A stretch of 38,263 nt of DNA from Acidobacteriota bacterium (GTDB lineage: Bacteria; Acidobacteriota; Thermoanaerobaculia; Gp7-AA8): NCBI GenBank assembly GCA_003223645.1, contig QHVT01000014.1, forward strand, positions 1 through 38,263. Direction: 5' to 3'. This document shows, in pieces, positions 1-38,263 of the stretch. A model generated the notes under the pieces. That model ran no database searches and was not told the DNA's origin. It saw nothing but the letters and a program-made list of their open reading frames with translations. The translations under genes and the position numbers were made by a program. The number at the start of each line of letters is the position of its first letter. Positions within the stretch are counted from its first letter, which is position 1.

Positions 1-1
1 C

Positions 2-100
2 AAGAAGCTTCTGCAGCGTTATGCGTTGCCAAAGCCTATCCTTGTTCATACCGTGTACGGTGCGCAGCGAAACCGTGGCTCGCGGAGCCGGATGCGGTAA
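2..100 (+). pseudogene. Possible C-terminal end of a group II intron-encoded protein (partial)
   Basis: An open frame runs in from the left edge and stops with TAA at 98-100, inside the intron domain V hairpin. It encodes 32 basic residues containing RYALPKPILVHTVYGAQ. Intron-encoded reverse transcriptases often end at or just inside the catalytic domains, so this could be the tail of the maturase. It could equally be non-coding domain IV sequence read by chance. The assignment rests only on position; no catalytic motif lies in the window. Confidence 0.25.
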
Positions 101-159
101 TCCCGCACGTCCGGATCTTCAGGGGGGCCGGGGCGAGTAATCGCCTCGGCCTACCCGAC
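85..159 (+). ncRNA. 3' end of a group II intron (domains V and VI)
   Basis: Positions 85-117 read as a domain V hairpin: it opens with GAGCC containing the AGC triad, pairs GGATGCGG with CCGCACGTCC around a UAAU loop with the usual small bulge, and closes with GGATC. Positions 118-159 fit domain VI: a long GC stem (GGCCGGGGCGA against TCGCCTCGGCC, loop GTAA), then CTACCCGAC. In that tail the A at 153 is placed like the branch-point adenosine and the intron would end in AC at 158-159. Domains I-IV and the 5' exon lie outside the window. The tail sequence style is that of bacterial introns of the class that often inserts beside integron attC sites or terminators; that class assignment is inference. 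Confidence 0.72.
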
Positions 160-237
160 CAGATCGCCAATCGTGGCTCGCAACTCCTTGGCGGCAATCG
201 CCGTGCCGCGTCGGCTTCGGCACGTGGCCTTGGCCGT

Positions 238-262
238 GCAGCTTAGGCTCAAGCCGTTAGCC
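238..262 (+). other. Candidate integron attC 3' half (L' and R' boxes)
   Basis: GCAGCTTA at 238-245 and GTTAGCC at 256-262 have the order and spacing of the L' and R' boxes at the 3' end of an attC site. They are the near-reverse-complement of GGCTAAC...AAGCTG at 2667-2689, as expected for two halves of related sites. A GTGCCG/CGGCAC stem (203-208 / 218-223) lies just upstream and could belong to the bottom-strand hairpin. An ATG for the downstream gene follows 18 bp after the GTTAGCC. No matching R'' box is visible before the intron end, so the site may be interrupted or lost on that side. Confidence 0.5.
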
Positions 263-280
263 GGACCTAAAATACCGCGT

Positions 281-1426
281 ATGGATCACGACTCCTCACG
301 TTTGGCGCACTACACCAGCTCAGTCGAGGTCATCGCGTCGATACTGACGTATGGTTTCCTGCTCGTCCCTAACAAGAGATATCTGATCAACGCGTTGTTA
401 GGAGAGGACCTGTTCAACGAGCGAGAGCCGCAGGAGTTTGGAATGGTGTCTTTCACGCAACTGCGAATGGAGGACGCTGCTGCGCATCGCGACAGATTTG
501 GTACATTCGGAATCATTGTGTCCTGGGACTGGGCATTGCGAAACGACGCCCAGCGTGTAGTTTACGTAGATGTCGAGGGCCCCGTGGCCTCAGAGTTGGT
601 CTGGTTGTTCAGATTTGCTCGACAAGAGTTCGAGCGCGCCGCTGGTGGCACTGTCGATGCGCGATCTCTCGAAAACAAGGTTGCAGCAGCATTCGCTCGG
701 TCCACGCTCTGGTCCCGGCTCCTTACGCTTTATGAATACATGGAGCCCGAGCGAAACTCCGCGCAGATCGAATGGCGAATCGCGAACCGGTTGCCGCAGT
801 ATCACTCCGGAGCCACACGCTCCGACGTTGTTCGTAGCATTTTGGAAGCTGTCAAGCTTTGGAAGAAGTTCGGAAGCGTTCGTATCACTCCGAACGATGT
901 GCATGGGTTTATCTGCCCGCGTGGTGAGCTGAGTCAGTTGCGCTCGGTGTTGCCGACAGGTTTCCAGAACATCCCGATCCTGACATATCGGTCGCAGCCT
1001 GCGCTCTCGCGATTTCGGCAGGTTCATGAGCAAGCGCTTCGGGCACACCGGCTGCGCGAGCGCCTCGTGACGGTCGTCGAGCCTCCGCCAGAAGGGTCTC
1101 TTCGAGTCGATGCGTCGTCAAGTGGCGGGTACAACTTGCCCGAGGTAGCCCACATTGAAGGCGCTCGGCTCTTTCAGGATGAACTTAACGTTGCAACGCG
1201 CGTACAAGTTCAGTATCGCAGTGTGACAGGATCCCTATGTGACGTCGTGCTGCCGATTCGCGATGCCTTATATCTACTGAATGCACTCCGCGAGCTCCAG
1301 TGGCGATCCGGGCTCGATCCACTCAATCCATTGGATGAGAATAATCGGCCGCGGGATGTGCTCGTCGGACGCATGCGCATCGGAATGAGCGACGGGAGCA
1401 GACGTCGACGACGCGAGGCCGGCTAA
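281..1426 (+). CDS. AbiGi-like putative abortive-infection protein in a cassette-like setting
   Basis: This is a 381-residue soluble protein without a signal peptide. Its first ~260 residues fit the AbiGi family (the proposed antitoxin half of abortive phage-resistance systems): LAHYTSSVEVIASILTYGF near the start, FGMVSF then HRDRFGTFGIIVSWDWAL then VVYV about 40 residues later, and further on an acidic segment with EWRI and a strand FICP followed by IPILTY. The last ~120 residues are not recognised. The ATG at 281 is preferred over an in-frame GTG at 173, because the N-terminal extension would run through the attC-like site and starts in intron 3' exon sequence. The stop codon TAA (1424-1426) sits inside GGCTAAC at 1421-1427, a hallmark of integron cassette genes. 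No toxin partner is visible beside it. Membership of AbiGi is judged from motif order only. Confidence 0.6.
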   Translation: MDHDSSRLAHYTSSVEVIASILTYGFLLVPNKRYLINALLGEDLFNEREPQEFGMVSFTQLRMEDAAAHRDRFGTFGIIVSWDWALRNDAQRVVYVDVEGPVASELVWLFRFARQEFERAAGGTVDARSLENKVAAAFARSTLWSRLLTLYEYMEPERNSAQIEWRIANRLPQYHSGATRSDVVRSILEAVKLWKKFGSVRITPNDVHGFICPRGELSQLRSVLPTGFQNIPILTYRSQPALSRFRQVHEQALRAHRLRERLVTVVEPPPEGSLRVDASSSGGYNLPEVAHIEGARLFQDELNVATRVQVQYRSVTGSLCDVVLPIRDALYLLNALRELQWRSGLDPLNPLDENNRPRDVLVGRMRIGMSDGSRRRRREAG

Positions 1427-1440
1427 CTCCAGCGTACGGC
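1421..1440 (+). other. Candidate attC 5' end, interrupted by an IS remnant
   Basis: GGCTAAC at 1421-1427 is identical to the core box at 2667-2673 and complementary to GTTAGCC at 256-262. It contains the stop codon of the AbiGi-like gene. No L'' box follows. From 1442 the sequence turns into insertion-sequence terminal repeats, so the site appears truncated by that element. Confidence 0.4.
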
Positions 1441-1441
1441 C

Positions 1442-1482
1442 GGGAACATGGGTGACAAAACAGACCGGGCACATAGGTTACA
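1442..1482. repeat. Terminal direct repeats of an IS481-like element
   Basis: Two 16-bp copies lie 25 bp apart: GGGAACATGGGTGACA (1442-1457) and GGGCACATAGGTTACA (1467-1482). Repeats of this kind (a GTNACC-TATGT-GCCCGG pattern on the other strand) are familiar at the ends of IS481-type insertion sequences. They sit just outside the 3' end of the transposase remnant at 1668, as expected for one end of that element. The opposite end is not recognisable before the lipoprotein gene. Confidence 0.5.
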
Positions 1483-1667
1483 CCTTGCGTGTGTTTGTCG
1501 ACGATACGACGACGGATGTTTGAGGTGTTGACGATGTCAATCCGCGGAGCGTCAGCAACTGGTTCAAGTCGCACGACAGGCTCTGTCGCCACGAGGTTCG
1601 ATCTTCGATCACGTGGGTGGTCAACCGACGATGCGTCGTGGCTCCGCGACATCGACGAGCGATCGTC

Positions 1668-1769
1668 TCAGCCATAGAACCTCATCTCGCGCTCGTCGAA
1701 GCGAGCGAGCAGCACCGGTCCGTAGTACACCGACCAGATGCCGTCGTCGATCTCCTCGAGGCCGACGTA
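1668..1769 (-). pseudogene. Transposase remnant, C-terminal fragment (IS481-like)
   Basis: On the minus strand, 1769-1671 encodes YVGLEEIDDGIWSVYYGPVL followed by LARFDEREMRFYG and a TGA. This is the characteristic C-terminal end of IS481-like and related integrase-core transposases. The codon directly upstream (1770-1772) is an in-frame TGA. The preceding few hundred bases show only shifted scraps such as VFLAP in another frame. No catalytic DDE region survives. The element is dead, with frameshifts or deletions just upstream of the intact fragment. Confidence 0.65.
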
Positions 1770-2120
1770 TCACGTCGAGGCGCAAGGAACACCGTGACGC
1801 GAGCGTCTCAAGGGAACGCAGGCCTGAAGGCCTTTGTACGACCGAGTGCCAGAGCACGATAGGCTCAAGCGAGCACGCTGAGCGTCCGCCGATCTTCGCG
1901 CCAGACCGCGTCTCGCAGCGATCACGAAATAGTCTACTGGCAGCGGACGCGATACAACGGGAACAGCTATACGCGGTACACCAGTATCAAACCTTCGAGC
2001 CACACCGGGATGAAGCGACCTTCCTTGGGCAGCAGCCGCTGCGAGGTCGCGGGCGCGCGTCACGCCGACTGCTCGAATGTAGCGCGGGATTTTTCCGTTC
2101 GCAACGGTGTTGACGCTGTT

Positions 2121-2537
2121 ATGCGATCATTGGGAGTAGCTTTCGCGCTTCTGGTCTTGGCCTGCAATTCATCGCCGACGGATCCGGGCAGTTCGCTCCC
2201 CGTTCGTGACGCTACGATCGTCCTCCAGTTCGGCAACTCAAATCAGGTGAATGCCGACCTGCGAGTCTCGTTCACCCAAGTCGTCGACGATTCGCGGTGC
2301 CCGGCGTCAGTGGTGTGTGCCTGGCAGGGGAACGGAGCGGTCCGTCTCGACATCACAACCGGCCACGGTGCGCAATCGGCCACGCTCAACACCGCCGGCG
2401 GCCCGGGCTTTTCCCGGGACACCTCGGTGGCCGGTTATACGTTCACCTTGGTGGAACTCGACCCGCAACGGCAGACGCCCGATCCGATACCGGTGCAGCA
2501 ATACCGGGCCACGATTCGGGTTACAAGCGTTCAGTAG
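2121..2537 (+). CDS. Small predicted lipoprotein of unknown function
   Basis: This is a 138-residue protein. The start at 2121 gives a compact lipoprotein signal peptide, MRSLGVAFALLVLAC, with the lipobox cysteine at residue 15. The in-frame upstream part (from 2010) has no signal-like features. The mature protein is a short all-beta-looking domain. It has a conserved-looking core around residues 55-75: DDSRCPASVVCAWQGNG, which holds two cysteines that could form a disulfide, then alternating strands to the end. Small proteins with the DSRCP..V.C.W.G motif are common as uncharacterised lipoproteins and occur in gene cassettes; I cannot assign a function. The ATG overlaps GTTATGC, which resembles an attC R' box, and a GGCTAAC half-site lies 130 bp after the stop, so this may be a second cassette. 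Confidence 0.6.
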   Translation: MRSLGVAFALLVLACNSSPTDPGSSLPVRDATIVLQFGNSNQVNADLRVSFTQVVDDSRCPASVVCAWQGNGAVRLDITTGHGAQSATLNTAGGPGFSRDTSVAGYTFTLVELDPQRQTPDPIPVQQYRATIRVTSVQ

Positions 2538-2666
2538 ACTCAGCGGAGTTATTGCTGTCGCATTGGCGCCTGATGTCGCGAGTGTATCGATTCGTCGGAG
2601 TCGTCAAACACCTTCTTCCACCCAGCCATCAATACAATGCTTGAATGGTCGCGTAAGCGACACGCC

Positions 2667-2698
2667 GGCTAACTCCGCCGTAGAAGCTGATGCGGCCC
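2667..2698 (+). other. Candidate integron attC 5' half (R'' and L'' boxes)
   Basis: GGCTAAC at 2667-2673 is followed by GAAGCTGATGCGG from 2683. This is the order R'' then L'' expected at the 5' side of an attC and is the complement in layout of the half-site at 238-262. No GTTAGCC-type partner is found in the following 150 bp, so the site is probably truncated and the cassette array ends here. Confidence 0.45.
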
Positions 2699-2842
2699 GG
2701 CGCTGGCTCCACGCATCAATCATTGGCCTCGGGATAACCGTCTCCATCATTGTTCGACAGTAGGCAGTTTCCAGGGGAGTGCCGTTTCCTTGCTTAGGCC
2801 GATATGCCGGAACTTGGCATCCGCAGGTGCAAGCTGCCAAAT

Positions 2843-3296
2843 CGCGCGTGCAAACAGGCCAGTTGCGCGTGCAAACAGGGCGAGTTGCACATGCAAACAG
2901 GCCAGTTGCGCATGCAACAGGGCGAGTTGCACATGCAAACAGGCGAGTTGCACATGCAAACAGGCCCGTCGCAAACGAAAACAGGCCCGTCGCAAACGAA
3001 AACAGGCCGGTTGCAAATGAAAACAGGCCGGTTGCAAACGAAAACAGGCCGGTTGCAAATGAAAACAGGCCGGTTGCAAATGAAAACAGGCCGGTTGCAA
3101 ACGAAAACAGGCCCGTTGCAAATGAAAATAGGCCCGTTGCAAATGAAAACAGGCCGGTTGCAAACGAAAACAGGCCCGTTGCAAATGAAAACAGGCCGGT
3201 TGCAAACGAAAACGGGCCGGTTGCAAATGAAAACAGGCCCGTTGCAAACGAAAACAGGCCCGTTGCACATGCAAACAGGCCAGGTGCGCGTGCAAA
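2843..3296. repeat. 21-bp minisatellite, about 21 units
   Basis: A tandem array has the consensus unit GGCCGGTTGCAAATGAAAACA (21 bp, described here only in outline: GGCC, S, GTTGCAA, AYGA, AAACA). The core (about 2965-3265) is regular and varies at two main positions: C or G after GGCC, and T or C within AYG. The flanking units on both sides are more diverged (CACATGC or GCGTGC in place of AAATGAA) and sometimes 20 or 22 bp long, suggesting expansion from the middle. Because 21 is a multiple of three and the unit has no stop codon in any frame, all strands show long open frames (for example repeats of RPVANEN or LFSFATG). These are almost certainly artefacts. There are no spacers, so it is not a CRISPR array. 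Confidence 0.9.
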
Positions 3297-3590
3297 CTTG
3301 CGATCCGCAACGTCGTGGCCTGGCGATTCGGGAGGTGCTAACTTACAGCGTATGAACGCTTTCTGCCGCACAGGGTCCTGGTCATCCCAGCCTCGCGGTT
3401 ACAAGTGCGACCACGCCCGTGCCGTTCGCGGGTCGTTCGCCGTTCCGTGCTCTGGCGATTACCGTTCCGGCGGCATCCACCCAGGAATCACACCTTCCGC
3501 GGCTCGTGCAACGCTCCGGAGTTTGCCGTGGTTGAGTGATGTCGTGTCCACTTTTAGCGACAGTTCATCGGAACGTGGATTGGGCGATGG
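3297..3590. other. Intergenic stretch, no gene seen
   Basis: I see no gene, repeat or convincing regulatory site between the minisatellite and the folded element at 3591. Open frames here are continuations of the repeat-derived frames, with no recognisable protein features. Confidence 0.5.
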
Positions 3591-3666
3591 CACTTTCCTC
3601 GAAGCGCAAGCCTGCCCACGGCTACTCCAGCCAAAGGCTGGCTCAGCAGTCTTGCTGGCGAAAGTG
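3591..3666. other. Compact multi-hairpin element, possible structured RNA
   Basis: The 76-bp segment is closed by a perfect 7-bp stem, CACTTTC (3591-3597) with GAAAGTG (3660-3666), reinforced by CCTCGA/TCGAGG just inside and outside it. Within are two clean hairpins, CCAGCC-AAA-GGCTGG (3627-3641) and CAGCA-GTCT-TGCTG (3644-3657), and a weaker AGCC/GGCT arm before them. The fold works on either strand. It lies downstream of the minus-strand cpsB-like gene (stop at 3674), so it could end that transcript or be an independent small RNA or a mobile palindrome. I do not recognise a family. Confidence 0.4.
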
Positions 3667-3673
3667 TCGAGGA

Positions 3674-4474
3674 CTAAATGGCAGTTCCTTTTCGGGAAAA
3701 AAGTCCTCGAAGGCGCGTCAATAATCCGGCGGAAGCGGGCTGCACGGGCTCAGGCTCGAATTCCAGTCCTCGATTTTCGACCACCGCGAGGGGGTTGCGC
3801 ACCGCCAGCGCCTCGGCGACTTCGTCGCCGACGAGGCCGCGCAGGGTCTCCATCGCTTGCGCGATCTTCGGCGTGCGCTTGGTCATGTTGTGCGCGTCGG
3901 TGGCGACGAAGTGGATGAGTCCCTGCCGCACCCATGCGTGCGACACGCGCTGCGCCGCGGGACCGAACTCGCCGAGGAGGCTGCCGGCGGTGATCTGCAT
4001 GCGCGCGCCGTGGTCGATCCATTCGGAGACCAGCTCAGGGTGCGCCTGCAGGATCAGATTGCGCTCGGGATGCGCGATGATCGGAATCCAGCCGTCGAGC
4101 TGGATGCGATAGAACGGCTGCTCGATCATCGGCGGGACGCTGTTCGCCGCGAGCTCGACGAGCACGTAGCGGCTGTTCGCGAGCGGCACGATCGACTTTC
4201 CGCTTTGCAGCACTTCGGCGATGTCGTGCGCGAAAAAGTACTCCGATCCGAGGAGCAGGCGCGGCTTGTTGCCCGTCACTCTGCGCAGCTCGGCGATCTT
4301 CGATTCGAGCGTCGCGCGTTCCGGAGTCGGCCAGAGTGCGCGCAACACATGCGGGGTGGCGATGATCGTGTCGATCCCTTCGGCCGCCGACATCCGGCAC
4401 ATCTCGACCGCCTCATCCCACTCGCGCGGACCGTCGTCGACGCCGGGAAGGCAGTGATGATGGATGTCGATCAT
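3674..4474 (-). CDS. CpsB/YwqE-type PHP protein-tyrosine phosphatase
   Basis: This is a metal-dependent tyrosine phosphatase of the PHP superfamily that removes phosphate from the tyrosine cluster of BY-kinases and so tunes polysaccharide export. It has 266 residues from the ATG at 4474, close to family length. Metal-binding motifs are all visible: DIHHHCLPGVDDG (3-15), TPH (40-42), GSEYF (76-80), AHPERN (134-139) and TDAHN (192-196). A longer form would begin at a GTG at 4495, but family members start at the MIDIH segment. The last 30 residues (from about residue 235) form a Pro-rich then basic tail ending SRKG. It lies directly downstream of its presumed substrate, the Wzz/BY-kinase (4684-6900), separated by a repeat hairpin. 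The order kinase then phosphatase is typical of capsule operons. Cytoplasmic. Confidence 0.9.
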   Translation of the reverse strand: MIDIHHHCLPGVDDGPREWDEAVEMCRMSAAEGIDTIIATPHVLRALWPTPERATLESKIAELRRVTGNKPRLLLGSEYFFAHDIAEVLQSGKSIVPLANSRYVLVELAANSVPPMIEQPFYRIQLDGWIPIIAHPERNLILQAHPELVSEWIDHGARMQITAGSLLGEFGPAAQRVSHAWVRQGLIHFVATDAHNMTKRTPKIAQAMETLRGLVGDEVAEALAVRNPLAVVENRGLEFEPEPVQPASAGLLTRLRGLFSRKGTAI

Positions 4475-4509
4475 TGAGGGCGACCGCACGGCCACGAGGC
4501 ATCAATGAT

Positions 4510-4637
4510 CGTTGGGTTTGGTAGTGATGAAGGATGAAGGATGAAGGATGAAAGATGAATGATGAATGATTGGATCTCGCGTCTATCGCTCATCATTCAT
4601 CTGTCATCCTTCATCCTTCATCCCTACCAACCCAACG
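4510..4637. repeat. Long inverted repeat built of GATGAAG heptamers
   Basis: The left arm (from 4510) reads CGTTGGGTTTGGTAGTGATG and then several GATGAAG/GATGAAT heptamers. The right arm (about 4591-4637) is its near-complement, with TCATCCTTCATCC heptamers followed by CTACCAACCCAACG. It fills most of the gap between the BY-kinase stop and the phosphatase start. In RNA it would form a long hairpin that could attenuate or process the transcript between the two genes. It has the same design as the elements at 6960 and 17518 but a different heptamer. Confidence 0.85.
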
Positions 4638-4683
4638 ACGAAACACGTCCCTTCGCTCTTCCCCACAAGCCGAGCGCGCCCTC

Positions 4684-6900
4684 TTACCTTCTGCCGTCCG
4701 CCCGCTGCCCTCTGCGCTCCGCATTGTCCTGATTCGAATCGTAGTAGTCGTAGTAGCTCTTGCGGTACGTGTAGCCGTACTGCTGCAGGTCGAGGTTGTT
4801 CAGCAGCGCGCCGAGGACGGGGATGTTCGAGAGCCGCAGGCGCTCGGCGGAGCGCTGGACGAGCTCGCGCGGCGTGTAGCCGCCGTGAACGGTGAGCACG
4901 ACGCCGTCCGCGCTCGCGGCGAGCACGATCGCGTCGGTGACGGCGAGGACGGGGGGGGAGTCGAAGATGACGAACGCGTACTTCTCGCGCAGTTCCTGGA
5001 TGAGATGCTTCATCCGATCGGACGCGAGCAGCTCCGACGGATTCGGCGGAATCGGACCGGAGAGAACGACGGACAGGTTCGGGACCTGCGTCGGCTGGAC
5101 CGTGTCCTCGAACGGAATGTTCGCGGCGAGGTAGTTCACGATGCCGAGGTTCAATTTGCCGGGGAACACTTTCTGGAGACGCGGACGGCGAAGGTCGGCA
5201 TCGATGAGCAGCACCGGCTTTCCCATCTGCGCGAGCACGGTGGCGAGGTTGACGGACGTCGTGGTCTTCCCTTCGCGCGCGAAGGACGACGTGATGACGA
5301 TGATCTTCGGCGAATTCGCCGACGCGAGGAGCAGCGACGTGCGGAACGCGCGATACGCTTCCGACACCGGCGAGCGCGCGTCGAGATGCGGAAGCAGCTC
5401 GATGCCCGGCGACGGCTTCTCTTCGGGCGGCGCGTCGACCGCGCGCAGCTGCGGTCCGGATGCACGTCCGTAGCTGTAGTTGTATCCGTACTGCCGCGAG
5501 ATCGTTCCCGCCGCCGGAATCACGCCGAGCGACGCGAACTTGGTCACGCGCTCCAGCTCTTCCGGGGTCTTGATCGAGCGGTCCATGTACTCGAGGAAGA
5601 AGATCGCGGCGAAGCCGAGGAAGAGACCGAGCGGAAACGCGGTCTGGAGATTCTTCTTCATCGACAGATTGATGCGCGAGCCCGGCGTTTCCGCGTGGTC
5701 GACCCAGTGCACGTTCGACGATGCCGATCCGCGGAGACGCGCCGTCACCTGCGTCTCGTTGAGCTGCTTCTGCAGCGCCGCGAGGAGGGTCTGCTTCGAG
5801 TCGACGGCCATCCGCAGATCGAAGTACTTCGCCGCGTCGACGTTGAGCCGCTGCGCTTCCGTGCGCTGTTGTTCGTACGCCGAGCGCACCGAGCCTTCGC
5901 GCGAGGACGCGGCGGAGACTTGCGCGCGCGCTTCTTCGAGCGCGCGGCTGTAAGCCTCTCGCACCGCCGCCGCGCGCGCGAGTTTCGTCTTCTCGATTTG
6001 CTGCGCGAGGTCCTGCATGACCGGGTGCGCTTCGGTGTACTGCGCGCGCTTCGCGTTGAAGTCGCGCTGCAGCCGCGACAGTTCTTCGTTCAGATGGATG
6101 ACCGTCGCGTCTTGCTGCGCCACGGTCTCGGGCGCGGTGCTCTGAATCGAGTTGTACCTGGCCTGCTTGTCGTACATGTCGCCCTGCGCCGAGGTCACGT
6201 CGGTGTTGAGCTTTCCGAGCTTCTGCAGCGTGACGTTGGATCCTTCATCGACGGAGATGATGCCTTTGCTCTTGCCGTACGAGAGGAGGTCCTGCCGGCT
6301 CTCTTCGAGGTTCGCCTGCACGGTCGCGATCTGCTGGCTGAGAAACTCCGTCGCCTGCCGCACGCTGTCGAGCTTCTTCGCGATGGTCATGCGCATGAAC
6401 GAGTCGCCCCACGCTTCGGCGATCTTCTGCGCGAGCTTCGGCGAGCTGCCGGTGTAGGTGATGACGATGAGGTTCGTGCCGTGTTTGGGCGCGATGTTCA
6501 CGCCGCCGAGGAGACCGCCGGCCATCGCCTGCGTGATCTGATCGATCTCCGCCTTCGTTTTCCCTTCGACGCCGGGACCGTAGAAGTCGCGGTCATTGAG
6601 CAGCTTGTGGTCTTCGATCACGCGCATCGCCAGGCCGCGCGATTTCAGGAGCTCGTACTGCGTCTGCAGGAACTCCTGGTCGGACGACGCGATGCCGAAG
6701 AGGTCCTCGATCGTGACGTTCTGACTCTCTTCTTCGACCTCGATCTGGATCCACGACTGATACAGCGGCTTGGAGAAGTAGCTCGCCAGGAACGTGCCGA
6801 TCATCACCACGAGGACGATCGCGGCCGCGACTTTCCATCGCTTCCGGATGACGTTCCAATATTGCGAAAGGTGTACTTCCTGCTGGGTGTTCAGGTCCAT
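4684..6900 (-). CDS. Fused Wzz-domain/BY-type tyrosine kinase (polysaccharide co-polymerase)
   Basis: This 738-residue inner-membrane protein controls chain length and links polymerisation to export, with a cytoplasmic autophosphorylating kinase. A short cytoplasmic N-terminus (MDLNTQQEVHLSQYWNVIRK) leads into TM1 (about 24-41). A large periplasmic Wzz region with extensive coiled coil (about 150-400) follows. TM2 lies near residue 420 and contains PLGLFLGFAAIFF. The C-terminal kinase shows Walker A SSFAREGKTTT (about 538-548), Walker A' VLLIDADLRRPR (about 560-571) and Walker B FVIFDSPP (near 645). It ends with a tyrosine cluster QYGYTYRKSYYDYYD of seven tyrosines, the autophosphorylation tail. 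It is full length for a PCP-2a/BY-kinase fusion. A Wza-like gene lies upstream and a PHP phosphatase downstream, the standard trio. The start at 6900 has only a weak GGGGA upstream. Confidence 0.93.
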   Translation of the reverse strand: MDLNTQQEVHLSQYWNVIRKRWKVAAAIVLVVMIGTFLASYFSKPLYQSWIQIEVEEESQNVTIEDLFGIASSDQEFLQTQYELLKSRGLAMRVIEDHKLLNDRDFYGPGVEGKTKAEIDQITQAMAGGLLGGVNIAPKHGTNLIVITYTGSSPKLAQKIAEAWGDSFMRMTIAKKLDSVRQATEFLSQQIATVQANLEESRQDLLSYGKSKGIISVDEGSNVTLQKLGKLNTDVTSAQGDMYDKQARYNSIQSTAPETVAQQDATVIHLNEELSRLQRDFNAKRAQYTEAHPVMQDLAQQIEKTKLARAAAVREAYSRALEEARAQVSAASSREGSVRSAYEQQRTEAQRLNVDAAKYFDLRMAVDSKQTLLAALQKQLNETQVTARLRGSASSNVHWVDHAETPGSRINLSMKKNLQTAFPLGLFLGFAAIFFLEYMDRSIKTPEELERVTKFASLGVIPAAGTISRQYGYNYSYGRASGPQLRAVDAPPEEKPSPGIELLPHLDARSPVSEAYRAFRTSLLLASANSPKIIVITSSFAREGKTTTSVNLATVLAQMGKPVLLIDADLRRPRLQKVFPGKLNLGIVNYLAANIPFEDTVQPTQVPNLSVVLSGPIPPNPSELLASDRMKHLIQELREKYAFVIFDSPPVLAVTDAIVLAASADGVVLTVHGGYTPRELVQRSAERLRLSNIPVLGALLNNLDLQQYGYTYRKSYYDYYDSNQDNAERRGQRADGRR

Positions 6901-6959
6901 GGCGTCCCCGGTCGCCTTACCAGTGCGCGATTCGCGGCGAAGTTTGCGCGCCCGGCAGA

Positions 6960-7065
6960 GGAATGCAGAAGGCAGAATTCAGAATGCAGAATTCAGAAAC
7001 ACGCCCGCCCTGGTCGGGGGGCGGGTTTCTCAATTCTGCGTTCTGCATTCTGCGTTCTGCATTCT
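6960..7065. repeat. Inverted repeat built of GCAGAAT/GCAGAAG heptamers
   Basis: The left arm consists of GAATGCAGAAGGCAGAATTC-type heptamers up to about 7000, then CACGCCCGCCC. The right arm mirrors it with GGGCGGGTTTCTC and then ATTCTGC/GTTCTGC heptamers to about 7065. It sits between the Wza-like gene and the BY-kinase gene (both minus strand), so a transcript covering both would carry a long hairpin. The rest of 6901-7141 shows nothing further. Confidence 0.85.
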
Positions 7066-7141
7066 CGGCCCGTGCTCGCAAATCCACCTTCGAGCAAAGA
7101 AAGGCCAAACAGCCCATCCCCCGTTCAAGTTTCTCGCCTTA

Positions 7142-7981
7142 TTAGAATAAGGCTTCTTCGAGGATGATGGTGTCGTTATCCGCCAGGACGACGTCTTCGG
7201 TCTTGCCGCGGATGATGTCGCGGTAGTTCAGCGTGAACGTCTTCTGCTTCCCGTCCACGTTGCGCTTCACGATCACTCTCTTCGACGCGCGGTCGGTCGG
7301 ACCGCCGGCGTCGGCGATCGCCTGCAGGAGCGTCGGGTTCTGCGAGCGGTGGAACTGCGCCTTGCCGGGCCGCATCACTTCCCCCATCACGTAAATCGTG
7401 ATCGGCGGGTCGATGGGGATATTGACGAGGTCGTTCGGAGCGAGCGGGATGTTGAGGTCGGGATTGCCCTTGACCATCAGGTCGTCGACGTTGATCGAGA
7501 GCTGTTCGGAGAGGCCGTTGCGCGCGGTGCGCAGCACGTAGATCTCGCTGCCGTGGCCGGCGGCGAGGCCGCCTGCTTCGGTGATCGCCTGGATCAGCGT
7601 CGTGCTGCTGGTGGCGCCGATGCGTCCCGGCTTCATGACCGCGCCGACGACCGAGATGGGCTTGCTCGCGAACTCGACGATCTGCACCGATACCGTCGCC
7701 TTGGTGAGATACGCCTCGGCGAGCGACTTGAGCTTTGTTTCGATCTGGGCGGCGCTGAGTCCGGCGACGGCGACTTTCCCGATATTGCTGAGAATGATCT
7801 GGCCGTTGTCGCCGACCGTCACGCGTCCGCTCATCGTCTGGTCTTCGAGCACGCGGATGTCGAGGACGTCGCGCGGTCCGACGGTCGCATCGGCAGAGAG
7901 CAGAGGCAGATCCTGCGCGAGCGCCGGCATTGCCATCGCTGCCGCCACCAACACCGTCATCAGGATCGCTCTAAGCTTCAT
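7142..7981 (-). CDS. Wza-like polysaccharide export protein (SLBB)
   Basis: This is an outer-membrane-associated polysaccharide export protein of 279 residues. The signal peptide covers residues 1-22 (MKLRAILMTVLVAAAMAMPA, then LA). There is no lipobox cysteine, so unlike classical Wza it is not a lipoprotein. The N-terminal polysaccharide-export domain begins with ATVGPRDVLDIRV (about 32-44) and includes VTVGDNGQIILSNIGKVAVA. Two SLBB-type ligand-binding domains follow: one near ISVVGAVMKPGRIG...AITEAGG (about 109-140), the second near IYVMGEVMRPGKAQF...AIADAGGPTD (about 197-230). The short length suggests it lacks the C-terminal transmembrane helix of long Wza proteins, so the adjacent beta-barrel gene may supply the membrane pore (inference). 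A GAGAG ribosome-binding site lies 8-12 nt before the ATG. A CCGATC/GATCGG hairpin lies in the 180-bp leader. Confidence 0.9.
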   Translation of the reverse strand: MKLRAILMTVLVAAAMAMPALAQDLPLLSADATVGPRDVLDIRVLEDQTMSGRVTVGDNGQIILSNIGKVAVAGLSAAQIETKLKSLAEAYLTKATVSVQIVEFASKPISVVGAVMKPGRIGATSSTTLIQAITEAGGLAAGHGSEIYVLRTARNGLSEQLSINVDDLMVKGNPDLNIPLAPNDLVNIPIDPPITIYVMGEVMRPGKAQFHRSQNPTLLQAIADAGGPTDRASKRVIVKRNVDGKQKTFTLNYRDIIRGKTEDVVLADNDTIILEEALF

Positions 7982-8161
7982 CAGGTTTCTCTCAGACTCT
8001 TACCGATCCGCACCGATCGGCTTCCAGGGGCGCGCTCACTACCTCGACTATCGGACCGTTTGGACGTGGACACGTTTACATTAACTGCTCGGCGTGACCA
8101 ACGCGTTCCCGTGCTGTCAGTTGTTTGTGAAAGCGCGAGAGCGGTTACTGCTTATCTTGAG

Positions 8162-9424
8162 TTACGGGGTAAACGACAAATGCAGCACCCACCGTATTCC
8201 AGAGTCGTCCTCCGTGAAATTCGACTCTCGTGTAAACCAGCCGACGTCGACTCCGGTGCTGAGCCTGCTGAATGCGTAGATGAATCCGATCGAGGAGAAC
8301 GTCAGGGTGTCGCGGCGCTTGATTCCGCCGACCGCAACTTCGTAATCGTCGCGCTCGCCGGCCGCACCGCCGCGCAACGTGAGCTTGCGCGTCGCGACGT
8401 AGTTGAGCGCAAGGTGCGCGGAGTTGGAGATGTAGTAGTTGTTGCTCTGCATGATCGAGAAGCCGAGGTCGCGCGTGGCGCCGAGCATCGTCGTCCAGCG
8501 GCCGGTCGCGCGCGACAACGACGCATCGGCGGTGACGCCGGAAAAATCGAGCTGCGCCGGATCCTCGAAGTCGAGCTGCGTCTGTCCCGCTTCCACGCGC
8601 AGCGTCGTGCGGCCGGACGCGCGGATGAAGCCGGCGCCGGCGTAGCGGCGCGAGCTGTCCTTGAACGTCGCGCGGTCGAATTCGTACTTGCTGCCTTCCG
8701 CGGCGAGAAAGAGCGTCGTCAGCGGAAACGTCTTGTGATGCAGTGAGACGCGTCCGTTCTTTTCCGTGCGGTCGAGGAGATTCACCGGCGTGTCCGACGG
8801 CTGCACTCGGCCTTGCGGGAAGCTCATGTCACGGAACCGTGCCGTGAAAAAAGCGCTGGTGCGGGATGAATACTTCATCTCGCCGCCGGCGCCGAACTCG
8901 TTCTCGCGCAGTGTGGCGAGGCGATTGATGTCCGCGACCTGCGCGCGCAGCTGATCGTTTTGCATCCCGTACACGTCGAGATAGAGATGGTTGAACAGGA
9001 AGTGCGCGTCGGCGCGCAGCGCGTAGTCGAACTGCCCGGTCTTGCTCTTGACGCCCGCCGTGCTCGTGCGGCGCGTGCCGAGGAAACTGTAGGCGGGGGT
9101 GGCGTCGAAGGAGAAGACGACTTTGCGATGCGGGACGAAGTAGAGACGATTCGGCGCTTCGATGCGCAGATTGATGCCGCCGCGGACGTCGCCGGTCGGC
9201 AGGTAAACGTCTTCCGAGAATCCCGCGTCGCTGAGCCGGATGCGCGAGAACATGTAGAACCGGCCGGAGTGAATGTTGGCTTTCTGGATTTCGCCGACGA
9301 CTTTCTTGGCGCCTTCGAGATCGCGGTCGCGATCGCGGAGCGTAGCCGTATTCTGCGCGAGGGCAGAAACGGAGATCACCAACGTTGTTGCGGTAACGAG
9401 GACCCGTTTGACCGTTCCGCCCAC
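8162..9424 (-). CDS. Outer-membrane beta-barrel protein of the polysaccharide locus
   Basis: This is a 420-residue secreted protein predicted to be an outer-membrane barrel. The frame opens at 9466, but the GTG at 9424 is preferred: GGGAGG sits 5 nt upstream, and the product then begins with a clean signal peptide (MGGTVKRVLVTATTLVISVS, then ALAQ). A charged helix follows (DRDRDLEGAKKVVGEIQKAN). The rest alternates amphipathic strands with turns, as in BBP2/EpsL-like putative barrel porins found in exopolysaccharide loci, and ends RWVLHLSFTP. The final residue is proline rather than the usual aromatic. As first gene of the minus-strand run barrel, Wza, Wzc, CpsB, it may form the outer-membrane exit for the polymer. 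The family call is by pattern only; the location is the safer part. Confidence 0.7.
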   Translation of the reverse strand: MGGTVKRVLVTATTLVISVSALAQNTATLRDRDRDLEGAKKVVGEIQKANIHSGRFYMFSRIRLSDAGFSEDVYLPTGDVRGGINLRIEAPNRLYFVPHRKVVFSFDATPAYSFLGTRRTSTAGVKSKTGQFDYALRADAHFLFNHLYLDVYGMQNDQLRAQVADINRLATLRENEFGAGGEMKYSSRTSAFFTARFRDMSFPQGRVQPSDTPVNLLDRTEKNGRVSLHHKTFPLTTLFLAAEGSKYEFDRATFKDSSRRYAGAGFIRASGRTTLRVEAGQTQLDFEDPAQLDFSGVTADASLSRATGRWTTMLGATRDLGFSIMQSNNYYISNSAHLALNYVATRKLTLRGGAAGERDDYEVAVGGIKRRDTLTFSSIGFIYAFSRLSTGVDVGWFTRESNFTEDDSGIRWVLHLSFTP

Positions 9425-9461
9425 CAAACCCTCCCAACTCCCGAGAAACCTCTGAACCCAC

Positions 9462-9561
9462 GTCATCCTGAGCCGCGAAGACGGCGAGGAATCCCCCGCC
9501 GAAACACGACCAGCGCTCCGTCGGCGGGAGATCCTTCGCCGTCTTCGCGGCTCAGGATGAC
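9462..9561. repeat. GTCATCCTGAGC palindromic repeat element
   Basis: The left arm GTCATCCTGAGCCGCGAAGA (9462-9481, continuing CGGCGAGGAATCC) pairs with the right arm ending CTTCGCGGCTCAGGATGAC at 9561. Inner arms CCGCCGA/TCGGCGG extend the stem. It belongs to the same family as the inner element at 21018-21109. It occupies the divergent gap between the barrel gene and the polymerase gene, where promoters for both must lie. Confidence 0.9.
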
Positions 9562-9621
9562 ACTTGTGCAGAGTCTCCCTAAGTCCCGAAGCCGCGCGAG
9601 TTTAGCATCTTTGCTGAACCG

Positions 9622-11124
9622 TTGTGTGCGGCACGCCCGCGGTTGGGTACAATTTTGACCAGTTCAGTGAATTCCGAACAGTTCTGGATTTCCGCCGTCG
9701 AGCGCGTATGCCTCGCGATCTTCCTGGTGTGGCTGATCGCGCTGCCGCTGCCGTTCGGATCGATCATCGAGCGCGCGCGCATCGCGCTGATTCTCGTGCC
9801 GCTCGCCGTCTGTCTCATCGCGACGCTGTTGCGGCTCTATCTCTTTCGCGATCGCTCCGGCACATTGCGTCCGACGCGCGCGTGGCTGATCTGGGCTGGC
9901 GGCGCCGCGCTGTTTCTCATCGTCGCCGCGCTGCAACTCGTGCCGCTGCCGCCGTCGATGCTGCGCGTGCTCTCGCCCCAGTCGAGCGCGATCTGGAGCG
10001 CGGCAGAGCGCATCGGAACGCTCGCCGGCGTTCGCACGAGCGCGTTGCATCCGATCAGCATCGATCCGCCGGCGACGCTCTTCGAGCTGTTCCGCATCGC
10101 GGCTCTCTTTGCGACCTTTACTGCCGCCGCGCTGCTCGTGCGCACGCCCGTGCGACGCATGGTGCTCGCGTCCGTTCTTTGCGCCGCCGCCGTGTTCGAG
10201 GCGATGTACGCCGTGCGCGAAGGCGCGCTGCAGCGCTACCAGATCTGGGGGTGGACGAACCGGCTGATCCTGAATCGCATCAGCGGCACGTTCGTCAACC
10301 CGAACCACTTTGCGCACTATCTTGCCGTCGCGCTGCCGATGGCGATCTTCATCGGCGCGGTGGCGTGGTACCGCGCGGGCTCGCCGCACACGCCGCTGCG
10401 CCGGCGACTGGTCGCGCTCGTCGAGCGCCAGACGATCCTGACGGCGCTCTGCATCGTCGCCGCGATCGTCTGTGTCGCCGGCATTCTCCTCGCGCAGTCG
10501 CGCGGCGCGCTCCTCTCCCTCGGCGCCGGCACGCTGATCGTCGCCGCGTTTTTTCCCGGCCGCCGCTTGACGCGCATCGTGCTCGGCGCCGCCGCCGGAT
10601 TGATCCTCGTGGCGGTGCTCGTCCTCTTCCTCGGCGCGGACCGCACGATCGCGCGCTTCGCTCCGTCGCGCTTCGAGCAGCGCACGCTCGTCGGACGCCG
10701 CATCGGCATCGATGCCGCCGTGCGCATCTGGCAGCGCTTTCCGGTCCTCGGCAGCGGCCTCGGCACGTTCGACCGCGCGATCTTCATGGAGCAGCGCGAG
10801 GACCTCGGCAAGACCTATCACCACGCGCACAACGACTACATCGAGATCGCCGCGACGGCGGGGACGATCGGTTCCGCGATCGCGGTCGTCGCGCTGTTCG
10901 GCGGCTACATCATGCTGGTGCGCATGACGTTCGGCCGCGATTCCATCGAGCTCTCATGGCTGCGCCGCGCGTTCCAGGCGGCCGCGCTGATGAGCATCAC
11001 GATCGCGATGGTGCACGCGCTGTTCGACTTCAACTTCTTCATTCCGTCGAACCCCGCGACGCTTGCCGTGATCGCGGGAGCCGCGGTCGCAGCGGTCGAT
11101 CAAGACAGACGCACGCGGCGCTGA
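9622..11124 (+). CDS. O-antigen ligase/polymerase-like membrane protein (Wzy/WaaL superfamily)
   Basis: This is an integral inner-membrane protein of up to 500 residues with about ten hydrophobic helices. The superfamily joins polysaccharide repeat units or ligates a polymer to its acceptor on the periplasmic face. Diagnostic segments are RISGTFVNPNHFAHYL (about 216-231), LAQSRGALLSLGAG in a helix near 290-305, the long loop with VLGSGLGTF (about 375) and HHAHNDYIEIAATAG (about 395-409). The start is uncertain: TTG at 9622 is the longest form, with alternatives TTG at 9655 and GTG at 9667. None has a good ribosome-binding site, and TACAAT at 9648-9653 could be a -10 box that would favour a later start. 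The stop overlaps the convergent gene by 25 bp. A second polymerase-like gene is at 19588. Confidence 0.85.
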   Translation: MCAARPRLGTILTSSVNSEQFWISAVERVCLAIFLVWLIALPLPFGSIIERARIALILVPLAVCLIATLLRLYLFRDRSGTLRPTRAWLIWAGGAALFLIVAALQLVPLPPSMLRVLSPQSSAIWSAAERIGTLAGVRTSALHPISIDPPATLFELFRIAALFATFTAAALLVRTPVRRMVLASVLCAAAVFEAMYAVREGALQRYQIWGWTNRLILNRISGTFVNPNHFAHYLAVALPMAIFIGAVAWYRAGSPHTPLRRRLVALVERQTILTALCIVAAIVCVAGILLAQSRGALLSLGAGTLIVAAFFPGRRLTRIVLGAAAGLILVAVLVLFLGADRTIARFAPSRFEQRTLVGRRIGIDAAVRIWQRFPVLGSGLGTFDRAIFMEQREDLGKTYHHAHNDYIEIAATAGTIGSAIAVVALFGGYIMLVRMTFGRDSIELSWLRRAFQAAALMSITIAMVHALFDFNFFIPSNPATLAVIAGAAVAAVDQDRRTRR

Positions 11125-12479
11125 ACGCCGCTGCCGATACGCGGATTCACGAGCCGCACTTCGATGCGATGCACGCCCGGGGCAAGCGGAAGCGTGAAGC
11201 GCCGCGCGTCGACGACTTCGCCCTCGGCGACGCGCGCGTCGTCGGCGTAGATCTCGACGTACGGCGGAATGCGATCGGACTGCACGACCGCCATATCGAT
11301 GTCGATCGATCCCGGCGAATACACGAGGGTCCTCGCCCAATCGCAGACGTCATTGCCGCCGCAGTTCGGGTTCCACTGGCGCGGCGCCTTCGCGCCGGCC
11401 ATCAGCTGACGTCGATACTGCGCCGCGGCTGCATCGTTCTGAAGAAGGTCCGCGCTCTGTGCTGCCGCCGCGAACACGAGCGGATCGGAGCTGGACGCGA
11501 GCGCGCGCCGCAGTTGAAGCTCGGCCGCGCCGGCATTGCCGTGTTTCGCTTCGTACAGCGCGCGCTCCACGCGATAGCGGACCCACTCCGGCGCGACGGG
11601 ACGCGCGGCGGCGAGCTCGATGAGCATCGCGGCGTCGGCGCGGCCCAACGCCAGCGCGAGGCGCGCGCGCGTCTGCGGCGGGATCGCCTGCGCTTCGATG
11701 AACGGCACGAGCGCCTCGAGCGGCTGCAGGTTGTGATCGAGCGCGAACTCGATCATCGCCGCCGTCGGCTCCTCGCGGAATTGCTCCGGCGCGAAGGACT
11801 GCCGGTGCAGCTCTTCCAGGATCGCGCGCACGAGCGGCTCGTCATCGGTGCTGAGGCGCTGCGGCAGCAGCGACGGCAGCTCGTGCGGCGGCATCGTCGC
11901 GCGCTCCTGCCGGAACGTCGCAAGACGCTGCTGTGCGAGCGCCTCACGCGTCTTCCGGTATTCAGCGAAGAGTCCGCGGCTCGCGCTCATCGCGCGCAGC
12001 TGGTCGATCGCGTCGATGGTGGACGGCGCGTTGCGCAGGAGGAAATCGAAGTCGTGCGTCAGGTCCCACAGCGGCGTGTGGAGATCGTCGAAAATCTCTT
12101 TGTCGTGCAAGAGCGGCGCGGCGACGTCGAGCACGGCCTTGCGATCGTTCGCTTCGAGCTCGTACCAGTGAAACAGCCCGTCGCGCACGAACGCGGCCGG
12201 CGCATTCTGCAGCCGCGGCGCGAGATGCAGCGCCAGCGCGTACGACGTCCGCCACAACTCCACGCGACGCGGCAGCGAGCCGTCGAGCGCCGCGTCGGAA
12301 ATCTCCGCGGCGGTGAGCCAGTCGGCGGGATGCTTCTGCATCCACGCCGCCATCGCCGCGAGGTCGCGCGGCGGCGCCGGATCGTTCACGACGTCGAGGT
12401 CGACGAGAAAGAACGCGATCAGCGTCGCGAACATCGCCGCGATTGCGGTGAGGAGGATCTTTCGATTCGTTCTGCTCAT
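11100..12479 (-). CDS. Membrane-anchored helical-repeat protein, function unknown
   Basis: This is a 459-residue protein I do not recognise. One N-terminal membrane helix (about 9-27, containing LLTAIAAMFATLIAFFLVDL) would leave the rest outside the cytoplasm. Residues ~40-340 are Ala/Leu/Arg-rich amphipathic helices resembling a TPR-like solenoid. Around 370 there is a short segment with two cysteines (NPNCGGNDVCDWAR), possibly a disulfide. The last ~90 residues look like a beta domain (IDIDMAVVQSDRIPPYVEIY onward). Its 3' end overlaps the polymerase gene tail-to-tail by 25 bp. It lies 15 bp downstream of the WbuB-like gene, so those two are probably cotranscribed. A scaffold or sugar-binding role in polymer assembly is only a guess. 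Confidence 0.6.
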   Translation of the reverse strand: MSRTNRKILLTAIAAMFATLIAFFLVDLDVVNDPAPPRDLAAMAAWMQKHPADWLTAAEISDAALDGSLPRRVELWRTSYALALHLAPRLQNAPAAFVRDGLFHWYELEANDRKAVLDVAAPLLHDKEIFDDLHTPLWDLTHDFDFLLRNAPSTIDAIDQLRAMSASRGLFAEYRKTREALAQQRLATFRQERATMPPHELPSLLPQRLSTDDEPLVRAILEELHRQSFAPEQFREEPTAAMIEFALDHNLQPLEALVPFIEAQAIPPQTRARLALALGRADAAMLIELAAARPVAPEWVRYRVERALYEAKHGNAGAAELQLRRALASSSDPLVFAAAAQSADLLQNDAAAAQYRRQLMAGAKAPRQWNPNCGGNDVCDWARTLVYSPGSIDIDMAVVQSDRIPPYVEIYADDARVAEGEVVDARRFTLPLAPGVHRIEVRLVNPRIGSGVQRRVRLS

Positions 12480-12494
12480 TTGATCAGCAGGCGA

Positions 12495-13610
12495 TCAGCA
12501 GGCGCTCAGCACGCGCTCCCACTCCGCGAACGCTCTCTCCGGCGCGAATCGTGCCAGATAAAGCGCGCGCCCGCGAGCGCCCATCGCTTCGGCTTCGTCA
12601 CGATTCGCTTCGAGCGTGCGAATCGCGCGCGCCAATTCGTCCGCCGTTTCGACGACGATCCCGCAACGATGTTCTTCGATGATGCGCGCAAGCTCGCCGT
12701 CGCGCGCACCGATGAAAATGACAGGGCGCGCGACCGCGAGGACGCCGTAGAACTTGCTCGGCACGATCAATCCTTCGAGCCGCGGCAAGAGCGAGACGAG
12801 ATGCACGTCGACGGACGACAGACTCTCGCTCAGCTGCTCGCGCGGCGCGTACGGACGGACTTCGATGTTCGTCGCGCCCGCGCCGCGAACCGCATCGAGC
12901 TTCGCGCCCCCGCCGGTGAAAACGAAGCGCACGTCGGGCAGCATGCGAACCGCGGCGAGGATCGTGTCGACATCGTGCGCGCGGCCGAGGTTGCCGGAGT
13001 AGCCGACGAGGAGAGCGGGCGTCCCGCCCGCCCCCGGGAGGCGGGCGGGACGCCCGCTCTCCAGCGAGGCGTCTGCCCAGTTGTGAATGACCACCGCCTT
13101 CGGCACCCGCCTCGCCATCAACTCCCCGAGAACAACATTCACGCGCGCACGGCGCAGCGACCAATCCCGAATGCGCTGCAGAAAACGCGGCGCGCGGATG
13201 CCGAGGGCTTGCGCGACCTCGGGAAACAGATCCTGCGTCCAGTTGACGACGTTGCGTGACGCGAGCGTTGCGACGACGGAAAGCAGCGGCGGATCGGTCA
13301 TTGCGATGATGATCGCGTCGCGGCGCTTGCGAATCGCGAAGAACGCGCTGAGGTAGAACGTCGCGTAGTCGACGGCGCGCAGCGGAAGGATCGCGCGGCC
13401 GAAGCGCGTCGACCAGATCCGCTCCACGCGCACGCCGTTTTCGACTCCCGAGGGGAGGTTGGCGCGCGGGTCGTCGTAGCGCTGGCGGCTCGTGATCGCC
13501 TCCACCTCCCATCCGCGACTCGCGAGGTGAAACGCGAGGTCGGACGCCATCTGGCTCGTCGCCGAGTGGTCGGGATGAAAGTAGCGATTGACGAAAACGA
13601 CGCGGCGCAT
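12495..13610 (-). CDS. WbuB-like GT4 glycosyltransferase with an in-frame palindrome insert
   Basis: This is a 371-residue GT-B fold retaining glycosyltransferase, cytoplasmic or membrane-associated. The N-terminal half has VVFVNRYFHPDHSATSQM (4-21) and the segment NVVNWTQDLFPEVAQALG typical of WbuB-like enzymes. The C-terminal half has GYSGNLGRAHDVDTI, then EGLIVPSKFYGVLAVARPVI, the nucleotide-sugar-binding E-containing region. Between the two domains, where relatives have a short linker, this protein carries ESGRPARLPGAGGTPALL, encoded by a perfect 51-bp inverted repeat (13011-13061). The reading frame is kept, so the enzyme may be functional with a longer linker. It starts divergently from the GT-C/TPR gene with only 24 bp between start codons. 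Confidence 0.88.
   Translation of the reverse strand: MRRVVFVNRYFHPDHSATSQMASDLAFHLASRGWEVEAITSRQRYDDPRANLPSGVENGVRVERIWSTRFGRAILPLRAVDYATFYLSAFFAIRKRRDAIIIAMTDPPLLSVVATLASRNVVNWTQDLFPEVAQALGIRAPRFLQRIRDWSLRRARVNVVLGELMARRVPKAVVIHNWADASLESGRPARLPGAGGTPALLVGYSGNLGRAHDVDTILAAVRMLPDVRFVFTGGGAKLDAVRGAGATNIEVRPYAPREQLSESLSSVDVHLVSLLPRLEGLIVPSKFYGVLAVARPVIFIGARDGELARIIEEHRCGIVVETADELARAIRTLEANRDEAEAMGARGRALYLARFAPERAFAEWERVLSAC
13011..13061. repeat. Perfect 22-bp-arm palindrome inserted in frame in a GT4 gene
   Basis: The left arm is 13011-13032 and the right arm 13040-13061, identical as reverse complements over 22 nt (GAGAGCGGGCGTCCCGCC, then CGCC), with a 7-bp CCCGGGA loop. Total length is 51 bp, exactly 17 codons, read as SGRPARLPGAGGTPALL in the GT4 gene on the minus strand. 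Palindromes with the core GGGCGTCCCGCCC are a known style of dispersed repeat in some bacterial phyla. Confidence 0.9.
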
Positions 13611-13634
13611 GGACGCGGATACACTACCGCGCGA

Positions 13635-15776
13635 ATGGGACGGAAATCACGACTTCGGCAGGAGCGAAGAACGGGAGAGCCGGCGCGAGAGAAGCCGCGC
13701 GTTGAAAAAACGGCAGTCCCGCCGGCCGACCGCAAGCCGATTCTCATCGCCTGCGCGCTCCTCGTCGTCGCCATCGCGATCGCGTTCGCGCGCGTGCGCT
13801 CGCAGGACTACATCACGCTCGACGATCCCGAGTACGTCACCGCGAACAGCACCGTGAAGAATGGCCTCAGCGCGGACGGCATCGGCTGGGCCTTCACCGC
13901 CTTCCACTCCGCGAACTGGCATCCGCTGACGTGGATCACGCACATGCTCGACGTCCAGCTCTTCGGCGTCAGCGCGCCCGCGGAAAAACTCGTGAACGTG
14001 GCGATGCACGCGGGCGCCGCGATTTTTCTGTTGCTCTTTCTCGTCCGCGCGACCGGCGCGCTCTGGCCGTCGGCGATGGTCGCCGCGCTCTTCGCGCTCC
14101 ATCCGACGCGCGTCGAGTCGGTGGCCTGGGTCTCCGAACGAAAAGACGTGCTCAGCGCGCTGCTGTTCTTCCTCGCGCTCTATCTCTACGTTCGAGGAGT
14201 GGTGCGCGCCTCCGGCGCGCCTTCGGGCGGGGGCGCGCTGGGGGCACGCACCACTCCGATGATCTGGGTCGCGGTCGTCTTCGCGCTCGCGCTGATGGCG
14301 AAGCCGTCGGTCATCACGCTGCCGTTCGTCCTCCTGCTGCTCGACTGGTGGCCGTTGCGCCGCTTCGAGCGCACGCCGCTGTCGCAACTCCTGCTCGAGA
14401 AAGTGCCGCTCTTCGCGCTGACGCTCGTCTCGATCATCCTCACGCTGCGCGCGCAGACGGAGGCGATCGTGCAGACGTCGCTCTCCTCGCGCATCGAGAA
14501 CGCGATCATCGCCTACGCCGACTACCTGCGCATGCTCGTCTGGCCGGCGGGACTGGCGATCTTCTATCCCACGCCGGCATCGGTTCCCGTCGCGACGCTC
14601 CTCATCGCGCTGGTTGTGCTCATCGCGATCACCGCACTCGTCATTCGCTACGCGCGCCGTTTTCCGTACCTTGTTGTCGGGTGGTTCTGGTACCTCGGAA
14701 CCCTGGTCCCGATGTCCGGCATCGTCAAAGCCGGCATTCAATGGATCGCGGATCGCTACACCTACATTTCATACGTGGGCTTGTTCATTGCGATCGTCTG
14801 GGGCGTGAAAGAAATCGTGGAGCGGCGTCCGCAGCTCACGCGCCCGTTGGCTGCTGTCGCGATCGCGATCATCGCGGCGTTCGGCATCGCGACGTTTGTG
14901 CAGGCCGGCTACTGGAAGGACGCGCAGACGCTGTTCTCGCGCACGATCGCCGTCACGTCGAACAATCCGGTCGCCGAAGCGAATCTGGCGATGATTTTGT
15001 TCGACCGCGACAAGCCGAAGGAGGCGCTGCCGCACATCCGCGCGTCGGTCGCCGCCGATCCGTCGATCGCCAGCTCGCAGTACACGCTCGGCCGCGTGCT
15101 CGACGCCACCGGCGACCGCGCCGGCGCGGAGCAGGCGCTGCGCAAGGCGATCGCGCTCGACGCATCGTTCGCCGGCCCGTATCGCACGCTCGCCGATCTG
15201 CAAATGAAGGCCGGCAACAAGGACGAGGCGCTGCACCTCTTGACGAGAGCGAGTGAGCTCGACGGAGGCGATCCGGCGACGCGCGCGCAACTCGCGGCGG
15301 CGCGCGGCGACCTCAACGCCGCGCTCTCCGATTACGCCGCCGCGGTCGCCGCGTCGCCGAATGATGCGAACCTCCGCAACGACTACGCGACGATGCTCGC
15401 GCGCCAGCAGCGCGATCAGGAAGCGCTCAACGAGTTCAACGAAGTGCTGCGCCTCCGCCCCGATCACTACTTCGCGCACATGAACAGCGGCGCGCTCCTC
15501 CGCCGCCTCGGACGCGAGAACGAAGCGATCGAGCATTTCGCGAAAGCCACGTTTCTCCGTCCGGCGTCGCCCGATCCGCACGTCTATCTCGCGCTCATCC
15601 TCGCCGTGCGCGGCGAGCAGGCGCGCGCGATCTCGGAGATCGACACGGCGATGAAACTCGACGCCGTCGAAGCGAACCGCTACTTCTCCGAGCTCGTGCG
15701 CCTCCCTCCGCAAAACAACAATCTCGCAAGCTATCGCGCCGTGCTGCAGCAGCAGCTCGCGGCGAAACCGAAATGA
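13635..15776 (+). CDS. GT-C-like membrane protein with C-terminal TPR repeats
   Basis: This is a 713-residue inner-membrane protein. The ATG at 13635 is chosen because the in-frame extension to 13527 overlaps the divergent gene. A basic N-terminus precedes TM1 (about 34-50). The first periplasmic loop carries YITLDDPEYVTAN (acidic pair of GT-C enzymes) and ANWHPLTWITHMLD; a later loop has HPTRVESVAWVSERKDV. About ten helices follow (to about residue 425), then about seven TPR-like repeats (from NPVAEANLAMILFDRDKPKE to the end). The layout matches the TMTC/DUF1736-like family of membrane-TPR proteins, some of which are polyprenyl-phosphate-sugar-dependent transferases. A 62-bp palindrome (14196-14257) encodes a cytoplasmic or periplasmic loop segment. 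The stop overlaps the start of the carbamoyltransferase gene (ATGA), so the two are translationally coupled. Confidence 0.82.
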   Translation: MGRKSRLRQERRTGEPAREKPRVEKTAVPPADRKPILIACALLVVAIAIAFARVRSQDYITLDDPEYVTANSTVKNGLSADGIGWAFTAFHSANWHPLTWITHMLDVQLFGVSAPAEKLVNVAMHAGAAIFLLLFLVRATGALWPSAMVAALFALHPTRVESVAWVSERKDVLSALLFFLALYLYVRGVVRASGAPSGGGALGARTTPMIWVAVVFALALMAKPSVITLPFVLLLLDWWPLRRFERTPLSQLLLEKVPLFALTLVSIILTLRAQTEAIVQTSLSSRIENAIIAYADYLRMLVWPAGLAIFYPTPASVPVATLLIALVVLIAITALVIRYARRFPYLVVGWFWYLGTLVPMSGIVKAGIQWIADRYTYISYVGLFIAIVWGVKEIVERRPQLTRPLAAVAIAIIAAFGIATFVQAGYWKDAQTLFSRTIAVTSNNPVAEANLAMILFDRDKPKEALPHIRASVAADPSIASSQYTLGRVLDATGDRAGAEQALRKAIALDASFAGPYRTLADLQMKAGNKDEALHLLTRASELDGGDPATRAQLAAARGDLNAALSDYAAAVAASPNDANLRNDYATMLARQQRDQEALNEFNEVLRLRPDHYFAHMNSGALLRRLGRENEAIEHFAKATFLRPASPDPHVYLALILAVRGEQARAISEIDTAMKLDAVEANRYFSELVRLPPQNNNLASYRAVLQQQLAAKPK
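14196..14257. repeat. 26-bp-arm palindrome inside the GT-C/TPR gene
   Basis: The left arm 14196-14221 (GGAGTGGTGCGCGCCTCCGG, then CGCGCC) and the right arm 14232-14257 match as reverse complements at 23 of 26 positions, with a 10-bp loop. It is read in frame as VVRASGAPSGGGALGARTTP in the loop after a transmembrane helix, where relatives have a short connector. Confidence 0.85.
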
Positions 15777-17515
15777 TCATTCTCGGACTCAACGCGCATC
15801 ACGCCGACGCGTCAGCGGCGATCATCGCCGACGGAAAGCTCGTCGCCGCCGCGGAGGAAGAACGCTTCCGCCGCATCAAACACTGGGCGGGCTTTCCGAG
15901 CGCTGCGATCGAGTACTGCCTGAAGGAAGCAGGCGTCGCGCTGAACGACGTCGATCACATCGCCGTCAATCGCGATCCGAACGCGCGCCTCTTCCAGCGC
16001 GCGAAGTTCATGCTGGCGAAGCGCCCGTCGATCGGCGCGATCAAGCGGCGTCTCGCGAACCGCGCGAAGATTCGAGACCTCCGCACCGAGCTCGTCGAGA
16101 CGTTCCGCCTCGACTCGCTGAAGCCGCGGCTGCATCATGTCGAGCACCACCGCGCGCATCTCGCGTCCGCGTTTTTCGTCGCGCCGTTCGACGAAGCGGC
16201 GCTGTTGTCGATCGACGGCTTCGGCGATTTCGTCAGCTCGATGTGGGGCGTCGCTCGCGGCAATCACATCGAGGTCCTGGGCGAGATCGGTTTCCCTCAC
16301 TCGCTCGGCATCTTCTACACCGCCATGACGCAATACCTCGGCTTCCCGCACTACGGCGACGAGTACAAGGTGATGGGACTCGCGCCGTACGGACAGCCGC
16401 GGTTCATGGACGAGATGCGCGACATCGTGCATGTCGCCAACGGCCGCTTCGCGCTCAATACCGACTACTTCACGCATCACTCTGCCGGTCTCGAGATGGT
16501 GTGGCAGGGCGGCTCGCCGGTGATCGGTCCGGTGTACTCGGAGAAACTGATCGAAAAGCTCGGCCCCGCGCGCGCGCCGCAGGACCCGATGGAGCAGCGC
16601 CACAACGATCTTGCCGCGTCGATGCAGGCGATGTTCGAGGAGGCATATTTCGCGCTCGCGAACAGTCTCTTCGAAAAAACGAAAGTGCCGAACCTCTGCC
16701 TCGCCGGCGGCTGCGGCTACAACAGCGTTGCGAACGGCCTGCTGTTCGACCGCTCGCCGTATCGCCAGCAGTACATCCAGGCCGCGGCCGGCGACGCCGG
16801 CGGCGCGATCGGCGCGGCGTATTGGGTGTGGAACGAGACGCTGCATCAGCCGCGCTCGTTCGTGATGGACCACGCGTACTGGGGACCGCAATACAGCGAC
16901 GGCGACGTCGACAAAGCAGTGCTCGCACGCCAGGCCGACCTCGACGAAGCGAAATGCGTTTTGCACCGCGTGCAAAACGAGCGCGATCTGTGCGCGCGCA
17001 CGGCGCAGCAGATCGCGGCCGGCAACGTCGTCGGCTGGTTTCAGGGAAGGATGGAGTGGGGCCCGCGCGCGCTGGGCAATCGCTCGATCGTCTGCGACCC
17101 GCGCCGCGCCGACATGAAGAACATCCTCAACGCGAAGATCAAGCGCCGCGAGTCGTTCCGTCCGTTCGCGCCGTCAATCCTGCGCGAGACCGTCGGCGAG
17201 TGGTTCGAGACCGACTACGATGTCCCGTTCATGCTGCAGGTCTACCAGATCCGCGAAGAAAAACGCGCGCAAATCCCGGCGGTGACGCACGTGAACGGAT
17301 CGGGACGACTGCAGTCCGTGACCGAATCGCAGAACGCGCGCTACTACCACCTCATCGAAGCCTTCCGCGACCTCACCGGCATCCCGATCGTGCTGAACAC
17401 GTCGTTCAACGAAAACGAGCCGGTCGTGAACACCCCCCACGAAGCGCTCGACTGTTTTCTGCGGACGAAGATGGACCTGCTGGTCATGGGGGACCTGATG
17501 ATTCAGAGACCCTGA
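15773..17515 (+). CDS. NodU/CmcH-family carbamoyltransferase
   Basis: This 580-residue cytoplasmic enzyme transfers a carbamoyl group from carbamoyl phosphate (through an adenylate intermediate in the family) to a hydroxyl of a sugar or other substrate. The N-terminal TsaD-like domain shows GLNAHHADASAAII (5-18), EEERFRRIKH, the metal-binding HHVEHHRAHLASAF (about 121-134), SIDGFGDF and GDEYKVMGLAPYG (about 196-208). The GGCGYNSVANG segment (about 312-322) follows. The C-terminal carbamoyltransferase domain shows GRMEWGPRALGNRSI (about 424-438), RRESFRPFAPSIL and NTSFNENEPVVNTP (about 543-556). Length and motifs are complete. It is coupled by ATGA to the GT-C/TPR gene. In this context it probably carbamoylates a sugar of the polymer, a modification known from Nod factors and some lipopolysaccharides; the substrate is inference. 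Confidence 0.93.
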   Translation: MIILGLNAHHADASAAIIADGKLVAAAEEERFRRIKHWAGFPSAAIEYCLKEAGVALNDVDHIAVNRDPNARLFQRAKFMLAKRPSIGAIKRRLANRAKIRDLRTELVETFRLDSLKPRLHHVEHHRAHLASAFFVAPFDEAALLSIDGFGDFVSSMWGVARGNHIEVLGEIGFPHSLGIFYTAMTQYLGFPHYGDEYKVMGLAPYGQPRFMDEMRDIVHVANGRFALNTDYFTHHSAGLEMVWQGGSPVIGPVYSEKLIEKLGPARAPQDPMEQRHNDLAASMQAMFEEAYFALANSLFEKTKVPNLCLAGGCGYNSVANGLLFDRSPYRQQYIQAAAGDAGGAIGAAYWVWNETLHQPRSFVMDHAYWGPQYSDGDVDKAVLARQADLDEAKCVLHRVQNERDLCARTAQQIAAGNVVGWFQGRMEWGPRALGNRSIVCDPRRADMKNILNAKIKRRESFRPFAPSILRETVGEWFETDYDVPFMLQVYQIREEKRAQIPAVTHVNGSGRLQSVTESQNARYYHLIEAFRDLTGIPIVLNTSFNENEPVVNTPHEALDCFLRTKMDLLVMGDLMIQRP

Positions 17516-17517
17516 AC

Positions 17518-17616
17518 GCAGAAAGCAGAAAGCAGAAAGCAGAAGGCAGAAGGCAGAAGGAAGAAGTGAGAAAACAACTTCTTCATTCTGCCTTCTGCCT
17601 TCTGCCTTCTGCCTTC
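17518..17616. repeat. Inverted repeat built of GCAGAAA/GCAGAAG heptamers
   Basis: The left arm is a run of GCAGAAA and GCAGAAG heptamers (17518-17560), the loop is around AGTGAGAAAACAACTTCTT, and the right arm is CATTCTGCCTTCTGCCTTC repeats to 17616. It sits between the convergent carbamoyltransferase and GT2 genes and could end both transcripts. Its right arm supplies the last codons of the GT2 gene (tail KAEGRRQKAE). Confidence 0.9.
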
Positions 17617-18359
17617 ATCAACTCCCGCGACAAAATCACTTCCGCCACAAACCGCTCCCACGTGTATCGCAGCCCGGCAACTCCATCGAGGATCAGTCCC
17701 TTCACGAACAGCGTGTGAAAGAGCACCGCGAGCGGCGCGATCACGATCAGCTTGCGAATGCGCGCCGCGAAGTTGAGGGTGTGTGGATCGGCGGTGCGCA
17801 GTTTCTCGGCTTCCTGGCGCATGTATTTTTTTTGACGCTCGACGAATCGCGCGAAGCTTTTACGGTCGTCGTGAACGACGCGCGTCTCGAGGTCGCCTAT
17901 GTCGCCTTCGGCTAGCACGCGATGCGCGTGGCCGTCCTGCCAAACTCTCGCATGCTCGTGATGCAGGAGCACGATGCGCGGCGGATAGAGCGACGCGCGC
18001 AGCGGTTTGCCGTTGACGGCGTACGTGAAGGCGGCGCGATACGCGCGCACATTCGGAGGAGGAGTGAGTGCGCGCAGTTCGTCTGCGAATGCGGGCGAGA
18101 GAATGTAATCGGCGTCGAGCAGTAACACCCACGGCGTGCGCGCCTGCGCGATGCCGAAGTTGCTCTGCGCGGCGAGGGAGTCCATCCCGCGCTCGACGAT
18201 GCGCACGTTCACGAAGCAGCGCGCGATGGCGAGTGTGGCGTCCGTGGATCCGCTGTCGACCAGCACGACCTCGCGCGCCCAGGCGAGGCCGGCGAGCGAG
18301 CGCTCGATGTTCGCTTCCTCGTTGTAGGTGAGGATTACGGGCGTGATGATGTCGAGCAT
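17583..18359 (-). CDS. GT2 glycosyltransferase, WaaE/KdtX-like
   Basis: This is a 258-residue inverting GT-A glycosyltransferase. It starts at the ATG at 18359 (MLDIITPVILTYNEEANIER), since the 14 extra residues from 18401 lie deep inside the upstream gene. Visible motifs are VILTYNEEANIERSL (8-22), VVLVDSGSTDAT, the DXD-type LLLDADY (about 93-99), and the WQDGHAHRVL then HDDRKSFARFVERQKKYMRQ region typical of WaaE-like lipopolysaccharide beta-glucosyltransferases. A hydrophobic C-terminal stretch (IVIAPLAVLFHTLFVKGLIL) suggests membrane association. The last ten residues come from the adjacent heptamer repeat. The start overlaps the end of the upstream GT4 gene by 25 bp. Confidence 0.87.
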   Translation of the reverse strand: MLDIITPVILTYNEEANIERSLAGLAWAREVVLVDSGSTDATLAIARCFVNVRIVERGMDSLAAQSNFGIAQARTPWVLLLDADYILSPAFADELRALTPPPNVRAYRAAFTYAVNGKPLRASLYPPRIVLLHHEHARVWQDGHAHRVLAEGDIGDLETRVVHDDRKSFARFVERQKKYMRQEAEKLRTADPHTLNFAARIRKLIVIAPLAVLFHTLFVKGLILDGVAGLRYTWERFVAEVILSRELMKAEGRRQKAE

Positions 18360-19441
18360 CGTCGATACGCCTCTTCCATCTGCGCCGCCACGCGCGGCCA
18401 CGTAAAGTTCGATTCCACCAACGCGCGTCCGTTGCGTCCCATCTCCGCCCGACGCTCGCGGTCCCGGAGCAGCGACGCAAGCTCGTCAACCGTCGTGATG
18501 CCGGCATTCGCGCGCACGACGTCGTCCGCGAGTCCAACCGAAGGCGAGAGCACGACCGGCGTCTCCATCATGAGCGCCTCGAGCGCGGCATTCCCGAAAT
18601 TCTCCGACATCGACAGCAGCACGAACAGCGTCGCGCGCGCGAGCAGCTCCCACTTCGCTGCGCCGTACACCGGCCCCGCAAACTCGACGCGATCGGCAAC
18701 ATGCAATCGTTCTGCGAGCGCGCGGAGTTGCGGCGTCAGGTTCTCTTCGTCGTTGCCGGCGATGATCAGCTTCGCGTCGATGCGCGGCAGCAGCTCGATC
18801 GCGCGATCGAGTCCCTTCTTCCAGTTGATGCGTCCGAGAAAAACGAGCGTGTTCTCATCGCGCGCGACGTCCGGCCGCGGCACGAGATCGATTCCGTTCG
18901 GCACGACGAACGGCGACGGCAGCGGAATGCCCGTCCGCTTCGCGTCTTCCTCTTCGATCGCCGACGTGAAGTGAATCGCCGACGCGCGAGCGAAGTTGCG
19001 CCGCTCGATCGTCGCCAGCCATGCGCGCTTCACGACGCGGCTCTTGCGCGCGATCAGCTCCGGCACGAGCATCCCGCGCGGCGAGATCACGAACGGAACG
19101 TTTGCGCGCCGCGCCGCGCGCGCGGCCGCGTAGCCGGGCCAGAGCCAGATCGCGTGGCTGTGCACGAGCTCGTGATCGATCGAGCGCAGCGCGCGGCGCA
19201 TCGCCGGCGACCAATACAAGCGCGGCATCGGCGACGGAAAGTAATGGACGCGCACGCCGTCGAGGTCCACGGGCGTCGCGGTCGGAACGTCAAGCACTCC
19301 GTCGCCGTCGACATTCGTCGTGAAGACGTCGACCTCGTGCCCGCGCTCGCGCAGCGCGCGACAAAGTCCGTGCACCGCCACGATCGGCCCGCCGTAGCGT
19401 CGCGCCGGCAGATATGTCGGAACGACGTGCAGGAGGCGCAT
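18335..19441 (-). CDS. GT4 glycosyltransferase
   Basis: This is a 368-residue GT-B fold retaining glycosyltransferase. It starts at the ATG at 19441 (MRLLHVVPTYLPARRYGGPI); the open frame extends far upstream, but that part is the antisense of a membrane protein and a repeat. The N-terminal domain includes the glycine loop YGGPIVAVHGLCRAL (16-30) and HSHAIWLWPGYAA. The C-terminal domain includes FVVPNGIDLVPRPD, VFLGRINWKKGLDRAIELL, and SENFGNAALEALMMETPVVLS with the catalytic-type E..E spacing. The overlap with the downstream GT2 points to cotranscription. No clear ribosome-binding site. Confidence 0.9.
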   Translation of the reverse strand: MRLLHVVPTYLPARRYGGPIVAVHGLCRALRERGHEVDVFTTNVDGDGVLDVPTATPVDLDGVRVHYFPSPMPRLYWSPAMRRALRSIDHELVHSHAIWLWPGYAAARAARRANVPFVISPRGMLVPELIARKSRVVKRAWLATIERRNFARASAIHFTSAIEEEDAKRTGIPLPSPFVVPNGIDLVPRPDVARDENTLVFLGRINWKKGLDRAIELLPRIDAKLIIAGNDEENLTPQLRALAERLHVADRVEFAGPVYGAAKWELLARATLFVLLSMSENFGNAALEALMMETPVVLSPSVGLADDVVRANAGITTVDELASLLRDRERRAEMGRNGRALVESNFTWPRVAAQMEEAYRRCSTSSRP

Positions 19442-19460
19442 GTGTTTCTGTAGTTTATCC

Positions 19461-19582
19461 TTTGGACTGCGGCAGCTACGCTGCCGCTTTTGCACACCGG
19501 ACACAAAGCGGCGTAGCACAGCGTCTCGCACCACTCCATGTGCATGCTCTCGAAAGCGGTGGCGTAGCCACCGCAGTCCAAA
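19461..19582. repeat. TTTGGACTGCGG palindromic element with internal hairpins
   Basis: The ends TTTGGACTGCGG (19461-19472) and CCGCAGTCCAAA (19571-19582) are exact reverse complements. Inside each end is a further hairpin: GGCAGC-TAC-GCTGCC near the left and GGTGGC-GTA-GCCACC near the right, with a second pair, CGCTTT/AAAGCG, further in. The fold is cloverleaf-like. It fills the gap between the second polymerase-like gene and the GT4 gene, both minus strand. Confidence 0.9.
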
Positions 19583-19587
19583 GAGGG

Positions 19588-20970
19588 TTACGCCGTGACA
19601 GGAACCGCCGCGGGCACGAGCGCGGCCGCTTTCTCCGCCGCCAGCTTTTCGTCGAGCGTCGCGGTCGCGAAGAGAGCGCCGAGGTAGAACGCGGCGGAGA
19701 GTGTGAGCACGGGATCGGAGTAGGCCTGCGCGGACGCCATGAAGTTCGCCATGTTCGCGATCACGATGCCGAAGAGGCCGCAGCGGAGAATCTGCGTCGT
19801 CCCTTCGACGTCGCCGACGGCGCTGATGCGCAGCATCATCCGCATCATCGCGATGACGAGGACGATCACGGCCAGCGCGCCGGGAACGCCCAGCTCGACG
19901 ACGAGCTTGCCCATTCCGCCCTCCTGCCAGCCGAGATCCGTCTCCGTGCCGATGACGTGCCGCACGCCCTGCGTCGCGGCCCCGAGTCCCGCGCCGAAAA
20001 TCCCGTGCTGCTCGATCGATCCGAACGTTCCACCCTCGAGCCGTTCGAATACCTCGGCGCTGCTCGTCCGCGTGCCTTTCGTGTACACGCTCGATTTTTC
20101 GGAGCCGCCGACGAAATAGACGACGCCCATCAGCGCGAGCCCGATCGCGAGGATCGTCGACAGCTGCGCGATGCTGAGCCGCTTGAAGTAGCGCCAGAAA
20201 AACGCCAGCGCGAACGCGAGCACCATGTACACCGCCTTGCGGCGTCCGCTGATGATGCAGTTGAGAAACGCCCAGCCGGTGACGATGATCCACGGCCAGG
20301 CCTTCGTCAGCACGCGCGCGCGCATGGTCATGATGATGCCGATGATCGCCAGCATCGACGCGTGCCAGCCCATGATGTCGGGCGCGCGATAGAAGCCCGA
20401 CAGAATCGGGATCTGCAATCCCGGCAGGTGGCGGATGAAGCCCCACGGCATCGCGACCATGCCGATGGCGCGCGCTTTCACGCCGAGGTACTCGAGCGGC
20501 GTGCCGATGAGCGCGATCGACGTCAGCACGGAGTAGAAGATAAAGAACTTGATCATCTGCTCCTCGCGCGTCAGCCAGGAATAGCCGAGCAGCGTCGCCG
20601 GGATGGGGATGCAGTAGATGAGGAAGCTGATCGCCGGCACCTTCCACATCTCGATGCCGAACGTGGCGACGCCGCGCATCGCCGCGAGGACGAGAAAGAT
20701 GATGACGACGGAGACCGCGCTGTAGACGTTGGGAAAGCGCAACGCGAAGTCGCGCCGGTTGCGATGCAGCGTCGCCGCCGCGGCGATGATGATCACGCCG
20801 TACACCAGGACGACGCTCATCGTCATCGCCGCCGGCGTGCCGGGCGTCATCTTGCGAAACGGGTCCTGCAGCACGCCGCAGACCATCGCGGCGAACCAGC
20901 CGTGCCGCCAGTTGAGCAGCGCGACCATGATCGCGACGAGGAGGATCGCTCCGAAGACGATGAGGATCAT
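19588..20970 (-). CDS. Wzy-like O-antigen polymerase/ligase membrane protein
   Basis: This is a 460-residue integral membrane protein with about ten to eleven hydrophobic segments spread along its length. It has a central periplasmic loop with GFYRAPDIMGWHASMLAI (about 195-212), a short CIISGRRKAVYM segment (about 240) and a large loop (about 290-350) with VFERLEGGTFGSIEQHGIFG and GLGAATQGVRH. The lengths and the G.GLG loop fit the Wzy/WaaL superfamily; sequence similarity to the gene at 9622 is low by eye, so it is not a recent duplicate. Two such proteins in one locus may divide polymerisation and ligation, or serve two glycans. The start ATG at 20970 follows a palindromic element whose arm provides GAGAGG about 11 nt upstream. 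Confidence 0.8.
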   Translation of the reverse strand: MILIVFGAILLVAIMVALLNWRHGWFAAMVCGVLQDPFRKMTPGTPAAMTMSVVLVYGVIIIAAAATLHRNRRDFALRFPNVYSAVSVVIIFLVLAAMRGVATFGIEMWKVPAISFLIYCIPIPATLLGYSWLTREEQMIKFFIFYSVLTSIALIGTPLEYLGVKARAIGMVAMPWGFIRHLPGLQIPILSGFYRAPDIMGWHASMLAIIGIIMTMRARVLTKAWPWIIVTGWAFLNCIISGRRKAVYMVLAFALAFFWRYFKRLSIAQLSTILAIGLALMGVVYFVGGSEKSSVYTKGTRTSSAEVFERLEGGTFGSIEQHGIFGAGLGAATQGVRHVIGTETDLGWQEGGMGKLVVELGVPGALAVIVLVIAMMRMMLRISAVGDVEGTTQILRCGLFGIVIANMANFMASAQAYSDPVLTLSAAFYLGALFATATLDEKLAAEKAAALVPAAVPVTA

Positions 20971-20980
20971 TGCGTTTCGG

Positions 20981-21159
20981 GCCTCTCAGCCTCCTGGCCT
21001 CCAAGCCCCCTCTTCACGTCATCCTGAGCCGCGAAGACGGCGAAGGATCTCAAATGCAGGTTCTTCATATTTTGAGATCCTTCGTCGCGCTTCGCCGACT
21101 CAGGATGACGACTTGCTCAGAGCTCCTAGGAGGCCGGGAGGCTAGGAAGCCCGGAGGCC
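20981..21159. repeat. Nested composite palindrome (GCCTCC outer arms, GTCATCCTGAGC inner element)
   Basis: Outer arms of roughly 8-bp units (GCCTCTCAGCCTCCTGGCCT at 20981-21000 and AGGAGGCCGGGAGGCTAGGA from about 21127) pair imperfectly. Enclosed is a complete GTCATCCTGAGC element (21018-21109; CGTCATCCTGAGCCGCGAAG against TTCGCCGACTCAGGATGACG). The inner element appears to have inserted into the outer one, or the two were assembled sequentially. The right outer arm supplies the last codons and the stop of the GT2 gene at 21142. Confidence 0.85.
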
Positions 21160-22044
21160 GTCGTCCGGTGGAACAGTCCGCAAGCGTCTTCCCTTCCGAT
21201 GCATTTTCCGGGCGAGCGCGAGACCGCGGAGCTCGCCGGCGATCTTCCCGGGAATCGTCCACGGATGAGCCGCGTGGTAACGCGTGAGGACGTTCTTCGC
21301 GAGCCGGCGCGCGGCGTAGCGCCAGAAGTGGGGGACGTGATGCAGCGCGAAGTAATAGTCGCCGGTGGTGTGCTCGGGGCTCGCGACCGCGCGGTGATCG
21401 CCGAACGTGCGCAATCCGCCGGTGGACAACTTGAGATGATGAATGGAGGCGCGCGGCTCGAACCAGATCGCGCCGCCGGCCACGGCGATGCGCATCGCGA
21501 AGTCGGTCTCGAAGCGATACGCGGCGCCGACGAAGTTCTCGTCGAAGCCGCCGATCTGCAGCGCGCGCGCGCGATCGACGGAGAGATTGCCGGCCATCAC
21601 GTTCGTGATCATCCGGCCGCGGTCGCTGTTGAAGTGAAACTCGAGATCGTCGCCGCCCTCGTCGAAGGACTCTTGATCTTCGCCCGGCTGCAGCACCTGG
21701 CCCGCCACCGCCCAGACATCGTGTTCACGATGCGCGGCGACATGCGCGCCGGCGAGATCGCGCGCGGGGATGAGGTCGTCGTCGAGAAAAAGCACGAGCT
21801 TTGTCTTCGCTGCGAGCAGCGCCTCGTTCATGGCGTGTGGAATGGACGGCTCGGGAAGGCGAAGCCAGTGAATCGTGCCGTCGCGCGACCATTGTTCCAG
21901 CGCTTGCGCGACGTCAGACTGATGATCGCGCGTTTGGTCGGCGATCAAGATCGCATCCGCGCGCGGCTCGAGCGCGAGCAATCGCGCGATCGTCTCCACG
22001 AGGATCGCTCCGCGGTTGTAGGTCGGGATCGCGATCGTGATCAC
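21142..22044 (-). CDS. GT2 glycosyltransferase
   Basis: This is a 300-residue GT-A fold family 2 enzyme. The GTG at 22044 is chosen: GGGGAG sits about 6 nt upstream, and GTG overlaps the TGA of the upstream gene (GTGA). Motifs are ITIAIPTYNRGAILVETI at the N-terminus, IPHAMNEALLAAKTKLVLFL then DDDL (the metal-binding acidic site, about 87-90), NVMAGNLSVDRARAL, and GGFDENFVGAAYRFETDFAMR containing the ED-like acceptor-binding acidic pair. The C-terminus (GLRAS) is encoded by the neighbouring palindromic repeat. Confidence 0.87.
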   Translation of the reverse strand: MITIAIPTYNRGAILVETIARLLALEPRADAILIADQTRDHQSDVAQALEQWSRDGTIHWLRLPEPSIPHAMNEALLAAKTKLVLFLDDDLIPARDLAGAHVAAHREHDVWAVAGQVLQPGEDQESFDEGGDDLEFHFNSDRGRMITNVMAGNLSVDRARALQIGGFDENFVGAAYRFETDFAMRIAVAGGAIWFEPRASIHHLKLSTGGLRTFGDHRAVASPEHTTGDYYFALHHVPHFWRYAARRLAKNVLTRYHAAHPWTIPGKIAGELRGLALARKMHRKGRRLRTVPPDDGLRAS

Positions 22045-23276
22045 GTCTGCTCCCCACCCGCGATGCTCTTCAGCGCCGCGGCCACGCCGTCGACGCCTTC
22101 GGCGTAGCTCCACGTGGCGATGATCTCGCGCGAGCGCTGCGCCATCCGTGCGCGCATCTCCGCGTCGCGCGCGAGCGCGTCGAGATGCGTTGCGAGTGCA
22201 GCGTCGTCGCCGGGCGCGAAGACGTAGCCGTTCTCGCCGTGCCGCACGATGTCGGCCGACGGCCCGCAGCGATCGGTGATGACGATCGGCAGTCCGCAGG
22301 CCATCGCCTCGTTGACGACCGTCGCACGCGGATCGAAGTGTGACGGCAGGACGAACGCGTCGCCCATCGCGTAGTGCTTCGGCAAGTCGGTTTGGTTGAC
22401 GAAGCCGACGAATGCCGCGCGGGACTTTGCCGAGCCTCCCGGCCTCCCGGCCTCCTGGGAGACTGGGAAACTGGGAGGCTCGGAGGCTGGGAGGCCATGG
22501 CTCGCGTAGCGCTCGAGATCTGCGCGCAGCGCGCCGTCGCCGAGAAAGACCGCGATCGCGGGATGGGTCATGCGCGCGAGTGCGCGGAGCAGCGTCATCG
22601 GATCTTTGCGCTCGATCAGTTTGCCGGAGTAAATGACCGCGAGCTCATCGTGCGCGATGCCGTAGCGCTCGCGCATCGCGTCGCGCTCGCCGGGCGCGAA
22701 CGCGCTCCCTTCGACGAAGCGCTCGTTGTCGATCGCCCACGGCAGCGGAAAGAATCGCCGCGGGTCGGCGCGGTAGTGTTTGTAGTAGTCGCCGTTCAAT
22801 TTTCCCGAGATCATGAACGCGCTGGTCATTCCGAACAGCGCACGCATCACAGCGGCGCGCAATTTCGCACGCACCGATTTTTCGTCCGGCACGTAGCTGC
22901 TGTCGCCGTACAGAAAAATCGGAATGCGCGCGACGCGGCAGGCGGCGAAGCCGATCCAGGCGGACAGCCATGCCCATCCGGTCATGAACAGCACAGCGTC
23001 GAAGTTGCCGCGCACGAGCGTGGGCACGAGGCCGGGATTGACGAGCCGAAAGAATCCCTCTCCCCATCCGAAGTTGCGCAGGAAGCGATGGTCGTAACCC
23101 TGCAGCAGCTCGAGGTCCCATCGCAGCGTCGTGCCCATGCCGACGTCGTGGTACGTTTTCGCGCCTTCGGCCGAGCAGAACAACACCGTCAGCTCGATGT
23201 CGGGATGCGCGGCGAGGCGGCGATAAAACGGATCCTGATACTGGATCACGTGCGACGCGACGACGGCGAGTCTCAT
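22041..23276 (-). CDS. GT4 glycosyltransferase with a repeat-encoded insert
   Basis: This is a 411-residue GT-B enzyme. It starts at the ATG at 23276 (MRLAVVASHVIQYQDPFYRR), which overlaps the upstream stop by ATGA. Domain cues are LFMTGWAWLSAWIGF, IPIFLYGDSSYVPDE, PWAIDNERF (a PxxxD-type segment), AVIYSGKLIERKDPMTLLRA (start of the nucleotide-sugar domain), AFVGFVNQTDLPKHYAMGDA, and FDPRATVVNEAMACGLPIVI (E..E-type motif). Between LERYASHGL and AFVGF lies about 25 residues rich in Pro, Ser and Gly (PASEPPSFPVSQEAGRPGGS), encoded by a GCCTCC-type palindrome. In relatives this position is a short loop before the strand of the FVGFV segment, so the insert probably forms an exposed loop. Confidence 0.88.
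   Translation of the reverse strand: MRLAVVASHVIQYQDPFYRRLAAHPDIELTVLFCSAEGAKTYHDVGMGTTLRWDLELLQGYDHRFLRNFGWGEGFFRLVNPGLVPTLVRGNFDAVLFMTGWAWLSAWIGFAACRVARIPIFLYGDSSYVPDEKSVRAKLRAAVMRALFGMTSAFMISGKLNGDYYKHYRADPRRFFPLPWAIDNERFVEGSAFAPGERDAMRERYGIAHDELAVIYSGKLIERKDPMTLLRALARMTHPAIAVFLGDGALRADLERYASHGLPASEPPSFPVSQEAGRPGGSAKSRAAFVGFVNQTDLPKHYAMGDAFVLPSHFDPRATVVNEAMACGLPIVITDRCGPSADIVRHGENGYVFAPGDDAALATHLDALARDAEMRARMAQRSREIIATWSYAEGVDGVAAALKSIAGGEQT
22434..22495. repeat. GCCTCCC-type palindrome inside a GT4 gene, reading frame kept
   Basis: The left arm 22434-22456 (GCCTCCCGGCCTCCCGGCCT, then CCT) and the right arm 22473-22495 pair as reverse complements at 19 of 23 positions. The loop contains GAGACTGGGAAACT. 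It is the same repeat style as the outer arms at 20981-21159. It is read through without a stop in the glycosyltransferase frame. Confidence 0.85.
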
Positions 23277-24163
23277 CGGCCGAGGAGGAGCGAGGCCCAC
23301 GCGCGCCAATGTAGCGGATTGCGCGCGATCGCGCGCAGCGCGTACGACCGCCACGCGCGGTTGCCGCGGCGCAACAGGCAGCGCGCGATGAAGTACAGCC
23401 CCGCCGCTTCGTCGCGCGGCTTCGCGTTGCGCGACGGCTGTACGCGTGCTGCCTCCGCGAGCAGCGTCGCTTCGTCGCCGCCGTCGCGCAACTCGATCGC
23501 GATCTCCGTCAGCCGCTCCTGCTCGGCGCGATGCAGGCTGCTGATCGAGCGCGGCTCGATCGTCGCTTCGTACAGCACGTCGTCGAGAATCGCGAACGTT
23601 CCGCGCCGTGCGAGGCGGATCCAGAAATCGAGGTCCTGCGCGAAGCGGAATTGCGCGCGATAGCCGCCGGCCGCGTCGTAGTCCGCCTTGCGGAACATTG
23701 CCGACGCGTGATGCGGAATGCCGCGAATCGTCGCGCGACCGGCGTGCAGCACGCTGAGATGAATCGCGTCGCCGTCCGCCTCGGCGATGTACAACTCTTC
23801 GCCGCCCGGTCCGCGAAATCGCGTCGCGCTGGCGACGAGCACGTGATCGCCGATCGCGGCGAGCTGCTTCGCGAAGCGTTCCGGATGCGAGCGGTCGCCG
23901 CAGTCGTGTCGCGCGATCACGTCGCCTGTCGCTTCGGCGCAGCCGCGAATCAATGCGCGCGTGAGTCCCGCGTTCGGTTGGGGGATGACGCGCAGGCGCG
24001 GATCGTCGAACGCTGCGAGGATCGACGGCGTCTCGTCGGTCGATCCGTCGTCGATAACGATCAGCTCGAAGTCGCGCTCCGTCTGCGCGGCGATGCTCTC
24101 CAGCGTCGCGGGCAATCGCGCCGCGCCGTTGTAGACCGCCATGACCACGGAGATCTTCGGCAT
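23273..24163 (-). CDS. GT2 glycosyltransferase (second gene of a duplicated pair)
   Basis: This is a 296-residue GT-A enzyme. It starts at the ATG at 24163 (MPKISVVMAVYNGAARLPAT), 8 bp after the upstream stop. Motifs are VVMAVYNGAARLPATLESIA (6-25), VIDDGSTDETPSIL, VIARHDCGDRSHPERF (the DXD-like site here reads HDCGD), and GGYRAQFRFAQDLDFWIRLA with the acidic pair QDLDFW. The C-terminal 100 residues are helical and Arg/Ala-rich (RCLLRRGNRAWRSYALRAIA). The pseudogene at 25163-25644 is its near neighbour copy. The stop overlaps the next start (ATGA). Confidence 0.88.
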   Translation of the reverse strand: MPKISVVMAVYNGAARLPATLESIAAQTERDFELIVIDDGSTDETPSILAAFDDPRLRVIPQPNAGLTRALIRGCAEATGDVIARHDCGDRSHPERFAKQLAAIGDHVLVASATRFRGPGGEELYIAEADGDAIHLSVLHAGRATIRGIPHHASAMFRKADYDAAGGYRAQFRFAQDLDFWIRLARRGTFAILDDVLYEATIEPRSISSLHRAEQERLTEIAIELRDGGDEATLLAEAARVQPSRNAKPRDEAAGLYFIARCLLRRGNRAWRSYALRAIARNPLHWRAWASLLLGR

Positions 24164-24170
24164 CGCGTGA

Positions 24171-25127
24171 CTATGCTCGCACGCGGTCTGCGATCGCCGC
24201 GAGCTTTCCCGCGGCGCTCCATCCGACCACGCGTGCGAGCGCGGCGTACACGCGGAACTGCACCCGATCGCGATCCGCACCGGAGGCATCGCGCGCGAGA
24301 TCGAACAAACGTTCCGACTCGTTCGCGAGTCCCGCTGCGCCGCATTGACGCGCGAGCAGGAACAGCTCGCGCGAGAAGTGGCGCATCTCCGGCGTATCGA
24401 TCGCGACTCCAGCGCGCCACGCGTGCCAGAAAATTTTCTCGTGCGCCGCCGCGCGGTCGCGGTACGCGGCCACGTTCGTTCCGCCCGACGCGACCGGCTG
24501 ATGGTGCGAGCGAACTTCCGCGAGAACCTCGTCGACGAAACAGAGGCGCACGCCGAGGGCGGCGACGCGCGCGTCGTACTCCCAGTCCTCCTCGACGCGC
24601 AGCGGCAGCCACGGACCGGCGGCGTCGAGCACGGTCGCGCGATACAGCGGCGTGTGTGTCGTCCACCAGCGCGACTGCAGCATCGCCGGAAACATCGTCT
24701 CGATCCGCTCGCCCGTGCGTCCCCACGCGGTAGGAACGAGCGTGCCGTCGCGCCGCCGCCATTGCGTCCTTCCGTACGCGACGGCGCACTCCGGGTTCGT
24801 GCGCAACGCCGCGACCTGCAACTCGAATTTGCGCGGCAGCAGCACGTCGTCACTGTCGAGGTGCTGACGAAATTCTCCGCGCGAGAGCCGCCGTCCCGCT
24901 TCGCGCGCCGCTCCCGCGCCGCCGTTCGCCTGACGCACGATGTGAATCTCCGGATGCGCGCGCGCGAGCTCTCTGGCCACGTCGCCCGTTTCGTCGGTCG
25001 ATCCGTCATCGATGATGATGATCTCGATCGGCCGGTACGTCTGCGCGATCACACTCGCCACCGCCTCACGCAGCATCGCCGCGCGATTGTGCACGGGGAT
25101 GATCGTGGTCACGAGATCGGGAATCAT
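24171..25127 (-). CDS. GT2 glycosyltransferase (first gene of a duplicated pair, copy 1)
   Basis: This is a 318-residue GT-A enzyme. Motifs are VTTIIPVHNRAAMLREAVAS (6-25), IIIIDDGSTDETGDV, GGAGAAREAGRRLSRGEFRQ then HLDSDD (metal-binding DSDD, about 90-93), and VEEDWEYDARVAALG (catalytic-type acidic pair EEDWE). The C-terminal third is helical (EMRHFSRELFLLARQCGAAG). It has the same length as, and very similar sequence to, the gene at 25626-26582, marking a tandem duplication. The next gene starts 8 bp downstream of its stop. Confidence 0.9.
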   Translation of the reverse strand: MIPDLVTTIIPVHNRAAMLREAVASVIAQTYRPIEIIIIDDGSTDETGDVARELARAHPEIHIVRQANGGAGAAREAGRRLSRGEFRQHLDSDDVLLPRKFELQVAALRTNPECAVAYGRTQWRRRDGTLVPTAWGRTGERIETMFPAMLQSRWWTTHTPLYRATVLDAAGPWLPLRVEEDWEYDARVAALGVRLCFVDEVLAEVRSHHQPVASGGTNVAAYRDRAAAHEKIFWHAWRAGVAIDTPEMRHFSRELFLLARQCGAAGLANESERLFDLARDASGADRDRVQFRVYAALARVVGWSAAGKLAAIADRVRA

Positions 25128-25160
25128 TCAAGGAAGTGTAGCTGCACGGTGGAGCTGGGA

Positions 25161-25256
25161 CTTTAGTCCGCCGGATCATCTCGGCGGGTTAAAGCCAATG
25201 GCCTTAAGTTTGACGCGAGTTCGCCCCTCACCCGGCCTTCGGCCACCCTCTCCCCG
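25161..25256. repeat. Two palindromic repeats that truncate a GT2 copy
   Basis: CTTTAGTCCGCC (25161-25172) and GGCGGGTTAAAG (25183-25194) form an imperfect hairpin around GGATCATCTC. At 25224-25256 lies CCCCTCACCCGGCCTTCGGC continuing CACCCTCTCCCCG, a second, GC-rich palindromic repeat of a style widespread in bacterial genomes. Together they replace what would have been the C-terminal half of the GT2 pseudogene. Confidence 0.8.
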
Positions 25257-25644
25257 GACGCGACGTAGAGAGTCTCGCCTTCCGGGCCGGCGTACCGCGC
25301 GGAGCAGGAGACCAGAACGACTTCGTCGTTTCGCAGCGCGGCGAGCTGTTGCTGAAAACGTCCAGGCATCGATGTGTCGCCGCAGTCATGCCTTGCGATG
25401 ACGTCCGCGAGTGCTGCCGCGCAGCCGGTGATCAGCGCGCGCGTGAGGCCGCGATTCTCCTGCGTGATCACGCGCATACGCGCGCGGCGTAGTCGCGAAG
25501 AATGGCGAGTGTCGCGTCCGTGGACCCATCGTCAACGACGATCAATTCGAAATCGGATTCGGTCTGCGCGAGGATGCTGTTCAGCGTCCGCGCTAGCCGC
25601 GCGGCGCCGTTGTACACCGGCATCACTACCGAGATCTTCGCCAT
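25163..25644 (-). pseudogene. GT2 glycosyltransferase pseudogene (copy 2 of the second pair member)
   Basis: From the ATG at 25644 the minus strand reads MAKISVVMPVYNGAARLART, then VDDGSTDATLAILRDYAAR, closely matching the intact gene at 23273-24163. At about 25480 the frame is lost by a one-base shift (the original frame meets TGA at 25468-25470) and continues in the neighbouring frame as MRVITQENRGLTRALITGCA, then VIARHDCGDTSMPGRFQQQL. After YAGPEGETLYVASGE the homology ends in the palindromic repeats at 25161-25256. So the copy has both a frameshift and a truncation of roughly its C-terminal half. The start overlaps the end of the 25626-26582 gene. Confidence 0.88.
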
Positions 25645-26582
25645 CGCAGCCTGTCGGACATCGTAGCGAGCTTACCGGCGGCATTCCAGCCGATCGTCCG
25701 CGCCAGCGCTGCGTACGCGCGGAACTGGATGCGCGCGCTGTCTGCTCCTGACGCCTTACGCGCGAGCTCGAACAACAGCTTCGATTCCGACGCCAACCCC
25801 CCGGCGCCGCACTGGCGCGCGAGGAGAAAGAGCTCGCGTGCGAAGTGCCGCATCTCGGGTTGCGCATCGGTGATGCCCGCGCTTCGCGCGTGTTCGTAGA
25901 TGCGCGCGTGCGCGGTCGCACGATCGCGCAGCAGCGCCGGCTCGAGGCCGCGTCCGGAAAGCTGTCCGGAGCCGTGCTCGCGCACTTCGCAAACCCACGC
26001 CGGAACGTGATGGAGCCGCACATCGAGCGACGCTACGTGTGCGTCGAACTCCCAATCCTCTTCCATGCGCAGGGCCAGCCATGGCACCGCGAACCCGAAG
26101 CGATACAACGGTGACGGCGTGTCCCACCATCTCGATTGCAGCATCGTCGGAAACATCGTTTCGATCACCTCGCCGCTGCGCTTCCAGGGTGCGGACGGCA
26201 CGCTGCCGTCGCGAAAGCGCATCCGCGTCCATCCGTACGACACGCCGCATTCGGGATGTGCGTTCAAGCCTTCCACTTGCGATTCGAATTTTCGAGGCTC
26301 GAGCACGTCATCGCTGTCGAGATGCTGCAGGAAGTTGCCGCGCGCGATGCGACGTCCCGCTTCGCGTGCAGCGCCCGGCCCGCCGTTCGCCTGGCGAATC
26401 GCCCGGATTTCCGAATGTTCGCGCGCGAGCTCCGCGATCACGCCGGGCGTGTCGTCGGTCGAGCCGTCGTCGATGATGATGATCTCGATCGGCCGGTAGG
26501 TTTGCGCGAGGACGCTGGCGACTGCCTCGCGCAACATCGACGCTCGATTGAAAACCGGGATAAGCGTCGAGACGAGGCTCAC
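25626..26582 (-). CDS. GT2 glycosyltransferase (first gene of a duplicated pair, copy 2)
   Basis: This is a 318-residue GT-A enzyme, a paralogue of the 24171-25127 gene with the same length and motif order: VSTLIPVFNRASMLREAVAS, IIIIDDGSTDDTPGVI, GGPGAAREAGRRIARGNFLQ then HLDSDD, and MEEDWEFDAHVASLD. Its start is a GTG at 26582 overlapping the stop of the upstream gene (GTGA). Differences are scattered, and many lie in the acceptor half, so the two copies may have different acceptor specificity. Unlike copy 1, its downstream partner is a pseudogene. Confidence 0.9.
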   Translation of the reverse strand: MSLVSTLIPVFNRASMLREAVASVLAQTYRPIEIIIIDDGSTDDTPGVIAELAREHSEIRAIRQANGGPGAAREAGRRIARGNFLQHLDSDDVLEPRKFESQVEGLNAHPECGVSYGWTRMRFRDGSVPSAPWKRSGEVIETMFPTMLQSRWWDTPSPLYRFGFAVPWLALRMEEDWEFDAHVASLDVRLHHVPAWVCEVREHGSGQLSGRGLEPALLRDRATAHARIYEHARSAGITDAQPEMRHFARELFLLARQCGAGGLASESKLLFELARKASGADSARIQFRAYAALARTIGWNAAGKLATMSDRLRWRRSR

Positions 26583-27538
26583 CGCGCGAGACCTTTGAGG
26601 CGCGCGATCCGCTCCACGGCCGGGATCTTCTCGATCTCGCGGTAACGCGCGACGGCCGGAGCCGCATCACCGAGGTTCTTTTCCGGCTGAGGAGCATGCC
26701 AAAGATGAATCAGCGGAACTGATCCGTGCCTCTGCACTTTGCGCGTCGAAGCACGATCCCAGAAATCGTTGTCTTCGCCTCCCCAGCCGATGAACTCCTC
26801 GTCGTAGCCGCCGATGTCGAAGTATGCGGATCGCCGTGCCACGACGGATCCGCCCTGCGTGTTCTCGACGATGCGTTCCGGCGGTTCTTCGAACGACGCC
26901 TCGGAACCGCGAACATAAAACAGAAAACGAATTAGATTCGCGAAGTCGTAACCCGCGTCGATCGCCTTCGCGGCTGTCGCGGCGTAGTCGCGCGGAACGA
27001 CGACGTCGTTGTCATGAAGGATCAGCACGTCGCCGCGCGCGAGGCGCGCTCCGCTGTTGAACGCGCGCGAGCGGTTGTACGGTTGGGACACATCGACCGG
27101 CGTGTGAAGGTAACGAACGCCCCGGGACAGATGTTGCCGCGCCTCCTGCTGCGGGGACTGTTCGACGACGACGCATTCGACCGGCACGCCGCGCTGCCCC
27201 GCGATCGAGCGAATCGTGTTCAAGAGGTGGGGCAGGCGTGCGACGCCGCGATGTCCGATGATGAAAGAAACGCGCGGCGTTTCCGTTTCGGCGAGGTTCT
27301 CTTCGAGCGCAAGCGGCCACTGCGCGAACGCGGTCCGCAGCAAACGCCGCCCCGTCGACGGAAACACGTTGGCGATATGCAGATCGGACGTCCACCGCCA
27401 GTCGCAACGCACGCCATCGCCGTCGATGTCGACCGAATCGTGCCGGTTGCGAATGTGTGTCCAGTTGCGGCGCAAGCGCAGTTCAAACGGGATCCAGTCG
27501 TAGACCATGGCTCCGACTTTATGTCGAAGAGTACTCAT
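26579..27538 (-). CDS. Family 2-like glycosyltransferase with a galactosyltransferase-type C-terminal motif
   Basis: This is a 319-residue protein from the ATG at 27538 (MSTLRHKVGAMVYDWIPFEL), which overlaps the stop of the upstream GT-C gene by one base (TGATG). An N-terminal region of ~90 residues, not recognised, contains WRWTSDLHIANVFPSTGRRL. The catalytic GT-A domain follows: VSFIIGHRGVARLPHLLNTI, NRSRAFNSGARLARGDVLIL then HDNDVV (metal-binding DND). The Glyco_transf_7C-type motif GGYDEEFIGWGGEDNDFWDR comes next, then HLWHAPQPEKN. This arrangement is seen in beta-1,4-galactosyltransferase-like and chondroitin-synthase-like enzymes. The sugar is not predictable. Confidence 0.83.
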   Translation of the reverse strand: MSTLRHKVGAMVYDWIPFELRLRRNWTHIRNRHDSVDIDGDGVRCDWRWTSDLHIANVFPSTGRRLLRTAFAQWPLALEENLAETETPRVSFIIGHRGVARLPHLLNTIRSIAGQRGVPVECVVVEQSPQQEARQHLSRGVRYLHTPVDVSQPYNRSRAFNSGARLARGDVLILHDNDVVVPRDYAATAAKAIDAGYDFANLIRFLFYVRGSEASFEEPPERIVENTQGGSVVARRSAYFDIGGYDEEFIGWGGEDNDFWDRASTRKVQRHGSVPLIHLWHAPQPEKNLGDAAPAVARYREIEKIPAVERIARLKGLAR

Positions 27539-28815
27539 CAGAAGTGCGACTGAATCCGTTCCGCGAACCGATCCGTGCAGCGCGCGAGCTCTCCGTCCGT
27601 CCAGGACCAAAGACGCTCCGGGTGTTGATCGATCGAATTCGGGATCCAGTCGAAGCCGCAGGGGGCGAAGAATGCGCCGAGGAAGTGCACGTAAAAGGCG
27701 AACAACGCGGCGATCGCGAGGATTGCGTAGTTGGGGCGCGCCTTCATGAAGTACCGCTCCCATCCAACAGCCAGGAGAATTGCGAGAAACGGCACCAGCT
27801 CAGTGAGCAGCCGGTATCCGAACGAATATCCTCCCCACCAACTGTACCACTTGGCATAAACCGTGATCGTCGCCACGATGCCGAGGCTCATTGCAGTCAG
27901 CAGAGGATCGCGAAGCGGACGCGCGAGCACGGCGAACAGCATCAGAATGCTGAAGAGAAATGGCGGCGTGAAGATGAGAAGCCCTCGCGACGGGCTGAAG
28001 AACAATCCAGCCACGCCCGCAAAAAAATGACCGAGGAACCAGTTGCCGGCCGGATATTGACCGAGCGTCGTCACGGTTCCCCAATAGTGATACGAGTACC
28101 AGGCCATCAAGGCCGCCGGGATTGCCGCGACCGCGCAAAACGGCAGAAAGACGCGGCGGTGCGACCACAGGACGTACAACGCGAGCGGCGCGACGAGAAG
28201 AAGATTCATCGGCCGATTGAACACGGCGAAGCCGAGTGGAAGCCCCGCGAGCGCAATGGAGACGCGGTCGCCGCGCGCGAAGAGCCATAGTCCAATCGTG
28301 ATGAACAGGAGCGAAGGCCCATGTTGCCACATTCCGCGCGCGGCGACGCTCATCGCCGTCGTCCCCATCGCATAGAGAATCGTCGCGCCGATCGCAATCG
28401 AACGACGCGTGACCATGCGAGAAACCGCAAGGAAGAAAACTACGACCGAAGTTGCGACGACGAAGCTCGCGGAGACCATCGACAACATCGAGCGATGCAT
28501 GCTGTCGAGAGGAACGCCCTGCCACCGCGCGATTGCATATGCTGGAACGTTGAAGAATCCGGGAACGATCGGATAGCCGGATACGAGGTGTCCGTTCAGC
28601 CGGTAAAACCACCACGATCCCGGTTCCTCGAGACCGTCGAAATACAAACTGTGATTGCGTTCCAGCGCCAGCGGCAGCAACTCGGCCGGCGTCGTATCGC
28701 CGCCGGCCGACCAGATTCGATATCGATAGTTGTATAGATAAGCGCAAAGCGAGAGCACGAAGAGCGCCGCCGCGATCCAGCCCCGATGAATGGTGCTCAG
28801 TTTTGCCATGACCAC
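27538..28815 (-). CDS. GT-C-like multi-pass membrane protein (possible lipid-linked sugar transferase)
   Basis: This is a 425-residue inner-membrane protein with about ten helices. The N-terminus (LSTIHRGWIAAALFVLSLCA) leads into a periplasmic loop with SAGGDTTPAELLPLALERNH, where the acidic D in GGDTTP may be the GT-C catalytic position. Other loops carry YPIVPGFFNVPAYAI, RGMWQHGPSLLF and YSWWGGYSFGYRLLTELVPF, the last resembling a family 39-type signature. The start is GTG at 28815 (GAGG 8 nt upstream) or ATG at 28809. The gene overlaps a 42-codon ORF upstream and the next glycosyltransferase downstream, so it is part of a tightly coupled run. Possible role: periplasmic addition of a sugar from a polyprenyl carrier (inference). 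Confidence 0.72.
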   Translation of the reverse strand: MVMAKLSTIHRGWIAAALFVLSLCAYLYNYRYRIWSAGGDTTPAELLPLALERNHSLYFDGLEEPGSWWFYRLNGHLVSGYPIVPGFFNVPAYAIARWQGVPLDSMHRSMLSMVSASFVVATSVVVFFLAVSRMVTRRSIAIGATILYAMGTTAMSVAARGMWQHGPSLLFITIGLWLFARGDRVSIALAGLPLGFAVFNRPMNLLLVAPLALYVLWSHRRVFLPFCAVAAIPAALMAWYSYHYWGTVTTLGQYPAGNWFLGHFFAGVAGLFFSPSRGLLIFTPPFLFSILMLFAVLARPLRDPLLTAMSLGIVATITVYAKWYSWWGGYSFGYRLLTELVPFLAILLAVGWERYFMKARPNYAILAIAALFAFYVHFLGAFFAPCGFDWIPNSIDQHPERLWSWTDGELARCTDRFAERIQSHF

Positions 28816-28925
28816 GCTCGCGCCTCATCGTGGCGCGTGTAAAAAATCTTGCGACGAACGAACAGCAGGACAACTACGACGACAAGAAACATCAACGCGC
28901 CGGCGATCGAGAGAGCGAGCGTCAT
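28797..28925 (-). CDS. 42-residue single-span membrane protein (small ORF)
   Basis: This small ORF fills what would otherwise be a 106-bp gap. The ATG at 28923-28925 overlaps the TGA of the upstream GT2 gene (ATGA), the same coupling used throughout this run, and its TGA (28797-28799) lies inside the start of the GT-C gene in another frame. The product begins MTLALSIAGALMFLVVVVVL, a strong membrane helix, followed by LFVRRKIFYTRHDEARAWSW: a basic stop-transfer patch and a short cytoplasmic tail. No family is recognised. It could be an accessory subunit of the neighbouring membrane transferase. Support is the overlap pattern and the protein-like composition; no ribosome-binding site is evident. 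Confidence 0.6.
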   Translation of the reverse strand: MTLALSIAGALMFLVVVVVLLFVRRKIFYTRHDEARAWSWQN

Positions 28926-29785
28926 TGCGGCATGTGGACCTGTCCGGCCGCGAGATCTGACAGGAACGTGCGGCTGTAGGTCTGCAGAAATGCGATCGGC
29001 AGACTGCCGGATGCCGGCGGCAGGAGACGATCCGAATCATCGGGAACCTGTTCGAGCGCGCGCTCGTACCAGTTGTGGTAGTGCGTCACGACGCCGTCGA
29101 GCGCATAGAAGTTGCCGAGGCCGTACCGATACATTGCAAGCTCGGGCTTCCACAGTGGCGCGTCGAATCGCGGCGCATAAATCGCCGCGTCTGTGCGCGG
29201 TGAAGTCAGAACCTTCATCATGGTCCATGTAAGTCCGTGATCGGCAAGACGAACCGGCAGGTTGTACGTGATGTGATCGCCGCTCAAGTCGAGCGCGCGA
29301 TAAGGAACACGCAGTTTGAATCGCTGGCGCCAAAACCATCGTCGCGTCCGTCGAGCCGGCGCAGTGCGAAAGAGAAGGAAGGAGCTCTCCGGTTTTTCAG
29401 TGCCGAACGGCCGCGTGTACGGACCACATCCGATGTCTTCGGGACTCACGAGTGCGACGTTGCCGGTCAAGTGCGGACGACAGACGTCGAGCCACCGCGG
29501 ATTCAAGAGCACGACGTCCGCGTGAATGAGCAAGGTGAATTCGCTGCGCGACCAGTTGAAGAGGTCCATCAGCGCCGCGGCCTGACCCGACCTCCGCTTC
29601 ACGACCTCTGCACCGAAGGATCGCGCGATCGCGACCGTATCGTCCGTTGAATGATTGTCGAGGACCACGATTCGCGTGCGTGCCGCGTCCGTGGTGTTGC
29701 GTACACCGCCGAGACACGCGCGCAAGAAGGTCGCGCTGTTCCAGGTCGTGATCCCAACGAAGAGCTCCGCGTTCAATGCGGCCAC
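28922..29785 (-). CDS. GT2-like glycosyltransferase
   Basis: This is a 287-residue GT-A fold enzyme. Motifs are LFVGITTWNSATFLRACLGG (8-27), RIVVLDNHSTDDTVAIARSF, EFTLLIHADVVLLNP (metal-binding HAD in place of DXD, about 87-89) and LVSPEDIGCGPYTRPFGTEK. The C-terminal half has AMYRYGLGNFYALDGVVTHY, then HNWYERAL. HAD-containing variants occur among rhamnosyl- and other family 2 enzymes. The ATG at 29785 lies 13 bp inside the upstream GT4 gene. The stop overlaps the small membrane ORF (ATGA). Confidence 0.78.
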   Translation of the reverse strand: MAALNAELFVGITTWNSATFLRACLGGVRNTTDAARTRIVVLDNHSTDDTVAIARSFGAEVVKRRSGQAAALMDLFNWSRSEFTLLIHADVVLLNPRWLDVCRPHLTGNVALVSPEDIGCGPYTRPFGTEKPESSFLLFRTAPARRTRRWFWRQRFKLRVPYRALDLSGDHITYNLPVRLADHGLTWTMMKVLTSPRTDAAIYAPRFDAPLWKPELAMYRYGLGNFYALDGVVTHYHNWYERALEQVPDDSDRLLPPASGSLPIAFLQTYSRTFLSDLAAGQVHMPQ

Positions 29786-30984
29786 TCCGAACCCGGCTCG
29801 GCGTGACGAAAGCTCCGACCGAGGAGATGACGAATGCGCGACGTCGCGCGCATTCCGAGGCCGAGGCGCGCGATGGCACCCGGCGAAACGAGCGAGGGGA
29901 GAATGGCTTTCACGTCGCGACGCTCCGGCATCGCGATCGCGGTGTGTAGTGCTTCATCCCAGCTCGCTTCGAACGCCGTTTGTGTGTAAGCGGCAGGAAG
30001 CTCTTTCTGTGCGTGAATCGAGATCTCACGCAACAAGCCGGGCGAGGCTTTGCTGCGAATCAACTCGACGGCGCGCTGCATATCGCCGACAGGAAAGACG
30101 AGTCCCGTTTCTGCGTGACGAATGACGTTCTCCTCTCGACGCCCCACATAGTCCGATGTTACCGGAACGACGCCGTGAATCATCGCTTCCCACGCGACGA
30201 TCGGCCCGGTTTCCGCCTCGGAGAAAAGAAGCAGCCCGTCGATCTCGGGATAGATCGTTTCATAGAGCCTCTCACGCGGGATGTCGCCGTGAAATACGAC
30301 GTTCGAGTTGCTCAGCGCATTGCGCAGATCGGCCTCGGCGGGCCCGCTGCCGACGAAATGAATCCGATCGATTTCCGGAAGTGCGCGGACGAGCGGAACG
30401 GCATCGTCAATCCGCTTGTCCGTATCGAGGCGGCCGATGTAAGCGAGACGGCGAAACTGTTCGCGCGGCGCCGTACCGCGAAGAGGCGGCGGCACGCCGG
30501 TTGGAATGTGCTGCACCCGCGCGGGATCGCCCATCACGTCCAGGAGCCGATTCGCAACGCGTTTCGAAACGCTGCCGGCGAGATCGATGAACGGTGCGTA
30601 TGCGCGCACTTGATCGATGCGATCCTCACCCTGACCGTGAACACAAACCACGAGACGCGTGGCCGCACCGCGCGCTTTCCAATAGGCTGCGGCCGCGAGC
30701 GCATCGGCGAGATTCACCGGCACAATCACATCCGGTCGCATGCGGTTGAAGAGTGCGAGCAGCGCAAGGATGCGATCTTCACGAAATCCCGAAGAGCCGT
30801 CGATCGCGACCGGCGCGATCACGCGGTGTCGCTTCCCGTACGAAGAAGGATCGTGAAATCTGCCCTGCGCGAGCGCGGTGACCACGTCCCAACCGCGCGC
30901 GGCCAGCGCGGCGCTGAGCGTTTCCATCCATGCTTCGACTCCGCCGCCGGTGTGTGCTGCCTGCGAGCAGAAGAGGATTCTCAT
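29773..30984 (-). CDS. GT4 glycosyltransferase
   Basis: This is a 403-residue GT-B enzyme. The start is the ATG at 30984 (MRILFCSQAAHTGGGVEAWM), overlapping the upstream stop (ATGA). The open frame continues upstream only as antisense of another gene. Features are the glycine loop HTGGGVEAWMETLSAALAAR, VVCVHGQGEDRID, SVSKRVANRLLD, HIPTGVPPPL, RRLAYIGRLDTDKRIDDAVP (start of the donor-binding domain) and FSEAETGPIVAWEAMIHGVV, then PVTSD (E..E-type motif). The C-terminal ~60 residues (from DVKAILPSLVS) are basic and may be membrane-associated. Confidence 0.9.
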   Translation of the reverse strand: MRILFCSQAAHTGGGVEAWMETLSAALAARGWDVVTALAQGRFHDPSSYGKRHRVIAPVAIDGSSGFREDRILALLALFNRMRPDVIVPVNLADALAAAAYWKARGAATRLVVCVHGQGEDRIDQVRAYAPFIDLAGSVSKRVANRLLDVMGDPARVQHIPTGVPPPLRGTAPREQFRRLAYIGRLDTDKRIDDAVPLVRALPEIDRIHFVGSGPAEADLRNALSNSNVVFHGDIPRERLYETIYPEIDGLLLFSEAETGPIVAWEAMIHGVVPVTSDYVGRREENVIRHAETGLVFPVGDMQRAVELIRSKASPGLLREISIHAQKELPAAYTQTAFEASWDEALHTAIAMPERRDVKAILPSLVSPGAIARLGLGMRATSRIRHLLGRSFRHAEPGSEWPH

Positions 30985-32156
30985 CGCCGGCCGGCTGCCT
31001 CGGCGAGAATGCGCGTGAATGCGCGTCCGGTCTCGCACTTCGCGCGTTCGATGAACTCCGCGCCCTCGTGTTCCTGGTTCTCGTCCGGCCCTGCCTCGGC
31101 GGCGGACCAGATCTGCGCCATTGCGGTTGCCCACGCCGCCGGGTCGTCGAGCGGCAGAAACGTTCCGCGCGCGGGCGCCTGCTCGCGATGCACGGCAAGA
31201 TCGCTCAGCAGAATCGGTTTGCCGAGCGTCTTCGCGTCTTCGACGACCGTCGACCAACCTTCGAAGCGCGACGGCTGCAACATGCAGATTGACCGGCGCA
31301 TCAATGCGACCTGCTCCGCTCGATCGATGAGACCGAGAATGCGGACGGAATGCTCGAGGCGATGTTCGCGAAGGAACGACTCGACGCGCTGCATGTAATC
31401 GTCGCCGCGAAATCCGTAAGTGCTTCCGGTGCAGGCGATGGTCGCTTCGATGCCGTACGTGTCGCGAAGGATGCGCAGTGCCTCGAACGCGACGAGATGA
31501 TTCTTGTGATGCGAGAACTGATTCGAGAGGACGAAGAACATTTCGGGCAACGAATATTTTTGCGCGACCGATGGGGGATCGAGGGACCACCATTCCTTCG
31601 TCGGGATGCTGCAGAAGTGCAGCACGCGCGTCTTCTCCGCAAATTGCGGAAAGAATCGTTCGAGGTCGCGGCGGCCTTGTTCGCTGCTGACGACGATCCG
31701 CGCCGCGGCAGCGCCGTTCTCGCCATAGTGCCGGGCGTACCACGCACGTAATTCCCCGGAGAAGAGGTCCGGCATTCGCCATGGCTGGAAGTCAGGCATC
31801 CAGAAAACAAGCGGGATCCCCGGGGCGGCGCATGGCGCAATCGGGAAAAGAACGTCGATGCCGGCATCGATGAAAAGATCGCGCGCGTCGGGCCATCGAT
31901 GGAGCGTTCTTCTCGCCCGACGGACGAGCCGCGGTACGAGCCGATCCGGTGGTGCAATCACGACCCTTCTGGCCAGCAAGGGGCGCACTTCGGCGAAGGG
32001 ATCATCATGCGGGTCGGTACCCCACCAGACATCTGCGAAGGCGACCCTCTCGTCCGGCGGCAACGCGGCGACGCAGCGCACGAGGTGCTGCAGGTAATAA
32101 CGTCCGCCGATCCATTTCCGCTCCGGATCGACGCTCACCAGGCCAACGCAAGACAT
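30981..32156 (-). CDS. GT4 glycosyltransferase
   Basis: This is a 391-residue GT-B enzyme and the first gene of the minus-strand glycosyltransferase run. Features are VGLVSVDPERKWIGGRYYLQ (N-terminal loop), IPLVFWMPDFQPWRMPDLFS (a PDFQH-like segment common in this group), RIVVSSEQGRRDLERFFPQF, FFVLSNQFSHHKNHLVAFEA (donor domain start), and QPSRFEGWSTVVEDAKTLGK, then PILLSD (E..E-type motif). The ATG is at 32154-32156, one half of a symmetrical start-codon arrangement with the divergent gene at 32183. No ribosome-binding site is evident in the 26-bp gap. Confidence 0.9.
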   Translation of the reverse strand: MSCVGLVSVDPERKWIGGRYYLQHLVRCVAALPPDERVAFADVWWGTDPHDDPFAEVRPLLARRVVIAPPDRLVPRLVRRARRTLHRWPDARDLFIDAGIDVLFPIAPCAAPGIPLVFWMPDFQPWRMPDLFSGELRAWYARHYGENGAAAARIVVSSEQGRRDLERFFPQFAEKTRVLHFCSIPTKEWWSLDPPSVAQKYSLPEMFFVLSNQFSHHKNHLVAFEALRILRDTYGIEATIACTGSTYGFRGDDYMQRVESFLREHRLEHSVRILGLIDRAEQVALMRRSICMLQPSRFEGWSTVVEDAKTLGKPILLSDLAVHREQAPARGTFLPLDDPAAWATAMAQIWSAAEAGPDENQEHEGAEFIERAKCETGRAFTRILAEAAGRR

Positions 32157-32185
32157 GTGTTGGTATCGTACGATACGTCTACATG
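32154..32185. promoter_or_regulatory. Symmetrical palindrome spanning two divergent start codons
   Basis: GTATCGTACGATAC (32163-32176) is a perfect 14-bp palindrome. Exactly symmetric about its centre lie CATGT (32154-32158) and ACATG (32181-32185), which contain the start codons of the two divergent genes. The whole non-coding gap is 26 bp, too short for two ordinary promoters with leaders. An operator-like protein-binding site is possible, as is a recombination scar. Confidence 0.45.
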
Positions 32186-33712
32186 CCCGAGCACCGTCGC
32201 GTCTTTCAGCTCACGTTCGCGCTTGGCGTCGCGATTAGCTATGGCGTCATTGCCTGGGAAATCTCGCACGCGCATTACTCGCTGGTCAGCGATTACATCG
32301 ACATGACGCTGATCCATGGCGGATGGTGGCCGGAAGGGATCGTCAGACAGTTATGGGATTTCTCCTCGCCGGGCGCGTGGGTCTATCGGCCGTTTGCTGA
32401 CGCAGCATCGTGGATCTTTGGGGTTCGACTCCAACAACATGTCGGGGCGTGGCACGTCATCCTGATCGGGATTCGATTGATTTCAGTGGTGCTTGCTTAC
32501 CGGGTGGCTCGTATTACTTCGAAAAGTGAGGCTGCCGCGTGTGTGGCCGCAGCGTACTTTGCCTTCTTTCCGGCGATTTCGGAGATCAACCTGACACGGG
32601 TCGAGACATACGCAATCCTGATGCTCGCCTTTGCATTTTATGGCTTATGCCGTGATGCACATGGACTTACGGCGGCTGCGTTCATTGGCGCGACGATGTG
32701 TAAAGAAGTGTTGGCGCCGGTTCTCATTGCGTTTCTGGCGTTCGCGGCAGCGATGTTCTGGCGACGCGGTGTAAGGGGCCGGCTCGTGCTCCTCGCGATG
32801 TCGATCGCCGCGCTGATTCAGACCGCGCACTTTTTGCTTTTGTATCATGCTCCCTATGCGCAGCAGAGAGGCAACCTCTTTGATCAAACCTGGTGGACGG
32901 TGAAGATCCTGTCGCTCGCCACGACGAATTTTCCGCTTGTCCCGCTTCTGCTCGCGATCTGGGTCACATTGGGGGCCGTCGCGTTCTTCCGCAAACGCGA
33001 CTCCTTGAGCTTCGCTACGATGGCGCTGCTGATTCTGTCGGTGGCCATGGCGTGCAGGGCTCCTTATCCCGCATTGCGGTATTTGTCGCCGGCGGCGTTA
33101 TTCCTGGTACCGGTCCTTGCCGCTGGAATCGATGAATCACGTAAGAGGATGCGGTCAATCACCGATTCACTCGCGTACGCGACGCTTGTCTTCATGATCA
33201 TCTTCGGCGGCGCGGTTCTGTGTGCCCAGGCAGCATCGATGCGAAACTCGAGCAATGAGGATTGGCGACTGCTTCAAACTGCGGCGAGAGCCTTGGCCAG
33301 CGGTCGCGACGTGGTGATGCTGGAGGACTACGATTTCGAAAGGGCTTTCTGGGCGCGCGCCGAACTCGTTGGCGTCGATCCGCGAGCGTCCTTCGTCGGG
33401 TATGTAAGTAGCCAGACATCGCGAGGCTTGCCGGTGCAATGGCCGGCACCGCCGATTTCTCCAGTGAATCTGACGGGACTGGTTCCGAGCAATTCGAAGG
33501 CGCGTTTCAGTACGGCTCGCGGTCTAGCGGGAGTCAGCAGAGGCGCACTGTTGATTCCGGCGAACCCCCAGGTTCGTTCCGTTCGCGACGACGACGATCT
33601 GGTTACGCGCGGTGCCACCAAATTCGAACGCGTTGCGAAGAAGCTCAATCCGAAATTTCACTATCCGTTCGATCTCGGCGAAGCGGTCTTTCCTGGTACG
33701 AAGTGGCCATGA
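32183..33712 (+). CDS. Multi-pass membrane protein, possible GT-C-like transferase
   Basis: This is a 509-residue protein from the ATG at 32183; the frame is open further upstream only as antisense of the GT4 gene. About nine to ten hydrophobic helices cover residues 8-360. The first periplasmic loop carries SLVSDYIDMTLIHGGWWPEG (acidic D residues in the GT-C-like position) and PGAWVYRPFADAASWIFG. A later loop has NLTRVETYAILML. The C-terminal ~140 residues (from SSNEDWRLLQTAARALASGR) look like a soluble periplasmic domain. I do not recognise a named family. It is coupled by ATGA to the next membrane protein. Codon use looks less extreme in GC than the genes at 3.6-26 kb. Confidence 0.65.
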   Translation: MPEHRRVFQLTFALGVAISYGVIAWEISHAHYSLVSDYIDMTLIHGGWWPEGIVRQLWDFSSPGAWVYRPFADAASWIFGVRLQQHVGAWHVILIGIRLISVVLAYRVARITSKSEAAACVAAAYFAFFPAISEINLTRVETYAILMLAFAFYGLCRDAHGLTAAAFIGATMCKEVLAPVLIAFLAFAAAMFWRRGVRGRLVLLAMSIAALIQTAHFLLLYHAPYAQQRGNLFDQTWWTVKILSLATTNFPLVPLLLAIWVTLGAVAFFRKRDSLSFATMALLILSVAMACRAPYPALRYLSPAALFLVPVLAAGIDESRKRMRSITDSLAYATLVFMIIFGGAVLCAQAASMRNSSNEDWRLLQTAARALASGRDVVMLEDYDFERAFWARAELVGVDPRASFVGYVSSQTSRGLPVQWPAPPISPVNLTGLVPSNSKARFSTARGLAGVSRGALLIPANPQVRSVRDDDDLVTRGATKFERVAKKLNPKFHYPFDLGEAVFPGTKWP

Positions 33713-35748
33713 ACAAGCGAACGGAAGTGCTCACGGTCGTCGTGGCGACGGTCCTGCTGCTCACCGCACGAGCCGTCGCACTTCGATTCGAAATGCCGGC
33801 GAACGTGAATCCGCTGCTTACGGATCACGATATTCCTTATTACGCCACCATTGTCGCCAATCCTGAGCCGGATCTCACGCTCGCGCGCGACCCAACGTTT
33901 GGCGGCCAGGCTCCGCTGTTCTGGCACGCCTCGCCGGCATATTTCTTTACGATGCGCTTGGTGTACGTCGCTGCGGGTCACGAGCTCGGGAAGACTCTCG
34001 AGCTGTTCCAACTCTTGCTCCTCGCTATCTATTTTCCATCGATGACGTTTTTCTTACGGCGTACCGGAGCGACCCTCCCGACCGCGCTCGCGGTAGCTGC
34101 GGTTTCCCTGGTCAGCTCGTGGTTTCTTGTAACCGGAACACGATGGGGAATCTTCACGCCACCTGTTCCGCTCGTCATGACTACGGCCGTGGCGCCGCTC
34201 ATCGCGCTGGCCGTGTTGCGCTCCAAGCGACACCCGGTTGTAGCCGGCACGCTCGTGGCCTTGCCCATGCTGCTTATCAATCCCGCCTCCGGCGTGGCAA
34301 TGGTGGAGCTCGCACTGATCGTTGCGTTTTGTTCGACATTCGTTTGGCATCTGCCATGGAGAACCTTCGCGCTTTTCGCAGCCACGATCGCCGTTTGGCT
34401 GATTGCGGCTCAATTGAAACTGCGGTCCGCTGGAGGCGCGCTGAGTTTCTCCGACGCAGACGAGATGATCCGCACCTGTCAGGACAACATGGTGTTCCCC
34501 TTTCGCGGAGCGTCGATGCACGGCATCGGCATCGTGCTGGCCGCACACGTGATTCTTACCGTTGCCGTCGCGCTCTGGTACTGGCGGGCGAATTCAAGGC
34601 GTGCCGTGCCGCTAATCTTGTTGTGCGCTATTCAGGCCTCATATGCAGCCTTCTTCCTTCGCGCTGGTTGGCTCGTTCTTCTTCCTCTGTCGAACACGAT
34701 TCGGAGGCGAAGATCCGAACTGTCGATGTGGCTGCTTCTCGGCGCGTCGATTGCCATCGGGCCGTTGCAGCAGGCTGTATTGCTGTTTCTGTGGCAGCGT
34801 ACACATTGGGCGGCCCTCCCGCCGCTCATTGTCGAGGGAGGTCGATTTCTACACTTCGCGTACCTGGTCCTTTATGTACTGGTAGCGAGAACAATCGAGG
34901 ACATCAAAAGTACGGTGAATGATCCACTGCTTCGCCTTGCGGTCGTTGCATTCATTACGTGCGGTGTGTATTTCAACCTCGACGTGCCGCCGCTCTCCGT
35001 GCGCGTTGGAATTCTCTGGATCAGCGTTGTCAGCGCCCTTTGGTTGACAGAGGAGTGGTGGCGGCCCTGGTTTTCAGCTGAGGGTGCGGATCGAAAGCGC
35101 GCGGTGACGGCGCTGGTGTTCGGTGGCGGTGTTGGCGTTGCAATGATGCTGGCACTGTATGCGCTTCACATCACCACTTGGCGTATCCCTTTCGCGGCTG
35201 GTGCATGCGTCGCTCTCGTTCTCTTCGCAATGGGGGAGGCGAAGAACGATTTCAGGGGATTCCTGGCGGCGTCTGCGCTGGCCATCGTCGTCGGCGGAGG
35301 TTGGATGCTGTTACTTCTCAATGAGCCGGTGGGACAGAACGGGCTTGGTTTCACTCTCAAGCTACCGCGCGCAGAGCGAAACCGTCGGCAATCCTACGCG
35401 CAGTGCGATCCGCGAGTGCTCACTCCCGACTTCAAGGTAATGACCGAATTCATTCGGGAGCACCTCCCTCCTTCGGCCGTCTTTCATTCGATGACGTTTG
35501 ACCGCAGCTTCCGCGCTTATGCTCAGCGAGCCATGCTTCCGGTTTCTGACGAGTGGTTGATGTTCGGTGTCCCGGTCGAACGATTGCGGCTGGAAGCTTC
35601 AGAACTGTGGAACGCCCGCGACAGCCTACCTGAAAGTCGTGCTCTGGCCCGGCAATACGGTGCGGACTATCTCATTCGCTGCGGTGGTGACGATCTGGTC
35701 CGGCCCGTTTTCTCGCGGGGCTCGTACGCAATCGAATCACTCAAGTAA
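33709..35748 (+). CDS. Large multi-pass membrane protein of unknown function
   Basis: This is a 679-residue protein starting at the ATG at 33709, which overlaps the upstream stop (ATGA). There is an N-terminal helix (LTVVVATVLLLTARAVALRF), then a periplasmic segment with NPLLTDHDIPYYATIVANPE and DPTFGGQAPLFWHASPAYFF. About twelve helices run to residue ~590, and a C-terminal soluble region contains SYAQCDPRVLTPDFKVMTEF, AVFHSMTFDRSFRAYAQRAM, and DEWLMFG. The overall plan (membrane bundle plus periplasmic C-terminal domain describing a residue-rich pocket) resembles DUF6798-type and other uncharacterised GT-C-like membrane proteins of glycan loci. Its stop is 23 bp from the convergent acyltransferase stop. 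Confidence 0.6.
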   Translation: MNKRTEVLTVVVATVLLLTARAVALRFEMPANVNPLLTDHDIPYYATIVANPEPDLTLARDPTFGGQAPLFWHASPAYFFTMRLVYVAAGHELGKTLELFQLLLLAIYFPSMTFFLRRTGATLPTALAVAAVSLVSSWFLVTGTRWGIFTPPVPLVMTTAVAPLIALAVLRSKRHPVVAGTLVALPMLLINPASGVAMVELALIVAFCSTFVWHLPWRTFALFAATIAVWLIAAQLKLRSAGGALSFSDADEMIRTCQDNMVFPFRGASMHGIGIVLAAHVILTVAVALWYWRANSRRAVPLILLCAIQASYAAFFLRAGWLVLLPLSNTIRRRRSELSMWLLLGASIAIGPLQQAVLLFLWQRTHWAALPPLIVEGGRFLHFAYLVLYVLVARTIEDIKSTVNDPLLRLAVVAFITCGVYFNLDVPPLSVRVGILWISVVSALWLTEEWWRPWFSAEGADRKRAVTALVFGGGVGVAMMLALYALHITTWRIPFAAGACVALVLFAMGEAKNDFRGFLAASALAIVVGGGWMLLLLNEPVGQNGLGFTLKLPRAERNRRQSYAQCDPRVLTPDFKVMTEFIREHLPPSAVFHSMTFDRSFRAYAQRAMLPVSDEWLMFGVPVERLRLEASELWNARDSLPESRALARQYGADYLIRCGGDDLVRPVFSRGSYAIESLK

Positions 35749-35771
35749 GGCTGCCACGGATCCGAACGTAA

Positions 35772-36398
35772 TCACGAGAGTCTCCTCAGCACGCGGGCGG
35801 GATTCCCCCCGACGAGCGTGAATGGCTCGACGTCATGCGTCACGACGGACGCCGCGGCGATGACCGCTCCCCGGCCGAGCCGCACACCCTTCATGATCGT
35901 GCTCTTCGTACCGATCCACACTGCATCTTCGATGATCACGTCCGCGGCGTCGACGCGGCTCCACTCCATCGGCTTGCGCAGCTCCAGGTGTGCGATCGCA
36001 TCCTCGTGTCGCGCTGTTGCGTCGAGCGAATGCGAGTCGTTGTCGAAGATATCGACGCGAGGCGCGATCAAAACGAAGTTTCCGATGGTGATGCGCCGCT
36101 GGATCCACAGACGCGACTCCGCTCCGAGAAATGAATGCTCGCCGATCACGCAACGAGCGTCAGGGGTGAGCAGAGAGATCTCGCCGTCGATGTAGCTGAA
36201 GCGGCCGGCCTCGAGGTGCTCGCGCGGTGCGGCACTGAAGACCCTCGCGCGATTCGTCACGGTTGCATCGGCGTGAAAAACGCCGCGTGTCCGCGCCAGC
36301 TCCGCGTGGTACCGCGAAGGATGATGGTGCTCGAGATGATCGAGCCGCGAACGAACCCTCAGCAGAAGCGGGTCGAGAAGTCGCCAGAACAGGCTCAC
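35772..36398 (-). CDS. Left-handed beta-helix (hexapeptide) acyltransferase
   Basis: This is a 208-residue O-acetyltransferase of the hexapeptide-repeat type, probably acetylating a sugar of the glycan. The GTG at 36398 is preferred: GGAGG lies 7 nt upstream and GTG overlaps the Wzt stop (GTGA). An ATG at 36404 would sit only 1 nt from that GGAGG. N-terminal residues ~1-60 are helical. Hexapeptide turns follow: YIDGEISLLTPDARCVIGEH, FLGAESRLWIQRRITIGNFV, then FDNDSHSLDA (loop with the His of the active site), VIIEDAVWIGTKSTIMKGVR, and IAAASVVTHDVEPFTLVGGN then PARVLRRLS, the classic C-terminal end of maltose/WbbJ-like acetyltransferases. Confidence 0.9.
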   Translation of the reverse strand: MSLFWRLLDPLLLRVRSRLDHLEHHHPSRYHAELARTRGVFHADATVTNRARVFSAAPREHLEAGRFSYIDGEISLLTPDARCVIGEHSFLGAESRLWIQRRITIGNFVLIAPRVDIFDNDSHSLDATARHEDAIAHLELRKPMEWSRVDAADVIIEDAVWIGTKSTIMKGVRLGRGAVIAAASVVTHDVEPFTLVGGNPARVLRRLS

Positions 36399-37615
36399 GA
36401 GCATTCCTCCGCTCGCCATTCGAGCAGCGGCGCGATGATGCCCAACCGCGCGTCGCGTGTGGTGAGGCTGTTCTGCTCCGTGACCGTGAACGCGAAGATG
36501 CGCTCGCGAAGAACTTCGACCATGTCCACCTGCTCCGAGATTGTGACGAAGTATCGTCCCGGTACCAGCAGATGACCCGGAATGGTGCAGCGAACGCGCT
36601 GTCGTCCGAGCTTCCAGGGCTCGCGGATCGCCGACAGGCGATCGGTGCTGGTCGACGTGAAGATCGGAGTTCCTTCCGCTGACGCGATCAGGAGAGCGAG
36701 CCGCCCGGGATGCATCGGTTTCTTGACCGTGAAGTCGTACACGATGTCGAAGGCGCGATCGGCGGCGACCGTGCCGGCGTCGCCGGAGCCGCCGTCGATC
36801 CAGACGCGGTGATATTCGAAGGTATCGCCGAGCGGCGCGTCGGGAATCCATTCCGCGCTTCCGCCGACTCCTTGCGCCATGTACGCGGCGATGACTTCCC
36901 GCGTGGGGCCGCTGCGAACGACTTTCCCGCCGTCGAGCCACAACACGTTCTCGCAGAGTTGCGAGATCAAGCTCATGTTGTGGCTGACGACGAGGACGGC
37001 GCGGCCGGTTCGTCGAATGTCTTCCATCTTGCCGAGGCACTTTCGTTGGAACGCGATGTCGCCGACGGCGAGCACTTCGTCGACGATCAGCACGTCGGGC
37101 TCGAGGTGCGCAGCTACCGCGAATGCGAGTCGCACGTACATTCCCGACGAGTAGCGTTTCACCGGCGTGTCGATGAACTGTTCGACTTCGGCGAAGGCCA
37201 CGATCTCGTCGAACTTCCTTCGGATCTCGACGCGCGACATGCTGAGGATTGCGCCGTTCAGAAAGACGTTCTCGCGACCCGAGAGCTCGGGATGAAATCC
37301 AACACCGACTTCCAGCAGGCTCGAAACGCGGCCATACAGGTGCGCCGCTCCCTCGGTCGGCTCGGTGATCCGGCTGATGATTTTCAGCAGCGTGCTCTTG
37401 CCCGCTCCGTTGCGGCCGATCACGCCGATCACTTCACCGTCGTGCAGATCGAACGACACGTCGCGAAGAGCCCAGAACTCCGCCGGCGCACGCTTCTTCT
37501 TCCCGATCGAGCGCACCGCGTCGGTGACGCGGTCGCGCAGAGACAACGCCAGCACCAATTCGCCGAGCTTGTACTTCTTCCCGAGTGATTGTGCCGAGAT
37601 GAGGAGGTTCGACAT
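36395..37615 (-). CDS. wzt: Wzt: ATPase of a polysaccharide ABC exporter with C-terminal glycan-binding domain
   Basis: This is a 406-residue ATP-binding subunit of the ABC-2 type exporter that moves finished lipid-linked polysaccharide across the inner membrane. It has an N-terminal extension (KYKLGELVLALSLRDRVTDA) then Walker A GRNGAGKST (about 67-75), the polysaccharide-exporter segment ELSGRENVFLNGAILSM, signature YSSGMYVRLAF (about 155-165), Walker B VLIVDEVLAVGD (about 174-185) and H-loop SHNM. Residues ~265-395 form the C-terminal beta-sandwich (from EYHRVWIDGGSGDAGTVAAD) that in O9a-type Wzt reads the terminal modification of the glycan. It starts at the ATG at 37615, overlapping the Wzm stop by one base (TGATG). 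Confidence 0.93.
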   Translation of the reverse strand: MSNLLISAQSLGKKYKLGELVLALSLRDRVTDAVRSIGKKKRAPAEFWALRDVSFDLHDGEVIGVIGRNGAGKSTLLKIISRITEPTEGAAHLYGRVSSLLEVGVGFHPELSGRENVFLNGAILSMSRVEIRRKFDEIVAFAEVEQFIDTPVKRYSSGMYVRLAFAVAAHLEPDVLIVDEVLAVGDIAFQRKCLGKMEDIRRTGRAVLVVSHNMSLISQLCENVLWLDGGKVVRSGPTREVIAAYMAQGVGGSAEWIPDAPLGDTFEYHRVWIDGGSGDAGTVAADRAFDIVYDFTVKKPMHPGRLALLIASAEGTPIFTSTSTDRLSAIREPWKLGRQRVRCTIPGHLLVPGRYFVTISEQVDMVEVLRERIFAFTVTEQNSLTTRDARLGIIAPLLEWRAEECS

Positions 37616-38263
37616 CAGATGATGTCGGCGAAGAGCCGCTCCGTATTCCGGAAGTAGTACGCGCCACCGATCAGCGCCGCGATCGACAGCACGATCGAGA
37701 TCGTCAATCCCGGCACGTAAATCGGGTTTCGTCCGCCGAACAAAGACCAGCGGAATCCGTCGATGACGCCCACCATCGGGTTGAGCGAATAGACGAAGCG
37801 CCAGCGCTCCGGCACCATCGAGCTCGGGAACCCCACCGGCGAAATGTACAAGCCGAGTTGCACGATGAACGGAATGAGGTGCCGGATGTCGCGGTAGCGA
37901 ACGTACAGCGCGGCGAACCAGATCCCGGTCCCCAGGGCGATCAGGAGACAAAGGAAGATGAACAGCGGCAACCATACGATCGATGGACTGAGCGGCACGC
38001 GATACCAGATCATCAACACTGCAAGCATGGCCAGCGCGACGAAGAAATCAACGAGCGAGGCGACGACCGCGCTCAGCGGCATGATCATGCGCGGAAAATA
38101 GATCTTCGAGACCAGCTGGGGGTTGCTGACGACCGAAGAGCTGCTTTCCGCGAATGCGGTGGAGAAGAGCTGCCACGCGAGCAATCCTGCGAGCGAGAGC
38201 ACGGGATAGGGCAGCGTTCCGGTCGGCACGTGCGCGAAACGTCCGAAAACGACGCTGAACACG
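37615..38263 (-). CDS. wzm: Wzm: permease of a polysaccharide ABC exporter (partial)
   Basis: This is the membrane subunit partner of the Wzt ATPase, cut by the right edge of the window. About 215 residues are present, and the frame is still open at the edge. Family members are about 260-290 residues, so roughly the first 55-70 (amphipathic helix and first transmembrane segment) are missing. Visible segments are VVFGRFAHVPTGTLPYPVLS, then GLLAWQLFSTAF, SSSSVVSNPQLVSKIYFPRM, then the PLSAVVASLVDF helix, YVRYRDIRHLIPFIVQLGLY, then ISPVGFPSSMVPERWR and NPMVGVIDGFRWSLFG, all typical of ABC-2 polysaccharide permeases. Confidence 0.93.
   Translation of the reverse strand, partial: VFSVVFGRFAHVPTGTLPYPVLSLAGLLAWQLFSTAFAESSSSVVSNPQLVSKIYFPRMIMPLSAVVASLVDFFVALAMLAVLMIWYRVPLSPSIVWLPLFIFLCLLIALGTGIWFAALYVRYRDIRHLIPFIVQLGLYISPVGFPSSMVPERWRFVYSLNPMVGVIDGFRWSLFGGRNPIYVPGLTISIVLSIAALIGGAYYFRNTERLFADII

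Follow-up and report, generated by a model that had tools for sequence, protein, structure and literature searches.

REPs take their name from their extragenic position, and classically they carry GTAG as the tag, or variants of it, among which GGAG is accepted. In the passages of Bertels and Rainey (2011; PMC3116915) drawn on here, REPINs are described as extragenic doublets with RAYTs, and 14 of the 1,067 16-mers of SBW25 overlap genes. The main text of Di Nocera et al. (2013; PMC3733652) likewise describes most REPs as intergenic and reports REP dimers of the GTAG superfamily within genes of several species, most of them in Opitutus terrae; some lie in frame in functional genes, giving “REP-decorated proteins”, and intragenic REPINs as such are therefore not new. 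RPE-4/6 of Rickettsia are counted there among the intragenic REP dimers, in a CGTC-tag class without transposase association, while the in-frame RPEs of Rickettsia are given as about 150 bp long in the relevant part of a review (PMC10969869). The window analysed here is a stretch of 38,263 nt from an Acidobacteriota genome (G000; 6.38 Mb in 51 contigs), in which elements of two related families, F1 and F3, are found inside protein-coding genes (Table 1).

A tagged palindrome in a glycosyltransferase gene

An earlier note, made from the sequence alone, had described a palindrome at 13011–13061 with 22-nt arms and a 7-nt loop. It is present, and the repeat described is a longer one minus one base at each end: the maximal perfect arms are 23 nt, with a loop of 7 nt and a total of 53 bp. 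An inverted-repeat search of the window returned the same place as arms of 26 nt each (13010–13035 and 13037–13062; 96% complementary). With loops of up to 12 nt allowed, the perfect 23-nt arms are the longest of their kind in the window. Folded as single-stranded DNA, the palindrome has an energy of −38.6 kcal/mol, which lies at z −9.75 relative to 200 shuffled versions. The two halves stand inverted to each other, and each is a hairpin by itself (GCGGGCG-TCC-CGCCCGC) that bears GGAG beyond its stem. A chance palindrome is ruled out by the arm lengths in order-2 Markov simulations of the window, where the longest arms were 9–12 nt (n = 10), and by the copy number in the genome relative to a reversed control (see below). 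The earlier note had also taken the perfect arms to suggest recent insertion or upkeep by a transposase in trans; perfect arms alone do not date an insertion.

Table 1. REPINs of the window and the genes in which they lie (positions in the 38,263-nt window).
Feature	Position	Strand	Basis
F1 REPIN, GGAG...CTCC, 53 bp	13010..13062	.	Inverted-repeat search and family alignment
First REP hairpin with GGAG tag (GGAGAGCGGGCGTCCCGCCCGC)	13010..13031	+	Sequence, family alignment
Second REP hairpin, inverted (GCGGGCGGGACGCCCGCTCTCC on +)	13041..13062	-	Sequence, family alignment
GT4-type glycosyltransferase, 371 aa, host of the F1 copy	12495..13610	-	ORF and Pfam
F3 REPIN, 62 bp, in frame as GVVRASGAPSGGGALGARTTP	14196..14257	.	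Family search
F3 host, 736 aa, TPR repeats	13566..15776	+	ORF and Pfam

The reading frame of the glycosyltransferase carries coding signal on both flanks of the palindrome and GT4/GT1 glycosyltransferase Pfam matches on both sides of it, and the insert (residues 185–201, SGRPARLPGAGGTPALL) fills the inter-domain linker, as the earlier note had proposed. The linker reads ESGRPARLPGAGGTPALL here and APIVHDDARFS in the same-genus orthologue of G001, that is, 18 codons versus 11. Since the net gain is seven codons and the linker has been replaced, the locus is not an exact 17-codon insertion; of the earlier description as exactly 17 codons in frame, the frame and the 51-bp core stand, whereas the tagged element is 53 bp long and an exact insertion is ruled out by the comparison with the orthologue. 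Other members of the GT4 family have linkers of 11–12 codons, apart from that of G011, which is longer and of different sequence. A conserved GT4 linker is also ruled out, as the inserted residues occur in none of the homologues aligned, all of which lack the palindrome, and the longer linkers of distant GT4s have other sequences. At the place of F1, the G011 protein (L116) has a different, CAGCAGGCAGC-rich, repeat-like stretch (VRQQAADSRQQ). In an AlphaFold model built from a 21-sequence alignment, mean pLDDT is 90.4 and falls below 50 only at residues 189–197, inside the insert; according to this model, the F1 insert now forms a disordered linker between the two GT4 domains in place of the 11-codon linker.

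The start codon of the neighbouring F3 host gene is uncertain because its called ORF overlaps the GT4 start, and no orthologue of this gene was found beside the GT4 gene of G001.

Three REP families and a single RAYT gene

At up to two mismatches, the source genome contains 164 F1 half-sites and a single match to the reversed pattern, in line with the further copies anticipated by the earlier note. Neither of the outcomes on which that note had said its reading would fall was observed, as none of the homologues aligned has the residues without the palindrome and the unit is far from single. The genome has about 90–100 F1 copies, the upper figure being an extrapolation from 128 sequences that cover 148 of the 164 half-sites. 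Clusters were counted in two sets, one of 89 (the window plus 70 stretches picked around copies, one around the transposase gene) and a larger one of 91 (the 128 sequences). Gene calls rest on a codon model of our own that was trained on the long ORFs in these stretches, and not on an annotation. By these calls, 32 of the 89 clusters lie inside genes, 10 at gene edges and 47 in gaps. Twenty-five of the 32 passed both flank tests, and two were then set aside (L089:3073, a lone hairpin 35 nt past an ORF start, and L091:3680, an F3 element). By this hand count, 23 clusters in 22 genes have one-frame coding sequence on both sides, L085 and L091:3018 with one weak flank each. An automatic pass over the 91 clusters also returned 23 strict copies, a set that includes L050 and L091:3680 and lacks L085 and L091:3018.

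When 60-nt segments were placed at random in these sequences (n = 3,000), 68.5% fell strictly within genes and 7.2% between them. With 23 of 91 clusters strictly intragenic and 51 intergenic, F1 is depleted in genes and enriched in gaps; the comparison of genes with gaps suggested by the earlier note thus bears out in-frame copies within genes, although more F1 copies lie in gaps. All three families found here (F1, F2 and F3) have hairpins with GGAG outside the stem, and both F1 and F3 form inverted REP doublets. Two hairpins, by half-site count, are present in 90 of 91 F1 clusters, a figure that may be inflated by overlapping half-site matches, and in 69 of 86 F3 clusters. The F1 family alignment includes eight F1 clusters without two regular tagged ends, plus one F3 cluster. 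Pfam families are matched by 19 of the 22 F1 host genes. The hosts encode an E1/transketolase-type dehydrogenase, MetRS, two histidine kinases, histidinol dehydrogenase (HisD), PurH, a PPDK_N enzyme, NRPSs (one with two copies), a transglycosylase/transpeptidase (PBP), an aminotransferase, a tricorn-type protease and others. Two intergenic F1 copies (L062:3000–3082 and L063:2991–3075) lie inside an outer inverted repeat, TTCTCCCCGC...GCGGGGAGAA, which is also found without F1 at L067:1975.

The sister family F3 (GGAGTGGTGCGCGCC...) has 200 half-sites in the source genome and none in the control. Its 86 clusters were taken from the exact matches among the best 100 of the 200 half-site hits, together with copies in other stretches, and the stretches used contain 145 of the 200 half-sites; two places (C25:11570 and C21:672487) were left out of the analysis. 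Fifty-five clusters are strictly intragenic (in 54 genes), two have weak support, 12 lie at edges and 17 are intergenic, so that F3 does not share the mostly extragenic habit of REPs. Its intragenic share is not different from that of random placement (p 0.36); gaps are nonetheless enriched (p 1e-4). A first indication that F3 is always intragenic (17 of 17, from unmasked elements without flank test) fell to the strict fraction given above after masking, flank tests and the addition of more copies. Eight of the ten F3 hosts checked match Pfam, including an aromatic amino acid lyase, an ABC transporter, a molybdopterin oxidoreductase and a gamma-glutamyltranspeptidase. The predicted tryptic peptide of F3 is ASGAPSGGGAPEAR, with variants. 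In the PurH gene (L071, 2160–3728), an F1 REPIN is nested in an F3 REPIN at 2967–3060, both in frame, and two single genes (L102:9877–11064 and L091:2943–3842) contain both F1 and F3, or mixed, inserts.

One Y1_Tnp gene, for which the earlier note had advised a search, was found in the source genome (C4:53122; L042:6859–7587). It is a Y1 HUH transposase related to TnpA-REP, with a Pfam Y1_Tnp score of 31 bits (cut-off 23); among solved structures it matches 4er8, a TnpA-REP, best (E 4.8e-4). In the surrounding region (L042:6859–7817), one F2 REPIN lies upstream and three lie in tandem downstream, the F2 tag being GTGGAG; the RAYT reading frame runs into the first downstream F2 REP, which would encode a C-terminal tail. 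The arrangement of a RAYT flanked by its own REP was not found for F1 or F3 in this genome. The suggestion of a transposase acting in trans is thus matched by a RAYT gene, but by one that is flanked by F2 and not by F1. We infer that this RAYT mobilises F1 and F3. The 38 F2 clusters comprise 18 strict intragenic, two weak, five edge and 13 intergenic ones. Matches to Y1_Tnp occur in 79 of 100 genomes, are absent from G001 and show no plain link to F1 numbers, RAYT-type genes being common in relatives with few F1 half-sites.

Relatives and empty orthologous sites

By GT4 protein, the nearest relatives are MAGs that bear the name Acidobacteriota or Thermoanaerobaculia. With no more than one mismatch allowed, F1 half-sites number 106 in the source genome and at least 10 in each of ten of 99 relatives, of which G010, G016, G048 and G009 are the richest; the same-genus G001 has none. 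No F3 half-sites were found in 19 relatives, G001 included. The intragenic habit was not seen for the F1-like half-sites of G009, where two of 28 usable loci lie inside a gene; of the 30 loci sampled, two were truncated at a contig end, which placed the tested centre outside the element, and several loci share one element.

For 16 of the 23 F1 copies there is an orthologue, mostly in G001, whose identity is 50% or more on each flank, and the insert is in none of the orthologues shown for those sites. No relative was found for five copies, and matches were weak for both NRPS copies of L081. On this comparison of sequences, the empty sites of 16 F1 hosts and of 13 F3 sites would indicate mobility. 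With its many copies, many of them in frame in genes, the unit looks like the mobile element entering coding DNA that the earlier note had postulated.

The length gained at these sites varies. A net gain of 21 codons (63 nt) is seen in L089 and L091 versus G001 and in L041 versus G014 and G005; L041 gains 23 codons versus G001, apart from which 63 nt is the largest gain at an unnested F1, and L089 gains 19 versus G014 and G005. The PurH gene gains 27 codons, its F1 lying inside an F3 element. At ten other sites the gain is 4 to 17 codons (seven in the GT4), and it is negative at two variable linkers, MetRS (−6 versus G001) and L087 (−8 versus G005). As most net gains are smaller than the unit and two are negative, replacement is indistinguishable from insertion followed by trimming. 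Thirteen F3 sites could be aligned to a relative. The gain is precisely core+1 nt at four of them, namely L271 (versus three relatives, with all host codons kept), L321, L278 and the L310 copy at 2981 (weaker orthology). Eight others gain less, 5 to 19 codons, L310:11446 gains 17, and at L339 two relatives differ by +36. The values are negative at L103 and L338, because some orthologues in G005 and G014 have different inserts in this position or close to it. In the orthologues of L338, a molybdopterin oxidoreductase, the place of F3 is taken by low-complexity repeats (KDEGGRMKDEGGRTK... and ...HPSSF...; L369 in G014 and L355 in G005). The histidine ammonia-lyase of G005 (L365) has an in-frame F1-like hairpin pair; F3 sits some 15 residues away in the L103 orthologue, and the same loop has received an insert independently in each of two genera.

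Frame, length and comparison with known systems

Most intragenic copies of a family share a reading frame. Translation gives EESGRPAR... for 17 of 23 coding F1 copies, with three copies in each of the other two frames, and GVVRASGAP...APEARTTP for 42 of 46 complete (two-hairpin) strict F3 copies. Length is biased as well. Of the 23 coding F1 copies, 22 have a core length of 2 mod 3, versus 25 of 40 two-hairpin intergenic ones (Fisher p 0.005; three longer intergenic clusters left out), the coding cores measuring 53 nt in 21 cases, 54 in one and 56 in one. For F3, the figures are 38 of 46 strict copies versus 2 of 13 intergenic ones (p 1.5e-5), with length classes of 59, 62, 65 and 71 nt in genes, all 2 mod 3, and mostly 63–67 nt in gaps. 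Because copies descend from one another, these p-values overstate independence. The 11 strict two-hairpin copies of F2 are mostly 69 or 70 nt long and none is 2 mod 3; with two such classes, a length of 3n is no rule for every family. The simplest account is that the inserted unit equals core+1 in F3 and core+10 in F1, both multiples of three at the common lengths, and that host codons were often lost at or after insertion. The frame bias may stem from peptide tolerance, target phase, or both.

The analysis has established how many copies there are and how they are built, that many of them lie in frame within genes, that the sites are empty in relatives, that frame and length are biased and that the genome has one RAYT gene. 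We read the palindrome, with a probability of about 0.86, as a REPIN, a small non-autonomous mobile unit that spread in this lineage, often inserted in frame and survived in linkers and loops. Two inverted, GGAG-tagged REP hairpins make up one such unit, and F1 would have spread within this lineage, being absent from the same-genus G001. As F1 is stop-free in the frames read and its commonest inserted length is apparently a multiple of three, many insertions into genes would add about 18–22 residues without breaking the protein, and those in linkers and loops would survive. Insertion itself was probably clean, host codons being trimmed at or after the event, and the inserted peptide is presumably tolerated rather than useful.

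A tentative extension, which we hold at marginally less than an even chance, is that the REPIN population has adapted to coding DNA: stop-free, 3n variants of F3 would use genes (~87% of the sequence) and would have multiplied there, placing one 20–24-residue peptide in ~75 proteins, a number extrapolated from the 55 strict copies in stretches with 145 of 200 half-sites. Somewhat short of even odds is the explanation that an ordinary REPIN family inserts at random and that the in-frame copies, common frame and length class are the survivors of purifying selection on frameshifts, stops and harmful peptides. The strong enrichment of F1 in gaps agrees with it, as do the avoidance of W, C and runs of basic residues in the favoured frames and the intragenic REP dimers reported from other species in the main text of PMC3733652; the chance-level presence of F3 in genes does not, nor do its several intragenic length classes, all 2 mod 3 while gaps hold mostly 63–67 nt, as if a frame-neutral sublineage had multiplied. 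An insertion-site preference, in which the transposase cuts at a short target word tied to a single codon phase and so creates the common frame, is unlikely. Each family does have a dominant phase (9 of 11 copies in F2), T stands directly outside the F3 tag in 54 of 92 flank readings (strict copies, both ends pooled), and F1 keeps CGA|core|TCG. The conserved flank may, however, belong to the element, the shared GGAG tag lies in different codon phases in F1 and F3, and the clean empty sites have no common word by eye. That the inserts are selected for as a useful linker or module, e.g., a flexible spacer or proteolysis site, is very improbable despite the one dominant frame and the reuse of loops (as in the histidine ammonia-lyase of G005), since the host proteins are functionally unrelated, the G001 orthologues lack the insert and the spacer sequences vary freely between copies.

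Read as REPINs spliced in frame into dozens of genes, F1 and F3 would be a clear natural case of mobile DNA inside proteins. Three related REP families with unequal intragenic shares in one genome make the traits of gene-dwelling elements (length mod 3, frame and peptide) testable in one organism. Known enzymes here also carry dozens of naturally acquired inserts at sites that are empty in orthologues, and these offer a map of protein tolerance to some 20 extra residues, with at least one precise insertion junction (L271). The peptides common to many proteins here should not be annotated as a domain.

No account of a frame or length bias of intragenic REPs was found in the literature searched, which included passages of PMC3733652. 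Nor was a family that is intragenic at chance rate, in one frame and mostly 3n found in the parts of PMC3733652, PMC10969869 and PMC3116915 covered. The GTAG REP dimers, as described in the main text of PMC3733652, are alike in being short, tagged, inverted hairpin pairs that are dispersed, sometimes in frame and RAYT-associated; the present families differ in carrying GGAG and in the random-rate intragenic share of F3, and for them frame bias, length bias and empty sites were measured. In the REPIN/RAYT system of SBW25, going by the passages of PMC3116915 cited above, the unit is likewise an inverted REP doublet that is absent from a relative, with a RAYT in the genome, but REPs are mainly extragenic there and dozens are intragenic here. 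The likeness to the coding palindromes of Rickettsia drawn by the earlier note holds for in-frame insertion into genes and not for the tag: as far as the descriptions in the review (PMC10969869) and the main text of PMC3733652 allow comparison, the RPEs are also palindromic repeats in frame in unrelated genes, but they are ~150 bp long, with CGTC as the tag of RPE-4/6, whereas the elements described here are 53–71 bp long and carry GGAG.
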